Source: Polyangiaceae bacterium
GTDB taxonomy: Bacteria > Myxococcota_A > Polyangia > Polyangiales > Polyangiaceae
NCBI GenBank assembly: GCA_029261965.1
Contig: JAJDAH010000188.1
Location: 1 to 64,000 of the forward strand
Length of the DNA stretch: 64,000 bases
Direction of reading: 5' to 3'
Shown: one piece after another, positions 1 through 64,000 of the stretch
Position numbering within the stretch: position 1 is the first letter of the stretch
Layout of the letters: every line of letters begins with the position of its first letter
Notes under the pieces: generated by a model
Databases searched by the model: none
Seen by the model: the letters and a program-made list of their open reading frames with translations, nothing else
What the model was told of the DNA's origin: nothing
Made by a program: the position numbers and the translations under genes

Positions 1-1
1 G

Positions 2-541
2 ACCGAGATGGCCATGCCCGACGCACCGTTAATCCCGCCGGAGCCGGTTGAAACGACTCCACTGCCGCCGGCCTCCGCAGCGGTCACGGAGATTCCCAAG
101 GAGCTCACCGGCGCCCAGCTCTTCGACGCCCCGATGCCGGAGCTCATCGACAAAGCCTTCCAGCAATCGAAGACCAAGCGGCCGATCAACGTGAACAAGC
201 TCAAGCTCATGTACGCCTACGGGCAGGAAAACCCCGACGACCCGCGCCCGCAGCTGATCTTCGCGTTCGACGACATGAACCGCGATTGGCATAACGCCGC
301 CATCGATCACTATCGCGCGGCTTTCGACGCCGACCCGCGAGCCGCGGATCATCCCCGCATGCTTCCCGATCTCATCAACCTCTCGATGCAGGCGAGCCAG
401 CACCCCAAGGCCGTCACCGCAATTTCCGAAATCTACGGAGACAAAGCGCGAGGTGCTGTCGAAGCCCAGCTCGCGGAGGTCAAAAAGCGCGGCTCGAACC
501 TCGAAGCGGTGTTTCTGCAAAAGGTGCTCGACGCGCTCTGA
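2..541 (+). CDS. TPR-like hypothetical protein, 5' end cut by window
   Basis: The reading frame is open to the left edge, so the first visible ATG (position 8) need not be the true start. The visible 179 codons have a Pro/Ala-rich stretch followed by a helical domain containing 'YAYGQENPDDPRPQ'. The same block, as 'YKYGQEHPTDARPQ', occurs in the protein at 14249-14953, and the two align through the following 'AFDD/AFED...HY' segment, so they are paralogs. The 14 kb copy has an N-terminal membrane anchor, so this one probably has one too, beyond the edge. The helical pattern resembles a TPR-like repeat, which is inference. Function unknown. Confidence 0.7.
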   Translation, partial: TEMAMPDAPLIPPEPVETTPLPPASAAVTEIPKELTGAQLFDAPMPELIDKAFQQSKTKRPINVNKLKLMYAYGQENPDDPRPQLIFAFDDMNRDWHNAAIDHYRAAFDADPRAADHPRMLPDLINLSMQASQHPKAVTAISEIYGDKARGAVEAQLAEVKKRGSNLEAVFLQKVLDAL

Positions 542-592
542 AAAAGCACGCTGGTCGCAGCCGAGGGCGAGCGGTACTCTGAAGCCACCGAC

Positions 593-2158
593 GTGTTGGT
601 CGACAGAAGCCTGAGCTTGGCGGCGAGCACGTTCGTCGCGCTCGCCACCGCTTGCGGCAGCAGCGGCAGCGCTGACCCCGTGGCTTTTGGTGGCGGGCCG
701 AGCGCCGGCGGGGCGGGCGGAAGCGGCGCGAGTCCGGGCCAAGGGGGCACCGCGGCGACGGCGGGAGCGGCGGGAAGCGGGGGCACGAGCGGCGGGGGCA
801 CCGGAGGCGCGGCCGTGGGCGGCGCGGCAGGCATGTCCGTGGGGGGTGGCGCTGGTTCTGCAGGCGCCGGAGGGGTCGCGAGCCAGGTTCCGCCCTACGA
901 CGAGCGCGCCAGCGATCGCGACGGGTGCGTTTTCGCTCCGGGCATGCTCACCACCGAAACCGTTGGTCCCAACGTGCCCCACGGCGACGCGCTGCCTTTC
1001 GAGCACGTGGTCGTGCTGATGATGGAGAACCGGAGCTTCGACCACTACTTTTCGAAGCTTCCGGACGTCGGGATCACCGACGTCGATGTGGCGAGCGACA
1101 GCGACTTCAACTTCGACCCGCTGCAGATCCCACCGGAGCAGGTCACTCGATTCCACGAAACGCGACAGTGCATCGTCGACGTTGCGCACCATTGGACCGA
1201 AGTGCACTTGCAATTCAACCTCGGCATGATGGACGGCTTCGTCGCCACCAACAATCCGGGTGGTGCGCGGGCGATGGGCTACTACGACCAAAACGATCTG
1301 CCCTATTACTATTGGTTGGCGCAGAACTTCTCGCTGAGCGACCGGCACTTCTCGTCGCTGCTCGGCCCGACCTGGCCAAACCGGTTCTACTTCTACGGAG
1401 CCACGTCGTGGGGCAACACGAAAACCGGCGACATCAGTGTGCTCATCGACGACAGGTACCAGACCGCGAACAAGATCACCGACCAGCTAGACGCCGCGGG
1501 TCGCTCTTGGAAGATCTATCGCGACGGGCTCGTCAGCTTCGGGATAATTTTCGACCCGCTCAACCCCAGGTACATCGGCACGTCGATGGCCGAGTTCGAC
1601 GCCGACGTGGACAACGACACCCTGCCGAACCTGTCGATCATCGACCCGACCTTCCTCGGAAGCCAGCAGAACGACGAGCACCCCCCCGCCAACACCCAGC
1701 TCGGCCCCGAGTTCGTCGGTCGGGTGCTCAACAAGATCCTGTCGAACCCGGTCGTGTGGCAAAAAACGGTGTTCGTTCTCTTCTACGACGAGCATGGCGG
1801 CTTCTACGACCACACGCCGCCGCCGCCGGCCTGTGAGCCCGACAACTTCGTGCCGCAAGACTTCCGGTTCGACCGCCTGGGCATCCGCACGCCCATCATC
1901 GTGGCGAGTCCCTGGAACAAGCGCGGATACGTGAGCCACATCGTCACCGATCTGACGAGCGTCACACGGTTCATCCAGAACCGTTTCGATCTGCCGGCGA
2001 TGACGGCGCGAGACGCCAACGCATGGCCGATGCTCGACATGTTCGACTTCACGAATCCGCCGAACCTCGCCGCTCCCGCCGGCGCGCCCTCTCACCTCGC
2101 CCCGCAAGCCGGCAAGGATTTCTGCGCGAACAATCCGCCGGGAACCGGGCGCCCATGA
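593..2158 (+). CDS. Secreted phosphoesterase lipoprotein (phospholipase C / acid phosphatase family)
   Basis: 521 aa from a GTG start. The signal peptide ends in a lipobox with Cys21 (LATAC), then comes a Gly/Ala-rich linker to about residue 95. The catalytic domain follows: 'MMENRSFDHYF' at 143-153 is the N-terminal metal/nucleophile signature of the PF04185 phosphoesterases (non-haemolytic phospholipase C and AcpA-type acid phosphatases). 'NDEHPP' near 360 and 'FYDEHGGFYDH' near 397-407 supply further metal ligands. It probably hydrolyses phosphodiesters or phosphomonoesters at the cell surface; the sequence does not tell phospholipid from other substrates. Its stop overlaps the next ATG (ATGA), so the two are translationally coupled. 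Confidence 0.9.
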   Translation: MLVDRSLSLAASTFVALATACGSSGSADPVAFGGGPSAGGAGGSGASPGQGGTAATAGAAGSGGTSGGGTGGAAVGGAAGMSVGGGAGSAGAGGVASQVPPYDERASDRDGCVFAPGMLTTETVGPNVPHGDALPFEHVVVLMMENRSFDHYFSKLPDVGITDVDVASDSDFNFDPLQIPPEQVTRFHETRQCIVDVAHHWTEVHLQFNLGMMDGFVATNNPGGARAMGYYDQNDLPYYYWLAQNFSLSDRHFSSLLGPTWPNRFYFYGATSWGNTKTGDISVLIDDRYQTANKITDQLDAAGRSWKIYRDGLVSFGIIFDPLNPRYIGTSMAEFDADVDNDTLPNLSIIDPTFLGSQQNDEHPPANTQLGPEFVGRVLNKILSNPVVWQKTVFVLFYDEHGGFYDHTPPPPACEPDNFVPQDFRFDRLGIRTPIIVASPWNKRGYVSHIVTDLTSVTRFIQNRFDLPAMTARDANAWPMLDMFDFTNPPNLAAPAGAPSHLAPQAGKDFCANNPPGTGRP

Positions 2159-3003
2159 ATCGGCCGCTTCGCCGTCGTGCAGGGAGTTGGCTGACCATCG
2201 CGACAATCGCCAGCGTCATCGGCTGTAGCAGCGACGGATCGAGCCGCGGTGGATTCGGCGGCGCGAGCGCCGGCGGAACGTCTGGCGGCGCCGCCGCGAC
2301 GGGGAGCGGAGGTGGCGCTGGAGCGGCTGCAGGCGGAGCTGCCGGCGCCGCCGCCGCGGGAGGCGCGGCCGGTACACCATCCGGCGGTGCCGCGAACACC
2401 GGCGGTGCCGCGGGCATGGCAGGCAGTGGGGGCGTCGGTGGCAGCGCTGGCACCGGCGGCAGCGCTGGCATCGGCGGCAGCGCTGGAGCTGGCGGTGAGG
2501 GCATGGCCGGAGCCGCCGGGCTCGGCGGTACTTGCCCCGACACCGGCCCGGAGCCGAACAACAGCGAGGTCCTGGCGACACCGGCGTGCACGCCGGGCCC
2601 GTGCACCCTGACCGACACCGATACGACGGGTTCGACCGGATACGGCGGGATGAAAGCTCCCTTCACCGGAATGACCGGTCCCGGAGATCCCGACTACTTC
2701 ACGTACGAAGGCGAAGACAGGCTCTTTGCCTTCACCAACCCGGCGGCGAAAACTGCGGATGGTGGCTTTCGGATTTGTCAGTTCGCGGCGTGCAAGAACG
2801 GAACGAACGACGTGACGTGCAGGCAGGGAATTGCCGCGATGAGCCCGAACGGGATCCGCGGATGCTGCGCCATGGCACCCGGCGAAGTGCAGTCCGACCA
2901 CGATTGTCCCGCGAGCCCGACCGACGACGACTCGGCCACGGTGTGGGTGCGCATCGACATGGCGACGGCGTGCACGAGCTACTCCGTCGACTATCACTTC
3001 TGA
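2155..3003 (+). CDS. Gly-rich lipoprotein of unknown function
   Basis: 282 aa. I chose the ATG that overlaps the preceding stop (ATGA) because it gives a good signal peptide with lipobox VIGC (Cys24); upstream in-frame starts lie inside the phosphoesterase gene. Residues about 28-125 are a low-complexity Gly/Ala/Ser linker, with an 18-bp tandem repeat near 2440-2490 coding for GGSAG-type units. The C-terminal 150 residues have several Cys and a segment on phenotype-neutral Gly/Asp residues ('DPDYFTYEGEDRL') that resembles secreted beta-sandwich domains. No enzyme motif is recognised. It is probably cotranscribed with the phosphoesterase and displayed on the outer membrane. Confidence 0.8.
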   Translation: MNRPLRRRAGSWLTIATIASVIGCSSDGSSRGGFGGASAGGTSGGAAATGSGGGAGAAAGGAAGAAAAGGAAGTPSGGAANTGGAAGMAGSGGVGGSAGTGGSAGIGGSAGAGGEGMAGAAGLGGTCPDTGPEPNNSEVLATPACTPGPCTLTDTDTTGSTGYGGMKAPFTGMTGPGDPDYFTYEGEDRLFAFTNPAAKTADGGFRICQFAACKNGTNDVTCRQGIAAMSPNGIRGCCAMAPGEVQSDHDCPASPTDDDSATVWVRIDMATACTSYSVDYHF

Positions 3004-3006
3004 GAA

Positions 3007-4383
3007 GTGCGCGAACGACGAGCGACCATCGGGCTCATCGCGGCGGCCATGGCCGCGGGCGGGGCAACGGCGTATTGGATTTGGTCGACGCAGATCGACG
3101 ACGCGCCCGCTCGCAAATCACACGTGAGTCCCGTGGGCCCGAGGACGGCGACCTCGACGCTCCCGACCGAGGAGCGTCCGGCTCCCGCACCACCGCCGAA
3201 GAAGATTGCCGACTTCGAAGTCGGTGCCGCCGCCACAGCATTCACTCTGCGTGTGGACGGGCGGGCCGAGGCGGCGACGATTCTCGTGAACGCGACGTTC
3301 GCCGAAGGTCGCGGCTCGAATAGCTGGCTCGTGCGCTCCGCCGATCGCGGAGCCTCCTGGACCTCGTCGTCCCTCGGCGTTGCCAAGAGCGAGCCTCGCG
3401 TCGTTTTCGACGACCGAGGAGCTCGCGCGAGCATTCATTGGGCGGGCGGACCCGAGCCGGCTCGAGTCCGTTGGCTCGACGGGAAGGTCGAGAGCCACGA
3501 GGTGGGGCCAGCGACGGAGATGCCCGCCAAGGTCGGCTCTATCGCCGCGCTCATCGAAAGGAACGAAGAAACATGGCTCGCAATCGCGAGCACCGACGGC
3601 GTCCGATCGACCGTCCGGTACTTCCCTCGCGACGGCGGACCGGTGATTCGACGACCCATGCCCTCGGGACAGCTCGCCGCCGTTTGGTCCGGTGCGGCGC
3701 CGCGCGTGCTGTGGCACACGAAATCGAAGACCGGCTTCTTGCAACTCGAGCAGCGGGGCATCCCGCCGCCAGGCGAGGACTGGCCCGCTCCGACGACGAC
3801 GATCGTGCCCTACACACCGGCCCTGGAACTGGTGCCGACCGCGGATTCCAGCTGCGGTCGAGACGATCCACGATTCGCCGCCTTCGTCGGTAGGGGTCCG
3901 GAGAAGAGCGTGCTCGTGCTGGCGCGTGACGGCGAGCTCCTCCCCTATCGCTTCTCGGGACACAGCAAAGAAGTCGACGTGCTGTGCGGCGCGTGTATTC
4001 CGGGGCTTCTCGAACGATCCGACGATGGCCTGCGCGTCTTTCTGCCGGTGCGTAGAACGTTGTCCGCAACGAAGATCTCCACCGATCCGGGGTTCGACTC
4101 GAAAGCAAACGCCATGGCTACGGCAACGTGCACGCGGGGCGCGCTTCTGACCGTGTATGTCGCCCATGGCCGCGTTTTCGTCCAGCGCTCGGATCCCAAA
4201 GTTGCCTGGCGATTTCTGAAGCCGTACGCGCTGAGCACGAGCCCCCCCGAAGGCACGGTCGAGGCGATCGGGGCGATCGGATTAGAACAGCGTTTTGTCG
4301 TCGTCTGGGCGCGCAGGACCGGCGAGCAACTCCGACTCGAAAGCCTGATGAGCGACGACGGTGGCGCCACGTGGACGAACTGA
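3007..4383 (+). CDS. Membrane-anchored beta-propeller-like protein
   Basis: 458 aa from GTG, only 3 nt after the previous stop, so probably the third gene of one operon. A hydrophobic segment at about 7-24 is a signal anchor, followed by a Pro-rich spacer to about 65. The rest has repeated blade-like units with Asp-box-like signatures ('SADRGASW' near 112 and 'SDDGGATWTN' at the extreme C-terminus), as in BNR/sialidase-like propellers. Sialidase catalytic Arg/Glu residues cannot be assigned, so a binding or structural role is as likely as an enzymatic one. Function unknown. Confidence 0.75.
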   Translation: MRERRATIGLIAAAMAAGGATAYWIWSTQIDDAPARKSHVSPVGPRTATSTLPTEERPAPAPPPKKIADFEVGAAATAFTLRVDGRAEAATILVNATFAEGRGSNSWLVRSADRGASWTSSSLGVAKSEPRVVFDDRGARASIHWAGGPEPARVRWLDGKVESHEVGPATEMPAKVGSIAALIERNEETWLAIASTDGVRSTVRYFPRDGGPVIRRPMPSGQLAAVWSGAAPRVLWHTKSKTGFLQLEQRGIPPPGEDWPAPTTTIVPYTPALELVPTADSSCGRDDPRFAAFVGRGPEKSVLVLARDGELLPYRFSGHSKEVDVLCGACIPGLLERSDDGLRVFLPVRRTLSATKISTDPGFDSKANAMATATCTRGALLTVYVAHGRVFVQRSDPKVAWRFLKPYALSTSPPEGTVEAIGAIGLEQRFVVVWARRTGEQLRLESLMSDDGGATWTN

Positions 4384-4392
4384 CCCCCGCGC

Positions 4393-5529
4393 TCAGGTGC
4401 CGACTGGGATCTTGACGCAGAAACGCGCTCCTCGAGGCTCGTTGTCCTCGACCCAGATCCGTCCGCCGTGGACCTCGGCAGCGAGACGGCAGAACGTCAG
4501 ACCCAAACCATGGCTGCCGCCGGAGCGAGGCTCGTTGTCGATGCGAGCGTACTTGTCGAAGATCCGTTCGCGATGCGGCTCGGGCACACCGGAGCCTTCG
4601 TCGGAAATCCGGAGCTCCACGTACCCGTCTTCGACCAGTAGGTCGACGCCGACGGCGGTGCCCGTGGGCGCGTGCGCGATGGCGTTGTCCACGAGATTCG
4701 CCACCAGTCGACGAACCAAGTCGCGGTCCACATTCGCCACCGCCTCGGCCACCACCGACGATTGGATGCTCACCCCTTCCTCGGTGGCGCGAAGCCGCAT
4801 CGCTCCGACGACCTCGTTGACCAACTCCGCGAGATTGGCGTCGGCGACCTGGGGCACGAGCTGGCCATCCTCGGTGAGCTCGATGTCGAGCATATCCATC
4901 AGCATTCGATGGATGATGTCGGTCGCCTCCTTGATCTCGGATATCTGTTCGCGGTGCACACCGCTCAAGCTAGGATCCGAGAGCATGACCTGAGCGTTCA
5001 ACATGCACGTCGTCAGCGGATTTTTGAGATCGTGCATCAAAAGCGCCGCCAGATCTTTTCTCTGCTGCTGGGCCCGCTCTAGCGCATCGAGCTGAGCGCG
5101 AATCACCGTCTGGGCACGCCGCACCTCGGCGCGGAGTCGACCTATGGACCCGGCGGATCGAACTCGGACCAGAAGATCGGCTCGTTGGATCGGTTTGGTC
5201 AGAAAATCATCCGCCCCCGCTTCGACCGCGCGGCGCCGCGTGCCCTGGTCGCCGAGGGCCGTCATCATGACGACGGCCACGTCGACGCCTCCGGGCTCGC
5301 CCCGGATCTGCCGCAAGACCGCGAAGCCATCCGCATCCGGCATGAGCACGTCCAACAATACGAGCGCTGGCTGCCGCTCGCTGAAGAGCTCTACCGCCTG
5401 GGCTGCATTGGAGGCCGCGATGATGTCGTAGCCCGATGCGCCGAGCATGACCGTCAGGGCTTCGCGCAACTCCGCATCGTCGTCGACGACCAAAACGCAT
5501 TCGTTTGTGGAGCCCGCCCCCTGGCTCAA
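4393..5529 (-). CDS. Response-regulator/histidine kinase hybrid (receiver first)
   Basis: 378 aa. The start is TTG at 5529, preceded closely by a G-rich Shine-Dalgarno (gggggaga); it gives a full receiver domain. Receiver 11-125: acidic pair in 'VVDDD', phosphoacceptor Asp60 ('LLDVLMPD'), conserved Thr90 and Lys112. A coiled linker (about 130-160) leads to HisKA with His166 in 'MHDLKNPL', then HATPase_c with the N-box around Asn278/Asn282, G1 'DEGSGVP' at 310 and G2 'GGSHGLGL' near 337. There is no transmembrane segment, so it is a cytoplasmic kinase whose receiver probably gates kinase output. No partner regulator is adjacent. Confidence 0.93.
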   Translation of the reverse strand: MSQGAGSTNECVLVVDDDAELREALTVMLGASGYDIIAASNAAQAVELFSERQPALVLLDVLMPDADGFAVLRQIRGEPGGVDVAVVMMTALGDQGTRRRAVEAGADDFLTKPIQRADLLVRVRSAGSIGRLRAEVRRAQTVIRAQLDALERAQQQRKDLAALLMHDLKNPLTTCMLNAQVMLSDPSLSGVHREQISEIKEATDIIHRMLMDMLDIELTEDGQLVPQVADANLAELVNEVVGAMRLRATEEGVSIQSSVVAEAVANVDRDLVRRLVANLVDNAIAHAPTGTAVGVDLLVEDGYVELRISDEGSGVPEPHRERIFDKYARIDNEPRSGGSHGLGLTFCRLAAEVHGGRIWVEDNEPRGARFCVKIPVGT

Positions 5530-5589
5530 ATCTCCCCCGCCTTTCGCGCGCAGTGTACAGAACCCGCGCCGGGCGCGCGAGCGCTTACG

Positions 5590-7038
5590 TCAGGACCAAC
5601 GAGGCGCCAGCAAGCGTCGTTTTCCTACAGCAGCTAGCGGCACGTCCGGCGAATCGAGCTCGAGTCGATCCCAAAGCCGACACGTCACCTGTTTGTGCAT
5701 CTGGTCCAGGCCTTCGCAATAGTTGGTGAAGGAACACCTTCGGATCTCGTCACCCCTGCCGAGGTGCATCTTCCGGAACCAATCCGGATCCGCGAGCGAC
5801 TGGCGCGCCGCGCCGATGATATCGGCTCCGGCGCGTTCGAGGATGCCCTCGGCTTGATCGAACGTGGAAATCCCACCGGCCACGACCACCGGAGTCTGAA
5901 AACCCGCCTTCCTCACCGAAGAACGCACAGTTTGCACATCGGCGACGTTCCGACCGAAGGGGCCGACTTCGTCGCTCAGTACCGTCGGCATGCACTCGTA
6001 GCCGCTCCGGCCGGTGTACGGATACGCCGCCTCGCCCACCCGCGGTTGTTTGGCGTCCTCGAACTTGCCGCCCCGCGAGAGGGAGAGGAAGTCGACGCCG
6101 GCGCGGGCGAGCTCGACGGCGAAGAACTCGGCATCTTCTGCGCGGCTCCCGCCGTGGATGACTTCGTCCGTGAGGTATCGAGCGCCAACGGCCAAACCAG
6201 TACCGACGCGGGCACGCACCCGGGCCAGCACTTCCAGCGGAAGGCGCGCGCGGCCTTCGAGCGACCCTCCGTAGCCGTCGCGGCGGTCGTTTCGAGCGCT
6301 CAAGAACGACGCCATCGTGTAGGCGTGCGCGTAGTGAAGCTCGACCCCGTCGAAGCCGGCCTTCTCGGCGCGCGACGCGGCGGACGCGAACAAGTCCGGC
6401 AGCACTCGAGGAAGTTCGCGCACGTGCTCGAGGTGCGTATCCGTAACCCGTTCGCGGTAACCGAACCTCAACGCCTCGAGCTCGCGCTCGCTCAGGACCG
6501 TTTCGAGCTCGGCTTCCGGCATGGCGGCGAGCACGGTGCGGATCTCGTCGTCGGTCTTGGCGCGGGCGCGCAGCGCGCGGCGGTGCTCATCGGTGACGAG
6601 CAAATACCTCGAAAAATACTTCTCGGTCGTTGGCCGGCGATGGATACGCAGAAAATCGATGATCTGAATCAGCAGGCGGGTCTTCCCGCCGCTCGCCCGC
6701 GCGACCACGCGGACCAGCTCCGCGAGACCCGGCAAGAACCGATCGTGCCCGATGCGAAGAAGAGGCCCGCTCTCGACGTCGCGGATCCCCGTGGCCTCGA
6801 CGACGATGGCCCCGGGCCGACCCCGCGCGAACCGCTCGTACCAGCCGAGCACTTCGTCGGTGACAAAGCCGTCGGCGGTGGCGCGCCAGGGCACCATCGC
6901 CGGCACCCAAGTGCGTTGCTCGAGTGAAATTGGCCCGAGAGACACCGGGCTGAAGAGTCGACTCGCTTCGGCTTCTGGCTTCGAGGGCCAACGGGCTTCC
7001 AACAGTCCGTGCCGACGTCGATTCGGGGGGCGCCACAT
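5590..7038 (-). CDS. Old Yellow Enzyme family NADH:flavin oxidoreductase
   Basis: 482 aa TIM-barrel flavoenzyme. Landmarks include 'AGFDGVELHYAHAYTMASF' with the substrate-binding His-x-x-His-type pair, 'NDRRDGYGGS', and a C-terminal FMN phosphate-binding region around 'DIIGAARQSLADPDW'. Near the C-terminus three Cys (C-x5-C-x11-C, 'CSFTNYC') recall the Fe-S ligands of 2,4-dienoyl-CoA reductase-like OYEs, but the spacing differs from the classic CxxCxxxC, so a cluster is uncertain. It lacks the second flavin/NADH domain. It is on the minus strand, divergent from the aminobenzoate ligase, with the creatininase-family gene upstream. A role in reducing an aromatic-CoA-derived intermediate is inferred from position only. 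Confidence 0.85.
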   Translation of the reverse strand: MWRPPNRRRHGLLEARWPSKPEAEASRLFSPVSLGPISLEQRTWVPAMVPWRATADGFVTDEVLGWYERFARGRPGAIVVEATGIRDVESGPLLRIGHDRFLPGLAELVRVVARASGGKTRLLIQIIDFLRIHRRPTTEKYFSRYLLVTDEHRRALRARAKTDDEIRTVLAAMPEAELETVLSERELEALRFGYRERVTDTHLEHVRELPRVLPDLFASAASRAEKAGFDGVELHYAHAYTMASFLSARNDRRDGYGGSLEGRARLPLEVLARVRARVGTGLAVGARYLTDEVIHGGSRAEDAEFFAVELARAGVDFLSLSRGGKFEDAKQPRVGEAAYPYTGRSGYECMPTVLSDEVGPFGRNVADVQTVRSSVRKAGFQTPVVVAGGISTFDQAEGILERAGADIIGAARQSLADPDWFRKMHLGRGDEIRRCSFTNYCEGLDQMHKQVTCRLWDRLELDSPDVPLAAVGKRRLLAPRWS

Positions 7039-7089
7039 GATCGCTTCTCTCGTCTTGGCCGGAGCTCCGTCAGCTGCCGCTCCGCCTCC

Positions 7090-7857
7090 TCAGTCGGCGA
7101 GACCGAGCTCGGCGGCGACCGCTTCGTCGAGGATCGCGCCCAGGGTTTCTATGGTGCTCTGCCCTTCCTCCGCCGACGCGTCCGCGGGATGTCCGAAGTA
7201 CGCGCGCGGCCCGCCGGCCTCCTCGAACGTGCTCTTTCCCTCGCGGATGGCGGTGGAAAGGCTCGCCGGGTTCGGCAAGAGCTCCCGCCGCAGCTCCTCG
7301 CGCACGAGATCGGGCCTCGCCGCCATCACGATCGAACCCTCGTATTGACCCGCGTGGCAAGCCCCGCTCTTGAACTCGTCGGTCAGGCGAAGCGCCCACG
7401 GCTTTCGTGTGACGTCGGGAAAGACGAGCTTCAGCGGACCGCGCTCAGCAATCTGTTCCGCCGCCGCTCGAATCGATGCGATGTTCGACGGCTCGAGGTG
7501 CGCGTTGGCCACCGCGAGCGTGCGGACGCCATGACGGGCGAGGGCCGCGGCGACATCCACCACGAGCGCGGTCGCCGTGGCCGCCCCTATCGACACAGTG
7601 CCCGCGAACCCCGCCGCGTAGGCCGCGACGGTGTAGGCCATCGGGGGGGCCAGCAGGGCGAGCAGGCCCCGCTCTTGCAGCTTGGTCGCCGCGCGTTCGG
7701 CCATGGCCTCCGCGATGACCACGTCGGTGCAGAGCGGCAGATGCGGGCCGTGCGCCTCGGTCGCGCCAACCGGGAGAATCACCACCAGCCGCTCCTTGTC
7801 GAGCGCTTGAAACTCCTCGAAAGTCAGGTCACCGAGCCGCACGGGCCCATTGTGCAC
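7090..7857 (-). CDS. Creatininase-family amidohydrolase
   Basis: 255 aa, the usual length for the creatininase/FAPy-deformylase/MftE family (PF02633). The metal-binding signature 'PVGATEAHGPHLPLCTD' (about 30-46) is intact, with Glu, His and Asp ligands. The usual NGHGGN loop reads 'NAHLEP', and the late His/Glu motif appears as 'HAGQYEGS'. The family hydrolyses cyclic amides or trims peptides, so the substrate is not fixed by sequence. It lies 51 bp upstream of the OYE gene on the same strand and is probably cotranscribed with it. The 95-bp gap to the divergent ligase must hold both promoters. Confidence 0.85.
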   Translation of the reverse strand: MHNGPVRLGDLTFEEFQALDKERLVVILPVGATEAHGPHLPLCTDVVIAEAMAERAATKLQERGLLALLAPPMAYTVAAYAAGFAGTVSIGAATATALVVDVAAALARHGVRTLAVANAHLEPSNIASIRAAAEQIAERGPLKLVFPDVTRKPWALRLTDEFKSGACHAGQYEGSIVMAARPDLVREELRRELLPNPASLSTAIREGKSTFEEAGGPRAYFGHPADASAEEGQSTIETLGAILDEAVAAELGLAD

Positions 7858-7952
7858 CCTCGGCTGGCCCCACGCGAGCCGACCGAATCCGCAGTCCGGA
7901 CCGCAGTATTCTTCGGTGCCCAGGAGTGCCCGCTAGCTTTAGCCTGAGACGC

Positions 7953-9482
7953 ATGAGTGCCACGTCGGACCAGCTCAACATCGCCGACTACTTTCTCGAC
8001 GCCCGGGTGCGAGAGGGCTTCGGCGACAAGACCGCCATCATCTGCGGCGACGTTCGCCGGACCTATTCCGAGATCCAGTCATTGGCGAATCGTGTGGCCA
8101 ACGTGCTCGACGATCTCGGCGTCGAGCGCGAGCAGCGAGTCCTCGTCGGCTTGCCGGACATCCCGGAGTTCGTCGAGGCGTTTTTTGGCGTCTTGAAGAA
8201 CGGCTCGGTCGTGGTGATGGTCAACTGTCATTTGAAGCCGGAAGAGATCGCCTACTTCTACGAGTACACCCGAGCCAAAGTCGTTTTCGCCCACGTGGAC
8301 ACGGCCAGCGCGTTCGAAGAAGCGGCCAAAGGCGCCAAGCATCTCGAGCACCTCGTGCTCGTCGGTGGCGACGGCGACGGCTCGTTCGAAGCGCTCACTC
8401 GAAAGGCCAGCGCCGACTTCGAGACTCGAACGACCCACCGCGACGAGGCATCGATCTGGCTCTTCTCCGGCGGAACGACGGGTCGGCCGAAAGCGGTAGT
8501 TCAGACCCACCGAGCTTTCGTCAATACGACCGAGCTTTACGCCAAGAACGTTCTCGGGTTCTGCAAGGACGACATCACCCTGAGCGTGCCGAAGCTGTAC
8601 TTCGGTTATGCCACCGGGTCGAACATGCTCTTTCCGTTTTCCGTCGGCGGCACGTCGATTCTGTTCCCCGGCCGCTGCACCGCCGACGTGCTGTTCGAGC
8701 AAATACGAGCACACTCGCCAACCATCCTCATCAACGTGCCTACGATGATCAACAAGATGCTCGCGCACGAAAAAGCGAGCGAGCAAGATCTGTCTTGCCT
8801 CCGTCTGGCCACCTCCGCTGGAGAAGCGCTTCCCGTCGAGCTCTACAACCGCTGGAAAGAGGCCTACGGGGTCGAGCTCTTGGATGGTCTCGGCACGGCC
8901 GAGATGTGGCACGTGTTCTTGTCCAACCGACCCGGCGACGTCAGGCCGGGTACGCTGGGCAAGGTCGTGCCTGGCTTCGAGGTTCGGGTGCGCGACGACG
9001 ACGGCGGCGACGTCCCACGTGGAGAAGTCGGCTGGCTCTGGGTGAGAGGCGCTTCGCGCGCCATCGGCTACTGGCAGCAGATGGACAAGAGCATGAGCGC
9101 CTTCCGTGGCGAATGGTACGTGTCCGGCGACATGTTGCGCCAAGACGAAGACGGCTACTTCATCTACGGCGGCCGCGGCGACGACATGCTGAAAGTCGGC
9201 GGCAAGTGGCTCGCGCCGAGCGAGGTCGAAAACTGCCTACTCCGGCACGACCGCGTAAAAGAGTGCGCCGTGGTCGGCGTCGTCGACGACGCCGGGCTCA
9301 CCAAACCCCGAGCTTTCGTCATCCCGACGGCAAAGCAGCCCGGCCTCGAAGAAGAGCTCAAGAAGCACGTGCGCGACGAGCTCGAGCCCTACAAAGCTCC
9401 GCGAGACGTCGTCCTGATGGACGATCTGCCGCGCACGCACCTCGGCAAAGTCGACCGCGGCAAGCTCCGAGGGCTCGGTTGA
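7953..9482 (+). CDS. Benzoate/2-aminobenzoate-CoA ligase
   Basis: 509 aa ANL-superfamily acyl-CoA synthetase. I chose ATG 7953; a start nine codons upstream is possible. Motifs: P-loop 'FSGGTTGRPKAVVQTH' (about 170-185), a benzoate-ligase-like 'KLYFGYATGSNMLFP', 'GLGTAEMWH', 'YVSGDM' and the hinge/C-terminal 'GRGDDMLKVGGKW' with the adenylation Lys near the end. These match the benzoate-CoA ligase clade, which includes anaerobic benzoate and aerobic anthranilate ligases. The next gene starts 3 nt after the stop and encodes an aminobenzoyl-CoA-type monooxygenase, so I infer 2-aminobenzoate (anthranilate) or salicylate as substrate: acid + ATP + CoA to acyl-CoA + AMP + PPi. Confidence 0.9.
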   Translation: MSATSDQLNIADYFLDARVREGFGDKTAIICGDVRRTYSEIQSLANRVANVLDDLGVEREQRVLVGLPDIPEFVEAFFGVLKNGSVVVMVNCHLKPEEIAYFYEYTRAKVVFAHVDTASAFEEAAKGAKHLEHLVLVGGDGDGSFEALTRKASADFETRTTHRDEASIWLFSGGTTGRPKAVVQTHRAFVNTTELYAKNVLGFCKDDITLSVPKLYFGYATGSNMLFPFSVGGTSILFPGRCTADVLFEQIRAHSPTILINVPTMINKMLAHEKASEQDLSCLRLATSAGEALPVELYNRWKEAYGVELLDGLGTAEMWHVFLSNRPGDVRPGTLGKVVPGFEVRVRDDDGGDVPRGEVGWLWVRGASRAIGYWQQMDKSMSAFRGEWYVSGDMLRQDEDGYFIYGGRGDDMLKVGGKWLAPSEVENCLLRHDRVKECAVVGVVDDAGLTKPRAFVIPTAKQPGLEEELKKHVRDELEPYKAPRDVVLMDDLPRTHLGKVDRGKLRGLG

Positions 9483-9485
9483 GCC

Positions 9486-11753
9486 GTGCCCATTTCACGA
9501 AAACTCGACCGCATCGTCTGCGTCGGCGGCGGACCCGGCGGCCTCTACAGCGCAATCCTGCTCAAGCTCGAAAACCCGTCGGCGAAAGTCGAGCTCTTCG
9601 AGCGCAATCGCGCGAACGACACCTTCGGGTTCGGCGTCGTGTTCTCGGACAAAACCATGGACAACCTCGCCGCCGCCGACGAGGGCTCCCACCGCGCGAT
9701 CCTCGCGAGCTTTCACCACTGGGACGACATCGACACGCACTTCGACGGTCGTGTCATCAAGTCGACGGGTCATGGATTCGCGGGCATGAGCCGTCAGAAG
9801 CTCCTGACGATTCTGCAGAACCGCTGCCGCGAGCTCGGCGTCGAGATGAGCTTCGAAAAGGAAGTGAGCTCGCTGGAAGAGTGTGGCGACGCGGATCTCG
9901 TCATCGTGGCGGACGGCGTCAACAGTGTGTTTCGCGAGCGGCACGCCGACTGGTTCTCGCCGAAGGTCGTGCTGCGACCGAACAAGTTCACCTGGCTGGG
10001 TACTAGTTTTCCGTTCGACGCGTTCACGTTCTACTTCGAGGAGAACGAAGACGGACTCTTCCGGGTGCACGCCTATCGCTACGAAGCCGACGCTTCGACC
10101 TTCATCGTGGAGTGCCGCGAAGAGACGTGGCGTCGCGCTGGCCTCGACCAGGCGTCCGAGGACGAGACGATCGCCTACTGTGAAAAGCTCTTCGAGAAGC
10201 AACTCGCTGGCCACCGCCTCAGGAAAAATCGCAGCCTCTGGAGAAACTTCCCGACGGTCAAGAACGAGCACTGGTTTCACGGCAACGTCGTGTTGGTCGG
10301 CGACGCGGTTCATACGGCACACTTTTCCATTGGCTCCGGCACCAAGCTCGCGATGGAGGACGCCATCGAGCTGGTGCGCTCGCTCGGTGAGCACGAGTCC
10401 CTCGACGACGCTTTGGCGAGCTACGAAAACGAGGGAAAAGAGCGCGTCGGCAGCATCCAGCGAGCCGCGCAGGTCAGCCTCGAGTGGTTCGAGAACACCG
10501 AACGCTACATGGACCTCGATCCGCTGCAGTTCACCTTCAGTCTGCTGACCCGCAGCCTGCGGGTAACGCACGACAACCTCGAGATGCGGGATCCCGAACT
10601 CGTCGGCGAAGTGAACGACTGGGTCCGCCGTCAGGCGGCGAAGCAGAGCGGGGCGGAAGTGCCCAAAGAAACGCCGCCGATGTTCACGCCGCTCAGGCTT
10701 CGCGGCCTGGAGCTCGACAATCGCGTCGTCGTGTCACCGATGTGTCAGTACTCGGCGGAGGACGGGCTCATCGGCGACTGGCACCTCGTGCACCTCGGGA
10801 GCCGCGCCACAGGCGGCGCTGGCCTCGTCATGGCGGAGATGACCGACGTGAGCCGCGACGCGCGCATCACGCCGGGATGCGCGGGCATGTACGACCCCAA
10901 ACACGTGCTCGCCTGGAAGCGAGTGGTCGACTTCGTTCACGAGCACAGCGATTCGAAAATCGGCATTCAACTCGGCCACGCGGGGCGCAAGGGCTCGACG
11001 AAGCTCATGTGGATCGGTCCGGACGAGCCCCTCGACGACGGCAACTGGCCGCTGCTCGCTCCGTCACCCCTCGCCTATTCGTCGAAAAGCCAAATCCCGA
11101 AGGAGATGAGCCGGGGCGACATGGAGAGAGTTCGTGACGACTTCGTCCGCTCCACCCGAATGGTGAACGACGCCGGATTCGACCTGCTCGAGCTGCACTT
11201 CGCCCATGGCTATCTTCTCGCCACCTTCCTGTCGCCGCTCACCAACCACCGCACGGACGAGTTCGGCGGCTCGATCGAAAATCGTATGCGGTTCCCGCTC
11301 GAGCTGTTCGATGCCGTGCGGCGCGCGTGGCCGGAAGACAAGCCGCTCGGCGTTCGAATCAGCGCGACCGACTGGGCACCGGGCGGCATCAGCGAGACCG
11401 ACGTCGTCGAGGCAGCCAAGATGCTTCGCGAGCACGACTGCGACATCATCGACGTTTCCGCCGGCCAAACCGTGCCCGACCAGAAGCCGCGCTACGGACG
11501 GCTGTTCCAAACCCCGTTCAGCGAGCTGGTCCGCCTCGAAGCCGGCATCAAGACCATGACCGTCGGCAATCTCTCCTCCTACGGGGACACCAACAGCATC
11601 ATCGCCGGCGGCCGCGCCGACCTCTGCGTGCTGGCCCGCGCGCACCTCTACGACCCCTACTGGACGCGCCACGTCGCCAACGAGCAAGGCCACGAGGTCG
11701 AGTGGCCAGCGCAGTACCGAAGCGTCCAGCGATACACGCCCCGATTCAAGTGA
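9486..11753 (+). CDS. 2-aminobenzoyl-CoA monooxygenase/reductase-type fusion (FAD monooxygenase + OYE)
   Basis: 755 aa from GTG, 3 nt after the ligase stop. N-terminal half: FAD-binding Rossmann 'VGGGPGGLYSA' (about 12-22) and the second FAD motif 'LVGDAVHTAHFSIGSG', as in class A aromatic hydroxylases. From about residue 399 ('MFTPLRLRGLELDNRVV') a complete OYE barrel follows, with 'SPMCQYSA', 'HLGSRATGGAGLV', 'QLGHAGRKGS' and 'ELHFAHGYLL'. This architecture is that of Azoarcus 2-aminobenzoyl-CoA monooxygenase/reductase, and is often annotated as salicylyl-CoA 5-hydroxylase/oxidoreductase. It is expected to hydroxylate and partly reduce the ring of the CoA thioester made by the preceding gene. 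The later beta-oxidation-like genes of the pathway are not adjacent. Confidence 0.9.
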   Translation: MPISRKLDRIVCVGGGPGGLYSAILLKLENPSAKVELFERNRANDTFGFGVVFSDKTMDNLAAADEGSHRAILASFHHWDDIDTHFDGRVIKSTGHGFAGMSRQKLLTILQNRCRELGVEMSFEKEVSSLEECGDADLVIVADGVNSVFRERHADWFSPKVVLRPNKFTWLGTSFPFDAFTFYFEENEDGLFRVHAYRYEADASTFIVECREETWRRAGLDQASEDETIAYCEKLFEKQLAGHRLRKNRSLWRNFPTVKNEHWFHGNVVLVGDAVHTAHFSIGSGTKLAMEDAIELVRSLGEHESLDDALASYENEGKERVGSIQRAAQVSLEWFENTERYMDLDPLQFTFSLLTRSLRVTHDNLEMRDPELVGEVNDWVRRQAAKQSGAEVPKETPPMFTPLRLRGLELDNRVVVSPMCQYSAEDGLIGDWHLVHLGSRATGGAGLVMAEMTDVSRDARITPGCAGMYDPKHVLAWKRVVDFVHEHSDSKIGIQLGHAGRKGSTKLMWIGPDEPLDDGNWPLLAPSPLAYSSKSQIPKEMSRGDMERVRDDFVRSTRMVNDAGFDLLELHFAHGYLLATFLSPLTNHRTDEFGGSIENRMRFPLELFDAVRRAWPEDKPLGVRISATDWAPGGISETDVVEAAKMLREHDCDIIDVSAGQTVPDQKPRYGRLFQTPFSELVRLEAGIKTMTVGNLSSYGDTNSIIAGGRADLCVLARAHLYDPYWTRHVANEQGHEVEWPAQYRSVQRYTPRFK

Positions 11754-11851
11754 GCGTCGAGGCGCGTCTGTTTTGCCCGGCAGCACGCGGCGCTCCGAAG
11801 CTCTTCCCGGCACTCGTGCCGGGCGCGCCCAGGCAGTGTTAACCAGAGCGC

Positions 11852-12298
11852 ATGCAGATCGGGTTCGTCTTGCTCGTGGTCGCGGTGGGAATGGTGCTGC
11901 CTGCGCAGGCCGGCATCAACGCGGAATTCAGACGCCACGTGGGGCATCCGTTACTCGCCGGGGTGCTCAACTTCTTGGTAGGTCTCGTCGCCTTGGCGGT
12001 GGTGACCGCGGCGATGCGCATTCCGCTACCCGCAGCGGGCCGCATGCTGCAGGCGCCGTGGTGGGCATGGACCGGTGGCCTGTGCGGGGCAACGTTGGTC
12101 GTCTCCGCCGTCGTGGCAGCGCCTCGCCTCGGCGCCCTCCTGCTCGTGGCGTGCTTGGTCACCGGTCAGCTCGTGGCGTCGGTGGTCATCGACCACTTCG
12201 CGTGGTTCGGCTTCGACGCGCGCCCCATCAACTGGGAGCGCATCGCCGGGATCGCCTTTCTGATCGTGGGCGTGCTCTTGGTTCAACGCGCCAGCTGA
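11852..12298 (+). CDS. YdcZ/DUF606 family membrane transporter (DMT superfamily)
   Basis: 148 aa with five predicted hydrophobic segments and the family signature 'QAGINAEFRRHVGHPLLAG' near the N-terminus (PF04657). Length agrees with the single-domain form of the family, which works as a dimer of short subunits. Substrate unknown. It stands alone between the aromatic-CoA block and typA, and its stop is 8 nt from the typA stop, so the two genes converge with no room for a large terminator. Confidence 0.85.
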   Translation: MQIGFVLLVVAVGMVLPAQAGINAEFRRHVGHPLLAGVLNFLVGLVALAVVTAAMRIPLPAAGRMLQAPWWAWTGGLCGATLVVSAVVAAPRLGALLLVACLVTGQLVASVVIDHFAWFGFDARPINWERIAGIAFLIVGVLLVQRAS

Positions 12299-12306
12299 CG
12301 AAACCC

Positions 12307-14133
12307 TCAGTCGCGAATTCGGCCTTCGCGCTTTTTCGGGCGATAAGTCGAGTCGAGCATCTTCTTCCTCATCCTGAGCGCGTCCGGCGTGATCTCCACG
12401 AGCTCGTCGCGATCGATGAACTCGAGCGCGGTCTCTATCGTGTGTTTGTGGTGCGGCGAAAGCATGACGTTTTCGTCCTTGCCCGACGCCCGCATGTTGG
12501 TGAGCTTCTTCTCGCGCGTCGCGTTGACGTCGATGTCGTTGGCGCGATTCGCTTCGCCGCAAATCATGCCTTCGTAGACGATCGTGCCGCCGCCGATGAA
12601 GAGCGTGCCGCGTGGCTGGAGGTGAAAAAGCGCGTACGGCGTCGCTCGCCCTGGGCGATCGCAGACCAGCGCGCCGGTCTGCCGGCGAAGCATGGGGCCA
12701 GTGTCCGGCGCCCAGCCGTCGAAGATCGTGTTGAGCAGCCCAGTGCCGCGGGTTTCCGTCAGAAACTGCGATCGAAAACCGATGAGCCCCTTCGACGGTG
12801 CGCGATACTCGATGCGAGTACGCCCACCGACGTGATCCATCGAAATCATCTTGCCGCGACGCTCGCCGAGATGCGTGGTCACCGTGCCGACGAATTCTTC
12901 GGGCACATCGATGACCACGCGCTCCATCGGCTCGCACAGTTGGCCGTCGACCTCGCGGGTGACGACCTCCGGCATGCCGAGGGCGAGCTCGTAGCCCTCT
13001 CGGCGCATCGTCTCGGCGAGGACCGACAGCATCAGCTCTCCGCGCCCAAACACGATGAAAGCGTCAGCGTCGTCGGTCTCTTCCACCCTGAGCGCGAGGT
13101 TTCTTCGGGCTTCTTTCTGGAGGCGATCCCGGAGGTGTCGTGAGGTCACCCACTTGCCGCTCTTGCCGGCAAACGGCGACGTGTTCGTCGAGAAACGAAT
13201 CTTGATGGTCGGCTCTTCGACCTCGATGCGCGGCATCGCGGTGGGGTCTCCGGGGCTGGCGATGGTGTCGCCAATCTGCACCTCTTCCATCCCGGCCAGC
13301 GAAACGATGTCCCCGGCGCTCGCCTTCTCGATCTTGACGCGACGCGGCCCTTCGTAGCCGTACAGGGCATTGATCTTGTGGTTGCTCTTGGACGCCTCCT
13401 GCAGAAGCACCACCGAATCCCCCACCGCGACGCTCCCGTCCCAAACGCGGGCGATGCCAAGCCGACCAACGTAGTCGTCGTGCTCGATATTGTGCACGAG
13501 CACGCGGAGCGGCGCTTTCGGATCACCCTTTGGTGGCGGCACCGCCTCGACGAGAGTCTCGAACAGCGGCTCGAGGTTGTCGCTCTCGTCTTCGAGCTGT
13601 CGCTTGGCGACACCGTCTTTGCCGACGGCGTACACGAGGGGGAAATCCGCTTGAGCGTCGCTCGCCTGCAAGTCGCAAAACAGGTCGAAGACTTCGGATA
13701 CGACGTCTTCCGCCCTCGCGTCATGTCGGTCGATCTTGTTGATGACGACGATGATGGGGTGGCCGAGCGCCAAGGCGTTCTTCAACACGAATCGCGTTTG
13801 AGGCAGCGGACCCTCGGCCGCGTCGACGAGCAGGAGCGCGCCGTCGGCCATGGCGAGCGTGCGCTCGACTTCGCCGCCGAAATCCGCGTGACCGGGCGTG
13901 TCGATGATGTTGATGGTGTGCTCGCCCCACGTCACGCTCGCGTGCTTCGCGAGGATGGTGATGCCGCGCTCACGCTCCTGATCGTTGCTGTCGAGCACAC
14001 GATCGGTCAGCTCGGCGTTGGCGCGAAACACCCCCGTCTGGCGCAACATCGCGTCGACCAACGTGGTTTTGCCGTGGTCGACGTGCGCGATGATCGCCAC
14101 GTTGCGCACCCGGCTCTGGGTATCGGTCGCCAT
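12307..14133 (-). CDS. typA: Ribosome-associated GTPase TypA/BipA
   Basis: 608 aa, the normal length. The translational GTPase domain has the P-loop 'AHVDHGKTT' (about 16-24), a switch I region with 'ERERGITI', switch II 'DTPGHADFGGEVERTL' and 'NKIDR'. EF-Tu domain 2 and EF-G-like domains III/V follow, then the BipA-specific C-terminal domain, ending in a basic tail. It binds 70S ribosomes under stress and helps large-subunit assembly. All GTPase residues look intact. Confidence 0.97.
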   Translation of the reverse strand: MATDTQSRVRNVAIIAHVDHGKTTLVDAMLRQTGVFRANAELTDRVLDSNDQERERGITILAKHASVTWGEHTINIIDTPGHADFGGEVERTLAMADGALLLVDAAEGPLPQTRFVLKNALALGHPIIVVINKIDRHDARAEDVVSEVFDLFCDLQASDAQADFPLVYAVGKDGVAKRQLEDESDNLEPLFETLVEAVPPPKGDPKAPLRVLVHNIEHDDYVGRLGIARVWDGSVAVGDSVVLLQEASKSNHKINALYGYEGPRRVKIEKASAGDIVSLAGMEEVQIGDTIASPGDPTAMPRIEVEEPTIKIRFSTNTSPFAGKSGKWVTSRHLRDRLQKEARRNLALRVEETDDADAFIVFGRGELMLSVLAETMRREGYELALGMPEVVTREVDGQLCEPMERVVIDVPEEFVGTVTTHLGERRGKMISMDHVGGRTRIEYRAPSKGLIGFRSQFLTETRGTGLLNTIFDGWAPDTGPMLRRQTGALVCDRPGRATPYALFHLQPRGTLFIGGGTIVYEGMICGEANRANDIDVNATREKKLTNMRASGKDENVMLSPHHKHTIETALEFIDRDELVEITPDALRMRKKMLDSTYRPKKREGRIRD

Positions 14134-14248
14134 GCGGCGCGGTGGTTAGCGCAATTGCAGCACTAGTTCCAGGCCGGGGCGCAGCGCCGCGGTCGGCTGC
14201 CACGCGCCGTGGGGCCTCAAACTTGCTAGAACCCCGAGGGAACTCGCG

Positions 14249-14953
14249 ATGGACGAGCCAAAAGACACGGTCAGAGCCCCCTCTCGAATGCCGCTCGCCT
14301 TGGGCCTCTCGATGGTCGGCGTCGGGGTGGCGGCGCTGGCTTTTGTGTACTGGCCGTCCGCAGACAAGGAAAAACAACCACCGCGTGCGAGCGACGAACC
14401 CATGGCGGCCCGGGTCACACAAAGCGCCCCCAAGACCCAAGCGAACGAGGCAACACGCTCAGTCGCGCCACCAACGGCGTCCGCGCCGGCCGCACCCGCC
14501 AGTGGAAAACCCGCCTTCTGGGACGAGCCTGGTCCCGAGTTCATCCGCGTGGCCTACGACTTCATGACGACCGATGAGCGGCGAATGCGCGGCGAGAAGA
14601 CGATGGAGATCTACAAATACGGTCAAGAGCACCCCACCGACGCTCGGCCGCAGCTCTTGCTGGCTTTCGAAGACGTGAAGCGCGGTTGGTGGAACCACGC
14701 CGTCACACACTACGAGCTCGCCCACGGCGCCGACCCGCGCGCGCTCGACGAGCCGCGCGTGGCACGCGACCTCGCGGTGGTCGTCGGGCAGGAAAAACAT
14801 CGAGAAAAGGCGTGGGCGCTCATGCAGAGGCTTTTCGGCGCCGACGCGTTGCCCCTGATGCAAAAGGAGCTCGAAAGGCTCCAGGGTTTCGACGACAAAG
14901 GCAGCCGATTTCGGCGCAAGAGCATCGAAACCGCGATTGCTGCCGTGAAATAG
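14249..14953 (+). CDS. Membrane-anchored TPR-like hypothetical protein
   Basis: 234 aa. The ATG has a good Shine-Dalgarno (gaggga) 7 nt upstream. One transmembrane segment at about 16-36, then a disordered Lys/Ala/Pro-rich spacer to about 85, then a helical domain with 'YKYGQEHPTDARPQLLLAFE' and a second half resembling one or two TPR-like hairpins. It is a paralog of the protein at the left edge (2-541). The domain faces the periplasm if the N-terminus is inside. Function unknown; probably a scaffold. Confidence 0.8.
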   Translation: MDEPKDTVRAPSRMPLALGLSMVGVGVAALAFVYWPSADKEKQPPRASDEPMAARVTQSAPKTQANEATRSVAPPTASAPAAPASGKPAFWDEPGPEFIRVAYDFMTTDERRMRGEKTMEIYKYGQEHPTDARPQLLLAFEDVKRGWWNHAVTHYELAHGADPRALDEPRVARDLAVVVGQEKHREKAWALMQRLFGADALPLMQKELERLQGFDDKGSRFRRKSIETAIAAVK

Positions 14954-14964
14954 ACGCTCGGCCG

Positions 14965-14984
14965 CGCCCAGTCAGGCGTTTTTT
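14965..14984 (+). terminator. Candidate weak intrinsic terminator
   Basis: Just after the stop at 14953, a short stem (cgcc at 14965-14968 pairing with ggcg at 14975-14978, loop cagtca) is followed at once by six T (14979-14984). The stem is only four GC pairs plus a possible G-T wobble, so termination would be inefficient without help. It separates this gene from the HDOD gene starting at 15023. Confidence 0.35.
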
Positions 14985-15022
14985 GGCTCCATCATGGGGA
15001 TTTCGGGCCGTTCAACTCCGGT

Positions 15023-16897
15023 ATGGCGGACGGCTTCGATGAGGACCTTTGGCTGGCCCCGGGCACGGACAGCGCGGCGAAAAAAGCCGCGGAGGCGAGC
15101 GTCGCGGCTCGGGTGGGCCGCATAATCGGTGCGAAACCTTTCCCGGCGGCGGTGAACCGGCTGAACGAGCTGACCGCGAGCGAGGACTGCAAGATGCAGG
15201 ACGTCGTTCGAGTGCTCGAAACCGACCCGGGCCTCTCATCGAAGCTGCTGCGACTGGTGAACTCCGCGGGCTACGGACTCAGAGTTCGGTGCACCTCCGC
15301 GCGGCACGCCGCGCCCCTCGTCGGCCTCGAGAAGCTTCACCAAATAGCCACGACGGCCGCCGTGCTCGACATGTTCGAGGCCGGCAACAGCGCGGCGCAG
15401 ACGGTGGTGGAGCACGGCACCGTCGTTGCGGCGCTCTGCCGATACTTGGCGGGTCACCTCGGACTCAACGGCGACGATCTCTTCACTTGTGGATTCCTGC
15501 ACGACATCGGCAAGCTGATGCTGATCGAAACCGAGGGAACCGAGTACTCGCACCTGCTCCGACGCCATCAGAGCTCACCGGACTCGATTCATCCACACGA
15601 GGTCGAGCTCTTCGGGTTCGATCACGGGGTGCTCGGCGCTCACGTTCTACGGGCGTGGAACATTCCGGAGCCAATTCCGCAGGTGATCGCTTGGCACCAC
15701 CGGGTCGAGCTCGCCTACCAAGCGAGCTCGTCGATGGCGATGATGGTCAACGCGCTCCGACTCGCCGACGCCATCAGCTACGCGCTCGAGAGCAGCAATT
15801 CGCGCGAGAACATCGACGAAATCGCCCGGAGCGATGCCGCCTCCTACCTCGACATCTCGGCGCCACAGCTCGATGCGCTTTGGGACGAGATGGCCGCCCT
15901 TCGCCACCGATCCCGGGCGTTGATGCGCGGCGAGACTCCCGACATGAGCGTGGTGTCGGTCCGCCCGCCTCCTTCGATGGTCCCCAAGGCGAAGGCGCAG
16001 AACTCTGGTTCGAGCGCACCTCCCGAAGCCGAGACGGAATGCGACGGTGCGTCCGAAGCGCCGCGACAACTCGACTGCGTGGTCTGCGGCGGCGCAAGCT
16101 ACGGTAGCCGATGCGGAGCTTGCGGTGGTTGGATGTGCCCTGAACACGAAGCGGCCAACGAAGCGTGGTGCTCTCTTTGCCTCGAGACGTGCAACGAGCT
16201 CCTGAGAAAAGCCACGCCGTCGGCTCCGACGCCGGGACGACTCGCGGCGGCAGCGGCGACCTTGACTCTGGGTAGCTTCGTTCTGGCGTTGCTTGCCGGG
16301 CCCGGCACTGCCATCGGGTTATTGCTGCTTGGCGCCCTCGCCGCGACCCTGTGGCTGGTGGCTCGACGCTGGAGAGTGCGGGCAACCTTCGTACGTCAGC
16401 AGGGCGAACGCGTCCCGCCGTTGGACTTCGACTCGATCTCCGAACCGCGCTCCGCCTCCGAACCGCGCTCCGCCTCCGAACTGGCGTCGGCTTCCGAACC
16501 GACATCGAGCGTCGTCCGTGTGCCAGAGAGCGCCGTGATCCCGGCTTCCGGGCGTCCCGAGGACGTGCCCGTGGCTCGAGTCGAGCGGGCCGAAGACCCT
16601 CCGAGCGTGCCAGACGTTCTCGTGCCGCCGACGGCGCCCGTCGTCAGCTTCGTCGACGAGCTCAGCGGAGCGCCTACGGAGCCCGCGCCGGCGCCCGAAC
16701 GAACTTCAGCTCCCACCCAGCCGGCACCTCCGCCGTTCAGCCCGGTCGTGGAGCTGCATCCGACTTCCGATCGAACGCCTGAGCACACCTGCGCGCCGGT
16801 GGCAGCCCGCGAACCAACCAGCCCGGTGTTCAGCACTCTGTGCTGTCGGGGCGCGTCGTCGACGGCCGAAGCCCAATCGACCGTGGCGACCGGCTGA
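15023..16897 (+). CDS. HDOD-domain signalling protein with zinc-finger and transmembrane tail
   Basis: 624 aa. HDOD domain about 37-240, including 'LETDPGLSSKLLRLVNSAGYG' and a retained 'HDIGK' near 158; HDOD proteins are non-catalytic relatives of HD-GYP/HD hydrolases used in signalling. A Cys/His-rich module at about 352-390 (CxxC, CxxC, CPEH, CxxC) looks like a B-box/treble-clef zinc finger. Two hydrophobic segments (about 408-450) then a 170-residue Ser/Pro/Glu-rich tail. The tail contains an 18-bp tandem repeat (16439-16474) coding for SEPRSA twice. Topology inferred: HDOD and zinc finger on one side, tail after a hairpin or two spans. The partner is unknown. Confidence 0.85.
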   Translation: MADGFDEDLWLAPGTDSAAKKAAEASVAARVGRIIGAKPFPAAVNRLNELTASEDCKMQDVVRVLETDPGLSSKLLRLVNSAGYGLRVRCTSARHAAPLVGLEKLHQIATTAAVLDMFEAGNSAAQTVVEHGTVVAALCRYLAGHLGLNGDDLFTCGFLHDIGKLMLIETEGTEYSHLLRRHQSSPDSIHPHEVELFGFDHGVLGAHVLRAWNIPEPIPQVIAWHHRVELAYQASSSMAMMVNALRLADAISYALESSNSRENIDEIARSDAASYLDISAPQLDALWDEMAALRHRSRALMRGETPDMSVVSVRPPPSMVPKAKAQNSGSSAPPEAETECDGASEAPRQLDCVVCGGASYGSRCGACGGWMCPEHEAANEAWCSLCLETCNELLRKATPSAPTPGRLAAAAATLTLGSFVLALLAGPGTAIGLLLLGALAATLWLVARRWRVRATFVRQQGERVPPLDFDSISEPRSASEPRSASELASASEPTSSVVRVPESAVIPASGRPEDVPVARVERAEDPPSVPDVLVPPTAPVVSFVDELSGAPTEPAPAPERTSAPTQPAPPPFSPVVELHPTSDRTPEHTCAPVAAREPTSPVFSTLCCRGASSTAEAQSTVATG

Positions 16898-16952
16898 AAA
16901 TCGCCAATTTCCGCGGCGACTCGGTCGGGGCTGCTGTGTATCCTGCGGCGCG

Positions 16953-18161
16953 ATGAGTTGGGGTCTGCCGAAGTTCGACCACTCGGTGAAGTTCGCCGGC
17001 GTTTCACACGCCGGGACGGTTCGCGAAAACAACGAGGACAGCTGGCGCGCGGACATGGCCACCGGGTCGTTCGTCGTTGCCGACGGTATGGGCGGCCACG
17101 CATCGGGTGAGGTGGCGTCGGCCATCGCCTGCGAGACGTTCGTCCGGGCCATCCAAACCCCGGCAGTCGGCGAGAGCTTCGACGCCTATCGCTCGGGCCC
17201 GACCCTCGAGGCGCGCGAGCAGGTGCTCAAGAATCTCGAATGGGTCGTGCAACGCGCCCACAAGGCCGTGAGGAGCGAGACCGAACGGGAGAAGTCGCGT
17301 CGCGGCATGGGCTGCACGCTGGACGCCGTCGTTCTCGTCGCGAGCCGCGCCTTCGTGGCGCACGTGGGCGACGGGCGCGTCTACCTCACGAGGCCGACAG
17401 CGACGATCCAGCTCACCCACGACCACACGATCGGCGGCTCACTCGTGGCGCGCGGCCTCGAGACGCCGTCGAAGCCGCCGCCGGCGCGCAACGCCCTCAC
17501 CAGCGTGCTTGGCTCCGATCGCAAACCAAACGTTGAAATGCTCACCACCGAGGTCAACGAAGGGGACCGACTGATTCTCGTCACAGACGGCGTGTACGGT
17601 CCGCTCGGCGACGAAGCCACGTTTCAGAGCTTCGCCCCGAAGGGCAACACCGACGAAGCGGCCTTCGCGCTCGTAAATGCGGCGCTCGAACGCAAGGGGC
17701 GCGACAACGCGACCGCGCTCGTCGTCGACGTGTTCCATCGCATCGCCGACCAAGTCGCCTACGACGGTGGGCTCGCGCAACGCGACTTCGCCTACGCGTG
17801 CCAGTGTCCCCTCTTCGCCGACCTCGACAAACAGCTGGTGGGACGAACGCTGAGCGCCGCCGTCGAAGTCAGCTTCGGTGCCGACGAGCACGTGCCGCGC
17901 TTCTTCACCAACGACCGGGTGGGCTACATCGTGCTCGAAGGGCAAGTCGCCCTGCCGGACGGTTGGTCCCTCGGCGCCTCGTCGTTGCTCTACCCCGAGT
18001 CTCTCGCCAGCGGCGGGAAAAAGGGCAGCCAGCTGTGCATGACCAAGACACCGGTCCGCGCACTGCGGATCCGCGCCGACGACTTTCGCGAAGTTTGCTC
18101 GGCCGATCCCGAGCTCGCCGCCATGCTCTACGAGCGCTTGGCCCGAACGGTCGTCGGATGA
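16953..18161 (+). CDS. PP2C Ser/Thr phosphatase with C-terminal cyclic-nucleotide-binding-like domain
   Basis: 402 aa. The PP2C domain (about 10-265) has all main metal motifs: 'GTVRENNEDS', 'VADGMGGHASGE', 'GDGRVY', 'LVTDGVYG' and 'RDNATALVV'. From about residue 281 a second domain begins 'CPLFADLDKQLVGRTLSAA', the way CRP-like cNMP-binding domains begin. The loop that normally binds the phosphate and ribose (GE-x6-R-A-A type) is not recognisable, so it may bind another ligand or only proteins. Dephosphorylation of Ser/Thr-phosphorylated proteins, controlled by this sensor domain, is the likely role. No Ser/Thr kinase gene is in the window. Confidence 0.9.
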   Translation: MSWGLPKFDHSVKFAGVSHAGTVRENNEDSWRADMATGSFVVADGMGGHASGEVASAIACETFVRAIQTPAVGESFDAYRSGPTLEAREQVLKNLEWVVQRAHKAVRSETEREKSRRGMGCTLDAVVLVASRAFVAHVGDGRVYLTRPTATIQLTHDHTIGGSLVARGLETPSKPPPARNALTSVLGSDRKPNVEMLTTEVNEGDRLILVTDGVYGPLGDEATFQSFAPKGNTDEAAFALVNAALERKGRDNATALVVDVFHRIADQVAYDGGLAQRDFAYACQCPLFADLDKQLVGRTLSAAVEVSFGADEHVPRFFTNDRVGYIVLEGQVALPDGWSLGASSLLYPESLASGGKKGSQLCMTKTPVRALRIRADDFREVCSADPELAAMLYERLARTVVG

Positions 18162-18182
18162 GGGGCGAGTAGGGGTCATCGC

Positions 18183-19097
18183 GTGGAACCCAACGCTCGC
18201 GCAGCCGTGATGCTCGCCCTTCTCGCCGCGAGCTGCGGGGGAACCTCCGGGGACGGCTTGTTCGACGAGGGGAGCTTCGGAGGCAGCGGCCCGCGCGACG
18301 CGAGCACGAACGGCGCCGGAGGATCCGCTGCCTCCGCCGGTATGCCCGCAGGGTCGGGTGGCTCCGCCGTGGGCGGCAGCACGGCGGTTGGTGGAAGTGC
18401 CGCAGTCGGCGGCAGTACGGCCGTCGGCGGGGCTGGCGGCGCTCAGGGTGGTAGCGGCGGCGGCGCTCAGGGCGGCGGCGCGGCTCTTGGTGGCGGACCG
18501 CCGACCGACCCTTTCACCGCCGCCTCACCCCCGCCGCCATGCCCGCCCGACGTGCCGCCGCCACTTCAGTGCAACATCCTCACCGACAACCTCGCCGGTG
18601 GCTGCATCTACACGCACGGAGGCGGCCAGATCGTCAACTGTGTCTGCGCGGGAACTTGGGTGTGCACCGGCGCGGAACCCTGCGCCACCGACGGGCACTG
18701 CACCAGCGCCCCGCGCTGTGATCCAATGTTCGGCTCGTGCGTGGAGTGCTCGAACAACGGCGAATGTGGCGGCGAGCGGCCCGTTTGTCATCCGTTGTTT
18801 CGACGCTGCGTTCAGTGCCTGAACGCGGGCGATTGTGGGCCGCCTGCACCGTACTGCGATCTCGCCAGCAATCGCTGCGTGCCCTGCATGACCGATCTCG
18901 ATTGTCCCGCGGGCTCCGCCACGCCGGTGTGCGAGCCGTTGGTAAAAGTCTGCGTCGAGTGCAACAACGACGGCCATTGTGAGGAGCCCGGGCTGCCGAT
19001 CTGCCAACTGCCGGGGAGTCGCTGCGTGCAATGCACCGGCGACCAGCACTGCGCCGACGCCGGCACCTGCGACATCTTTACCGCCACCTGCCGCTAG
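18183..19097 (+). CDS. Gly-linker, Cys-repeat lipoprotein
   Basis: 304 aa from GTG. Lipobox AASC (Cys18), then a Gly-rich linker (about 30-105) whose GGSTAVGGSAAVGG units come from short in-frame DNA repeats. From about 125 to the end there are some 25 Cys arranged in repeats of roughly 35 residues with the pattern C-x2-C-x4-D/E-C-x6-PxC-x5-RC. This looks like disulphide-stabilised extracellular repeats known from myxobacterial surface proteins. No catalytic motif. It ends directly in the palindromic element at 19096, which may act as its transcription terminator. Confidence 0.8.
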   Translation: MEPNARAAVMLALLAASCGGTSGDGLFDEGSFGGSGPRDASTNGAGGSAASAGMPAGSGGSAVGGSTAVGGSAAVGGSTAVGGAGGAQGGSGGGAQGGGAALGGGPPTDPFTAASPPPPCPPDVPPPLQCNILTDNLAGGCIYTHGGGQIVNCVCAGTWVCTGAEPCATDGHCTSAPRCDPMFGSCVECSNNGECGGERPVCHPLFRRCVQCLNAGDCGPPAPYCDLASNRCVPCMTDLDCPAGSATPVCEPLVKVCVECNNDGHCEEPGLPICQLPGSRCVQCTGDQHCADAGTCDIFTATCR

Positions 19098-19191
19098 TGT
19101 GGTGGACCAGGGGTCCACCACACTCTGGAAAGAATCGGGACACGGATCAGATCTGTGCCTTTGCCGTCGAATCACAGATCCAGGGGACTAG
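19096..19191 (+). repeat. Palindromic dispersed repeat, copy 1 (long form)
   Basis: Starts on the last two bases of the stop codon of the Cys-repeat lipoprotein. The first unit is a perfect 13-bp inverted repeat (19096-19108 with 19112-19124, loop agg). A spacer (19125-19142) leads into a 35-nt segment (19143-19177) holding most of a second perfect 8-bp hairpin (gatctgtg 19150-19157 with cacagatc 19173-19180), then the tail caggggactag. A diverged copy lacking the 35-nt segment lies in opposite orientation at 57837-57897. No poly-T follows the stems. Confidence 0.85.
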
Positions 19192-19228
19192 TCGCGCTCC
19201 TCATCCGGGGACTCCAGTCCGAGGGTTC

Positions 19229-20284
19229 TCAGAGCCCGACGGCGCGGTCACCGCCAGCGCGTTTCGCTTCGTACGCCTGTTTGTCTGCCCGTTGCAGCAG
19301 AGCCACGGCGTCGTCGCCCGCGACCGCTTCGGCGACTCCGATGCTCGCAGTCACCGGCCGTTCGGAATCGAACTCGAGGCCCACCCGGCGCACGGACTCG
19401 ACCAGCCGATTCACGACCTTTTTTGCATTGGCGGGAGGCGTGTCCGGCAAAAGCACCAAGAACTCGTCACCTCCGTAGCGGCCCACCACGTCCACTCGGC
19501 GGGTGGCATCCTGCAGCGCTCGGGCGATCTCCGACAGTAGCTCGTCGCCCCGAATGTGGCCGTGCTCGTCGTTCACGGCCTTGAAACGATCGAGGTCGAT
19601 CATCGCCGCGACTAACGGGTGGCCCCGACTCACCCTCGCCACCTCGAGCTCGATGCGCTCGAGCAAATGTCGGCGGTTCGACAGTTTCGTCAGATAGTCG
19701 TGTTGACTGATGTGCTCGAGCTGAGCTTCGCGGCTCTTGACCTCCTCCAGCAACTTGCCGACGAGGGTCACTGCGCCAAGAAACACGATCGGAAACCCGA
19801 CGGCAGCGATGAGGAACACGTTGCGATGGGGCGGTTCTGCCCACGGAGCGCCGTCCGGGGCGTAGGGCAACACGCCATAGGCCTCCGAAAGCGTGACGAG
19901 CACGTATGCTGCCGATCCGAACACCGCCAGAATCTGTGCGTTGCGCAGTCCCAACGCGAGCGCGTACAGCATGCCGATGAGCATGTAGAGCGTCACCAGC
20001 ACCGACGATTGGCTCCCGAGCAGGTGCAGGAAGAACGTCAGAACGCCGAGGTCGATGAAGCCGGTGGCGAGTTGTCGGAAACGACCCCCGATGTCGCGAT
20101 AGATCGCGACCTGAACGACAGCGGCGCAAATGAAGTACGCGGCGAGCACCCAGATGTGTTGACGCGTGCGTGGCGTCATCAGTGGGAGCAGCAGCATGCC
20201 CGCACCGCTGAGCGCGAGTCGCACCCACCCCGCCCGGAAGTTCAACCGCCTCCTCGGCGTCGACATTTCGGTCGTCTTCGTCAC
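19229..20284 (-). CDS. Membrane diguanylate cyclase (GGDEF)
   Basis: 351 aa. Residues about 22-178 are hydrophobic with five or six membrane segments and form an N-terminal sensor of MASE-like layout. The GGDEF domain (about 190-345) has the active-site 'RYGGDEF' (GGDEF at 271-275), the upstream 'DLDRFKAVND' metal/GTP region, and an intact inhibitory I-site RxxD (RRVD, 262-265). It should make c-di-GMP from GTP with product feedback inhibition. PilZ-type candidate effectors occur at 31832-32701 and 53433-53741. It is divergent from the aldehyde dehydrogenase. Confidence 0.93.
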   Translation of the reverse strand: MTKTTEMSTPRRRLNFRAGWVRLALSGAGMLLLPLMTPRTRQHIWVLAAYFICAAVVQVAIYRDIGGRFRQLATGFIDLGVLTFFLHLLGSQSSVLVTLYMLIGMLYALALGLRNAQILAVFGSAAYVLVTLSEAYGVLPYAPDGAPWAEPPHRNVFLIAAVGFPIVFLGAVTLVGKLLEEVKSREAQLEHISQHDYLTKLSNRRHLLERIELEVARVSRGHPLVAAMIDLDRFKAVNDEHGHIRGDELLSEIARALQDATRRVDVVGRYGGDEFLVLLPDTPPANAKKVVNRLVESVRRVGLEFDSERPVTASIGVAEAVAGDDAVALLQRADKQAYEAKRAGGDRAVGL

Positions 20285-20357
20285 CCGAGCCCGAGCCTAC
20301 CCCGGACGAGCGGTGCTCGGCTTGCGCCAGGGCTGAGCCGGGCTCACCCTCGGGAGG

Positions 20358-21962
20358 ATGCAGACCCAAACGCAGGCCGCCGGCGCGCCAGCAACCCTCC
20401 TCGTCAGCAACTGGATCGGTGGAGAAGAACGCCGCCCGAGCAAGACCTTCGAGCGAAGAAGCCCGGTGAATCGCGACGATCTCGTGACCATCGCGCCCAT
20501 GAGCACCGCCGAAGAGGTCCGCGAAGCCTGCGAAAAGGCTCGGGCGGCCCAGAAGGCTTGGGCTCGGGTCCCCGCTCCCCAGCGCGCGCAGGTCATCGGA
20601 CGGCTCGGACACCTTCTGACGCGAGAAAAGGAACCGCTGTCTCGATTCGCCACCCGGGAGATGGGCAAACCGATTCGCGAGGCTCGGGGGAGCGTGCAGG
20701 AGGCCATCGACACCGCCGAATTCTTCCAAAGCGAGGGGCGTCGTCTCTACGGCCAGACGGTGCCGAGCGAGCTCCCGCACAAGGAGCTGTTCACCTATCG
20801 CCGACCAGTCGGCGTGGTCGGCGTCATCACCGCCGGCAACTTTCCGGTCGCGGTGCCCTCGTGGAAGATCGTTCCAGCCGTTCTGTGTGGGAACTCGGTC
20901 GTCTGGAAGCCGTCGGACGACGCTCCGGGAACCGCGGCGCTTTTTGCCGATCTGTGGCGTCGAGCCGGTTTGCCGGCGGGCGTCATCTCGATCGTGCACG
21001 GCGCCGGCGCCGGCAGTGCGGGCCAATACCTCGTCGAACAGATGGACCACGGGCTGCTCGACAAGATTTCGTTCACCGGATCGACCGCCGTCGGCCGAAA
21101 GATCGGAGAAGTCTGCGGTCGAAATCTCAAGCGCCCCTCCCTCGAGCTCGGAGGAAAAAATCCGCTCGTAGTGCTCGCCGACGCGAACTTGGACCTCGCC
21201 GTCGACGGCGCTCTCTGGTCGTCATTCGGAACCGCCGGCCAGCGCTGCACCAGTTGCGGCAACATCATCGCCGACAAACGCGTCATGCCCGAGCTCACGG
21301 CCCGCCTCGTCGAGCGTGCGCGAAAACTCGCGGTCGGTGATCCCAACGACGAGTCCATCGACTACGGACCGTTCATCAACGAGAGATTCCGCGACAACTG
21401 GGTGGCTCAACGCCAAGTGGGGCTGGACGACGGCGCCAAGCTCCTGCTCGACGGCGTGCCGATCACCAACGGCACCGAGATCGATAAGTTCTCCGGCGAT
21501 GCGGCCCGGGGGATCTACGGCGGCCCTCGCATCTTCGGCTCGGTCACGATGTCGATGAGAATCGCGCAGGTTGAGTGCTTTGGGCCGACGGTGAACCTGG
21601 TCGAGGTGGACGGAATCGACGCAGCGATCGAAGCGGCCAACGGGACACCTTACGGTCTTTCGAGTGCAATCTACACGAACGACGCGGCGTCGATGTTGAG
21701 GTTCAAGGAGGAAATTGGCGCCGGCATGAGCAGCATCAACAACTCCACGACCGGCGCGGAGGCTCACCTTCCGTTCGGCGGCAACGGGTGGTCGGGGAAC
21801 GAAACCCGTGAGAGCGGCATATGGGTGCTCGACGCGTACACCCGTTGGCAGTCGGTGAACGTGGATCTCGCAGGCAAGCTGCAACTCGCCCAAATAGACC
21901 TCGTCGATCACGCCGACCTCGAAGCCCCGGACTGGTCCGCCATCGTCGACGGAAAAACCTGA
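20358..21962 (+). CDS. Aldehyde dehydrogenase (ALDH7-like)
   Basis: 534 aa NAD(P)-dependent aldehyde dehydrogenase. Motifs: 'GVITAGNFPVAVPSWK' for cofactor binding, 'FTGSTAVGRKIG', catalytic base region 'ELGGKNPLVVL', and the catalytic Cys in 'GTAGQRCTSCG'. The 'AGQRCT' context and the 'FNFPVA'-like segment point to the ALDH7/semialdehyde branch rather than the class 1/2 enzymes. The GGGAGG directly abuts the ATG, unusually close for a Shine-Dalgarno, but no better in-frame start lies nearby. Substrate unknown. Confidence 0.9.
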   Translation: MQTQTQAAGAPATLLVSNWIGGEERRPSKTFERRSPVNRDDLVTIAPMSTAEEVREACEKARAAQKAWARVPAPQRAQVIGRLGHLLTREKEPLSRFATREMGKPIREARGSVQEAIDTAEFFQSEGRRLYGQTVPSELPHKELFTYRRPVGVVGVITAGNFPVAVPSWKIVPAVLCGNSVVWKPSDDAPGTAALFADLWRRAGLPAGVISIVHGAGAGSAGQYLVEQMDHGLLDKISFTGSTAVGRKIGEVCGRNLKRPSLELGGKNPLVVLADANLDLAVDGALWSSFGTAGQRCTSCGNIIADKRVMPELTARLVERARKLAVGDPNDESIDYGPFINERFRDNWVAQRQVGLDDGAKLLLDGVPITNGTEIDKFSGDAARGIYGGPRIFGSVTMSMRIAQVECFGPTVNLVEVDGIDAAIEAANGTPYGLSSAIYTNDAASMLRFKEEIGAGMSSINNSTTGAEAHLPFGGNGWSGNETRESGIWVLDAYTRWQSVNVDLAGKLQLAQIDLVDHADLEAPDWSAIVDGKT

Positions 21963-22317
21963 CTCGATATCGGACACGACACGGGCGGGCAAAGCGTGCC
22001 GCAGCGCGTCGGTGAAAACCGTTCGCAAAAAACGCTTTCGTGGTAAATCGCCATGATCAGCAGTCCCTCGCTCTCGAACCGGCGGAGCAATCGCGCAGCT
22101 CGGCAACTACGTGTTTCAAGTATGAAACTTCAGATCTGCACTGGTGACTCGATCGAGCAAGTGACCGTTCCGCAATTCCAAACACTTAGGTGCAGGTGGC
22201 ATCCGGCACGCTTCCTGCTCTATGCCCGGTCATCTCCGATGGGCGCAGCGTGAGGGGTCACGCGCAAACAGCCATGGAAGGCGACGCTCGGAAACCAACG
22301 AACACGAGCTCGATCCG
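21963..22317. other. 355-bp intergenic stretch, no gene seen
   Basis: Neither strand shows a frame with codon use like the neighbours. The only structures noted are a small inverted repeat gtttca-agta-tgaaac (22113-22128) in the most AT-rich part, which could be an operator for the downstream receiver gene, and an 8-bp palindrome cgatatcg just after the dehydrogenase stop. No terminator with a T-run and no tRNA-like fold was recognised. Confidence 0.5.
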
Positions 22318-22785
22318 ATGAACGCCCAGCGCCGCCGCCGCTCTTCAAAACCCGCAGCTCCGTCGACTTCGTCGCCGCCGGCGAGCGGCGAGCGAGAAAA
22401 ATCCCTCCCGCGCATCCTCATCGCGGACGCCGATCCCTCGGTGCGTGCCTGGCTCAGGCCGGTGCTTTCTCGGGTCCGGTCGGACATTCTCGAGGTCTCG
22501 AGTGGCACCGAGCTCGAGCTTCAGTTGATGTCGACCGCGGGGGCCGCGCTCGTCATCACCAACGCTCAGCTGCCGAGCGGCACCGGCCTTCAGGCCCTCG
22601 CGCGAGCACGGGCCACGGGGAACTCGACGCCTTTCATCGTGTTCACGTCGCTTCAGAAGCACCTGCTCCGGGTTTTCGTCAGCGACGCGGCGGGAACGGT
22701 ATTGTCGAGCCGAGTGGTCGACGCGGACAACCTGGTCGCGCTCGCCGAAGGCTTGCTCACCCAGGCCGCTAACGAGAACCCCTGA
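22318..22785 (+). CDS. Degenerate receiver-domain protein (pseudo-receiver)
   Basis: 155 aa. ATG 22318 is chosen because it opens a Lys/Arg/Ser-rich tail leading into the domain; the frame upstream lacks coding character. The CheY-like fold starts at 'PRILIADADPSVR' (acidic pocket kept) but the phosphoacceptor position is Asn82 ('VITNAQLPSGTG' where LLDxxLPxxxG is expected), and the late Lys is replaced ('SSRVVD'). The Thr/Ser in 'IVFTS' is kept. It therefore cannot be phosphorylated in the usual way and probably works as a protein-interaction or ligand switch. It is 85 bp upstream of the radical SAM gene. Confidence 0.8.
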   Translation: MNAQRRRRSSKPAAPSTSSPPASGEREKSLPRILIADADPSVRAWLRPVLSRVRSDILEVSSGTELELQLMSTAGAALVITNAQLPSGTGLQALARARATGNSTPFIVFTSLQKHLLRVFVSDAAGTVLSSRVVDADNLVALAEGLLTQAANENP

Positions 22786-22870
22786 GCGAAACGCCGCCGC
22801 AATCGCGTGGCGCGGGCAAAAAGTGCCTCGCCGTGCAAATCCCGAGTCGATTGGTAGACTGAGGCTTCGC

Positions 22871-24463
22871 ATGGAGCCCGAGCGGCAAGCCGAGATTCAG
22901 CTCGGCCACATGTGCAACAATCGTTGCGTTTTCTGCGTCAGTGGACAGCAGACGGCGTTCGGCCGCGCGCGGCCCTTGGCCCTGGATCCCATCCTTTCGC
23001 GGGTCAGCGAGGCCTACGAGGCGGGCAATCGCAAGCTGACCATCCTCGGCGGTGAGCCCACGCTTCAGCCAGCGTTCAAGGACGTGGTCCGACACGCCGT
23101 CAATCTGGGTTTCAGAGAGATCGTCATCTTCACCAATGGTGTGAAAACCGCTCGCGCGGCCTTCATCGACGAGGTGCTCGCCATCGGGGGCAACCTGACC
23201 TGGCGCATCTCCATTCAGGGAGCGAACAAGGAAACCCACGAGCGCACGACCCTCAAGGCCGGCTCGTTCGACCGCATCCTACGCTCGATGCAGCATCTGA
23301 AGGACCGCGGTCAGCGCATCACGGTCAACATGTGCGTCGTGCAATCGAACTACGAGTCGGTGCACGAGTTCCCCGAGTTGCTCGCCCGACACGGCGTCAC
23401 CCAGCTGCATCTCGACATGATCCGGCCGAACGACGCCGGCGAACGCAGCGAAGACGACTACCGAGCGATGATTCCTCGCTACTCGTCGATGGTCGAGCCG
23501 CTCCGACACATGGTCGAAGGATTCCCGGACGACTTCGACGTCAACATCGGCAACCTGCCGTATTGCATCGCGCCGGAGCTCGCCCACCGAATCCATCACG
23601 ACGGGGAAACGACGTCGACGATCGCGGTCGACGGCGACAACGAGCTCAGCCGCCCGTGGGACAAGTACTTCGTCAAGCGTCGGGACAAAGGAAAGATCCC
23701 GAGCTGCGCCTCTTGCGTCTTCGACCGTCGCTGCAACGGGATCTTCGACCGGTACCGAGACATGTACGGGACGGACGAGCTCGTCCCGGTCACCGCCGAG
23801 CGCCTGCGCAAGGCCGACCCGGGCTTCCGGCTTTTCGGGGTGCACCTCGAACCGACGGTGCAGCGGCTCGAAAAGTGGGAGCCGCCGAAGCCCTATGCGC
23901 CGGCCGTCGGTATCCACTCGGGAGATGTCTTGGTGCGTGTCACTCTGCGCGTGGGAGGTGACGGGCCACTCGCCGCAAAGCGGCTCGTGGTCGAGCTCCG
24001 CCCACCTGGACCGGGCGCGGGGAGCTTCGATCTCTTCAGCTTCCACGTGCTCGAAGTGCCACCGGACCGCGCCGTCGCGCAGCTCGGGATCGACGCTCTC
24101 TGGCAAGAGCTCGCGCGGTCGGGGCATCGTGTTTGGCATCCAGCCGGAGGCGACGCGCTCGCGGGTGAGACGTCGCGCGGCATCGCCTCACGTCTTCAGA
24201 AGCTCCGTGAAGCCGCGCCTTTCGGCGACGTCGAATGGCACTCGCTCGACGTGGGCGAAGACAAGGCCGTGCTCGGTCTAGTTGGGCCCGACGGAGAACG
24301 CGCCACGCTGTGGCTGGCGGACGAACGAGGACGAAGCACCGGGGGATACGAGCTCGACGGTGATCCAACGCCACCGCTCGTCGATGGCTTGCGGCGCATG
24401 ATGGCAGCGCTCAAACCCCCGCCGTCCGGTCCTCGCCGAGCGCTAGCACACGACGCCGAGTAG
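22871..24463 (+). CDS. Radical SAM enzyme with C-terminal cluster and extra domain
   Basis: 530 aa from ATG 22871 (a 'gagg' about 6 nt upstream); a GTG 16 codons earlier is possible. Motif CNNRCVFC (CxxxCxxC) binds the SAM-activating [4Fe-4S]; 'GGEPTLQP' is the SAM-binding GGE motif and 'TNGVK' follows. Beyond the barrel, 'LPYC', 'CASC' and 'RRCNG' (about 235-305) supply Cys for an auxiliary cluster, in twitch/SPASM fashion. The last 200 residues are an uncharacterised domain. Such enzymes often modify peptides or cofactors, but no precursor peptide gene is visible nearby. Confidence 0.88.
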   Translation: MEPERQAEIQLGHMCNNRCVFCVSGQQTAFGRARPLALDPILSRVSEAYEAGNRKLTILGGEPTLQPAFKDVVRHAVNLGFREIVIFTNGVKTARAAFIDEVLAIGGNLTWRISIQGANKETHERTTLKAGSFDRILRSMQHLKDRGQRITVNMCVVQSNYESVHEFPELLARHGVTQLHLDMIRPNDAGERSEDDYRAMIPRYSSMVEPLRHMVEGFPDDFDVNIGNLPYCIAPELAHRIHHDGETTSTIAVDGDNELSRPWDKYFVKRRDKGKIPSCASCVFDRRCNGIFDRYRDMYGTDELVPVTAERLRKADPGFRLFGVHLEPTVQRLEKWEPPKPYAPAVGIHSGDVLVRVTLRVGGDGPLAAKRLVVELRPPGPGAGSFDLFSFHVLEVPPDRAVAQLGIDALWQELARSGHRVWHPAGGDALAGETSRGIASRLQKLREAAPFGDVEWHSLDVGEDKAVLGLVGPDGERATLWLADERGRSTGGYELDGDPTPPLVDGLRRMMAALKPPPSGPRRALAHDAE

Positions 24464-24524
24464 CGTTAACGTCCGTGCTGCAGGCGTGACGAGACGGGCT
24501 CGCTCACGCGGCAGGAGATCTTCC

Positions 24525-25715
24525 ATGGCGCTACTCGGTCGTTCGTTCAGCTTCCTCGGCCCGCGGGTCCGCGGCGCGGGCCTCGCCGCCGTCCTCGTTC
24601 TGCTTGGGGCTTGTGGCGGCTCGCCCTGGGTGCTGGTGCGGTCACAGGTATCCGAACGCTCCAAGCCCCTCGACGTCGAGGTGACCCCGACCCCCGAATA
24701 CGACGCGCTTGTCGGCAAGATCCACAGCGTTGCCGTGCAAGCGCCGGACTACTGCGCTAATCGGTCCGCGGCGGATGCTTCCGGTCGCGCGAGCGCGACG
24801 GGCACGGTCATGGCCACCGAGTGCGGCGTCGAGCTCGGCGAGCTCGAGCGAGCCCTCACTCGAGCGGGCTTTCGAGTCACGTCTTGGAGCGCGCTCGCGA
24901 ACCTGGTGCGCGCCGAAAAAATCACGCCGAGCGCCGCATCGCGCCGGCTCGGCGCCCAAGTGCTCTTCCAGATCAATTCACTCCAGAGGGTCAAAGTCAC
25001 TCCCGACGTGAAAGTCGATTGGCGTCGCTCCTTCGTCGGGATCACCAAGGACGGCACCCGGGTCACCGACGAGAAGGCCGACGTCGATTCGAGCGACGAA
25101 GCGGTCTTGGTTGGCATGGTCAAGCCGCACGAAGCGCACGTCAGCGCGGTCGAACGGCTCGGCGCCTCTCTCGACGTCAACGCGATCGACACCTCCACGG
25201 GACAGTCGCTCTGGTTTTATCGAGGCACCATGTTCGACGCGCTCGACAAGACGTCGCTCGTCGAAGTCACGGCGTTCGACGGCGAAGAAGGATGGGAGCA
25301 ACGCGCCGTTCGCGTCCCGACGCCGCGCGCCGGTGCTACCGTGCCGTCGGCGTCGGGAAGCGCGACGATCGCGGGACGCGCCGCCGGCCCCGAGGAGCAG
25401 ACGTATCGCCAGATGATGCGCGAGCTGGTGAAGGACTTCGTCGAGAATTTCTCCAAGGGGAAGCGACCCCCGCCGGCCCCCGCCAAACGGCCCGCACCGC
25501 CGCCGAAGCCCGCGGCGCCGCCCAAACCACCACCGCCACCGCCACCGCCGAAGCCACCGACCCCGGTGAAACCGCCGGCGCCACCGCCTCCCGCACCGCC
25601 GCCGCCTCCACCACCGCCCGCTCCGGTTGCGCCCGCGCCTCCAGCGCCACCGCCGCCGATACCCAGGCCGCCGATGGCCACGCCCGAGCCCGAGCCCTTG
25701 AGCCCGGAGAAGTAG
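24525..25715 (+). CDS. Lipoprotein with polyproline C-terminal tail
   Basis: 396 aa. Start ATG 24525 chosen over GTG 24486 because of the strong aggag 7 nt upstream. Lipobox LGAC with Cys30. Residues about 45-290 form a domain of unknown family containing 'HSVAVQAPDYCANRSA' and 'LGAQVLFQINSL', reminiscent of lipoproteins that oligomerise at the outer membrane. The last 85 residues are almost all Pro, Ala and Lys, with two runs of eight Pro. Such tails can span the cell wall. The GST-like gene starts 2 nt after its stop. Confidence 0.85.
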   Translation: MALLGRSFSFLGPRVRGAGLAAVLVLLGACGGSPWVLVRSQVSERSKPLDVEVTPTPEYDALVGKIHSVAVQAPDYCANRSAADASGRASATGTVMATECGVELGELERALTRAGFRVTSWSALANLVRAEKITPSAASRRLGAQVLFQINSLQRVKVTPDVKVDWRRSFVGITKDGTRVTDEKADVDSSDEAVLVGMVKPHEAHVSAVERLGASLDVNAIDTSTGQSLWFYRGTMFDALDKTSLVEVTAFDGEEGWEQRAVRVPTPRAGATVPSASGSATIAGRAAGPEEQTYRQMMRELVKDFVENFSKGKRPPPAPAKRPAPPPKPAAPPKPPPPPPPPKPPTPVKPPAPPPPAPPPPPPPPAPVAPAPPAPPPPIPRPPMATPEPEPLSPEK

Positions 25716-25717
25716 CA

Positions 25718-26734
25718 GTGACGATCTCCGCGCCCACCGACGGCTACGTACTGTACGGCAACCAGCTGAGCTACTTCAGCAAGAAGCTCGAAGCCGCGAT
25801 GCAATTCTACAGCGCGCAATTCGAGTTTCGCTCGAAGTCCGCCGCCGTCCGCGATGAGCTCGAGCAGCGGGCCGGGACGCATCAGATCCCCGTCCTTCAC
25901 ACCCGAGAAAACTGGATGCTCGCGGACACGACACCGACGATGACCGCGCTCGATGCCCGTTTTCCGTCCCGGAGAATGTATCCAGCGGGCCCGCTAGGAG
26001 TGCTCGTGCACGTCATCGAAGACTGGTTCGACGAGTGGATCCCCCGAACGGCGGTGCACTACCGCTGGCACCACCCCGAGTCGGCCGCATGGGCCGCGCC
26101 CAGAATCGCCGCCGAGACCGTGCCGGGCGACGAAGAGATGCAAACGAATGTCGCCGCGATGATCGCCAGCTGGGGCGCCCGTGCTTGCCGCGCCACCGGC
26201 ACCGACAGCGAAACTCAACAGAAGGCCGCGGAGGAAGAGTACGCCCGCATCCTTCGAGCGCTCGAGACCCAACTCGGCGAGAGCCGGTACGCGCTGGGAG
26301 ACCGGCCATGCGCCGTCGACGCGGTGCTGCTCGGTGGGTTGCGAGCGCACTTTGCCGCCGATCCCGTGCCGAAGAGGCTCGTCGCCAAATACCAGCGGGT
26401 CAGCGACTGGATGAAAAATACGGATTGGGACGGCACCGGCGAGCTCGCGGCGTTCCCCGAGAGCACGACGTTCGCTCGTTTCGTCGTCGCTGAAATGACG
26501 GAAGCGTATCGCTCGTTCGTTCTAGGCAACGCCGAGGCGCTCGCGTCGGGAACCAAGGCGTTCGTGGCGACCGTACACGAAGAAGAAGTCAGCTACCTCG
26601 CCAGACCGTACCCGGAGCGATCGAGAGCCATGGTGCACGATCGCATCCGGTCGCTCGCCGCTACCGAGCGGAGCGCCGTCACGGCGTGGCTGACCGAGGT
26701 GGGACTCGCCGACGTGTTCGCGCCCGCGGCCTGA
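25718..26734 (+). CDS. Glutathione S-transferase-like protein
   Basis: 338 aa from GTG 25718; the frame is open far upstream, but that part overlaps the lipoprotein gene in another phase. The N-terminal thioredoxin-like domain contains 'GNQLSYFSKKLEAAMQF' and the cis-Pro segment 'HQIPVLHT' of GSTs, while the C-terminal all-helical domain has 'YALGDRPCAVDAVLLGGLRAH' (N-capping motif of GST_C). The Cys/Ser that usually activates glutathione is not evident in the N-terminal loop. The protein is longer than the usual 200-230 aa. Probably cotranscribed with the preceding lipoprotein. Confidence 0.8.
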   Translation: MTISAPTDGYVLYGNQLSYFSKKLEAAMQFYSAQFEFRSKSAAVRDELEQRAGTHQIPVLHTRENWMLADTTPTMTALDARFPSRRMYPAGPLGVLVHVIEDWFDEWIPRTAVHYRWHHPESAAWAAPRIAAETVPGDEEMQTNVAAMIASWGARACRATGTDSETQQKAAEEEYARILRALETQLGESRYALGDRPCAVDAVLLGGLRAHFAADPVPKRLVAKYQRVSDWMKNTDWDGTGELAAFPESTTFARFVVAEMTEAYRSFVLGNAEALASGTKAFVATVHEEEVSYLARPYPERSRAMVHDRIRSLAATERSAVTAWLTEVGLADVFAPAA

Positions 26735-26938
26735 CACGAGCTCGAGAGCCGCCGGGGTCCGCGACCGCCCGATCCGTGCGCCTACACGGACTGTGCGGCT
26801 GGCTTCACGTGTCGCCCGATGTGCGCGCAATCGCCTTGCGGCGGGGGCAGCGGCGCCGGTGGTTTTGCAGGCTCGGCGGGAGCTGGCGGAGGGTGCTCGG
26901 AGCCGCAGTGCTGGGGTGAATGCCTGCCCGAGCCCTGA
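26735..26938 (+). pseudogene. Remnant of a Cys/Gly-rich secreted protein gene
   Basis: After the GST-like stop the same frame stays open for 67 codons and encodes, from about 26762, 'DPCAYTDCAAGFTCRPMC', a Gly/Ser/Ala linker, and a Cys-rich end (CSEPQC, CWGEC) before TGA at 26936. The composition is exactly that of the Cys-repeat lipoproteins in this window, yet there is no start codon, ribosome site or signal peptide. I read it as the 3' scrap of a decayed lipoprotein gene. A stop-codon readthrough domain of the GST-like protein is a less likely alternative. Confidence 0.5.
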
Positions 26939-27045
26939 TGACCTCCTCATTTTTTCGAGGTCGCGAGCATTTTTTCCGCAACTGACCTCGGGCTGAGACC
27001 GATGGGGGCGCAACCGTGGCCAGCCGTGCCCCGGGGGAGGAACCC

Positions 27046-28449
27046 ATGTCTCACCGAAAAAGCCGCACGATCTCCTGCTTTGCCCTCGTTGTTGCCAGTG
27101 CCCCGGTCTTCGGATGCGCGCTGTCGAGCGAGCCGTTCCGCGCCGACGAAGCCGCCGATGGGCAGGATCCCTCGGTGGGAATCGAGCAGACCGTCGATGG
27201 GCCGGAAGCCTCCGGCCCGAAGCTCGGCGGGGGCGCGGCCCTGACGACGCCCGCTGGTCTACCCGATGAAGATCCGCCCGCCGGCACGCCGGATCCGGCC
27301 GTCGACCCGCCCGAAGAAGGCGACAGTCCGGAAGTTCTTCCGGTCCGCCCCGAGCCGAACGCCGACGACGTTCTCGACCCGCGGACCCTGGTGGCGAGTC
27401 GAGGAAACGTCTCGGGAGTCGATGTCGCCTGGTCCTCGATCGCCAACGCCTTCGGCGTCGTGTGGGTCGACACCCGCGACGCGAACCGGGAGATCTACTT
27501 CGCCACCCTCGATGCCGAGGGCGACCTCGTGCGAGGTCCCGTTCGCCTCACCGACGATCCCAGAAATAGCCACAGCCCAAAGATAGCCGAGAACGGCGGT
27601 TCCTTCGGGATCACTTGGGTCGACGAAGACCGCGGCTTCGAGTCCGTCTACTTTCAAACGGTCTCGTCGGAAGGGCACGCGCTGACTCTCCCGGTCGCGG
27701 TTTCCGCATCGATAACCGGTGTGTCGTCCCCATCCGTGTCGATGGAGGGGCCCGGCTGGGTCGTCGCGTGGGCCGACTCCCACTATGACGACGAAGAAGG
27801 CGGCACCGAAATCATGGCCCAACGGCTAGACGAGCGCGGCCTTTTGCTCGGTCTCGCGTCTCGCGTCTCACACAACCCCGGACCGAGCACGTCGCCCGAG
27901 ATCGTGTGGGGCGAAGACGGCTTCGGCCTCGTCTGGACCGAGCCGAGCGTTGGAAGCTCGGTGGGCGACCAAGTCCACTTCGGGCGTTTGGACCGCGATC
28001 TCGGGGTGCAGTACACCGAGCAGCTCAGCCACCGCACCGCTGTGGCGGACCATCCCACCATCCACTTCGACGGCCGTCAGTTCGCCATCGCTTGGCGCCA
28101 AGACGGCGTCGACCGTGACACCGTCCTGTTCACCGCACGTGGTCTGCGCGGCAGCACCGCGTGTCTTCCCCAGGTCGTCGCCGGCGCTCCCGAGCTTTTG
28201 CCGGCAGCGCCTGCCATCTCCTCGACGATCTACGGATGGTCCCTCGGTCACACCCTCGCCGACGCCGAAGAACCGACTCACCAGCTCGGCATGACCGCGG
28301 TGGGTTTCGACTGCGACATCCTCGCAGCGGGGCACACGTTCACGGGAATGCCCGCCGGTGCCGTCGAAGGCGTGGAAGTCGCCGCCGGCCGGAGCTTCTC
28401 GGTCGCTCTGTGGGTCAACGGCACGAGCATCAAGGGGGACCGGTTCTAG
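27046..28449 (+). CDS. Secreted beta-propeller-like lipoprotein
   Basis: 467 aa. ATG 27046 is preceded by gggagga; a GTG ten codons upstream is rejected. Lipobox VFGC, Cys24. An acidic Pro-rich spacer to about 115 leads to repeats of about 50 residues with 'GVVWVDTRDANREIYFATLD', 'GITWVDEDRGFESVYFQTV', 'WVVAWADSHYDDEEGGTEI', and 'FGLVWTEP...VHFGRLD': a W-x-D pattern of propeller blades as in sialidase-like or integrin-like folds. No active-site residues recognised. Presumably surface exposed. Confidence 0.8.
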   Translation: MSHRKSRTISCFALVVASAPVFGCALSSEPFRADEAADGQDPSVGIEQTVDGPEASGPKLGGGAALTTPAGLPDEDPPAGTPDPAVDPPEEGDSPEVLPVRPEPNADDVLDPRTLVASRGNVSGVDVAWSSIANAFGVVWVDTRDANREIYFATLDAEGDLVRGPVRLTDDPRNSHSPKIAENGGSFGITWVDEDRGFESVYFQTVSSEGHALTLPVAVSASITGVSSPSVSMEGPGWVVAWADSHYDDEEGGTEIMAQRLDERGLLLGLASRVSHNPGPSTSPEIVWGEDGFGLVWTEPSVGSSVGDQVHFGRLDRDLGVQYTEQLSHRTAVADHPTIHFDGRQFAIAWRQDGVDRDTVLFTARGLRGSTACLPQVVAGAPELLPAAPAISSTIYGWSLGHTLADAEEPTHQLGMTAVGFDCDILAAGHTFTGMPAGAVEGVEVAAGRSFSVALWVNGTSIKGDRF

Positions 28450-28492
28450 ATCGCAACGACAGAGGCTCGGCCGGTCGCCGGTGGGCGGCCGG

Positions 28493-29410
28493 TCAGAAGA
28501 GCTTCGAAAGCTCTTCGACGGCGTCGGGGGCGGCGGCTTCTCGCAGTAGGAGCGGGAGGCGGAGCTGCGGAGCTTCGACGCCTTCGAGCTTCGCGAGCGC
28601 ATCGGCTTGCACGCGCTCTCGGATGGACCGGCGGACTCCGGCGGCGATGGCTTCGTCGCCGGGCTCGTTGCGGTCGAGGGCCCGGGGCTCGAGCAGCTTC
28701 TTGCGTTCGGGTTCGCTGAAGAGCTCCTCGAGGACGGCGTTGACGACGAGCAGAGCGACGGGCAAGTCGAGCTCGTTTTCGAGCGAGTCGAGCAGCTCGA
28801 GGGTCTCGTTCGCCGGCATGTCTTCGGGGAGGGTGACGACGACGACGCCACACTGAGCGGGATCCCGGAACATGGTCCAGGCGCGCTCGGCGTCGCGGCG
28901 CAGAACGCCCGGGGGCACGACGTCCACGATGACCTTGGGGACGCGCAGCATGTCGAGGCCGTGGCCGGTCGCGGGCGCGTCGAAGAGCACGACGTCGAAG
29001 CGTTGGCGCCCACTCTTTTCTTCTTCGATCGAGTGGTACCAAGCCTTGCCGAGCATGGCCCATTCGTACAGGCCCGGCACCGCCGCGAAGAACGACCGCG
29101 TGTACTTGTTGTCGAAGACCGCGCCGGAGACGGTGCGACTCTTGAGGATCATCTCGCCGTACTCGCGCATCGCTTCTTCCGCCGTGATGTGCACTGCGGA
29201 GACACCCGGGGCGACCTCGACGATCTCGGACTCGATGGGAGGCACTCCGAGAAGCGTGGACATCCGCTCCTTCACGTCGCACATTGCGATGAGCACGCGC
29301 TTGCCACGACGACCGAGGGCCTTCGCGAGCGCCGCGGTCACGGTGCTCTTGCCCACACCGCCTTTCCCGGTGATGAACACGAATCGACGATCATCCAGTG
29401 AATGGGTCAT
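28493..29410 (-). CDS. ArsA/GET3-like ATPase
   Basis: 305 aa, one ArsA-type domain. Deviant Walker A 'GKGGVGKST' (about 15-23), switch I 'CDVKERMS', switch II-like 'DAPATGHG', and 'VVVTLPEDMPANET' typical of the family. It lacks the arsenite-binding Cys triad and a second ATPase half. In actinobacteria and myxobacteria such genes usually come in pairs; no second copy is adjacent here. Likely a protein- or membrane-targeting ATPase rather than an arsenite pump. Divergent from nadE with a 41-bp shared promoter region. Confidence 0.88.
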   Translation of the reverse strand: MTHSLDDRRFVFITGKGGVGKSTVTAALAKALGRRGKRVLIAMCDVKERMSTLLGVPPIESEIVEVAPGVSAVHITAEEAMREYGEMILKSRTVSGAVFDNKYTRSFFAAVPGLYEWAMLGKAWYHSIEEEKSGRQRFDVVLFDAPATGHGLDMLRVPKVIVDVVPPGVLRRDAERAWTMFRDPAQCGVVVVTLPEDMPANETLELLDSLENELDLPVALLVVNAVLEELFSEPERKKLLEPRALDRNEPGDEAIAAGVRRSIRERVQADALAKLEGVEAPQLRLPLLLREAAAPDAVEELSKLF

Positions 29411-29451
29411 GACTCAATCGAGGCGCTACACTACCGGCCATTGGTGACGCC

Positions 29452-31104
29452 GTGAAGGTCGCGCTTTTCCAAATGAATCCCACCGTGGGGGCGCTCGACG
29501 AGAACGCCCAGAGGGTGCTCGAGATGGCAACGAAGGCCGCGCGAGCCGGCGCAGAGCTGGCGGTGACGCCGGAGCTCGCCCTCGTGGGCTACCCGCCGCG
29601 CGACTTGCTTGACCGGCTGGCATTCGTTCATGCCGCGCGCCGGACGACCGAACGTGTCATCGAGCAATCGCCAGAGGGCATCGTGTTGATCTTTGGAACC
29701 CTGGGTGGCACCGACGGGCCGCCCGGGCGGCGACTGTACAACGAAGCGGTCGCCGTGAGCGGTGGCCGGGTGCTCGCCCGATGTCGAAAAAAGCTCCTCC
29801 CGAACTACGACGTCTTCGACGAAGCGAGGTACTTCGAGCCTGGTGACAGCCCCGCCCGACTCGACGTCGATGGCCACCGAGTGGCGATCACGATTTGCGA
29901 GGACGCTTGGGCCGAAACGGACTTCCCTCGGGCCCGCTACGCTAGCAATCCACTCGAAGGAATCGGTGCCGAAAACACCGACATGTTGGTGAATCTGTCC
30001 GCCAGCCCGTTCACTCTGCCCAAGCTCACGGAGCGTGCCCGAGTGTTCGGCCAGGTCGCAAAAACGCACGAGGTCGTCACGGTGCTGACGAACCAAGTGG
30101 GCGGCAACGACGAGCTCATCTTCGATGGGCGGAGCACGGTGTGGGACGCGAAGGGCAACGTCATCGGCAGAGCGCCGGCGTTCGAAGAGGCGCTGCTTCT
30201 CGTCGACACCGAAGCCCCGTCGCCGATAGCGGACGAGCCCGACAGCGACGAAGCCGCCGCCTACGGCGCCCTGTTGACCGGCGTGCGCGACTACACGAAA
30301 AAGTGCGGCTTTTCCCGAGTAGTCATCGGGCTGAGCGGAGGCATCGACTCGGCGCTAGTCGCGACCATTGCCGCCGACGCGCTCGGTGCGGCCAACGTCA
30401 TCGGCATGGCGCTGCCGACGCGTCACTCGAGCGAAGGCTCACTGACGGACGCGCGAGCACTGGCGGACAACCTGGGCCTCGAGTTTCATGTCGTCGACAT
30501 CGACCCGGTTTTTCAGGCCTACATCGATGGTCTCGGCAAAACTCTCGACGAGGTGCGCGCGCCGCCCGAGTCCGACGTCACGCTCGAAAACGTTCAGGCG
30601 AGGATCCGCGGAGCCACCGTGATGGCCATGTCGAACCGAACCGGCGCGCTGGTGCTGACGACGGGCAACAAGAGCGAAATTGCCGTGGGGTACTGCACGC
30701 TCTACGGCGACATGGTGGGCGGGCTGTCGGTCATCAGCGACATTCCAAAAACCATGGTGTGGCGCATCGCCCGTTGGGTGAACCGCCACGGCGAGCGCAT
30801 TCCGAAAAACAGCATCGAAAAACCGCCATCAGCCGAGCTCCGGCCGGATCAAAGGGACTCGGACTCGCTGCCGGACTACGAGTTGCTGGATCCGGTGCTC
30901 GAAGGGCACGTCGAGCGTGGCCTCGGGCGCGATGAGCTCGTCGCCGAAGGGCACGATCCGGCAATGGTGGACAAGGTCATTCGCCTGGTACAATTTTCCG
31001 AGTACAAACGACGTCAAGCGGCGCCTGGGATCATCGTCACTCGAAAAGCCTTCGGAATGGGGCGCCGCATGCCTATCGCGCAGAAGTTTCGGGAGTGGAA
31101 GTGA
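29452..31104 (+). CDS. nadE: Glutamine-dependent NAD+ synthetase
   Basis: 550 aa from GTG. N-terminal nitrilase-type glutaminase (1-265) with catalytic Glu41 ('TPELALVGYPPRD'), Lys in 'RCRKKLLPNY' and Cys in 'ITICEDAW'. C-terminal PP-loop synthetase from about 285 with 'SGGIDSAL', 'TTGNKSE' and 'SDIPKT'. It amidates nicotinic acid adenine dinucleotide using glutamine and ATP. This is the compact two-domain form common in proteobacteria. Its stop overlaps the GTG of the next gene. Confidence 0.97.
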   Translation: MKVALFQMNPTVGALDENAQRVLEMATKAARAGAELAVTPELALVGYPPRDLLDRLAFVHAARRTTERVIEQSPEGIVLIFGTLGGTDGPPGRRLYNEAVAVSGGRVLARCRKKLLPNYDVFDEARYFEPGDSPARLDVDGHRVAITICEDAWAETDFPRARYASNPLEGIGAENTDMLVNLSASPFTLPKLTERARVFGQVAKTHEVVTVLTNQVGGNDELIFDGRSTVWDAKGNVIGRAPAFEEALLLVDTEAPSPIADEPDSDEAAAYGALLTGVRDYTKKCGFSRVVIGLSGGIDSALVATIAADALGAANVIGMALPTRHSSEGSLTDARALADNLGLEFHVVDIDPVFQAYIDGLGKTLDEVRAPPESDVTLENVQARIRGATVMAMSNRTGALVLTTGNKSEIAVGYCTLYGDMVGGLSVISDIPKTMVWRIARWVNRHGERIPKNSIEKPPSAELRPDQRDSDSLPDYELLDPVLEGHVERGLGRDELVAEGHDPAMVDKVIRLVQFSEYKRRQAAPGIIVTRKAFGMGRRMPIAQKFREWK

Positions 31105-31718
31105 ACATCGCGGGCATCTCGGGCATGATCATGGCGGTAGCGCTCGGCAGCGGGTGCAAATCCAAAGTGGATTCCGGCACCGCGCCTCTCACGTCGGCGG
31201 CGGCGGCCGCGAGCGGAGCGCCGAAAAAGCTCTTCGAGGTCGGAAAGAGAAAGTGGTTCGTCGCCACCGGCCCAAGATTGGCGATCGTCGCCGGCAAGGG
31301 CGTGGGGCCGATCCGACTCGGAGCCTCGACCGAGACCGTCGAACGTCACATGGATCTGGCTTGTCAGGATCTCGACGAGGCGGTCTGTCGATACGTGAGT
31401 CGCGCCGTCGAGTTTCGGTTGACCGACGGACAGGTCTCGCAAGTCCACGTGCACCGCGCCTATCGCGCCGCTGGCGTGGACCGGTCGAAAAAACCGCGCC
31501 AATACGGCATCTTCAACGGCGCCCTTCCACCGGACCTCACGCTCGGAATGCTCAAGACCGAGGTCGAAAAAGAGCTGCCGAAACCCACGAAGGTGGAAAA
31601 AGTCGAGGACGATCGAGGCTTTGGCACGTTCGAGGTGCACCACCATCCGGGAATGCGGCTCGAGTTCGACGCCTACGAAGGAAAAAACGTGCTCGGCGGC
31701 GTGATCATCACGCGCTGA
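31101..31718 (+). CDS. Small putative lipoprotein
   Basis: 205 aa. GTG 31101 overlaps the nadE stop (GTGA), arguing for coupling; another GTG two codons earlier is possible. A short hydrophobic leader ends at Cys19 (GSGC), an imperfect lipobox. A globular domain from about 45 shows 'VGPIRLGASTETVERHM', a motif often seen in small periplasmic proteins where the Gly-Ile/Leu-Arg-Leu-Gly segment starts each repeat ('GALPPDLTLGMLKTEV' echoes it). Function unknown. Confidence 0.75.
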   Translation: MNIAGISGMIMAVALGSGCKSKVDSGTAPLTSAAAAASGAPKKLFEVGKRKWFVATGPRLAIVAGKGVGPIRLGASTETVERHMDLACQDLDEAVCRYVSRAVEFRLTDGQVSQVHVHRAYRAAGVDRSKKPRQYGIFNGALPPDLTLGMLKTEVEKELPKPTKVEKVEDDRGFGTFEVHHHPGMRLEFDAYEGKNVLGGVIITR

Positions 31719-31831
31719 GCGGCGCACGGCCCGCGGTGGTGACATCCCGCGTCGGCCGACCGCCGATTGATCCTCAAGCCCCATGGGGTTGCGGTCGTTC
31801 AGTGGTGCGGACCCTTCAGCAGGAGCACCCC

Positions 31832-32701
31832 TTGAAGCCGATCAACCGTGACTGTCGCGTCGTGATCCTCGGTATTGACCCGGAGCTGTACGCACGCTGC
31901 GTCGACGTTCTCGACGGGATCGTGAACATTTCCGAGGTGGGATCGATCGCGGCGCTTCGGCGCTGGCCGGGAGATGTCGTGTTGGTGACGGCCGAGTCGC
32001 TCCTTCAGCGCGGGCTCGAGCTGTTCGCGGTGCTAGCGCAGGCGGCACCGGCCGCGCCGGTGCACCTGGTGGCCTGGCCGGAACAAGTCGAGGTCTTCCG
32101 AGAAACCATCGGCGAACGACTCGCGGCGGTTCACGCGCGGCCGGTCAAGGCGAGCGCCCTCATCGACGCGGTCCGCCAGCGAAGCAGCGCGCCGACGGCC
32201 GCCAAGTGGGACGGCCTGCCCGTCGCGCCGCCAACTGGGTACGAAGAACGTCGGCGCTGTTTTCGCATGTTGATGGTCGAGGGGTATCGAGCAAAGGCGT
32301 CGATCGCCAGGGACGACACCGACGTGCCGGCGAGCATCGTGAATCTGGCCGTGGCGAATCGCGGCGGAGACGGCGGCCTCTTGCTCTCGGTCAAGGCCGC
32401 CAACGCGGGTCGCATGGATTTCCCCGCGCTCGTGGAAAAACGCGACTTCGAGCTCGACCTGACTCTGCCCGGCGATGGCTTGATCTTGCCCTGCCGCGCG
32501 AAGCTCGTCGGGCTCGTCCGACCGACGCCGTCGGGAGACTTTCAGTTCGCGTGCACCTACCGCCCGATCCACGCGTCGCGGCAGGAAGATCTCTTGAGGT
32601 TCTGGATCGAGAGTCAACGGCGCGGCATCGCGAAGTGGGGTCGCATGCCCGGAGCGTTCGTGGACAAACCGAGCCACGCGCCCGCACCGCCCGGCGAATA
32701 G
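31832..32701 (+). CDS. Pseudo-receiver plus PilZ-like protein
   Basis: 289 aa. Start TTG 31832 is decided by a perfect aggag (31821-31825) six nt upstream; the open frame further upstream is antisense-type noise overlapping nadE. Residues 8-115 look like a CheY fold with a degenerate phosphorylation site ('VVLVTAES'). The rest starts with an RRRCFR cluster (RxxxR possible) and continues as a beta-barrel-like domain ending 'RFWIESQRR', resembling PilZ. The D/NxSxxG motif is missing ('VNLAVANRGGDGG'), so c-di-GMP binding is doubtful. Confidence 0.6.
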   Translation: MKPINRDCRVVILGIDPELYARCVDVLDGIVNISEVGSIAALRRWPGDVVLVTAESLLQRGLELFAVLAQAAPAAPVHLVAWPEQVEVFRETIGERLAAVHARPVKASALIDAVRQRSSAPTAAKWDGLPVAPPTGYEERRRCFRMLMVEGYRAKASIARDDTDVPASIVNLAVANRGGDGGLLLSVKAANAGRMDFPALVEKRDFELDLTLPGDGLILPCRAKLVGLVRPTPSGDFQFACTYRPIHASRQEDLLRFWIESQRRGIAKWGRMPGAFVDKPSHAPAPPGE

Positions 32702-32782
32702 ACCCGCGGATAGGTCAGCGCGAGCTCGAGGCGAGCTTCTTCGGCGCTCGGGAGAGCCGCTGTCAGAAGTAACTTCTGCGAC

Positions 32783-33697
32783 TCACTGACAGGCTTGCAA
32801 GCACCCCGGGGCGTCGCCGGTGTTGCAGAAGCAAAGCGAAAAGCAACCGACACATCCCACGCAGCTCGGCGCCATGCAGGTGCCGCCGCCGCCGGTCCCG
32901 CCGGAGCCAGCCACGCCGCCGGATCCTCCGACGCCCGCCGCACCGCTGCTTCCAGCCGCACCGCTGCTTCCAGCCGCGCCGCTACTTCCCGAGGCGCCGC
33001 TGTTGCCGCCGGCACCGCCGGAACCCGAGGAGCCACCGCTACCGGCCGCGCCTCCCGTGCCAGCACCACCAGTTCCAAGCGTGCCGCCGCTGCCGGACCC
33101 GCCACCGATTCCCGCGGTTCCGCCAGCCCCGCTCCCCCCTCCGGCGCCTGCGGCGCCACCGCTACCCGGGCCACAGGTGCTCGTGACCGGATCGACGGCA
33201 AATCCGTCGCAATACGATTGGCACTGAGCGCGACACCCCGCGCACAACGCGCACTGGTCAAACTCGAAGAAGTCGCGAACCGCCGCCGTCGTGCTGCAGT
33301 TGTCGCGCGCGCATTCGAACGCGCAACCCGCTCCGGTTTCGTCGAGTAGACAGGATGGGTCCTCGTAAGCGCACAGGAGGATCGCGTTGCACTCGCTGTC
33401 GAGCTCGCAATCGCCGAGCAACTGGGCGCAGGGTCCGCCCACCTCGGTCACGGCGCAGTCCGCGCACTCGTCGCTGACTCCACCCCCGCCGCCAGCGCCG
33501 CCCTGACCCGCGGCGCCACCGGACGAGGGACCACCCCCACCGGAACCCGACTGCGCACCAAAGCCCGTCGAGCCGGCCTGGCTCGAGGCGTCGGGTCCCG
33601 CGTCCACGCTGGAGTTGCCGGAGGAACCGCCGCCGCACCCCCCCGCGAGCGAGACGCTTACCCAAGTCGAACAAAAAAGGATCGCCAAGCGGCGCAT
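32783..33697 (-). CDS. Gly-rich, Cys-rich lipoprotein
   Basis: 304 aa from ATG 33697 (GTG at 33715 also possible). Signal peptide with lipobox LAGGC (Cys21). Two Gly/Ser linkers enclose a Cys-rich core at about 74-175 ('CADCAVTEVGGPC', 'CNAILLCAY', 'CAGCRAQCQSYC'). The second linker contains 18-bp DNA repeats (32943-32978) coding for SGAAGS units. The C-terminus again is Cys-dense ('CVGCVGCFSLCFC'). Probably a surface protein with disulphide-knotted domains on flexible stalks. Function unknown. Confidence 0.8.
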   Translation of the reverse strand: MRRLAILFCSTWVSVSLAGGCGGGSSGNSSVDAGPDASSQAGSTGFGAQSGSGGGGPSSGGAAGQGGAGGGGGVSDECADCAVTEVGGPCAQLLGDCELDSECNAILLCAYEDPSCLLDETGAGCAFECARDNCSTTAAVRDFFEFDQCALCAGCRAQCQSYCDGFAVDPVTSTCGPGSGGAAGAGGGSGAGGTAGIGGGSGSGGTLGTGGAGTGGAAGSGGSSGSGGAGGNSGASGSSGAAGSSGAAGSSGAAGVGGSGGVAGSGGTGGGGTCMAPSCVGCVGCFSLCFCNTGDAPGCLQACQ

Positions 33698-33737
33698 CGA
33701 TACTGGATCTACCACGAAGCGAGCCGGTGAGCCCGGC

Positions 33738-34250
33738 TCAGGCCTGCCGAACCCGCCGCCGCTCTTGAACCAACGAAATCGACCGCTGCGCTTCGTTCGG
33801 CTCGACCAGGGTCCAGACGTCGTGCTCGGTGCGGTTGCCGGCGCGCTCGAGCAAGATGTCCGCGGCCCTGTCCGGAGCGATCGTACCGACGTGGCGACCG
33901 GGCAGCTCGACGACCGCCGTGCGTGCCTTCAGTCCCTCGAGCGTTTCGAAGATCTTCCCTATCACCTCGCGGAACACCGCCTCGTCGAACGTTTCGACGG
34001 CGCCAATCCCGAAGAGGAGCACCTTGTCGAACGGCAACTTGGGTTTTCCGGGCACGAGCACGACCTCGCCGACCGCGCCGGTCGCAAACCCCGTCTCGAT
34101 CAACCGAGAAACGGCGCCGGCGAGGCGCCAGTCCACCAGGCCCGCCACACCGTGCGGCGGGCGTTCATCCGACGCGAGCGCAGCGATGAGCACTTCGGTA
34201 CCGGCGAGGTCCAGACGACGAAGCTCGGGAGTCGTGAAACGCAGATCCAT
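33738..34250 (-). CDS. Stand-alone M17 leucyl aminopeptidase N-terminal domain protein
   Basis: 170 aa matching only the N-terminal, non-catalytic domain of M17 leucine aminopeptidases: 'GTEVLIAALASDERPPHGVAGLVDWRLAGAVSRLI' and 'KLPFDKVLLFGIG' (PF02789-like, macrodomain fold). The metal-binding peptidase domain is absent and there is no room for it. Two nt separate it from nusB, so it is the last gene of the riboflavin operon. In full-length enzymes this domain mediates hexamer packing; here it may bind a ligand. Role unknown. Confidence 0.8.
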   Translation of the reverse strand: MDLRFTTPELRRLDLAGTEVLIAALASDERPPHGVAGLVDWRLAGAVSRLIETGFATGAVGEVVLVPGKPKLPFDKVLLFGIGAVETFDEAVFREVIGKIFETLEGLKARTAVVELPGRHVGTIAPDRAADILLERAGNRTEHDVWTLVEPNEAQRSISLVQERRRVRQA

Positions 34251-34252
34251 CT

Positions 34253-34681
34253 TCAGCTCTCGCGGTCATCGTCCCGACGCCCGCAGTCTTCGGCAATCCT
34301 GTCCAACACGCCGTTGACGAATGCACCGCTGCTTTCGGTTCCGTAGCGCTTCGCGATCTCGACCCCCTCGTCGATGATGACCGCTCGCGGAACCTCCGCT
34401 CGGTTCAAGAGCTCCCACGCACCGACGCGCAGCACGTTTCGGTCGACTGGCGTCATGCGCTCGAGTCGCCAGTTCGTGCTCGCACTACTGATGCACTGGT
34501 CGACTCTCCCGAGCTCTTCGCACACACCAGTGACGAGGGAGTCGGCGTACTCGCGCCCCTCGGCGTCGCCCGGGAGCTCGCGCCAGAATTCGCGAATCGA
34601 CTCTGCCGGCCCATCACCGGAGGTTTCGACCGCGTACAGGATCTGCAGTGCCGCTTCCCGGCCTGACGAACGTGCGCCCAT
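34253..34681 (-). CDS. nusB: Transcription antitermination factor NusB
   Basis: 142 aa from the internal ATG 34681 (MGARSSGREAALQ), the usual NusB length; the longer frame to 34723 adds an atypical leader. Family features: 'REAALQILYAVE' at the N-terminus, 'RMTPVDRNVLRVGAWELL', 'VIIDEGVEIAKRYG' and 'FVNGVLDRIA'. NusB binds boxA RNA with NusE and supports rRNA antitermination. Position directly after ribH is the classical rib-nusB arrangement. Confidence 0.95.
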   Translation of the reverse strand: MGARSSGREAALQILYAVETSGDGPAESIREFWRELPGDAEGREYADSLVTGVCEELGRVDQCISSASTNWRLERMTPVDRNVLRVGAWELLNRAEVPRAVIIDEGVEIAKRYGTESSGAFVNGVLDRIAEDCGRRDDDRES

Positions 34682-34734
34682 TCTCGAGGCAGCTACTCTG
34701 AAACCGTCTCGGCGCGCAAACAAGGCCCCCGAGG

Positions 34735-35283
34735 TCAGTAGCCCGCGTCGTCGAGCGCGCGGCCGAGATTCACCATCTCGATGGCAGCCATCGCCGCATC
34801 GGACCCCTTGTTCCCCGCCTTGGTGCCCGCCCGCTCGACGGCTTGAGCGACGTCATTCGTCGTCAACACGCCGAAGCTCACCACGACTCCGGTCTCGGCG
34901 CTGACCGACGCGACCCCTTTGCTCACCTCCGAGGCGACGTAGTCGAAGTGCGGAGTGCCGCCACGGATGACCGCTCCGAGGGCGATCACGGCGTCGAACC
35001 TCCGGCTCTTCGCGAGCCTGGCCACGGCGATGGGGGTCTCCCAAGCGCCTGGCACGTGCACGACGGTGATGTTCCCACGTGCCACCCCGTGACGAACGAG
35101 GGTATCGACCGCGCCGCTGACGAGGTGCTCGACGACGAACGCGTTGAAGCGACTCGCGACGATCCCGAAGCGTGCACCTTCAGGCGCACTCAAAGTGCCT
35201 TCGAGCCGTTCGATGTCGCCCGAAACCTCGGACTTCGTTCGAGGGCTTCGGGGTTTGCCTCGGGTGCGCTTCTTGGCCGCCAT
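34735..35283 (-). CDS. ribH: 6,7-dimethyl-8-ribityllumazine synthase
   Basis: 182 aa starting at ATG 35283, with a basic 30-residue extension before the enzyme core. Core motifs: '[15 protein letters not shown]', '[15 protein letters not shown]', '[17 protein letters not shown]' (phosphate-binding loop and active-site His) and 'FGVLTTND'. It condenses 5-amino-6-ribitylaminouracil with 3,4-dihydroxybutanone phosphate. It is next in order after ribBX in the riboflavin operon, before nusB. Confidence 0.96.
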
Positions 35284-35349
35284 GATTCGGTAGAAGACTA
35301 GCGACCTCCGCACGGGTTCGCACCCACCGCCGGTCGCTTCAGTAACCGG

Positions 35350-36561
35350 TTACTTCGGGAGTCCCTTCATCGACACGAGAGGGACGCTCTCGGTGACTTC
35401 GAGCCCGAAGCCGCGAATGCCCGCGATCTTTTTTGGGTTGTTCGTGAGAAGCCGAATCTTCTTCAACCCGATCTCTCGGAGCACCTGCGCTCCCAAGCCG
35501 TACTCGCGCAAGACCGCGCGCGACTCGGCCATCTGGGTAGCTCGCGGCGCGCTCTTTTCTTCGCGCTGGGCGGCCAGACCTTCGAACTCGCGCTTCAGGT
35601 CCCCGCGCGGCCCGATGTAGATGATGACGCCACTGCCTTCCTCCTCGATGGCGTCTATCGCCTCGTTGAGGTGATGTCCGCCGTCGTTGGTGGTGGACAT
35701 GAAAAGATCGGCAATCGTGCTGCCGCCGTGCATGCGACAGAGCACCGCCTCGTTCGCGTCGGGCCGGCCTTTGACCAACGCCAGGTACTGCACCTCGTCC
35801 ACGCCGGCCTCGTAGACGATTGCCGTCCAATCCGTCCCGGTCCGGTCGAGCACTAGCTCGTGCTCGTAGCTCCGCTTCACCAGCTGCTCCGCCTGAAGGC
35901 GGTAGCGGATCAAGTCTGCAATGGTGACGATGCGCAGACCGTGCTCGCTCGCAAATCCCTCGAGATCCGGCATGCGCGCCATCGAACCGTCGTCGTTCAT
36001 GATCTCGCAGATCACGCCGGACGGATCGCAGCCCGCGAGTCGAGCCAAATCCACCGATCCCTCGGTCTGCCCAGCGCGAACTAAAACCCCACCCCGACGA
36101 GAGCGCAGCGGAAAAACGTGTCCGGGCGTGACGATGTCTTCTGGTTTGGCCGTCTCGTTGATCGCGACGAGCACCGTGTGGGCGCGATCCGCCGCGCTGA
36201 TGCCAGTCGTGACGCCGTAGCGGGCCTCGATGCTGACGGTGAACGCCGTCCCGAGAGGCGGCCCGCCACGCCACTTGGGCAGCGTCATCATCGGCAGCTC
36301 GAGCTTCTCCACCTGATTCTCGGTCATGGCCAGGCAAATGAGGCCGCGCCCGAACTTCGCCATGAAGTTGATCGCTTCGGGGGTGACCTTGTCACCGGCG
36401 ATCACGAGATCACCTTCGTTCTCCCGATCCTCGTCGTCGACGAGGATGACCATCTTGCCGGCTCGGATGTCGTCGATGGCCGCCTGCACGCGTTCGAGCA
36501 GCGCGGGATCGATGTCGAGGGGGTGGGGGCGCTCGCTCGAAGGAGTCGTGGATGTCGTCAT
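35350..36561 (-). CDS. ribB: Dihydroxybutanone phosphate synthase with degenerate GTP cyclohydrolase II domain
   Basis: 403 aa RibBA-shaped protein. The RibB half (15-218) is intact: '[11 protein letters not shown]' at 42-52, '[25 protein letters not shown]' and '[12 protein letters not shown]'. The RibA half (225-403) keeps the C-terminal signature '[12 protein letters not shown]' and '[10 protein letters not shown]', but the three zinc Cys (usual pattern C-x10-C-x-C after R-x-H) are gone: the site reads '[21 protein letters not shown]', and the 'RQEGRGIGL' segment is 'IGPRGDLKR'. GTP cyclohydrolase II activity is therefore unlikely; this is a RibBX-type layout. The start overlaps the ribE stop (ATGA). 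Confidence 0.93.
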
Positions 36562-37193
36562 AGTCGGCCTGCACGTTCGAGCGCCTCGACGACGTCATCC
36601 GCATCGTCTCCGCGCGCCTCGAGGTAACGAACCACGTACCGGGCGAGTAAGTCCACCTCGAGATTCACCGCGCTCGAAGGCTTGGCGTTCCTGAAGGTGG
36701 TCACCTCGACGGTGTGTGGGATGAGCATGACGTGAAAACCGCCATCGCTCACGCCGTTCACGGTGAGCGACACGCCGTCCAAGGTGATCGAGCCCTTTGG
36801 CGCGACATACTTCATGAGCTCAGCCGGAGCTCGGCAATCCACGCGGATGGCGTCTCCTTGCCGCTCCATCCGCGTGATTTCTCCGACACCGTCGACGTGC
36901 CCGCTGACGAGGTGCCCGCCGAGGCGATCCCCGAGGGCGAGCGAGCGCTCCAAATTCACGTCGCCCCCGACTTCGAGGCGACCGAGGGTCGTTTTCTCGG
37001 CAGTCTCGACGCTCACGTCGGCGCTGAACCCGTTCTCGTCGAACCGCGTCACCGTCAGACACGCCCCGTTGACGCTGATCGACTCGCCGAGCTCGAGCTC
37101 TTCGAGGCTGCACGAAACATCGAGTCGAAAGCCGGGGCCGTGCTCTTCGCGGCGAGCGAGCTTCCCAGTGGTCTCGACGAGGCCCGTGAACAC
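36558..37193 (-). CDS. ribE: Riboflavin synthase alpha chain
   Basis: 211 aa from GTG 37193, which gives the invariant start 'VFTGLVET' (family MFTGIVE). Two lumazine-binding repeats: '[11 protein letters not shown]' then '[11 protein letters not shown]', and '[12 protein letters not shown]' in the second half. It dismutates two lumazines to riboflavin. First gene of the operon ribE-ribBX-ribH-nusB-M17N. I saw no FMN riboswitch in the 130 bp before it. Confidence 0.94.
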
Positions 37194-37327
37194 GTCGTTT
37201 TCATAGCACCCGCACCCACGGGACCGCCCCATGCGACGCTGCAGGACAAAACTGAACCACCGCAGTCGACGCATTCCGCTCAGGCGTTCAGTGTAAAAGC
37301 TGCTCGGCCTTCGTCATTCTTGCTCGT

Positions 37328-37882
37328 GTGAGACTCGTGAGGCCCGGAGCCTTCGCGGCGGTAGGCGTGGGGTTGGCCGTCGTGGTGTCTTGCGGACCGA
37401 GCTACCAAGCGGTCTACGAAGGCAACCTTCGCTTCGAACACTGCTACCGCCTGGACATCGAGTCGAGCCAGTCCACCCGCTACCGCGAGCGTTGTTGGCG
37501 CGAATGGTTGAAGCTCTACACCTACGGTCAAACGCGTGACCGAGTGGACTACGCTTCGAAGCGCGCCGCCGCACTGGAAAGTGGAGCCGAAGCGATCGCG
37601 TTCGATCCGAGTCGGTCCGATGGCGGCGCACCCGTGCTCGCGCCGACGGCACCCGCTCCGACGAGCGTCAGCGCATCACCTCCCCCCACGGCGTCGGCCC
37701 ATCGGGACGCCGGCCGACCGGCGGAATCCGACGGCTCCCCCGCACCCCAGGACGAGTGCGTGGACACCTGCCGCTCCGTCTGGCGTGGGTGTGTGGATAA
37801 GTGCGACCAGCCCAAGGCACCGAAGAACTGCAAGGAATGCGGCAAGGATTACCGACGGTGCATGAAGCGTTGTTTCAGGTGA
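37328..37882 (+). CDS. Small Cys-rich lipoprotein
   Basis: 184 aa from GTG. Lipobox VVSC (Cys22). Residues 38-90 contain 'CYRLDIESSQ', 'RERCWREWLKLYTYGQTRDR', the latter sharing the 'lk-Y-YGQ' string with the paralogs at 2-541 and 14249-14953. A Pro/Ala/Ser spacer (about 100-140) precedes a compact Cys cluster of eight Cys in about 42 residues (CVDTC, CVDKC, CKECGKD, CMKRC). Probably a disulphide-rich outer-membrane lipoprotein. Function unknown. Confidence 0.75.
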   Translation: MRLVRPGAFAAVGVGLAVVVSCGPSYQAVYEGNLRFEHCYRLDIESSQSTRYRERCWREWLKLYTYGQTRDRVDYASKRAAALESGAEAIAFDPSRSDGGAPVLAPTAPAPTSVSASPPPTASAHRDAGRPAESDGSPAPQDECVDTCRSVWRGCVDKCDQPKAPKNCKECGKDYRRCMKRCFR

Positions 37883-37903
37883 AAAGGGAGAACCGACGAA
37901 TAG

Positions 37904-37940
37904 TTGACGCCCGAGCACGCACAGCGTTAACGAATATTCG
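37904..37940 (+). promoter_or_regulatory. Candidate promoter/operator before alr
   Basis: TTGACG (37904-37909) is followed after 17 nt by TTAACG (37927-37932), a weak sigma70-like pair, and immediately by a perfect 10-bp palindrome cgaatattcg (37931-37940), 13 nt before the alr ATG. This AT-rich palindrome is out of keeping with the surrounding GC content, so it may be a regulator binding site. Confidence 0.3.
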
Positions 37941-37952
37941 GTTTCAATCAGG

Positions 37953-39170
37953 ATGACCTTCCAGCATCCAGGACTCAGTGGTCTCAACGCCCTAGGCACC
38001 CCGTTGCCGCGCGTACTTCGCCCCAAACGTGCCGTCCCCTCGGACGCCGTGCGACCGACGCGCGCCGAGGTGAACCTCGCCGCCCTTCGGCACAACCTCC
38101 GGGTCGTGCAGCGCGCCGCCCCCACTTCGGAGGTCTGGGCCGTGCTCAAAGCCGACGGCTACGGCCATGGCGCGAAGGCCGTCGCGCGCACGCTCGAACG
38201 AGCTGGCGCTCACGGTGTGTGTGTTGCGCTCTTGGAAGAAGGCATCGAGCTGCGCGACGCCGGAATTCGCAAACCCATCCTCGTGATGGGCGGCTACTAC
38301 GGGGACGCTTGGGGAGAGCTGCTCCGTCACGACCTCGTGCCGGTGCTCTACGACGCCGCGCAGGTCGAAGCGATCGCCGACGAGGTGCGCTTCAGTGCGT
38401 CCGAGCCAGCACGAGTCCACCTCAAGATAGACACGGGCATGTCGCGCCTCGGCGCTCTGCCGAAGAACGTGGCGGAAGTCGCGGACGCCATCGCACGCTC
38501 ACCAGAAATCGAGCTCGACGGGTTGATGACGCACTTTGCCTGCGCGGACTCCGGCGACGAAGAGTCGCTTCGAGGTCAGCTCGAAAGCTTCGAGGCGGCG
38601 ACCACCGAGCTCGCCGAACGCGGACTCCGCCCTCGAGTCCGCCACGCGGCCAACAGCGCAGCGCTTCTTTCGCTCCCGGAGTCACATCTCGAAATGGTGC
38701 GACCCGGTTTGGCGCTCTTCGGCATCGAGCCGAAAACTGGGCTCGCTCCGGACCTGAAGCCCGCCATGAGAGTTCATACCGAGATCGTGGCGCTGCGCGA
38801 CCTCGAGCCTGGACAATCCGTTGGGTACGGTTGGACCTGGACGGCTAAACGACCGTCGAAGATCGCCACTGTGCCCATCGGTTACGCCGACGGGTTGCCG
38901 CGATCGCTCTCGAACAACGGCCATCTGCTCGTGCGCGGCCGGCGCGCTCCGATCGTCGGCACCGTGAGCATGGATCTGACGATGGTCGACGCCACCGACG
39001 TCGCGGGGGTCACCCTCCGCGATGAATGCGTGATGCTCGGCCAGCAAAAGGGCCCCTTGGGCGAAGACGAGATCACCGCTGCCGAGCTCGCGCAGAAGCT
39101 CGGCACGATCCCGTGGGAAGTTCTGACGAGCGTGATGCGTCGAGTGCCGCGGTTCTACCGCGAGCCCTGA
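37953..39170 (+). CDS. alr: Alanine racemase
   Basis: 405 aa with PLP Lys66 in 'LKADGYGHG', 'KIDTGMSRLG', 'HAANSAALL', the catalytic Tyr in 'VPIGYADGLPR' and 'GTVSMDLTMVD'. It interconverts L- and D-Ala for peptidoglycan. The first 35 residues are an extension relative to typical enzymes. Converges on the dioxygenase gene (3 nt gap). Confidence 0.96.
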   Translation: MTFQHPGLSGLNALGTPLPRVLRPKRAVPSDAVRPTRAEVNLAALRHNLRVVQRAAPTSEVWAVLKADGYGHGAKAVARTLERAGAHGVCVALLEEGIELRDAGIRKPILVMGGYYGDAWGELLRHDLVPVLYDAAQVEAIADEVRFSASEPARVHLKIDTGMSRLGALPKNVAEVADAIARSPEIELDGLMTHFACADSGDEESLRGQLESFEAATTELAERGLRPRVRHAANSAALLSLPESHLEMVRPGLALFGIEPKTGLAPDLKPAMRVHTEIVALRDLEPGQSVGYGWTWTAKRPSKIATVPIGYADGLPRSLSNNGHLLVRGRRAPIVGTVSMDLTMVDATDVAGVTLRDECVMLGQQKGPLGEDEITAAELAQKLGTIPWEVLTSVMRRVPRFYREP

Positions 39171-39173
39171 CCG

Positions 39174-40262
39174 TCAGGAAATCTTGTGGGCTCGGGTTTC
39201 GTCGACGAGCTGGCGTAGCCACAACATGTACGGCGTGCCGCCCGTCCCACGCGGGTCGACGACCCATTTGTTGATGTATTCCTGAGCCCAACCGAAGTGC
39301 ACCTCACGGAAGCTCGCCATGGCTTCGAGCACGTCGTTGAACGCTTCTTTGTCGGCCTTGTCGCGCACGCTCGGCATCGCCTCGATCCTCTCGAGCAACT
39401 CGCGATGGGGCGTTGGCATGAACCGACGCATGTCCCGGAGGTGGTCGGTGAGCTGCGTGGGCTCGTGCTTGATTTTCATGAAGCTCACGAGCGACGGGAT
39501 GATGCTGCTCTGGGCCCCGGTCTCGCCACGATGGTTCATCGGCTTTTCGTCGACCCCCTCGTAGACGACGTGCTCGAAGAAACGGATGTAAGGACGAAAC
39601 GTCCGGTAGTAGAGCCCGGGGTCCATTTTCTCGGGGATCCGCCGAAGCACGTCGACCTGGCGCCAGACCGAGCTCGCGATCCGCTCGAGCGCGGCGTCCA
39701 GCGCGGCGTCATCCCGCGCTTGGTGCGCGCGGCTCGCGTCGTCGTACGCCGGCAGTAGATCCGAGGCCAGCGCCTCGATCTCGACGTGGACGAGGATGAA
39801 CCAGTGCTCGTCGTAGAGGTGAACGAAGTTTTGGATCGTATCGATGTTGCCGAGCGCGATCGGCTTGGACGGATCGAAACGCTTCCAGTTGTAGAGCGCG
39901 TAGCCGTCGTAGCTGAGGATCGGCGGACGACCGAGCAGGTCACAGGCATTGCAAAACGGGACAGCCAAGTTGGCCGGGAGGCGCGTCGCCGGCGGCTGGC
40001 CCACCTGGTTGACGTAGGAGGAAACGAGGAAACCGAGTCGCAAGTAGTAGAGGTGAAGCTCCGAGAGGTCTTCTTGCCGTGTTCTGTCCTTTGGCCACTC
40101 GGGAATGTCGAGACTCTCGGCGAATTTTCTGAAGCCGGAGTCGTGAAGCAAGCTCGGCAGATCGTTGCCGACGACGTCGAGCTTTTCGAACGAATCATCA
40201 CTGAAGGCGATCGCGGGATCCTTCGACGGGAGAAAGCCGCGCCCCTCGGACATGCTGGTCAT
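39174..40262 (-). CDS. Indoleamine 2,3-dioxygenase
   Basis: 362 aa haem dioxygenase of the IDO (not TDO) family. Signature 'HRGETGAQSSIIPSL' corresponds to the FRGGSAGQSS substrate loop, 'FREVHFGWAQEYI' supplies the proximal haem ligand (His322), and 'GTGGTPYMLWLRQL' is the conserved C-terminal loop. It opens the indole ring of tryptophan to N-formylkynurenine. Start could also be three codons later. Bacterial IDOs are sporadic; none of the kynurenine genes are next to it. It is divergent from menB. Confidence 0.93.
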   Translation of the reverse strand: MTSMSEGRGFLPSKDPAIAFSDDSFEKLDVVGNDLPSLLHDSGFRKFAESLDIPEWPKDRTRQEDLSELHLYYLRLGFLVSSYVNQVGQPPATRLPANLAVPFCNACDLLGRPPILSYDGYALYNWKRFDPSKPIALGNIDTIQNFVHLYDEHWFILVHVEIEALASDLLPAYDDASRAHQARDDAALDAALERIASSVWRQVDVLRRIPEKMDPGLYYRTFRPYIRFFEHVVYEGVDEKPMNHRGETGAQSSIIPSLVSFMKIKHEPTQLTDHLRDMRRFMPTPHRELLERIEAMPSVRDKADKEAFNDVLEAMASFREVHFGWAQEYINKWVVDPRGTGGTPYMLWLRQLVDETRAHKIS

Positions 40263-40584
40263 GTCGAAGCCTACCGCGGGGGCGCAACCACGATACGCGC
40301 ATTAAAATTCATCGCGTGCACCATCGTGCAGAGACGCTCGAGCGCACGCTTTGCGCAATGCGTCTCAGCACGCGGACGCGGCGCGACGCGTCAGTCGCAG
40401 GTGCCGCTCCAAGAGCCCGATCGTGCGAGCTTTCTCAGCCTCGAGCCAGCACCGGTACGGCAGAGGCGCGGGGAGCCCGCCGTCTTTGTGCCGCGGCGCG
40501 TTTTGCGTTGCCGGTCGAGCAACACCCGTGTGACACCTTCTACTCGCGCCGCGAGACTACATCGTCGCGGACGAGGAGCGCGCC
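40263..40584. other. 322-bp divergent intergenic stretch, no gene seen
   Basis: Between the dioxygenase and menB, which are read away from each other. No frame looks coding. The only AT-rich patch is attaaaattc (40301-40310), a plausible -10 zone for the dioxygenase on the minus strand. An aggag (40573-40578 region) serves menB. No inverted repeats of note. Confidence 0.5.
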
Positions 40585-41475
40585 ATGGTTTCGGACATCT
40601 TCGACGAGGGCAAATGGGACGAAGTCGAGGGCTTCGACTTCACCGACATCACCTATCACCGCGCCAAGGACCAAGGCACCGTGCGCGTCGCGTTCAATCG
40701 CCCGGAGGTACGCAACGCCTTCCGACCACACACCGTCGACGAGCTGTACCGAGCCCTCGACCACGCTCGGATGACGAGCGACGTTGGCTGTGTGCTCTTG
40801 ACGGGCAACGGGCCGTCACCCAAAGACGGCGGCTGGGCCTTCTGCTCCGGCGGAGACCAGCGCATTCGCGGCAAGGACGGCTACAAGTACGAGGACGACG
40901 CCGGCGTCGACCCAGCGCGACTCGGGCGGCTGCACATCCTCGAAGTGCAGCGCCTGATCCGCTTCATGCCGAAGATTGTCATCGCGGTCGTTTCCGGGTG
41001 GGCCGTCGGCGGCGGACACAGTCTGCACGTCGTGTGCGACATGACGCTGGCGAGCCGCGAGCACGCTCGGTTCAAGCAGACCGATCCGGACGTCGCGAGC
41101 TTCGACAGCGGCTACGGCTCGGCCCTGCTCGCCCGACAGGTGGGGCAGAAGAAAGCACGCGAGATCTTTTTTGTCGGAAAGTCCTATTCGGCCGAAAAAG
41201 CTGAAGCCATGGGCATGGTGAACGAAGTCGTGCCCCACACCGATCTCGAATCCATCGCGCTCGAATGGGGCAGCGCGATCAACGGTAAGAGCCCCACGGC
41301 GATGCGCATGCTCAAGTTCGGCTTCAACATGGTCGACGACGGCATGGTCGGACAACAGATCTTCGCCGGAGAGGCCACCCGGCTGGCTTACGGCACCGAG
41401 GAAGCCCGCGAGGGGCGCGACGCGTTTCTCGAGAAGCGCGACCAGGACTACTCGAAGTTCCCCTGGCACTACTGA
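40585..41475 (+). CDS. menB: 1,4-dihydroxy-2-naphthoyl-CoA synthase (type II)
   Basis: 296 aa crotonase-fold enzyme with the characteristic N-terminus 'MVSDIFDEGKW' and loops 'SGGDQRIRG', 'GWAVGGGHSLHVVCD' and 'SFDSGYGSALLARQVGQKKAREIFF', ending 'DYSKFPWHY'. At the base position after 'FKQT' it has Asp (DPDV) instead of the Gly of E. coli, so it is the bicarbonate-independent type II form. It closes the second ring in menaquinone synthesis. Other men genes are outside the window. Confidence 0.96.
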   Translation: MVSDIFDEGKWDEVEGFDFTDITYHRAKDQGTVRVAFNRPEVRNAFRPHTVDELYRALDHARMTSDVGCVLLTGNGPSPKDGGWAFCSGGDQRIRGKDGYKYEDDAGVDPARLGRLHILEVQRLIRFMPKIVIAVVSGWAVGGGHSLHVVCDMTLASREHARFKQTDPDVASFDSGYGSALLARQVGQKKAREIFFVGKSYSAEKAEAMGMVNEVVPHTDLESIALEWGSAINGKSPTAMRMLKFGFNMVDDGMVGQQIFAGEATRLAYGTEEAREGRDAFLEKRDQDYSKFPWHY

Positions 41476-41495
41476 CCGCGAGTTAGCCCCTGGAT

Positions 41496-42452
41496 CTAGA
41501 GCACGTCGGGGTTGACGACGTTTTCGGGCACGTGGCCCGAAAGGCGCGCGGCCACCTGCGTGGCGGCGCGAGTCCGTAGCTCCCGCAGGCTCTGTTCGGA
41601 AACGAACGCCGTGTGCGGCGTCACGATGACGTTTTCGTCGTCGAACGGCGGGCGATCGAGCCCGGGGGGCTCGGGGTCTTGCACGTCGAGACCCGCTCCG
41701 GACAGGTGCCCAGAGTCCAACGCCCGGGCGAGCGCTTCGTGATCGACGAGCGCGCCGCGGGCCGTATTGATCAGGAACGCTCCGCGTTTCATTCGTCCGA
41801 GCTCGGCGGCGCCAATCAAGGGTTTCGTCTCGTTGGTCAGCGGCGCGTGCACGGACACGAAATCCGATCGCACCAGGAGCTCGGCGAGCGCCACCCGAGT
41901 CACTCCGGCAACTGGTTCGGTGGAGCTGCGAGTCGCGGCAAGCACTTCGAGGCCGAGCGCGTGCGCTCGGCGTGCCACTTCACGACCGATGCCGCCGAGC
42001 CCCACGAGGCCGAGAGTTCTTCCGGCCATACGACGCATCGTGGGACCGAGCGAGATGTCGTAGACGCCGTTTTTGGTGGCACGGTGATGAATGGCCACAT
42101 TGCGGGCCAACGCAAAAAGAAGAGCAATGGTGTGCTCTGCGACCTCCACGTCGCAGTACCCGGGCACGTTCGTAACCGGGATGCCAAGTCGCGTCGCGTG
42201 CGCGACGTCGATGTTGTCGAGCCCGACGCCCAGTCGCGCCACGATGCGCAAGCTCGGGCACGAGTCAATCACGCGGTCGGTGACCCGGGCCCAGTTCGTC
42301 ATGATGGCCTGGGCGTCGCCCACGGCGGAAACGAGCGAGCTCTCGTCCGTGGACTCCGGCAGGACGATCTCGGCACCCACGTCGCGCAGAATCGCGACCT
42401 CGAGATCGAGGTCCGGCCAGGCGTAGTCGGTGACGAGGACTTTGGCGGACAT
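41496..42452 (-). CDS. D-2-hydroxyacid dehydrogenase (phosphoglycerate dehydrogenase-like)
   Basis: 318 aa NAD-dependent dehydrogenase. 'RLGVGLDNIDVAHATRLGIPVTNVPGY' at about 74-100, Rossmann 'GLVGLGGIGREVARRA', catalytic Arg in 'FLINTARGALVDHEALA', and the Glu/His pair 'DPEPPG...VIVTPHTAFVSE'. It is shorter than SerA and has no ACT domain. Substrate may be phosphoglycerate, glyoxylate or another 2-oxoacid. 8 nt downstream of a DUF502 gene, probably cotranscribed. Confidence 0.9.
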   Translation of the reverse strand: MSAKVLVTDYAWPDLDLEVAILRDVGAEIVLPESTDESSLVSAVGDAQAIMTNWARVTDRVIDSCPSLRIVARLGVGLDNIDVAHATRLGIPVTNVPGYCDVEVAEHTIALLFALARNVAIHHRATKNGVYDISLGPTMRRMAGRTLGLVGLGGIGREVARRAHALGLEVLAATRSSTEPVAGVTRVALAELLVRSDFVSVHAPLTNETKPLIGAAELGRMKRGAFLINTARGALVDHEALARALDSGHLSGAGLDVQDPEPPGLDRPPFDDENVIVTPHTAFVSEQSLRELRTRAATQVAARLSGHVPENVVNPDVL

Positions 42453-42459
42453 CCGGCGC

Positions 42460-43059
42460 TCAGCTGCGGGTTTCGAGACCGTGCTCGGTTTCGAACTCGT
42501 GGTCGGGTCGTCGAGCGGTGTGTCCGCTCACCCCGCCGGACACGATGAACGTCATCAAGTCCCCACTCGCCACGTCGAGCGGCTCGACCTGGTCTCGGGG
42601 ACAAATGAAGACGTTGCCCGCGAAGTTGTACGACTGAGGAAAGTACACGGCGACGTGCCCGCCGAATCCCGAGAACGCCAACTTGTCGCGCGTCAGAAAC
42701 CCGAGAGCTTTGACCGAGCCTCCGGGTACGAGCGTGACGGCGACGGGCTGGTCGAACTTCTTCTGCTTGCCAACGAAAGCGCCGATCAAGTCACGAAACG
42801 AAGTGTAGAGAAGCTTGAACAGGGGGAGCCGTCCGAGCAGCTTTTCCGACCGCGTGCCGATCGCGTTGCCGATGACGGTCGAAGCCAAAAATCCGACCAG
42901 GGTGATGCCGGCAACGGTGAGCGCGAGCACCAGGCCCGGAACCGAATCCGGGAGCATGCCGCCGAGCATCGTGACGACGACGTAGATGACGTAGGCGGTG
43001 ATGGCGATCGGGCCGAGGACGAGCAATCCCCGGACGAAGTAACGGAGCAGCTTCTTCAT
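42460..43059 (-). CDS. DUF502 family membrane protein
   Basis: 199 aa. N-terminal 'RYFVRGLLVLGPIAITAYV' and a second membrane segment (about 45-65), then the conserved 'GRLPLFKLLYTSFRDLIGAF' and a cytoplasmic domain containing 'GFLTRD' and 'VAVYFPQSYNFAGNVF' (COG2928). Members are anchored by two helices; function unknown. Same strand as the dehydrogenase. Confidence 0.88.
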   Translation of the reverse strand: MKKLLRYFVRGLLVLGPIAITAYVIYVVVTMLGGMLPDSVPGLVLALTVAGITLVGFLASTVIGNAIGTRSEKLLGRLPLFKLLYTSFRDLIGAFVGKQKKFDQPVAVTLVPGGSVKALGFLTRDKLAFSGFGGHVAVYFPQSYNFAGNVFICPRDQVEPLDVASGDLMTFIVSGGVSGHTARRPDHEFETEHGLETRS

Positions 43060-43095
43060 GAGCGGATCGTACTCCGCCGATCGCCCGAGGGAACG

Positions 43096-43812
43096 TCAGC
43101 GGGGCGCCAAATCGAAGATTTCGACGTCGACTCCCGCGGCGTAGTGGCAAAGCTCCGGAGGTCCGCCGAGCTCGATGCCCGCCGCTGGAAGCAATCCATC
43201 CTCGAACGCGTCCACCTCGGCGAGCTGCACCGGATAGGGTGGGTGGTGCACCTGGCCGCTGTACACACGGCCGCGGTGCACCGTGTGAAGCAGGTACCTC
43301 TCGAACAAGAAGTGCTCGAGCGTCCCCGGCTCCGAAGCGCCGAGTAGCTCACCCGAGCGCCAAGTGACGTCGAGGCGAGCGTTCGGTTCGCTTCGCCGGC
43401 GGACCGTGTAGTGGATACCTGGCCCGTCTTGTCGAAGGGTCATGTCGGAGTAGTGGTACGGAAGCCCCCATACCGTGCGGGCGGTCGCCACGGCGATGCG
43501 CGACGCGGCGTCCAGCGAGAAGAAGTAGACGCCCGGATCTCCGCCGTCGACGTGCACGTAACAACGCACGTTCGTTTCGAGAAACTCGAAGGCCATCGCT
43601 TCCGGCACCCACGCCGGCCGCACGCCCTGCATCAGGAACGGCACGAGGCCGACATAGGTCTTGCCCTCGAACTCGTCGATCTCGAGCTCCCGAGGCACGA
43701 GCGCGCGCACGAGCGAACTCGGAACCACCCAGTGGAAGAACGCGAGGTTGCGCCAGCGCTGGTAGCCCCGCGCCCGGCCAGCTGGCCGCCGTGTCGGACT
43801 CACTCGATCCAT
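43096..43812 (-). CDS. DUF2071 (YqjF-like) protein
   Basis: 238 aa. 'RWRNLAFFHWVVPSSLVRALVPRELEID' at the N-terminus and 'GVYFFSLDA', 'GLPYHYSDM' and 'EHFLFERYLL' are typical of DUF2071/YqjF, a beta-barrel fold related to acetoacetate decarboxylase. No catalytic Lys is obvious at the expected place. Divergent from the next lipoprotein, 23 bp apart. Confidence 0.88.
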   Translation of the reverse strand: MDRVSPTRRPAGRARGYQRWRNLAFFHWVVPSSLVRALVPRELEIDEFEGKTYVGLVPFLMQGVRPAWVPEAMAFEFLETNVRCYVHVDGGDPGVYFFSLDAASRIAVATARTVWGLPYHYSDMTLRQDGPGIHYTVRRRSEPNARLDVTWRSGELLGASEPGTLEHFLFERYLLHTVHRGRVYSGQVHHPPYPVQLAEVDAFEDGLLPAAGIELGGPPELCHYAAGVDVEIFDLAPR

Positions 43813-43835
43813 GGCGCGCGTAGTATGCTCATTTC

Positions 43836-44897
43836 ATGACGAGGCTTCACGGCGGTTGTCTTTGGGTTTCGCTAGCTCTGCTGTTGGCCGGGTGCTCCGA
43901 TGGTGCGGGCGGAGGCGTCGCGGACGGAACCGGCGGCTCCGGAGCTAGCGGCTCGGGCGGAACCGGCGGCTCCGGCGCTGGCGGAATGGGCACTGGCGGA
44001 ATGGGCACTGGCGGAAGCCCTCCGGTGCCGGGCGCCGGTCCGACCATCGGCGGTTGTTCGGTTTTCCCCGCGGATAACCCGTGGAACGACGACGTCTCGA
44101 ACGCGCCGGTTCACGCGAGATCCGACAACTTCATCGACAACATCGGTCGCGGGACGAATCTTCATCCGGACTTCGGCACCGAATACATGGGCGCGCCGAA
44201 CGGGATCCCCTTCATCACGGTCGATGGCTCCCAAACGCGCGTGCCGGTCAGCTTCCTCTACGCCGACGAAAGCGACCCGGGTCCGTATCCCGTGCCGCCG
44301 GACGCGCCGATCGAAGGCGGTCCGAACGGAACCGGCGATCGCCACGTGCTCGTCGTCGAGACCGACGAGTGCAAGCTCTACGAGCTCTTCAACGCCACAC
44401 CGGAGAACAATGGCGCGAGCTGGTCCGCCGACTCCGGCGCGGTGTTCGATCTCGGGAGCAACGCGCTTCGTCCTGACCGCTGGACCAGTGCCGACGCGGC
44501 CGGCCTTCCCATCGCGCCCGGACTCATCCGGTACGACGAGGTCGTCACCGCGGGCGAGATCCACCACGCGCTTCGTTTCACCGTGCAGCGCAGCCAGTCG
44601 GGATACGTCAATCCCGCGACCCATGCCGCGAGCAGCAACAGCGATCCCGATCTGCCCCCGATGGGGCTGCGCGTACGCATGAAGTCAGGCTTCGACTGCT
44701 CGGATTTCAGCTCCGAGATTCAGGTGGTCTGCACCGCGCTCAAGCGCTACGGCATGTTCGTCGCGGACAACGGCTCGAACTGGTTCGTGAGCGGCGCGCC
44801 GGACGAACGCTGGAGCGACGACAACCTCCGCGACCTGCGCCAAATCACCGGCGACGCCTTCGAGGTGGTCGATACGGGCCCCGTGATCCCCTACTGA
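43836..44897 (+). CDS. Secreted lipoprotein of a conserved unknown family
   Basis: 353 aa. Classical lipobox LAGC (Cys20), Gly linker with an exact 15-bp repeat (43980-44009) coding for GGMGT, then a domain of about 275 residues that starts 'CSVFPADNPWNDDVSNAPVH' and contains 'LHPDFGTEYMGAPNGIPF', 'YADESDPGPYPVPPDAPIEG', 'GDRHVLVVETDECKLYELF' and 'YGMFVADNGSNWFVSGAPD'. I recognise this as a widespread secreted family in actinobacteria and myxobacteria without an assigned function. The His/Asp pattern in 'DRHVLV' is intriguing. Confidence 0.82.
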   Translation: MTRLHGGCLWVSLALLLAGCSDGAGGGVADGTGGSGASGSGGTGGSGAGGMGTGGMGTGGSPPVPGAGPTIGGCSVFPADNPWNDDVSNAPVHARSDNFIDNIGRGTNLHPDFGTEYMGAPNGIPFITVDGSQTRVPVSFLYADESDPGPYPVPPDAPIEGGPNGTGDRHVLVVETDECKLYELFNATPENNGASWSADSGAVFDLGSNALRPDRWTSADAAGLPIAPGLIRYDEVVTAGEIHHALRFTVQRSQSGYVNPATHAASSNSDPDLPPMGLRVRMKSGFDCSDFSSEIQVVCTALKRYGMFVADNGSNWFVSGAPDERWSDDNLRDLRQITGDAFEVVDTGPVIPY

Positions 44898-44964
44898 CGC
44901 CGTCTTTCTCGAAGCGTTCGAACCGATTTCTGGCGCCGCACGCTCTAGGGGTTAGGTTCGGCCC

Positions 44965-45336
44965 GTGGGCATTCTCATCCCCTGGTTGATCCTCGCCGCT
45001 TCGGTGTTCATCACCGCCAAGCTGCTACCGGGCTTCAAGGTCAAAGGCATCATCGACTCTCTCGTCGTCGCGGCGATCTTCGGCGTGCTCAACTGGCTGC
45101 TGGGTCTGATTCTGTTCACCTTCATCGGCTTCGTGACTCTAGGCGTCGGGTTCGCGTTTGCCTTCCTCACCCGCTGGCTCGTGCTCACCATCGTGCTGAA
45201 GTTCACCGACGCGCTGACCAGCCGGCTCGAAATCCGGAGCTTCGGCACCGCGGTCATCGCCGCGGCGATGATGAGCGGCCTCGGGACCCTGGGCGAGTAC
45301 TTGGTGAAGTCGTTTCAACTGACCGGCGGCGGTTAG
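44965..45336 (+). CDS. Phage holin family 4-like membrane protein (DUF)
   Basis: 123 aa from GTG, four transmembrane segments: 'ILIPWLILAASVFITAKLLPG' and 'ILFTFIGFVTLGVGFAFAFLTR' are typical of PF04020, which is chromosomal in most bacteria despite its phage-derived name. No lysin gene nearby, so a phage origin is not suggested. Its stop overlaps the stop of the convergent CreD-like gene by 3-4 nt. Confidence 0.85.
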   Translation: MGILIPWLILAASVFITAKLLPGFKVKGIIDSLVVAAIFGVLNWLLGLILFTFIGFVTLGVGFAFAFLTRWLVLTIVLKFTDALTSRLEIRSFGTAVIAAAMMSGLGTLGEYLVKSFQLTGGG

Positions 45337-46754
45337 CCGGCGGCCACCGGGGTCGCGTCGACCTCTTGCTCCGCCGCGCAGCGATACGGGGTCGGGCACA
45401 CGCCGCGGGGGTTCTGGGGTTTGTCGCTCGACCAGCGGTTACGCCCGGTGATCTGCATCATCACGAACAGCGTCAGAATGGCTCCCACGGTGATCGCGAG
45501 CCCGGTGAATCCCGTCCAGAAGAACGTGAACGAAAACAGCACGAGGTAGACCAGCTGCGAGAGGCCGATCTCGAGCAGGGCGAACTTCCACCCGGTGAAG
45601 AGGCGGGAGTAGCTCACCACGAGCGCGACAGAAACCGCCGACGCAATCGAAAACGACGGCAGCACGGCGAGATGGTCGACCAAGTACGCGAACAAGAGGT
45701 TGAACGCGAAGAACGCGCAACCGATGAAGAAGTAGTTGAGCGGGTGGATGTCGATGCGCCGGTGGGCCGTCAACACCGCGACGACGAAGAAAAAGAACAG
45801 CAGGCTGACCGGCGCGAAGAAGGTGATCTTCGCGACGAGCGGTCCCGGATTGAGCTTCTGAGGCAGCTCGACACCGATAGGCGCACTCGAGACGAGCGAC
45901 TTGAACGCCCACGTGCCGTTCCATTTCTCACCCCTCGTGTCGTGGCTCGTGGGCGAAATCGTTCCCGCGGGGAAGTCCACATCGCTGAACGACGTGGCCA
46001 TCGAGAGGTTGAAATTCTTGACCTGACCGGTGCCTTCAGTCGGTTCGTAGCGCCAGCTCGAAGTGCCGTGCGAGTGATAGCCGACCGTGACCTCGCGTTT
46101 CTCTCCTGGAGCGAGCTTGCCGGACCATTTGACGACACCGCCTTCGACCACGGCGTCGATGCTTTTGCCCGCGTCGGTGACCTCGAGGCCGTCGTAGAGC
46201 ACGTTCGACGATTCGAGCGGAAGCTCGAACTCGACGTCGATGCTCTTTTCGAAGGGATTTTTCACCGAGTACCGCGCTGCAAAGTCCACCGCGTAGGTCG
46301 GAAACCAGACGAGCCCTTTCTTTCGATGCTCGAGTTCGAGCTCGACGTTCACGTCGGACGACAGGAGCGACAGGTCGTGTCTACCCGGCGACGGCCCCGC
46401 GCGCGGCCGGGCGACCGCTTCGGGTTGCGCTACTTCGGCCGTGACGACCGAGCTGGCCGTCTCGTCGAGCACGCCCTCGTCGCTGGTGGTCCTGGCCCCG
46501 CTTGGTTCCGCAGCCGGGGGCCCCACGGCCTCTTTTGGGTCAGCCACGTCGCGAACGGGGGGCCATGGATCGGCGTAGGTCGCGCGAAGAGGCCGCTGAA
46601 CCATCGGCGGGCCCCACAGCGCATGCACCTCGTCGGAAAGGTAGCCGCCACGCTCCCCGCTTCTTTCGACGACAGTCGTGCCGAGCACCATCCACGCCAG
46701 GGCGCAGCCCAGCCAGACCACCCCAATCGCCATGAACCGCCGCAGATTGCCCAT
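45333..46754 (-). CDS. CreD-like inner membrane protein
   Basis: 473 aa. One N-terminal span, then a periplasmic domain of about 280 residues with Ser/Pro spacer, then five or six C-terminal membrane segments. 'RIDIHPLNYFFIGCAFFAFNLLFAYLVDHL' resembles CreD/inner membrane protein CreD family (PF06123). The periplasmic part has 'VELELEHRKKGLVWFPTYAVDFAARY', a beta-sandwich segment of the same family. Shorter than CreD itself and with a divergent middle, so the name is by similarity only. Confidence 0.78.
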   Translation of the reverse strand: MGNLRRFMAIGVVWLGCALAWMVLGTTVVERSGERGGYLSDEVHALWGPPMVQRPLRATYADPWPPVRDVADPKEAVGPPAAEPSGARTTSDEGVLDETASSVVTAEVAQPEAVARPRAGPSPGRHDLSLLSSDVNVELELEHRKKGLVWFPTYAVDFAARYSVKNPFEKSIDVEFELPLESSNVLYDGLEVTDAGKSIDAVVEGGVVKWSGKLAPGEKREVTVGYHSHGTSSWRYEPTEGTGQVKNFNLSMATSFSDVDFPAGTISPTSHDTRGEKWNGTWAFKSLVSSAPIGVELPQKLNPGPLVAKITFFAPVSLLFFFFVVAVLTAHRRIDIHPLNYFFIGCAFFAFNLLFAYLVDHLAVLPSFSIASAVSVALVVSYSRLFTGWKFALLEIGLSQLVYLVLFSFTFFWTGFTGLAITVGAILTLFVMMQITGRNRWSSDKPQNPRGVCPTPYRCAAEQEVDATPVAAG

Positions 46755-46790
46755 GCGCCCCTCAACGCGCCCACGGGCTCGTCCATTCCG

Positions 46791-48212
46791 TCAGCGCCTG
46801 GCTCGGCGGCGACGCCACGCTCGAAGCGCAAACCCCGAAACCAAAAGCCAGAACACGGAGCTCGGACTCGACGTCCACCCCAAAGTGCACGTGCCGCCGC
46901 GTGCGGCGAAGCGCCCGCCCATCGAAGCGTCGATCGCTCCGGCATCGAGAACCGAGGCATCAGCGGCGTCGCTGGCATCCGGCCCGGCATCATCGTCGCG
47001 GAAGCAACCGTTGATGCCCAAAGGCGCGCATAGAAAACGGAACCGCTCCGGGCACTCGGTCGACGCGATCGTCGTCGGGTCGCAGTCGGGCGACGGAGCG
47101 AGGTTTTCAGCCGGCCGCAAAAGCGAAAGAAACGGCGCCGGGGCAGCCAGGGTGAACCTCGCGTCGGGCGCGATGCCGAGAATCGTGCCGAGGGTGAACG
47201 CTCGGTTGAGGCACGCGTACACACCTTCGTTCGTCCAGGTCACGCAGGTGACTGGAGAATCGTAGATTCGTTCGAAGGAGAAATTCCGGGTCGAGGAACG
47301 CCAAAGACCGATTCTCGAGTCGTCGAAAGGATCGGCGGGATTGGGGGGTCGGGAAAAACCCACGAGCACCTCCGTGCCGTCGGGAGAAAGCGCGAACCCG
47401 AGCATCCGCGCTTCGCCTGCGAAAACGAGCGTCCAGGATTCCCCGCCATCGGCCGTGTGAAACAAGCGATCGACCGATGGCCCATCGGTTCGCACGAACA
47501 GGACGTCGGGATCGGTCGGGTGCACCGCGGCGATGAACGGTCGATTGTCGGGATCGGTCATCGGGATCGCCAACTCTTCGAAGGTCCGGCCGCGATCGCG
47601 CGACCGAAGCAGCACGCCGGTGAGCGATGCCTCCGCCGGTACGAGCCCACTCACGTAGAGCCGATCGGTGTCGGAGGGCGAGGGATCGAGGGTGAAAGCG
47701 GCGAGATCTGGTCGTAGATCTCGGCCGAGCGGCGCGAACGAAGCGGCGTTGTCGGTCGATTCGAAGACTCGATTGAGCGATTGCCCGGGACTATTCGCGA
47801 CCGGCGAGGACGCGAGCAACACGACCCTCGTCGGGTCGCTCTTGTCCACTGACAGGTCCGCGACCGAGAAACCGACCAGCTGGGGTTGGGGCGGCCAAGT
47901 GCATCCGGTGGCGGACGTGGTCAAGCCCTCGAACAGCCCCGCGAGAAAACGACCGCCGGCGGTGATTCCCACCGACGGATCTTGAATGACGTCGCCGGAA
48001 TATCCGATCGCCGCTTCGCAAAGGAAACCCCAGCTCGCCCCCCGATCGAAGCTCACGAGAAAACCGAAGGTCGCACGGAGTAGGAGCCGGCTGGGATCGG
48101 ACGGGTCCTCGACCAACTGCTGCGCCTCGGGAAAGCGGCCATTGCCGCGCGCCGGCCCCGACGCGAGCGACAACGCGAGAAAACAAGCGCCGAGCAATCC
48201 GCGACCGCGCAT
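46791..48212 (-). CDS. Secreted beta-propeller protein with MYXO-CTERM-like anchor
   Basis: 473 aa from ATG 48212, giving a signal peptide (MRGRGLLGACFLALSLASG); the frame extends 9 codons more. The body has sialidase/BNR-type Asp boxes: 'SFDRGASWGF', 'STDNAASF', 'SRDRGRTFEEL', 'TADGGESWTLV' and 'HPTDPDVLFVR'. The C-terminus is Cys, a hydrophobic segment, and RRRRARR, the layout of MYXO-CTERM sorting signals. This is different from the lipoproteins elsewhere, which are N-terminally lipidated. Binding target or enzymatic role unknown. Confidence 0.82.
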   Translation of the reverse strand: MRGRGLLGACFLALSLASGPARGNGRFPEAQQLVEDPSDPSRLLLRATFGFLVSFDRGASWGFLCEAAIGYSGDVIQDPSVGITAGGRFLAGLFEGLTTSATGCTWPPQPQLVGFSVADLSVDKSDPTRVVLLASSPVANSPGQSLNRVFESTDNAASFAPLGRDLRPDLAAFTLDPSPSDTDRLYVSGLVPAEASLTGVLLRSRDRGRTFEELAIPMTDPDNRPFIAAVHPTDPDVLFVRTDGPSVDRLFHTADGGESWTLVFAGEARMLGFALSPDGTEVLVGFSRPPNPADPFDDSRIGLWRSSTRNFSFERIYDSPVTCVTWTNEGVYACLNRAFTLGTILGIAPDARFTLAAPAPFLSLLRPAENLAPSPDCDPTTIASTECPERFRFLCAPLGINGCFRDDDAGPDASDAADASVLDAGAIDASMGGRFAARGGTCTLGWTSSPSSVFWLLVSGFALRAWRRRRARR

Positions 48213-48291
48213 CGGGAGATCATGGCACACGAGCGCCACCTCACGGGGGCCCGCGCCGGGGGCGACAGCCTGTTAGACTCACCGCGCGAAC

Positions 48292-49485
48292 ATGCCGAGA
48301 CTCGACAATCTTTCCTCTTGGGTTTTTCTTTTTGCCCTCAGCGCCTGCTCGAGCTCGACCAGCTCCGACGGCGGCGGGGCGGACAGCGGCAGTGGCGGGG
48401 GCGGCGGGAGCGGCGGTGCCGCGACCGGCGATGCGGCGCCGGATGCTCCGGCGCCCGCGCCACGAATGGCCATCACGACCGACTGGCTGAGTGGCTCGCT
48501 CAGCCTGCTCGACTACGACGCTCTGGTCGCCGGGGCGACGACCCGCGACGAAGCACTGATCGAGACCATCGATCTCGCGAGCGACCCGCCCGGACCGTTG
48601 CAGGTCGAAGTGACCCCAGACGGAAAACGAGCCTTGGTCGCCGTCGGCGGCGGGTTCTTCGACGGTGTAGCGGGTCTCATCATCGGGGTCATGAGCGTGC
48701 CGCCAGGGGACGGGGGCTTGTTGGTCATCGATCTCGAAACCCGAGCCGTCGAAGCTCGGCTCAGCCCGATGCACACGCCAATGGGAATCGCGATCAGCCC
48801 CGACAGCTCGACCGCCTACACCGCCAACTATGGCCCGAATCCCAGCGGTACCACCCTCAGCGTCATCGACCTCGACACGCTGCAAGTGGTGGCCGACATC
48901 GATGTCGGCCCGTTTCCCGAGCAAGTCTCGCTCAACGAGGACGGCACCCTCGGCGCGATCAACACCGCGGGAGACGGGGCAATTCGTGTGTTTCAGACCT
49001 CCGATGTCGCCGGAACGCTCTCGGCGCCGCTCGTCGTCTCCGAGGATCCGTCGGACGTGACCTTCGTACCGGGGACGAACAAGCTCGTCGTCGGCAACTC
49101 GCGCATGCCCTCGGCTTGGTCGATCGTCGACGTGAGCGATCCGGCCAACCCCGTCATCGACGAAACCGCGCCCGAGCCCGGCGGGGTCGCGTACGCGGCG
49201 ACGTGGATCCCCGGCTCCACCGACGTGCTCATCCCTCTGACGACGTTCGCGACCATAGATTTCTATCGCCTGAGCGTGGGTGGAGGCACACCGAGCTTCG
49301 ACAGCTTCAAGGTCGACGGCACGGGATTCCCCATCGGCGTCGCGGTCGCTCCCGACGGCACCACGGCTCTGCTCGGCCTCCCCGGCGACAACCAACTGAT
49401 GGTCGTCGACCTCGTCGCCAAAACCGGGCGTACGATCGACTGGTTGTCCGAAGCCGGTCCCACCTACGTCGCGATCACGCCCTGA
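48292..49485 (+). CDS. Seven-bladed (YVTN/lactonase-like) propeller lipoprotein
   Basis: 397 aa. Lipobox LSAC (Cys19), Ser/Gly/Asp spacer, then repeats such as 'VEVTPDGKRALVAVGG', 'GIAISPDSSTAYTANYG', 'VSLNEDGTLGAINTAG', 'VTFVPGTNKLVVGN' and 'GVAVAPDGTTALLGL', characteristic of YVTN-type beta propellers with a strong P-D-G turn in each blade. No residues that would identify lactonase activity. Divergent from the preceding gene with a 79-bp gap. Confidence 0.85.
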   Translation: MPRLDNLSSWVFLFALSACSSSTSSDGGGADSGSGGGGGSGGAATGDAAPDAPAPAPRMAITTDWLSGSLSLLDYDALVAGATTRDEALIETIDLASDPPGPLQVEVTPDGKRALVAVGGGFFDGVAGLIIGVMSVPPGDGGLLVIDLETRAVEARLSPMHTPMGIAISPDSSTAYTANYGPNPSGTTLSVIDLDTLQVVADIDVGPFPEQVSLNEDGTLGAINTAGDGAIRVFQTSDVAGTLSAPLVVSEDPSDVTFVPGTNKLVVGNSRMPSAWSIVDVSDPANPVIDETAPEPGGVAYAATWIPGSTDVLIPLTTFATIDFYRLSVGGGTPSFDSFKVDGTGFPIGVAVAPDGTTALLGLPGDNQLMVVDLVAKTGRTIDWLSEAGPTYVAITP

Positions 49486-49502
49486 CCGGCGGCGCGGAGG
49501 TC

Positions 49503-51017
49503 TCAGGCGAGGAAGAACCTCGCCGCGGGGTTGTCGGTCTGGTCGACGTACGGGAAGCCGATCGCGTTGAGGATCTTCACCAGGTCGCCCCGTTCGCTCT
49601 GCGGAACCTCGAGCCCACACAGCACCTGGCCGAACGCCGCTCCATGGCTTCGGTAGTGAAATAGCGAAATGTTCCAGCGGCCACCGAGGTCGGTCAAAAA
49701 CTGCATCAATGCCCCCGGACGTTCGGGAAACTCGAAGGTGTAGAGAACTTCGTTCTCGACGAGGGGGGTGCGGCCACCGACAGTGTGGCGAATGTGAGTC
49801 TTGGCGAGATCGTTGTCGCTCAGGTCGACGGACCGGTATCCCGCCTTTTCGAGATCGGCCAGGATCGATCGCGCCTCCGCGCGGTCGGCGACGTGCACCC
49901 CAACGAAGATGTAGGCATCGTCCCGCGCCGACAATCGATAGTTGAACTCGGTCACGCCACGGTCGCCGATGATGTTGCAGAACTCGAGAAACGCCCCCTG
50001 GCGCTCGGGAATCGTCACGCAAAACAGCGCTTCCCGATACTCGCCGGCGTCGACGCGTTCGGTGATGTAGCGAAGCCGAGTGAAGTTGAGGTTGGCTCCC
50101 GACGCGATCGCCACCGCCGAGCCCGGGGGTACCTGGCCCGCGCGGCTGGCGCGTTTGAGCCCCGCGATGCCCAGAGCCCCCGAAGGCTCGAGCACCGAGC
50201 GCGTGTCTTCGAAGCCGTCCTGGATCGCCGCGCAGATCTCGTCGATGCTCACCGCGACGACACCATCGAGGTGCTCTCGACACAGCGAAAACGTGTGCTC
50301 GCCGACCTGCTTGACCGCGACGCCGTCGGCGAAGATCCCCACGTGATCGAGCACGACGCGCTCGCCGGCATCGAGGGACCGCCGCATCGCGTCCGAGTCG
50401 TCGGGCTCGACGCCGAACACTTTCACGTCCGAGCGCAGCTCCTTCACCACGGCGGCGACGCCGGCGGCGAGGCCGCCGCCTCCAATGGGCACGAAGATGC
50501 TGCGCAAGTCTCTCGGCGCCTGCTGGAGGATCTCGAGACCGACCGTGGCCTGGCCGGCGATGACGTCGAGGTCGTCGTACGGAGGGATGTAAACCATGCC
50601 CGACGACTCGACGAGCGCTTTGCAGTGCTCCGCGGCGTCCGAGTAGCTATCGCCGTGCAGGTCGACCTTCGCGCCGAAGCGGCGAACGGCGTCGACCTTG
50701 ATCGACGGCGTGGTGCGCGGCATCACGATCCGGCAGCGCACCCCGAGCTTTTTTGCGCCGAACGCCACGCCTTGGGCGTGGTTGCCGGCAGACGCGGTGA
50801 TGACCCCACCCTGTAGGTTTTCCGCACCGAGGCCGGCCATCTTGTTGTAGGCCCCGCGGAGCTTGAAGCTGAAGACCGGGGTCAGATCCTCGCGCTTGAG
50901 GTGCACGGGAAACGACAGGCGCCGGGACAGATTGGGGGCCGGATCGAGCGGCGTGACTCCCGCCAACACGTCGGCGACACGAGCGTTGAGCGCGCGTTTG
51001 AGAAGATCGGTCGCCAC
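49503..51017 (-). CDS. ilvA: Threonine ammonia-lyase, biosynthetic
   Basis: 504 aa starting at GTG 51017 (VATDLLKRALN), matching the long allosteric E. coli-type enzyme. PLP Lys52 in 'SFKLRGAYNKM', the phosphate cradle 'GGGGLAAG', 'SAGNHAQGVAFGA', and two C-terminal ACT-like regulatory domains (about 325-500) starting 'EALFCVTIPERQGAFLEFC' and 'VLYTFEFPERPGALMQFL'. It deaminates threonine to 2-oxobutyrate, the first step to isoleucine, and is usually inhibited by isoleucine. Confidence 0.96.
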   Translation of the reverse strand: MATDLLKRALNARVADVLAGVTPLDPAPNLSRRLSFPVHLKREDLTPVFSFKLRGAYNKMAGLGAENLQGGVITASAGNHAQGVAFGAKKLGVRCRIVMPRTTPSIKVDAVRRFGAKVDLHGDSYSDAAEHCKALVESSGMVYIPPYDDLDVIAGQATVGLEILQQAPRDLRSIFVPIGGGGLAAGVAAVVKELRSDVKVFGVEPDDSDAMRRSLDAGERVVLDHVGIFADGVAVKQVGEHTFSLCREHLDGVVAVSIDEICAAIQDGFEDTRSVLEPSGALGIAGLKRASRAGQVPPGSAVAIASGANLNFTRLRYITERVDAGEYREALFCVTIPERQGAFLEFCNIIGDRGVTEFNYRLSARDDAYIFVGVHVADRAEARSILADLEKAGYRSVDLSDNDLAKTHIRHTVGGRTPLVENEVLYTFEFPERPGALMQFLTDLGGRWNISLFHYRSHGAAFGQVLCGLEVPQSERGDLVKILNAIGFPYVDQTDNPAARFFLA

Positions 51018-51087
51018 AGCCGCCCCCGTTCTAGCAGTGGGGCGCCAGCAACGACGTTCGGCGAGCGGCACCCACTGATTAGTGCAT

Positions 51088-51124
51088 TTGCTCCACTCCC
51101 AACTTACGGAAATTAGCCTGTAAT
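51088..51124 (+). promoter_or_regulatory. AT-rich candidate promoter zone before RNase E/G
   Basis: In the 239-bp divergent gap between ilvA and the RNase gene, this is the only AT-rich patch; it includes TGTAAT (51119-51124, five of six to TATAAT) and TTGCTC at 51088. Spacing between these two is too long for a standard promoter, so they may serve separately. A weak assignment. Confidence 0.25.
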
Positions 51125-51256
51125 TCAAGGGGCTTGTGCAACGAAGGCGGCCGTGGAACCCTCCCGGCGCAGTCTTTCCTATGGCGCGCCCGACGATTCT
51201 GGCGCCGCGCCCGCAGACCAATCTCACGGCACGCTCAGCGTCGCCTTCCAAACCAC

Positions 51257-53428
51257 GTGGCCTCGAACATACTCGTCATCAATTGCGATCTTCGTGAGAC
51301 GCGCGTGGCGCTGATCGAAAACGGCGTCATCGCCGAGCTCCAAGTGGAGCGCGCGAGTCGCAGGAGCACGGTCGGCAACGTCGTGCTGGGCAAGGTCACT
51401 CGCGTCCTGCCCGGCATGCAGGCGGCGTTCATCGAAGTCGGGCAGGAGCGGGCCGCTTTTCTCCACGTCGAAGACTTGATTCGACCCGATGATTTCGAGG
51501 CCTACCTCTCCGGCGGCACTCCCGACCCGGCCCCCACCGACGACGACGACGACGCCGAAGCGGCCGCCGCGACCGAAGCCGACGCCGGGGTGGGCACCGA
51601 TCCGGCTGAGGCCGATCCAGCGACCGACGAGAGCGACGCCGCGTCAGCAGACGCCGGAGACGCTGAAGGCGACAGCGCGAGCGACGCAGAAGCAGCAACC
51701 GAGGAAGGCGTCACCGCCAAGCGATCGCGGTCGAGGCGCCGTATCATTCAACCCAAGGGACCGAGCCCGGAAGAGACTGCCGAAGCCGAATCGACCGACG
51801 ACGCAGCCGGCGACTCACCCGACGAGGCCGTGGACGCCGACGACGCCGACGACTCAGATGCCGACGGTTCCGACGGTTCCGACGGTTCCGACGGGGATGC
51901 CGCGACGGAGGAGGATGGCGAGGCGGAAAAGGAAGTCGCGGAAGCGCCCGACGCCGATGGCGCCGCCATCGAGCCCGCCGCCGCCGACGGGTCGGCCACC
52001 GGCGAGAAAACGGGGGAAGGTCGGGGCGGGCGACGACGACGACGCGGCCGCAAGAAGAGCGACAACGACGGCCGGGGCGACACCAAAGCATCGGACAACC
52101 GTGGGCGCTCGAAGAAAAAGGGCGGCCGCAACGGCGGGGGCGGCGGTCAGGGCGGCCGCAACGGCGGGGGCTCCGGGGGCGCCGGTCGCGGCCGAAAGCA
52201 GACGTCGCGCGTGTCGCGATCCATCCCGATCACCGAGGTCGTCAAAGAAGGCGACGAGTGCATCGTTCAGATTTCGAAGGAACCCATCGGAACCAAAGGG
52301 GCCCGCGTTACGAGCCACATCACGCTCGCCGGCCGCTACGCCGTCTATCTCCCCACGGTCGAGCACACCGGCGTGTCGAAGCGCATCGGCGCCGGCCGGG
52401 AACGCACCCGTCTGCGTAAAGTCATCGAGCAGCTCAAGCCCGAGAAGGGCGGCGTCATCGTTCGGACCGTCGCCGAAGGCTTGACCAAGAAGCAGCTGAA
52501 AGCCGATGTCGGCTACCTGATCAAGGTCTGGGAAGAAGTGAGTCGGCGGCGGGAGAACGCCAAGTCGAACGACACCTTGTACGAAGAGCTCGATCTCGTG
52601 CTCAAGACCGCGCGCGATCAGTTCACCGACCAGATCGACAAGATCATCATCGACGACAAGGAGCAGTACCAACGGCTCGTGCGTTTCATGGACATGTTCC
52701 TGCCCGAGCGGGTCAACGACATCGAGCTCTATTCCGGCGACGAGCCCATCTTCGACGCGTACGGGATAGAAGACGAGATCAGCCGCGCGCTCAGTCGCAA
52801 GGTACCGCTACCGAGCGGCGGCTACCTCATCATCGACCAGGCCGAAGCGCTGACGGCGATCGACGTCAACACGGGTCGATACGTCGGCAAGGGGAGCAAG
52901 GACCTCGAAGAGACGGCGTTCAAGACCAATCTCGAAGCCGTCGAAGAGATCGCCTACCAGCTGCGGTTCCGCAACATCGGCGGGCTGGTGATCCTCGACC
53001 TGATCGACATGGATCGCGGATCCAACCGCGACAAAGTGCTGCGCGCGCTCGACCTTCGCCTCGTCAAGGACAAGGCCAAAACCACACTGCAACGCATCAG
53101 CGAGCTCGGGCTCGTCGAAATGACCCGGAAGCGAACGCGGGAGAGTCTCGGTCGCCTGCTGCACGAGCCCTGCTTCTACTGCGACGGCACGGGGCAAATT
53201 CAGTCGCGCGAGACGATTGCCTACGAGATCCTCCGGCAGATGCGCCGAGAGCGGCACACCCTCGCGGGCTATTCGGTCACCGTGAACGCGCACCCGGCGA
53301 TCGTCGACCTCTTGCAGAACGAGGAGAAGGACGCCGTCACCGAAGCCGAGAGGCGCCTCGAACGACGTATCGAGTTCACGCCCCGCAAGGAGTATCATAT
53401 CGAGCAGTTCGATCTGCAGGGACGGTAG
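51257..53428 (+). CDS. Ribonuclease E/G family protein with large acidic/Gly insert in S1 domain
   Basis: 723 aa from GTG 51257. It starts as the family does: 'SNILVINCDLRETRVALIENG' then S1 'GNVVLGKVTRVLPGMQAAFIEVGQERAAFLH'. From about residue 84 to 316 the S1 region is interrupted by 230 residues of Asp/Glu/Ala then Gly/Arg/Lys-rich low complexity. The catalytic core follows: 'LTAIDVNTGRYVGKGSKDLEETAF' and 'GGLVILDLIDMD' with the Mg-binding Asp pair, plus the Zn-link 'CFYC'. The insert holds three gacggttcc repeats (51863-51889) and a 21-bp Gly/Arg/Asn repeat twice (52121-52171). No C-terminal scaffold tail follows the core. Confidence 0.92.
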   Translation: MASNILVINCDLRETRVALIENGVIAELQVERASRRSTVGNVVLGKVTRVLPGMQAAFIEVGQERAAFLHVEDLIRPDDFEAYLSGGTPDPAPTDDDDDAEAAAATEADAGVGTDPAEADPATDESDAASADAGDAEGDSASDAEAATEEGVTAKRSRSRRRIIQPKGPSPEETAEAESTDDAAGDSPDEAVDADDADDSDADGSDGSDGSDGDAATEEDGEAEKEVAEAPDADGAAIEPAAADGSATGEKTGEGRGGRRRRRGRKKSDNDGRGDTKASDNRGRSKKKGGRNGGGGGQGGRNGGGSGGAGRGRKQTSRVSRSIPITEVVKEGDECIVQISKEPIGTKGARVTSHITLAGRYAVYLPTVEHTGVSKRIGAGRERTRLRKVIEQLKPEKGGVIVRTVAEGLTKKQLKADVGYLIKVWEEVSRRRENAKSNDTLYEELDLVLKTARDQFTDQIDKIIIDDKEQYQRLVRFMDMFLPERVNDIELYSGDEPIFDAYGIEDEISRALSRKVPLPSGGYLIIDQAEALTAIDVNTGRYVGKGSKDLEETAFKTNLEAVEEIAYQLRFRNIGGLVILDLIDMDRGSNRDKVLRALDLRLVKDKAKTTLQRISELGLVEMTRKRTRESLGRLLHEPCFYCDGTGQIQSRETIAYEILRQMRRERHTLAGYSVTVNAHPAIVDLLQNEEKDAVTEAERRLERRIEFTPRKEYHIEQFDLQGR

Positions 53429-53432
53429 CGGG

Positions 53433-53741
53433 ATGGCTCGAAGCGAAGAACGGGTGACGATCAACAAAGAGTTCGACTCGTTCGATCAGTTCATCCAAGA
53501 GTACGTCACCAACATTTCGAGAACCGGCGCCTTCATCAAGACCAAGACGCCGCTGCCGATCGGTACCGAGGTGAACCTGCGTTTCACCGTGATCATGGAC
53601 GACATCGAGACCATCGAAGGGGTGGGCGAAGTCGTACGGGTGCAAACGGATCCGCCGGGCATGGGCGTGGTTTTCCGCGAGCTCAGCGACTACTCACAGA
53701 ACTTGATCAACAATCTGCTGGCGCCCCCGCGCTCGAAGTAG
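53433..53741 (+). CDS. Single-domain PilZ protein
   Basis: 102 aa, starting 4 nt after the RNase stop, so cotranscribed. It is a minimal PilZ domain with RxxxR (RSEER, residues 3-7) at the N-terminus and NxSxxG (NISRTG, about 27-32), both c-di-GMP contacts, then 'PIGTEVNLRFTV' and 'GEVVRVQ...GMGVVF'. The type is the short myxobacterial paralog group. It should bind c-di-GMP in the cytoplasm; the partner is not evident. Confidence 0.88.
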   Translation: MARSEERVTINKEFDSFDQFIQEYVTNISRTGAFIKTKTPLPIGTEVNLRFTVIMDDIETIEGVGEVVRVQTDPPGMGVVFRELSDYSQNLINNLLAPPRSK

Positions 53742-53783
53742 CTCCGACGAGCGGCGGCGCTTCTTTGCAGACAGTGGCGTTTC

Positions 53784-54368
53784 GTGTCACAACCTGGCTC
53801 CAAAGTGGGGCTTGACTTGCGATACGGCCTGCTTCTTCTGGCTTTGACTTTCGGCTGCGCGACCACCAAGGAGGACCCTCTGGTGGCGGCCGGTGGTGTC
53901 GGGGGCGGCTTTGGTGGGGGCGCGGGAGGCGACGCGAGCGTCGACGCGCCAACGGAGTCCTCCTCGGGGGGCATGACCGGCACCGGGGGAGCGACGGCGA
54001 CGGGTGGAACCGGTGGGGCCGCGACGGGCGGAACGGCCGGCGTGGGTGGCTCTGACGCCAGCGGCACGGGCGGCGCAGGGGCCGGCGGAACGGGTGGAGC
54101 GGGGACCGGCGGAACGGGTGGAACGCCGAGCGACGCGAACATCGACCGCGGAATCACCGATGGCGCGGGACCATGCATGGGCATCACGCCCACCGGCTGT
54201 TGCCAAGGTTCCACCCTCACTTGGTGCGACATGAATACGATCATGACGATCCCGTGCCCGACGACCGGTGTGTTCGACTGTGGTTGGAACGTGAGCCAGG
54301 GGATTTACACCTGCGGAGTGACGCCGACGGGCGATCCGAGCGGCACGTTTCCTCGGGATTGCCCCTGA
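53784..54368 (+). CDS. Gly-linker lipoprotein
   Basis: 194 aa from GTG. Hydrophobic leader ending at Cys25 (LTFGC), then an 80-residue Gly/Ala/Thr linker (including GTGGTGG-type repeats) and a small C-terminal domain of about 70 residues with six Cys ('CMGITPTGCCQGSTLTWC', 'CPTTGVFDCGW', 'CGVTPTGDPSGTFPRDC'). It resembles the C-terminal domains of other myxobacterial lipoproteins. Function unknown. Confidence 0.75.
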   Translation: MSQPGSKVGLDLRYGLLLLALTFGCATTKEDPLVAAGGVGGGFGGGAGGDASVDAPTESSSGGMTGTGGATATGGTGGAATGGTAGVGGSDASGTGGAGAGGTGGAGTGGTGGTPSDANIDRGITDGAGPCMGITPTGCCQGSTLTWCDMNTIMTIPCPTTGVFDCGWNVSQGIYTCGVTPTGDPSGTFPRDCP

Positions 54369-54460
54369 CCGCTCACCGAACGCCGTCGCCAGAGGCGCGT
54401 TTTGCCCGCCTCGGCGCTCCACTTGTCCCGGGACACGATTCACCGTAGAACCCGCGTCCC

Positions 54461-54574
54461 ATGTTTCTTTGGACCAAAGGCCGCCCCCGCAAGGTCAACC
54501 GCAAGCGCTGCGCTCGCATCAACGCGAAGCTCAAGGCGAAGAACCGGCGGCGACGGCGACGACTCCAGAAGTAG
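54461..54574 (+). CDS. 37-residue very basic small protein
   Basis: An ATG-to-TAG frame of 37 codons encodes 'MFLWTKGRPRKVNRKRC' then a helical stretch ending 'KAKNRRRRRRLQK'. About half the residues are Lys or Arg. The frame is short for the usual gene finders. The start 'FLWTKGRPRK' looks like a nucleic-acid or ribosome-binding tail. There is no clear Shine-Dalgarno, and it may be leaderless or part of the preceding message. Function not recognised; a ribosome- or RNA-associated role is inference from composition. Confidence 0.5.
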   Translation: MFLWTKGRPRKVNRKRCARINAKLKAKNRRRRRRLQK

Positions 54575-54603
54575 CTACGGTTCCTTCCGGAGAAGGGTGC
54601 TCT

Positions 54604-54864
54604 CTAGGGCAGCTTGCCCTCGAGTAGCTCTTCGTAGACGCTCGCCTCGCCTTGCTGCCGAGGCCAGTTCTCGCCGCGCGCTTCCCACAGGGCGACGACA
54701 CCGAGCAGCTCCACCGGGTTAGTCGCGGCGAAACGATGGCCTTCCTTCGCCGCGTGCCAGTACGCGTGGTGGTCCTCGCGAGCTTCGAGCCTAACGGAGT
54801 AGCCCTTGGCGCCAAGCACGAGTAGCGCTGGGTCATAGGTCTTGACGTCGAATTCGATGCTCAC
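54604..54864 (-). CDS. 86-aa hypothetical protein, last gene of the recX operon
   Basis: Start GTG 54864: it overlaps the recX stop (GTGA) and is preceded by a GGGAGGA six nt upstream, so this is preferred over an ATG at 54876 that lies within the Shine-Dalgarno region. The protein is small and soluble with 'SIEFDVKTYDPALLVLGAKG', 'REDHHAYWHAAKEGHRFAATNPVELLGVVALWEARG'. A His-rich middle (HHAYWH) is notable. No family recognised. Confidence 0.75.
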   Translation of the reverse strand: MSIEFDVKTYDPALLVLGAKGYSVRLEAREDHHAYWHAAKEGHRFAATNPVELLGVVALWEARGENWPRQQGEASVYEELLEGKLP

Positions 54865-55412
54865 TGGTCCTCCCATTCGGAACCCTCGTGGTCTAGCACG
54901 GCCCGCGCGACGTCGAGGCTGAAGCCCGCGCGAGCCAGTGCAGCGAAGTCCCGTTGTAGGCGCGCGCTTCGCTCTTCCGCTTTGCGGTACGGACCGAGCC
55001 GGCGGCGGCGCGCAAACGCATTCGCCGCCTCGATCTCTCCGTCCGGGTCGATGTTCTCGCTCTCTAGAGCCTTGGATATATTCTCTTCCGTGACCCCTCG
55101 CGCGCGCAACTTGTGGCGGATGGCACGAATGCTCGACCCCTTCTGACGCATGCCGCTGGCCATCGTGCCGGCGTAGCGCACGTCGCTGACCAACCCGGAC
55201 TCGGTGTAGCGCTCAATCAATTCTTCGATCACCGCGCGACCATCCTCGGCATCGGTGCCGTGGGCGCGCGCGGAGCGGCGCACTTTCTCGAGCAGCACGC
55301 GCCGTAAAGTCTCGGCGGTCGCGTCGAATCGATCGAGGTAGCTGAGCGCTGCCTTTTCGAGCTCCGCCGCGGGGGCGATCGCGGGCCCGCGACGGGCGGC
55401 CTTGCCCGTCAC
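54861..55412 (-). CDS. recX: Regulatory protein RecX
   Basis: 183 aa from GTG 55412, overlapping the stop of the preceding gene. Three-helix repeats typical of RecX: 'LEKAALSYLDRFDATAETLRRVL', 'VIEELIERYTESGLVSDVRYAGTMASG', 'IRHKLRARGVTEENISKAL' and 'RDFAALARAGFSLDVARAVLD'. It inhibits RecA filament extension. Here it is not next to recA but follows a sirtuin and a secreted propeller lipoprotein in one message. Confidence 0.92.
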   Translation of the reverse strand: MTGKAARRGPAIAPAAELEKAALSYLDRFDATAETLRRVLLEKVRRSARAHGTDAEDGRAVIEELIERYTESGLVSDVRYAGTMASGMRQKGSSIRAIRHKLRARGVTEENISKALESENIDPDGEIEAANAFARRRRLGPYRKAEERSARLQRDFAALARAGFSLDVARAVLDHEGSEWEDQ

Positions 55413-56401
55413 GGGACCAACTCGAAAAAGTTCACCGGCTGCTCTTCCTCTTCGCTGAGGGTGAAGTAGCCGCGACCGTCGGCCGAGAACGTGATCGATT
55501 CACCCTGCGGCTCGATCGCCACGGGAACTTGGCAAGGCCGCTCCTTCAGCGCATCGACAAGAGACTTTTCGTTGCGACGACGCCACACGAAAGCCGTTTC
55601 GTAGGTCCGAATGACGACCATGTCACCGTTGAGCGAGATGTCGCCGGCGGTGGCCCAGGGATTCGTGCCGAGGGAACCCTTGCCGAACGCGAGAGTCGCG
55701 ACCCGGGAGAGACTGATGGTCGCTCCGGTCAAGAGCGGCGCCGGCGCGCGAAACACGTGGCTGGTCCCGGTGTCACCGTCCTTGGTCACCAGATACATGT
55801 CTCCGGTCTTCGGATCGACGAGCAAGGTTTCCGAATCGTAGGACTTGCCGTCCCCGTATCGCACCTTCAACGTATCGAACTTCTTGACCACGAGCTCCTT
55901 CGGACCGTCGCGCGCGACGACGGGTTCGGGCACACGATGGATCTCGAGCTGCTTTCGCTCGCGGGCGTTGTCTCCGATGTCCCCGAGGTAGAGGTAATCT
56001 TGTTTTGGCACCGGTCCCGGCCCGAGCGCCATGTCCTCCCAATCGGCAGCCTCCACACCAGCGAGGTTCAAAATCGCGATCTCCTTACCGTCGCGCCGGA
56101 TGGCAAAAACGCGGGCGCTGTCTCCCGAGTCGTTGTGTACCCACAGGAGCCGCGCGTTCTTCCGGCTCGCGGCGATGCCGGACGCTTCGTCGATTTCGCT
56201 GGAGCGCACACGGCCACGGGTGGGTGTCGCCCTGAAGGTCGGGCATCGTCGATCGACTGGCGCAGACGCCACGGAAGCCGGCGTTATCGCCGGCAAGACT
56301 TCCGAGTCTGCATCGGGTGACTCTCTTCGCTCGCAGGCTGCTGCGCCGAACAGCGCGAGCCCGAGCGCGAGAGTCAGCCAGGACGCCGTTCCCTTTTCCA
56401 T
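55409..56401 (-). CDS. Propeller-like lipoprotein, middle gene of sirtuin-recX operon
   Basis: 330 aa from ATG 56401, which overlaps the sirtuin stop (TGATG). Lipobox-like GAAAC, Cys23. After a spacer, 'SSEIDEASGIAASRKNARLLWVHNDSGDSARVFAI' and 'YLYLGDIGDNARERKQLEIHRVPEP' followed by 'DSETLLVDPKTGDMYLVTKD' and 'GESITFSADGRGYFTLSEEEEQ' describe a secreted propeller family found in many bacteria, with the N-D-S-G motif possibly binding calcium. No known enzymatic role. Odd companion to RecX. Confidence 0.82.
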   Translation of the reverse strand: MEKGTASWLTLALGLALFGAAACERRESPDADSEVLPAITPASVASAPVDRRCPTFRATPTRGRVRSSEIDEASGIAASRKNARLLWVHNDSGDSARVFAIRRDGKEIAILNLAGVEAADWEDMALGPGPVPKQDYLYLGDIGDNARERKQLEIHRVPEPVVARDGPKELVVKKFDTLKVRYGDGKSYDSETLLVDPKTGDMYLVTKDGDTGTSHVFRAPAPLLTGATISLSRVATLAFGKGSLGTNPWATAGDISLNGDMVVIRTYETAFVWRRRNEKSLVDALKERPCQVPVAIEPQGESITFSADGRGYFTLSEEEEQPVNFFELVP

Positions 56402-57150
56402 CACGACCGGGTGAGGGCGACGGCCTCGCTCATGACGGCGCCGATTTCGGCGCGAATGACGAGATCCGCCAAGGGATCGAGCTCCGTTGGCTCGCGGTTG
56501 ATGATGACCAAGCGCGAGCCGGCCTCTTTGGCGAGCGCGGGGAACCCCGCTGCGGGAAACACGACGAGCGACGAGCCGATGGCCAAAAACAAGTCGCAAG
56601 CCAGGCTCACCTCCTTCGCCCTTCTCATCGGCAGCTCGGGCATGGATTGCCCGAAGGAAATGGTCGCTGTCTTGACGATGCCACCGCACGCATCGCAGAT
56701 CGGCAACGTCTCGTCTTTTTTGAATTCTCGAAGAATGTCGTCGAGCTCGTAGCGGCGAGCGCAGTGCAAACACGTCGCGTAGGTCGCGTTACCGTGCAGC
56801 TCGATAATCTGGTTCGGAGGCACGCCGCTCTTCTGGTGGAGGCCGTCGATGTTCTGGGTGACGACGGCCGCCAAGCGGCCCTGTTCGACGAGCTCGGCGA
56901 TGGCGTTGTGCCCGGCATTGGGTTCGGCGACGGTCATCGTCTCGTCGAAGGTGAGCTTTCGCCTCCAGGACTCGCGTCGCATCTCCTCGCTCCGAACGAA
57001 ATCGGAAAACTCGATGGGCAAGACCTTGCTCCAGACTCCGCCCGGGCTCCGGAAGTCCGGGATCCCCGATTCGGTGCTGATGCCAGCGCCGGTAAACGCC
57101 ACGCCACTCGTCGACGAAACGAGCAGCTCCGCTAGCTCCGCGGCGCTCAC
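56401..57150 (-). CDS. Sirtuin NAD-dependent protein deacylase
   Basis: 249 aa from GTG 57150, overlapping the TetR stop (GTGA). Motifs: 'GAGISTESGIPDFRS' (about 20-34), 'TQNIDGLHQKSG', catalytic His in 'ELHGN', and a Zn site of two CxxC (CLHC, CDAC), with 'NREP' and 'IRAEIGAVM' towards the end. Soluble, ~27 kDa. It removes acyl groups from Lys using NAD+. NadE in this window makes its cosubstrate but is unlinked. Confidence 0.93.
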   Translation of the reverse strand: MSAAELAELLVSSTSGVAFTGAGISTESGIPDFRSPGGVWSKVLPIEFSDFVRSEEMRRESWRRKLTFDETMTVAEPNAGHNAIAELVEQGRLAAVVTQNIDGLHQKSGVPPNQIIELHGNATYATCLHCARRYELDDILREFKKDETLPICDACGGIVKTATISFGQSMPELPMRRAKEVSLACDLFLAIGSSLVVFPAAGFPALAKEAGSRLVIINREPTELDPLADLVIRAEIGAVMSEAVALTRS

Positions 57151-57824
57151 TTCTCTCGCCGCGACCCGTCCATGCCCTGGAGCCCGCCGCTGTCGATGAG
57201 GACCCGCGTGAGGCCCTTGATGTAGGCCCGAGCTCGATCGCCGGCGGGGTCGTCTCGGGTAGGCAACATCCACATCGACCCCCCCTGCATCGCGTCGATG
57301 ACCACTCTGGCGTGCTCGTCGAAGTTCGGCAGCTTTGCGGCGTCCGAGAAGAGCTCGCGGGCCTGACGCTGGAGCTCTTCGAGGTGCGAAGCGACGATCG
57401 GTCGCAGACTCTCGCCGAGCTCGGCGTCGGCGCGGGCGGATACGTACAGCTCGCACATCACTTGATTGCGAGACCCCGAAACGATGTCCCACAACAGATC
57501 GAACGTCGTCTCGAGGCGATTCTCGTCACCCTCCACCTCTCGTACGACCCGGTGGAAATCCTCGACGAGGAGCTCGAGCAAGTGTTCCGCGGCGGAGGCC
57601 ACCAACTCCGCTTTGGTGGAGAAGTGCTTGAAGAGCGCACCCTGCGAAACTCCGGCACGCTGACAAACGGCCGGCGTCGTCAGTCGCGCGTAACCGACCT
57701 CGACGAGCTCTTCGATCGTGGCGTCGAGCAGCTTGCGGTGTGTGCTCTCCCGCCGCTCGGCTTGCGTTCGCCGCCGTTTTCCGGTCCCCGGTTCGGTCGC
57801 CACCGTCGAGAGACTACCTCGCAC
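57147..57824 (-). CDS. TetR-family transcriptional regulator
   Basis: 225 aa. HTH at about 27-75 with 'RKLLDATIEELVEVGYARLTTPAVCQRAGVSQGALFKHFSTKAELVASA'. The C-terminal ligand domain is unclassified. The first seven codons could be spare (alternative GTG at 57803). It leads the operon and probably controls it; a palindromic repeat lies 12 bp upstream of its start. Such regulators respond to small hydrophobic ligands. Confidence 0.88.
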   Translation of the reverse strand: MRGSLSTVATEPGTGKRRRTQAERRESTHRKLLDATIEELVEVGYARLTTPAVCQRAGVSQGALFKHFSTKAELVASAAEHLLELLVEDFHRVVREVEGDENRLETTFDLLWDIVSGSRNQVMCELYVSARADAELGESLRPIVASHLEELQRQARELFSDAAKLPNFDEHARVVIDAMQGGSMWMLPTRDDPAGDRARAYIKGLTRVLIDSGGLQGMDGSRREK

Positions 57825-57836
57825 CGCCAGAGCGCC

Positions 57837-57897
57837 CTAGTCCCCTGGATTGTCCCGGTTCTTTCGAGAGTGTGGTGGGCTCCTGGTCCACCAGACT
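57837..57897 (-). repeat. Palindromic dispersed repeat, copy 2 (short form)
   Basis: Reverse complement matches 19096-19142 at 42 of 47 positions and the tail atccaggggactag (14 of 14), but lacks the 35-nt insert of the 19 kb copy. The stem is preserved with two mismatches. It sits in the divergent gap between the TetR gene and the M28 peptidase lipoprotein, so it is not acting as a terminator of an upstream gene here. Confidence 0.85.
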
Positions 57898-57961
57898 GCA
57901 GGCCATGGAAAACGCCCGTTTTCGCGCGGGCGCGCCGATGGTTCCGCGATACGATGTCGGC

Positions 57962-59092
57962 ATGCGAATGGTCTCGGCGATCGTTTTGTTCGCGCTCGCT
58001 GCCGGGTGCAGCTCGAGCGGAGACGCGTCAAATGGAGGCTCCGGCGGCGGAACCTCGACCGGCGGCTCACCGGCCACAGGTGGAGCGAACAGTACGGGCG
58101 GCATGGACGCTTTCGGCGGGGCACCCGGGACCGGAGGCCTACCTGGCGCCGGTGGCGGCGCGGGCATGACCGGCGGCTGTGACAAGAGCACGTCGTTCAC
58201 CATCGCCGGCTGCGTCGAAAAAGCTCGCCTCGATGAGGACGTTCGTTTCATCGCTCAGCCGCGCACTTCGTTCACGCCCCACTGGACCGCGGTCCAAGAT
58301 CTCTGTCGCGAACGGTTCGAACAGAACGGTTTCACCGTCGAGATGCACGACTACGGCTCGGGAGTGAACGTAGTCGGTCGGCTCGAAGGCGTGGAGCGCC
58401 CGACGGAAGAGGTCCTTCTCTCCGCGCACTACGACAGCACGCCGGGATGCGAAGGCGCCGACGACAACGCGACGGGGGTCGCGGCGGTCCTCGAGATGGC
58501 GCGCCTCGCCTCGGGCACGGCGTTCGCACGGACCCTCGTTTTGGCGTGCTGGGACCAAGAGGAAGTCGGTCTACTCGGCGCCGGAGCCTACGCCACGCGC
58601 GCCGTCAGCCAGGGCCAGAACATCCTGGTCATGTACTCGCTCGAGATGCTCGGTCTCCGGAGCTTGGAGCCGAACAGCCAGCGCATCCCACCCGGTTTCG
58701 ATCTCTTGTTTCCGATGGAGATTCAGACCCTGATGCAGAACGAGTTTCGAGCTGATTTCCTGGCGATTTTCCCCGACACCGCGGCCGTGCCCGTCGCCTT
58801 TCGCATAGGCGAGCACGGCAACGCCGTCGGCCTGCCAAACTTCGTGCTCGAGATCACCGATGGCTTGAAGAACAACCCATTGGCCCGGGACGTCCAGCGT
58901 TCGGACCACGCGCGCTTCTGGCAGGTGAACATCCCCGCGATCCTAGTCACCGACTCTTCGGAGTTCAGAAACGACAACTACCATTGCCGTGGCGGAACCC
59001 GCGACACGCCGGACACGCTCGACTACGAGTTTTTGAAGCTGAATACCCAGGCGGTCGTCGGCTCGGTGGTCGACACGCTCGAGCTTCGGTAA
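57962..59092 (+). CDS. M28-family peptidase lipoprotein
   Basis: 376 aa from ATG 57962; the frame is open upstream but overlaps the TetR gene and lacks coding character. Lipobox LAAGC (Cys16), Gly linker to about 65. Peptidase domain: 'LLSAHYDSTPGCEGADDNATGVAAVLEMARL' (His, Asp zinc ligands), 'ACWDQEEVGLLGA' (catalytic Glu and metal ligand Glu), and a late His in 'SDHARFW'. Cocatalytic di-zinc aminopeptidase on the cell surface, probably used in protein scavenging. Confidence 0.92.
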   Translation: MRMVSAIVLFALAAGCSSSGDASNGGSGGGTSTGGSPATGGANSTGGMDAFGGAPGTGGLPGAGGGAGMTGGCDKSTSFTIAGCVEKARLDEDVRFIAQPRTSFTPHWTAVQDLCRERFEQNGFTVEMHDYGSGVNVVGRLEGVERPTEEVLLSAHYDSTPGCEGADDNATGVAAVLEMARLASGTAFARTLVLACWDQEEVGLLGAGAYATRAVSQGQNILVMYSLEMLGLRSLEPNSQRIPPGFDLLFPMEIQTLMQNEFRADFLAIFPDTAAVPVAFRIGEHGNAVGLPNFVLEITDGLKNNPLARDVQRSDHARFWQVNIPAILVTDSSEFRNDNYHCRGGTRDTPDTLDYEFLKLNTQAVVGSVVDTLELR

Positions 59093-59101
59093 GAGAACTC
59101 G

Positions 59102-59797
59102 ATGTCGCGAGTCGTACGCTTCGGCGGTGTCGCTTCGGCCAGCGCGGCGAAATGGCTGCTTCGTGCAGCGATGATCGGCGCGACCCTAGCCACCGCTTGT
59201 GAATCGAAAAAGACCGACGCGCCGGCGACGTCCGCTGCCCCGAGGTCCGCTGCCCCGACGTCGAGCGCCGAGCCCGCCGCGAGTACCAACACGCGAGCGG
59301 CGACGTCCGCCGGCGGCTCCGCGAAACGCGGACAGGCTCCCCAGAGACCCCCTCTTAGCCCCGACTGGGACCCGCCGAGCGGACCTTCGCCGCGACCCGC
59401 CGCGAAGGATTTCGACAACGGGAAAAAGATCGTCGTCCGCCGCGTGCCCAACCTCGGCTGCGAGGCGCGCGTGGTGCGCGAATGGATCCGGATCGGCTGC
59501 GGCAGAAAAGACACCCTCGCGGTGAAGGTCGTTCGCCCGAAAAAGGCGCCGGAGAACGTGTTCGCGGAAAAAGTGGACGGGCGAGGCGTCGTGACCATGG
59601 CGGTGCAGCGCGGGCTCGATCTGCGCGTCGACTTCGAGTGGAAAGGCAGCACTCGCCGACTCGTGACGGTGTGGCCTGAGGACGCGCCACGACCCGTCAT
59701 CTACATCGCCAGGACCCCGCCCAAGGACCAGAAGACGCGGTGCACGGACGTCTGTCCCACCGGCCCCTGCAAAGAGGATTGCGTCGAGGACTACTGA
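59102..59797 (+). CDS. Small lipoprotein with basic/Cys-containing domain
   Basis: 231 aa, ATG nine nt after the peptidase stop. Lipobox LATAC, Cys33. Ala/Ser/Pro spacer to about 100. The rest has 'KKIVVRRVPNLGCEARVVREWIRIGCGRK' and a C-terminal Cys cluster 'CTDVCPTGPCKEDC'. No family recognised. Probably cotranscribed with the peptidase; could be an accessory protein for it. Confidence 0.78.
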   Translation: MSRVVRFGGVASASAAKWLLRAAMIGATLATACESKKTDAPATSAAPRSAAPTSSAEPAASTNTRAATSAGGSAKRGQAPQRPPLSPDWDPPSGPSPRPAAKDFDNGKKIVVRRVPNLGCEARVVREWIRIGCGRKDTLAVKVVRPKKAPENVFAEKVDGRGVVTMAVQRGLDLRVDFEWKGSTRRLVTVWPEDAPRPVIYIARTPPKDQKTRCTDVCPTGPCKEDCVEDY

Positions 59798-59866
59798 GAC
59801 CCGAGGGGGCCAAGCCTCGCTGGGGGGGTGGCAGAATCGCCCATCAGCCGGTTCGGAAACGCGGTG

Positions 59867-60454
59867 CTACGCGCCTTTTTTCAATTCCGTCAGAACGAGC
59901 TTCGACACCGCCTTGAGCGTATCGAACACGCCGGGCCCGGTCCGTGCGCAGGCTTCGTAGTCTGGGACGTTCATCGGGTTCAGCGCTTCACGCAGCTCCT
60001 CGATGGGCAGCACGTTCGGCAGGTCGCGTTTGTTGTACTGCACGACGTACGGGACCTTTTCGAGCGAATACCCCTGCTCGGCAAGGTTCGTGCGGAGGTT
60101 CTCCACGCTCTCCTGATTCGCCTCGAACCGCTCGATCTGGCTATCGGCGACGAAGATGACGCCGTCGACGCCCTTGAGGATGAGCTTGCGGCTCGCGTCG
60201 TAGAACACCTGCCCGGGCACCGTGTAGAGGTGGAAGCGAGTCTTGAAACCGCGGATCTCCCCGAGCGAGAGCGGGAGGAAGTCGAAAAAGAGCGTGCGCT
60301 CGGTTTCGGTGGCGAGCGAGATCATCTTGCCCTTCGCATCAGGGCTCGTCCGCTCGTAGATGTACTGCAGGTTGGTGGTTTTTCCGCAGAGACCAGGACC
60401 GTAGTAGACGATCTTGCAGTTGATCTCCCGGGCCATGTAGTTGATGAAGCTCAT
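59867..60454 (-). CDS. mglA: Gliding-motility Ras-like GTPase MglA
   Basis: 195 aa. Near identical in layout to Myxococcus MglA: '[19 protein letters not shown]', P-loop '[12 protein letters not shown]' (19-30), '[22 protein letters not shown]', 'YNKRDLP' for guanine. The bacterial polarity switch, sitting at the leading pole with GTP. It lies 12 bp behind mglB, the same order as in Myxococcus (mglBA). Gliding motility or predation is likely. Confidence 0.97.
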
Positions 60455-60466
60455 CGCCCGGTTACC

Positions 60467-60949
60467 TCAGTCATTGAACAGATTGTCGATGTCCTCGTCG
60501 GTGATCTCCGCGAACGGGGAGTCTCCACCGGGCTCTTGAACCTTGCTGAGCAAAGATTCGAAGATACGGTTGAGCTCGTCGCTCGCTTTGCGAACCCGTA
60601 GCCGAACCAGACCGAGACTCGACTTGGAGTCGAAGATCACCACCAAGATGACCCGATTGCCGACGAGCTGAATGTGGATGTTGGCGTTTTCGCCTTCATG
60701 AAACTGCGTCGAGAACTCGTTCTCGCGCAGGAGCTTTGCGATACCGCCGGTCGCCGCGATGTTGCCGGCCGTCAGCGACGCCAGCGACGTGGTGTCGATG
60801 TTGTCGACCTCGCCGCTGGCAGCAATGAGCTGACCGTTCTTGTCGACGATGAAGACGACCTTCGCGTTCGCTTCGCGCACGAGTCGGTCGACAACCAGTT
60901 GGATCTGGTTGAACTCCTCCTCGTACATCACCATCTGGGGATTAACCAT
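60467..60949 (-). CDS. mglB: MglB roadblock/LC7 GAP
   Basis: 160 aa from ATG 60949, chosen for 'agagga' five nt upstream. Roadblock/LC7 fold with 'FNQIQLVVDRLVREANAKVVFIVDKNGQLIAASGE' and 'FDSKSSLGLVRLRVRKA', homologous to Myxococcus MglB, the GTPase-activating partner of MglA. C-terminal acidic tail 'EDIDNLFND'. Upstream of mglA in one message. Confidence 0.96.
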   Translation of the reverse strand: MVNPQMVMYEEEFNQIQLVVDRLVREANAKVVFIVDKNGQLIAASGEVDNIDTTSLASLTAGNIAATGGIAKLLRENEFSTQFHEGENANIHIQLVGNRVILVVIFDSKSSLGLVRLRVRKASDELNRIFESLLSKVQEPGGDSPFAEITDEDIDNLFND

Positions 60950-61315
60950 CGAAGTCCTCTGCGCTTGGCGTCCTAGCTGAGACCTCTCCGCGCGCGCTGT
61001 CCGGTCTCTGAAACCCGGAGTCCGACCGCTGCAACTCACCGTAAGGTCGAGACGTTTCTACCTCCCAAAGGGGTGAAGCATCCTTGTACTTGAGGCGCCC
61101 CAGGCCAGCAAGCACAGCGTCGCTCCTCTTTTTGATTGCTGTCGAAGCCAGGGCGATTGCTGTCGAAGCAGGGCCCAAATCCCCCGCCTTGGAGCCCGTA
61201 ACGCGACCTCGTCCGGCCAAAGGGCGCGGAGGGCACACGCCGACCGCGTTTCAGGCCAGAAAACTCGCGGGTTTTTGCTGGCGAGTGACCCCGACTGTCG
61301 CTAATCAAGAAGGGA
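60950..61315. other. 366-bp upstream region of mglBA, with tandem repeat
   Basis: No gene seen on either strand. The main feature is a 21-bp tandem repeat: gattgctgtcgaagc occurs at 61134-61148 and 61155-61169. The start of the next plus-strand gene is at 61316. Promoters for mglBA (minus) and that gene (plus) must both lie here. No rho-independent terminator noted. Confidence 0.6.
61134..61169. repeat. 21-bp-period tandem repeat upstream of mglBA
   Basis: gattgctgtcgaagc is repeated with 6 nt between (ccaggg c-type spacer). The period is two helical turns, so proteins bound to both would lie on the same face. About 185-220 bp before the mglB start. Read from the minus strand, each unit is gcttcgacagcaatc. 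Confidence 0.6.
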
Positions 61316-64000
61316 GTGAAGCCCTGGGCCCTGGGACTCGTTGGAGCGCTGATGAGCCTCCCTGCTAGCGCTGAGGCGGGCGGGGCGATCGTGCATCCGG
61401 ACTTGACTCGGGCGATTGACCAGCTCGAGCAGGCCAACGGACCGGAGGCATACTCGGCGCTGCGCCGGATTTGGTCGACGTGGGACCGGGCGAATCCCGT
61501 GCACGTCGAAGAAGCACTCCGAGCCGCCGAGGGCGATCGAAAGCTGGCTCCGGCGACGCGTGTGTACGCCGGCATGCTGCAAGCGTTCGCGCGTAGCCGT
61601 CGCGGCGACCTGGCCGCGGAGCGAAAGAAGATCTCCGCCCTCGGGTTCATCGACGACTGGCTCGTGCTCGGACCCTTCGACAACGAAGGGAAAGCGGGAT
61701 TCGACGGAGACTCCGGACCCGAAGCCGACTTCAGTCGACCCATCGTCATTGGGCAGAGCTACACCGGCAAAGAACGACCGGTCATCTGGCGGCAGGCGCC
61801 GGCAGCGGCATTTCCTTTCGGCTGGCTCGACTCCGGCGCGCTCTTCCGACCCGAGCGCTTCATCTGCATCTACGCGAAGACTTTCGTGCGGAGCAAAGCG
61901 TCGGCCCGAGCGCCGCGCGCGGTGACGCTGTGGGCCGGAGCGGCGGGCGCGTTTCGCGCCTACTGGAACGGCCGCGTCGTGTTGAAAGACACGGCCTACC
62001 GCGGCCACGACCCCGAGCGATTCGCCCAGACCGTGCGCCTGAAAGCGGGCACCAACGACCTCACCGTCAAAGTCTGCGGCGCCGACATCGCGCCGATTTT
62101 GTCGGTGCGCATAGGCGACCGAAAGGGCGGCCCTGACGCCGAGGTCGAAGTCACGAGCGACCTCTCCGCGAGCGTCGCCGCGGCCAAAAACCTCGAGACC
62201 AGTGACGACAAGGCGACCGACGTCCCCAAGCCGCGTCCGGGAGAGCCCCTCGGGCCGATGCAGGCGTTCCAGAAGCTGACCGACCAGAAAAAGCCGAAGC
62301 CGAGCGATCTTTTTGCTCACGCCGAGTATCTGGTCCGCACGAGCAGCGACGACCCGACCGAGCACATCGCGAGGAACCTCGCGCACCGCGCGGCCGAAGC
62401 CGAGCCGAAGATCGACCGCCTCTTGCTGGCGGCAAACCTCGTCGAGGATCGAAACCAGGTCGCCGAGTGGATCGACAAGGCTCAGGCGCTGGCGGACAAA
62501 CGGAAAGAACCGAACATCCAGGTTCTGCTGGCGCAAGCCATCCTCGCTCAGAACAGCCAGAACTGGCGCCTCGCGTTCCCGTTTTTCGACCGGGTCCTCG
62601 CCATCGACCCGGACAACGTGCGGGCCATCCAAGGGCGAGTCGAGCTCTACAACGAGGCCGGATTGAGGCGCACCGCGCTCGCGACGCTCGAGAGAGCCGT
62701 CGGTAGGCAGCCGCATTCGGTCACGCTGCTGAACATGTACGCGTCGCAGCTCGACGCACTCGGGCGCGCCACCGAAGCCAACGAAGTGAAGCAGCGCTAC
62801 GCGAATTTGCGCTTCGACGACATGGCGTTCCTCGGGGGCAAGGTCGAGCTGAGCGTGACTCGCCGCAGCCGCGGCGCCGCGGAGCATTGGCTCGACCGCC
62901 TCCGAACTGTGGATCCCGACAGCCAATGGGGTTTCGGGCTCGCCGCTCGCACCTACGAAAGACTCGGTCAGACCGACCGGGCCATCGCCACCTACGAACG
63001 CGCCTTGTCCTACGCCCCCGAAGACGTGGGCACGCTGCGCGAGCTCAGCGACCTGCACGGGCGCATCGGCCATCGCGACGAGCAACTCGCGCTCCTCAAG
63101 CGAATCCTCGAGATCCGCCCTCAGGAGAAAGACGTGCGTGAGTACGTCGAGCACATCGTCCCGCCGAAACCCCGGCCGGACGAGGCGTACGCGTGGGCCG
63201 CCGATCGCTTCCTCAGAAAACGACACGCACCGGCCGACGGACAAAACCGCCGGACGATGCTCGATTTGACCGTGACCACCGTCTTCGAGAACGGCTTGTC
63301 CAGCGAGTTTCGCCAGGTCGTGTTTCAACCGCTGACGAACGCCGCCGCCGCCAACGCGCGTCAGTATTCCTTTCACTACCAAGGCGGCCAGCAGACGGTG
63401 ACCCTTCGGGGGGCGCGGGTTCACCGCAAGGACAACTCGATCGACGAAGCCGTCGAGAGCGGCGAGGGTCCCGCCAACGATCCGGCCATCGCGATGTACA
63501 CGTCGGGGCGGAACTTCTACGTCCAGTTCCCGCGGCTCGAGCCGGGAGACGTGGTCGAGCTCCGCTATCGAATCGACGACGTGACACCGCGCAACGAGTT
63601 CGCGGACTACTACGGCGCGATCCAGTACATGCAGTCGAACGAGCCGGTGGGGCACGCCGAATACGTGCTGATCACGCCAAAGAAGCGCAAGTTCGTCATT
63701 CACTCGTCGAAGCTGCCGAAGCTGCAGGTGACCCAGAAGGAGAAGGGCAACCAGCGCACCTATCGGTTCATCGCCAAGGACGTGCCCGCGCTGTTGCCCG
63801 AACCCGCGATGCCGCCGTGGCCGGAAGTGCTCGGGTACGTGCACGTGTCCACGTTCGAAAACTGGAAGGCCCTCGGCACTTGGTACTGGGGCCTGTCGAA
63901 GGATCAGTTCGACCTCGACGACGCGACTCGAAAGATCGTCCAGGACGTCACCAAGAACGCCAAGACCGATCTGGAGAAGGTCCGCGCGGTCTACGGCTGG
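61316..64000 (+). CDS. TPR and DUF3857/transglutaminase-like protein, 3' end cut by window
   Basis: At least 895 residues, running off the right edge with no stop. GTG 61316 gives a clean signal peptide (MKPWALGLVGALMSLPASAEA). After this, a helical region with 'EAYSALRRIWSTWDRANPVHV', a beta-sandwich segment ('FIDDWLVLGPFDNEGKAGFD', 'WAGAAGAFRAYWNGRVV'), then TPR repeats at about 360-610 ('AFPFFDRVLAIDPDNVRAIQGRVELYNEAG', 'AIATYERALSYAPEDVGTLREL'). From about 640 a DUF3857-type domain ('VVFQPLTNAAAANARQY', 'PGDVVELRYRIDDV'), which in this family is followed by a transglutaminase-like domain; its start appears before the window ends. Periplasmic. Confidence 0.85.
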   Translation, partial: MKPWALGLVGALMSLPASAEAGGAIVHPDLTRAIDQLEQANGPEAYSALRRIWSTWDRANPVHVEEALRAAEGDRKLAPATRVYAGMLQAFARSRRGDLAAERKKISALGFIDDWLVLGPFDNEGKAGFDGDSGPEADFSRPIVIGQSYTGKERPVIWRQAPAAAFPFGWLDSGALFRPERFICIYAKTFVRSKASARAPRAVTLWAGAAGAFRAYWNGRVVLKDTAYRGHDPERFAQTVRLKAGTNDLTVKVCGADIAPILSVRIGDRKGGPDAEVEVTSDLSASVAAAKNLETSDDKATDVPKPRPGEPLGPMQAFQKLTDQKKPKPSDLFAHAEYLVRTSSDDPTEHIARNLAHRAAEAEPKIDRLLLAANLVEDRNQVAEWIDKAQALADKRKEPNIQVLLAQAILAQNSQNWRLAFPFFDRVLAIDPDNVRAIQGRVELYNEAGLRRTALATLERAVGRQPHSVTLLNMYASQLDALGRATEANEVKQRYANLRFDDMAFLGGKVELSVTRRSRGAAEHWLDRLRTVDPDSQWGFGLAARTYERLGQTDRAIATYERALSYAPEDVGTLRELSDLHGRIGHRDEQLALLKRILEIRPQEKDVREYVEHIVPPKPRPDEAYAWAADRFLRKRHAPADGQNRRTMLDLTVTTVFENGLSSEFRQVVFQPLTNAAAANARQYSFHYQGGQQTVTLRGARVHRKDNSIDEAVESGEGPANDPAIAMYTSGRNFYVQFPRLEPGDVVELRYRIDDVTPRNEFADYYGAIQYMQSNEPVGHAEYVLITPKKRKFVIHSSKLPKLQVTQKEKGNQRTYRFIAKDVPALLPEPAMPPWPEVLGYVHVSTFENWKALGTWYWGLSKDQFDLDDATRKIVQDVTKNAKTDLEKVRAVYGW

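Follow-up and report, generated by a model that had tools for sequence, protein, structure and literature searches.

For the Repeat Unit of Pneumococcus (RUP), the insertion sequence IS630-Spn1 has been proposed as the mover (PMC3049150). Within the same family of insertion sequences, ISY100 was found to insert at TA and to duplicate it (PMC2170065), and IS630 itself prefers the TA within CTAG, according to the title of Tenzen and Ohtsubo (1991) as cited in PMC2170065. Here we analysed a repeat with similar ends from a Polyangiaceae bacterium (assembly GCA_029261965.1), starting from two copies in a 64,000-nt stretch of contig JAJDAH010000188.1 (the window). The repeat was very probably a new non-autonomous MITE of the IS630 family (Tc1/mariner superfamily), 143-145 nt long, that had formerly moved in trans.

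Two copies in the window and the family in the genome

The first-pass annotation had described two related copies with a 13-bp inverted repeat, 47 shared bases, an identical tail and 35 nt absent from copy 2, and all of this was confirmed in the sequence. Namely, copy 2 was 89% identical to copy 1 over 47 bases (57851-57897, minus strand, BLAST) and agreed with its 3' tail, ATCCAGGGGACTAG (19178-19191), at 14 of 14 positions (57837-57850), while the 35 nt at 19143-19177 of copy 1 were missing. The arms of hairpin I in copy 1 were 19096-19108 and 19112-19124. The right boundary of copy 1 stood as proposed; its left boundary was moved from 19096 to 19094, since the CTAG on both sides belongs to the element. 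At copy 2, the right CTAG was retained and the left flank read GCAG where CTAG was expected. The coordinates of all features are collected in Table 1.

Table 1. Features of the two copies and of their neighbourhoods in the window
Feature	Position	Strand	Basis
Copy 1, internally deleted 98-nt form (both CTAG included) of the 143-nt IS630-type MITE	19094-19191	+	Covariance-model R1 match, E 7.9e-20; alignment to consensus (inner hairpin lost)
Left CTAG of copy 1, target site; supplies the TAG stop of gene 18183-19097	19094-19097		Sequence, ORF list
Hairpin I of copy 1, perfect 13-bp palindrome beginning within the left CTAG	19096-19124	+	Sequence, folding
Remnant of the 3' stem-loop module in copy 1 (35-nt segment of the first-pass annotation)	19143-19177	+	Comparison with full-length copies
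Right terminal repeat of copy 1, ATCCAGGGGA-CTAG, like an IS630 insertion sequence end	19178-19191	+	Sequence comparison
Gene upstream of copy 1, 304 aa; TAG stop inside the left CTAG of copy 1	18183-19097	+	ORF list, sequence
Gene downstream of copy 1, convergent, 351 aa	19229-20284	-	ORF list
Copy 2, 63-nt derivative without the entire 3' stem-loop module	57837-57899	-	Covariance-model match, E 2.9e-6; BLAST; alignment
ORF, 225 aa, TetR-like by inspection only; start adjoins copy 2	57147-57824	-	ORF list

Copy 1 was thus placed between convergent genes, with its left CTAG serving as a stop codon. The downstream gene probably encodes a cyclic-di-GMP signalling protein of the GGDEF/EAL type, and its distant DNA matches carried the annotation 'EAL domain-containing protein'. 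By inspection, copy 2 lay upstream of two genes, the left of which was missed by the gene caller.

The source genome comprised 9.59 Mb in 480 contigs. Searching it with BLAST and a covariance model, as the first-pass annotation had proposed, yielded about 50 dispersed copies with flanks unrelated to each other, which bore out its suggestion of a small non-autonomous mobile family. A 111-nt query found about 36-40 places. The 14-nt 3' end had 49 matches at no more than one mismatch and the 5' end had 31, against none for the reversed control of the former and none for the control of the latter. The likeness of copies 1 and 2 was far above chance. Copies truncated at the 5' side with an intact 3' end were in excess, and they often lay directly 3' of the TGA stop of a gene. 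About half of all 3' ends belonged to such remnants, an excess that cut-and-paste movement does not predict.

The full-length element measured 143 nt (143-144 nt in most well-preserved copies) with CTAG on each side. From 5' to 3', its first half consisted of CTAG, hairpin I (TGTGGTGGACCAGGAGTCCACCACA), CTCTGGAAAGAACCGGGA and CACGGATCAG. This was followed by stem II enclosing hairpin III (AAAACTCGGCGGCC...GGCCGCCGAGTTTT), then by CACAGATCCAG, GGGA and the final CTAG. Hairpin III was very strong and GC-rich, and it was nested inside the long-range stem II, which closed near the right end. A complete 3' module was present in most well-preserved copies. Copies without hairpin III were 93-102 nt long; copy 1 was one of them, the GC-rich inner hairpin having been deleted within its 19143-19177 segment. 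Loss of the entire 3' module characterised a 66-nt class and copy 2. The module was bounded by the direct repeats CACGGATCAG and CACAGATCCAG, and the joint in the 66-nt class was either CACGGATCCAG or CACAGATCCAG. The shorter forms would have arisen most simply by slippage deletion between these repeats. Since the joints matched such a deletion, we read the 35-nt segment as a remnant and not as an insertion. The 'insertable' hairpin of the first-pass annotation thus had its direction reversed: the 143-nt form was full length, and the shorter forms had lost parts of the 3' module.

Other repeats accompanied this family (F1). A second CTAG-bounded hairpin family, F2, was about 210-218 nt long with ends CTAGTGC..GTCTC, and it had its own sequence and a similar fold layout. 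One example (C224:3184-3393; L005, L076) sat between two F1 copies with CTAGs in common, and about 20 other places were found. A third repeat, TCCCTAATCAAGCGAGTGCG, began at the CTAG of F1 copies (flanks L068, L012 and L050). At one locus (L023), a tandem CTAG run (ctagctagctagctagctag) adjoined an F1 copy and may have been left by successive insertions and excisions. The consensus had no match among plasmid and phage records, and 24 matches of viral contigs to a 14-mer were within chance by a rough estimate.

IS630-type ends and preference for CTAG

The element was short and contained no transposase ORF. When its last 19 nt were scanned over species genomes, one other organism was matched, an Acidobacteria-labelled MAG (L232, JABMNV010000193.1), and the match was the right end of a complete IS630 insertion sequence (L232:1903-3091, 1189 nt). 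The agreement with its terminal repeat extended over 22 nt; as the 19 nt were the search key, only the extension and the surrounding insertion sequence count as evidence. The insertion sequence encoded a transposase of 363 aa (NF033545, E 7e-77; PF13358, DDE_3, E 6e-25) between 32-nt inverted repeats starting CTAGTCCCCTGGA. Moreover, the TAG stop of its upstream gene lay inside the flanking CTAG, the same arrangement as at copy 1. The presence of the same end in an Acidobacteria MAG and in a Polyangiaceae repeat suggests either inter-phylum transfer or a mis-binned contig.

Only the right end of the source-genome family matched this insertion sequence well; the left end matched it poorly (7/14, p 0.25). 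The right end of the element L270 in genome G136 was identical at 18 of 18 positions to an IS630 end in genome G001 (L235) that had been retrieved independently, and the right ends of the elements in G046 and G008 agreed at 13 of 14 positions beyond CTAG with the opposite end of the L232 IS630. The two ends of the element formed inverted repeats with each other (for example 13/14 in G008, L265). The end sequence also recurred a third time, inside the element and pairing with the right end. This internal occurrence was clear in G008 and G039 and weak in the source genome, G046 and F2; it was not significant in G026 and G136 and so was not general. Proteins matching the L232 transposase occurred in 33 of 108 genomes of the host family, and the ends of these IS630s, where intact, were inverted repeats starting CTAGT.

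An intact IS630 transposase was not found in the source assembly, although in 480 contigs this absence is no proof. The sole trace was a 164-aa DDE_3 fragment sharing 43% identity with the L232 transposase, and a Pfam survey of IS630 fragments in the source genome, G008 and G026 gave no intact partner. A MITE can outlive its autonomous partner, and a partner in the same genome is usual, not strictly required. In G008, a split IS630 transposase (C32:11121-12022) was 64-66% identical to that of L232 and had the end CTAGTCCACTGAGTCAC nearby; it is a candidate for a decayed helper in that genome.

The following course of events would fit. An IS630 transposase, now absent from this genome or unassembled, would have bound the ends of the element, excised it and pasted it into the TA inside CTAG, leaving CTAG on both sides by duplication of the TA or of the whole CTAG. 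The element consists of a left end folding back on itself as hairpin I, a spacer, stem II with hairpin III inside, and the right end. Deletions between short direct repeats may later have removed modules and so produced the 98-, 66- and about 60-nt forms, copies 1 and 2 included.

CTAG was depleted about 5-fold in the window (37 in 64 kb against about 204 expected), yet it stood on both sides of most copies. The placement of 24 analysable copies was determined with a simple codon-usage gene caller. The TAG stop of a neighbouring gene lay inside the flanking CTAG at 14 of 24 copies, compared with 3 of 34 other CTAG sites of the window (p 7.5e-5). Convergent genes flanked 12 of 20 copies, compared with a background of 10 in 48 gene pairs (p 0.004), and no copy in the called set lay between divergent genes. 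Both orientations relative to genes occurred. This bias may follow from the rarity of CTAG within genes and from its tolerance where it provides a TAG stop. Empty sites were sought in sister genomes, where only coding stretches matched and none across a junction, since these genomes were too diverged.

A fold shared by six genera

Using a covariance model (A1, R1) built from 11 copies of the source genome only, we detected relatives 143-145 nt long, spread over six genera of a single family (6 of 183 genomes of the order); the same search of the 183 genomes found no relatives in the rest of the order outside the host family. The 3' end of the source-genome element was present in only 4 of 108 family genomes, and sister species in the same genera did not have it, a patchy distribution that we take to be in keeping with mobile DNA. 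The sequence of hairpin I differed by genus (GTGTGGTGGAC, GTGGAAAC, GTCACCTGGAAC, GTGGCGTGTCT, CGTGGTGAATC and GTGGCGAGTC), and its start was always at the CTAG position or a few bases from CTAG.

The source-genome element folded with a z of -7.5, and representatives of three other genera folded alike without the covariance model (z -6.2 to -8.3). In the model-fitted alignment, two-sided changes were seen in 37 of 42 pairs and the covariation score was 0.50, compared with 0.05-0.07 for slid versions; these figures are upper estimates, since the alignment is biased towards the structure and includes 10 antisense re-matches among its rows. Exceptions in hairpin I were G-T in 9 cases and A-C in 4, a ratio that does not point decisively to a single RNA strand.

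Recognition of MITEs usually relies on sequence, and such elements fade fast. To keep both fold and length in different genera with an almost wholly changed sequence is unusual for elements of this kind. One explanation, which we put forward tentatively and regard as rather doubtful, is that the fold is a selected device and the terminal sequence has been repeatedly rebuilt to fit the available IS630 transposase, so that the parasite would be defined by its shape and would switch helper. Among the papers covered by our literature search, none dealt with such repeats in myxobacteria or Sorangium.

Alternative readings and comparison with known systems

The preference for gene ends raised the possibility of a domesticated bidirectional terminator or 3'-end processing structure, selected at these positions. 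Contact with stop codons and the convergent placement would agree with it, as would the stable folding (z -7.5) and the A-tract and T-tract flanking hairpin III in full copies (CAAAACTCGG...CCGAGTTTTG); pneumococcal SPRITE, which is terminator-like, shows the same convergent bias (PMC3049150). However, a scan for intrinsic terminators (a GC-rich stem followed by a T-run) was negative for copy 1, which the first-pass annotation had considered a possible terminator, and for one full-length copy. The T-tracts were not preserved in other genera, copies occurred in both orientations and the hairpin was absent from copy 2, while the choice of CTAG as target combined with purifying selection also accounts for the bias. 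A terminator role is possible, though unsupported by terminator scans, and we consider selection of the repeat as such a structure unlikely.

The strong covariation and the excess of 5'-truncated copies could also indicate a structured RNA gene or an RNA-mobilised, SINE-like element, with the fold selected as RNA and the truncation due to reverse transcription. This was highly improbable: no Rfam family matched (0 matches in the window), the ends were IS630-type inverted repeats, the hairpin I exceptions did not decide for a single RNA strand, and the truncations abutted genes, as decay by deletion would give. A further reading is a REP-like element mobilised by a Y1 (HUH) tyrosine transposase of the REP-associated type; the first-pass annotation had named a REP-like family as one option and had proposed looking for a REP-associated tyrosine transposase or similar. 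The repeat was indeed palindromic, intergenic and present in many copies, the CTAG at the foot of the hairpin resembled the REP foot tetranucleotide, and the genome had three Y1_Tnp genes. Nevertheless, none of the three had either repeat end within about 1.5 kb on either side, which refuted a RAYT/REP system for these loci; together with the length of 143 nt, the CTAG on both sides and the right ends that match those of IS630, this made the REP reading extremely improbable.

This probable IS630-type MITE, a non-autonomous element, retained its length and fold over six genera while stems and ends changed together, and different members bore the ends of different IS630s. This raises the testable question of whether IS630 transposases need or profit from fold-back ends, and whether the element can swap helpers. 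The choice of CTAG puts the elements on TAG stops between convergent genes, where the harm may be small. For annotation, the family accounts for Polyangiaceae repeats otherwise taken for terminators or REPs.

Among known systems, RUP (about 100 nt, about 100 copies; PMC3049150) is likewise non-autonomous and foldable with IS630-like terminal inverted repeats. In contrast to RUP, the present element is 143-145 nt long with three nested or serial hairpins, sits at CTAG with reuse of stop codons, shows modular deletions, has an architecture common to six genera with different end sequences, and has no intact partner insertion sequence in the same genome. With IS630 and ISY100 (PMC2170065) it probably shares the TA target, which IS630 prefers within CTAG, and it has inverted ends starting CTAGT... 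like those of the host-family IS630s. It differs from them in having no ORF: only the ends are common, and hairpins I-III are absent from the L232 insertion sequence. Compared with REP/BIME sequences and their RAYT (PMC2817692), the element is similarly palindromic, intergenic and present in many copies, but it is longer, occupies CTAG sites, has IS630 ends and shows no association with a Y1 transposase. Finally, pneumococcal SPRITE is also hairpin-bearing and enriched between convergent genes; it has no known IS partner and resembles a Rho-independent terminator (PMC3049150), whereas the Polyangiaceae element has IS630-like ends and no terminator that passes the scan.
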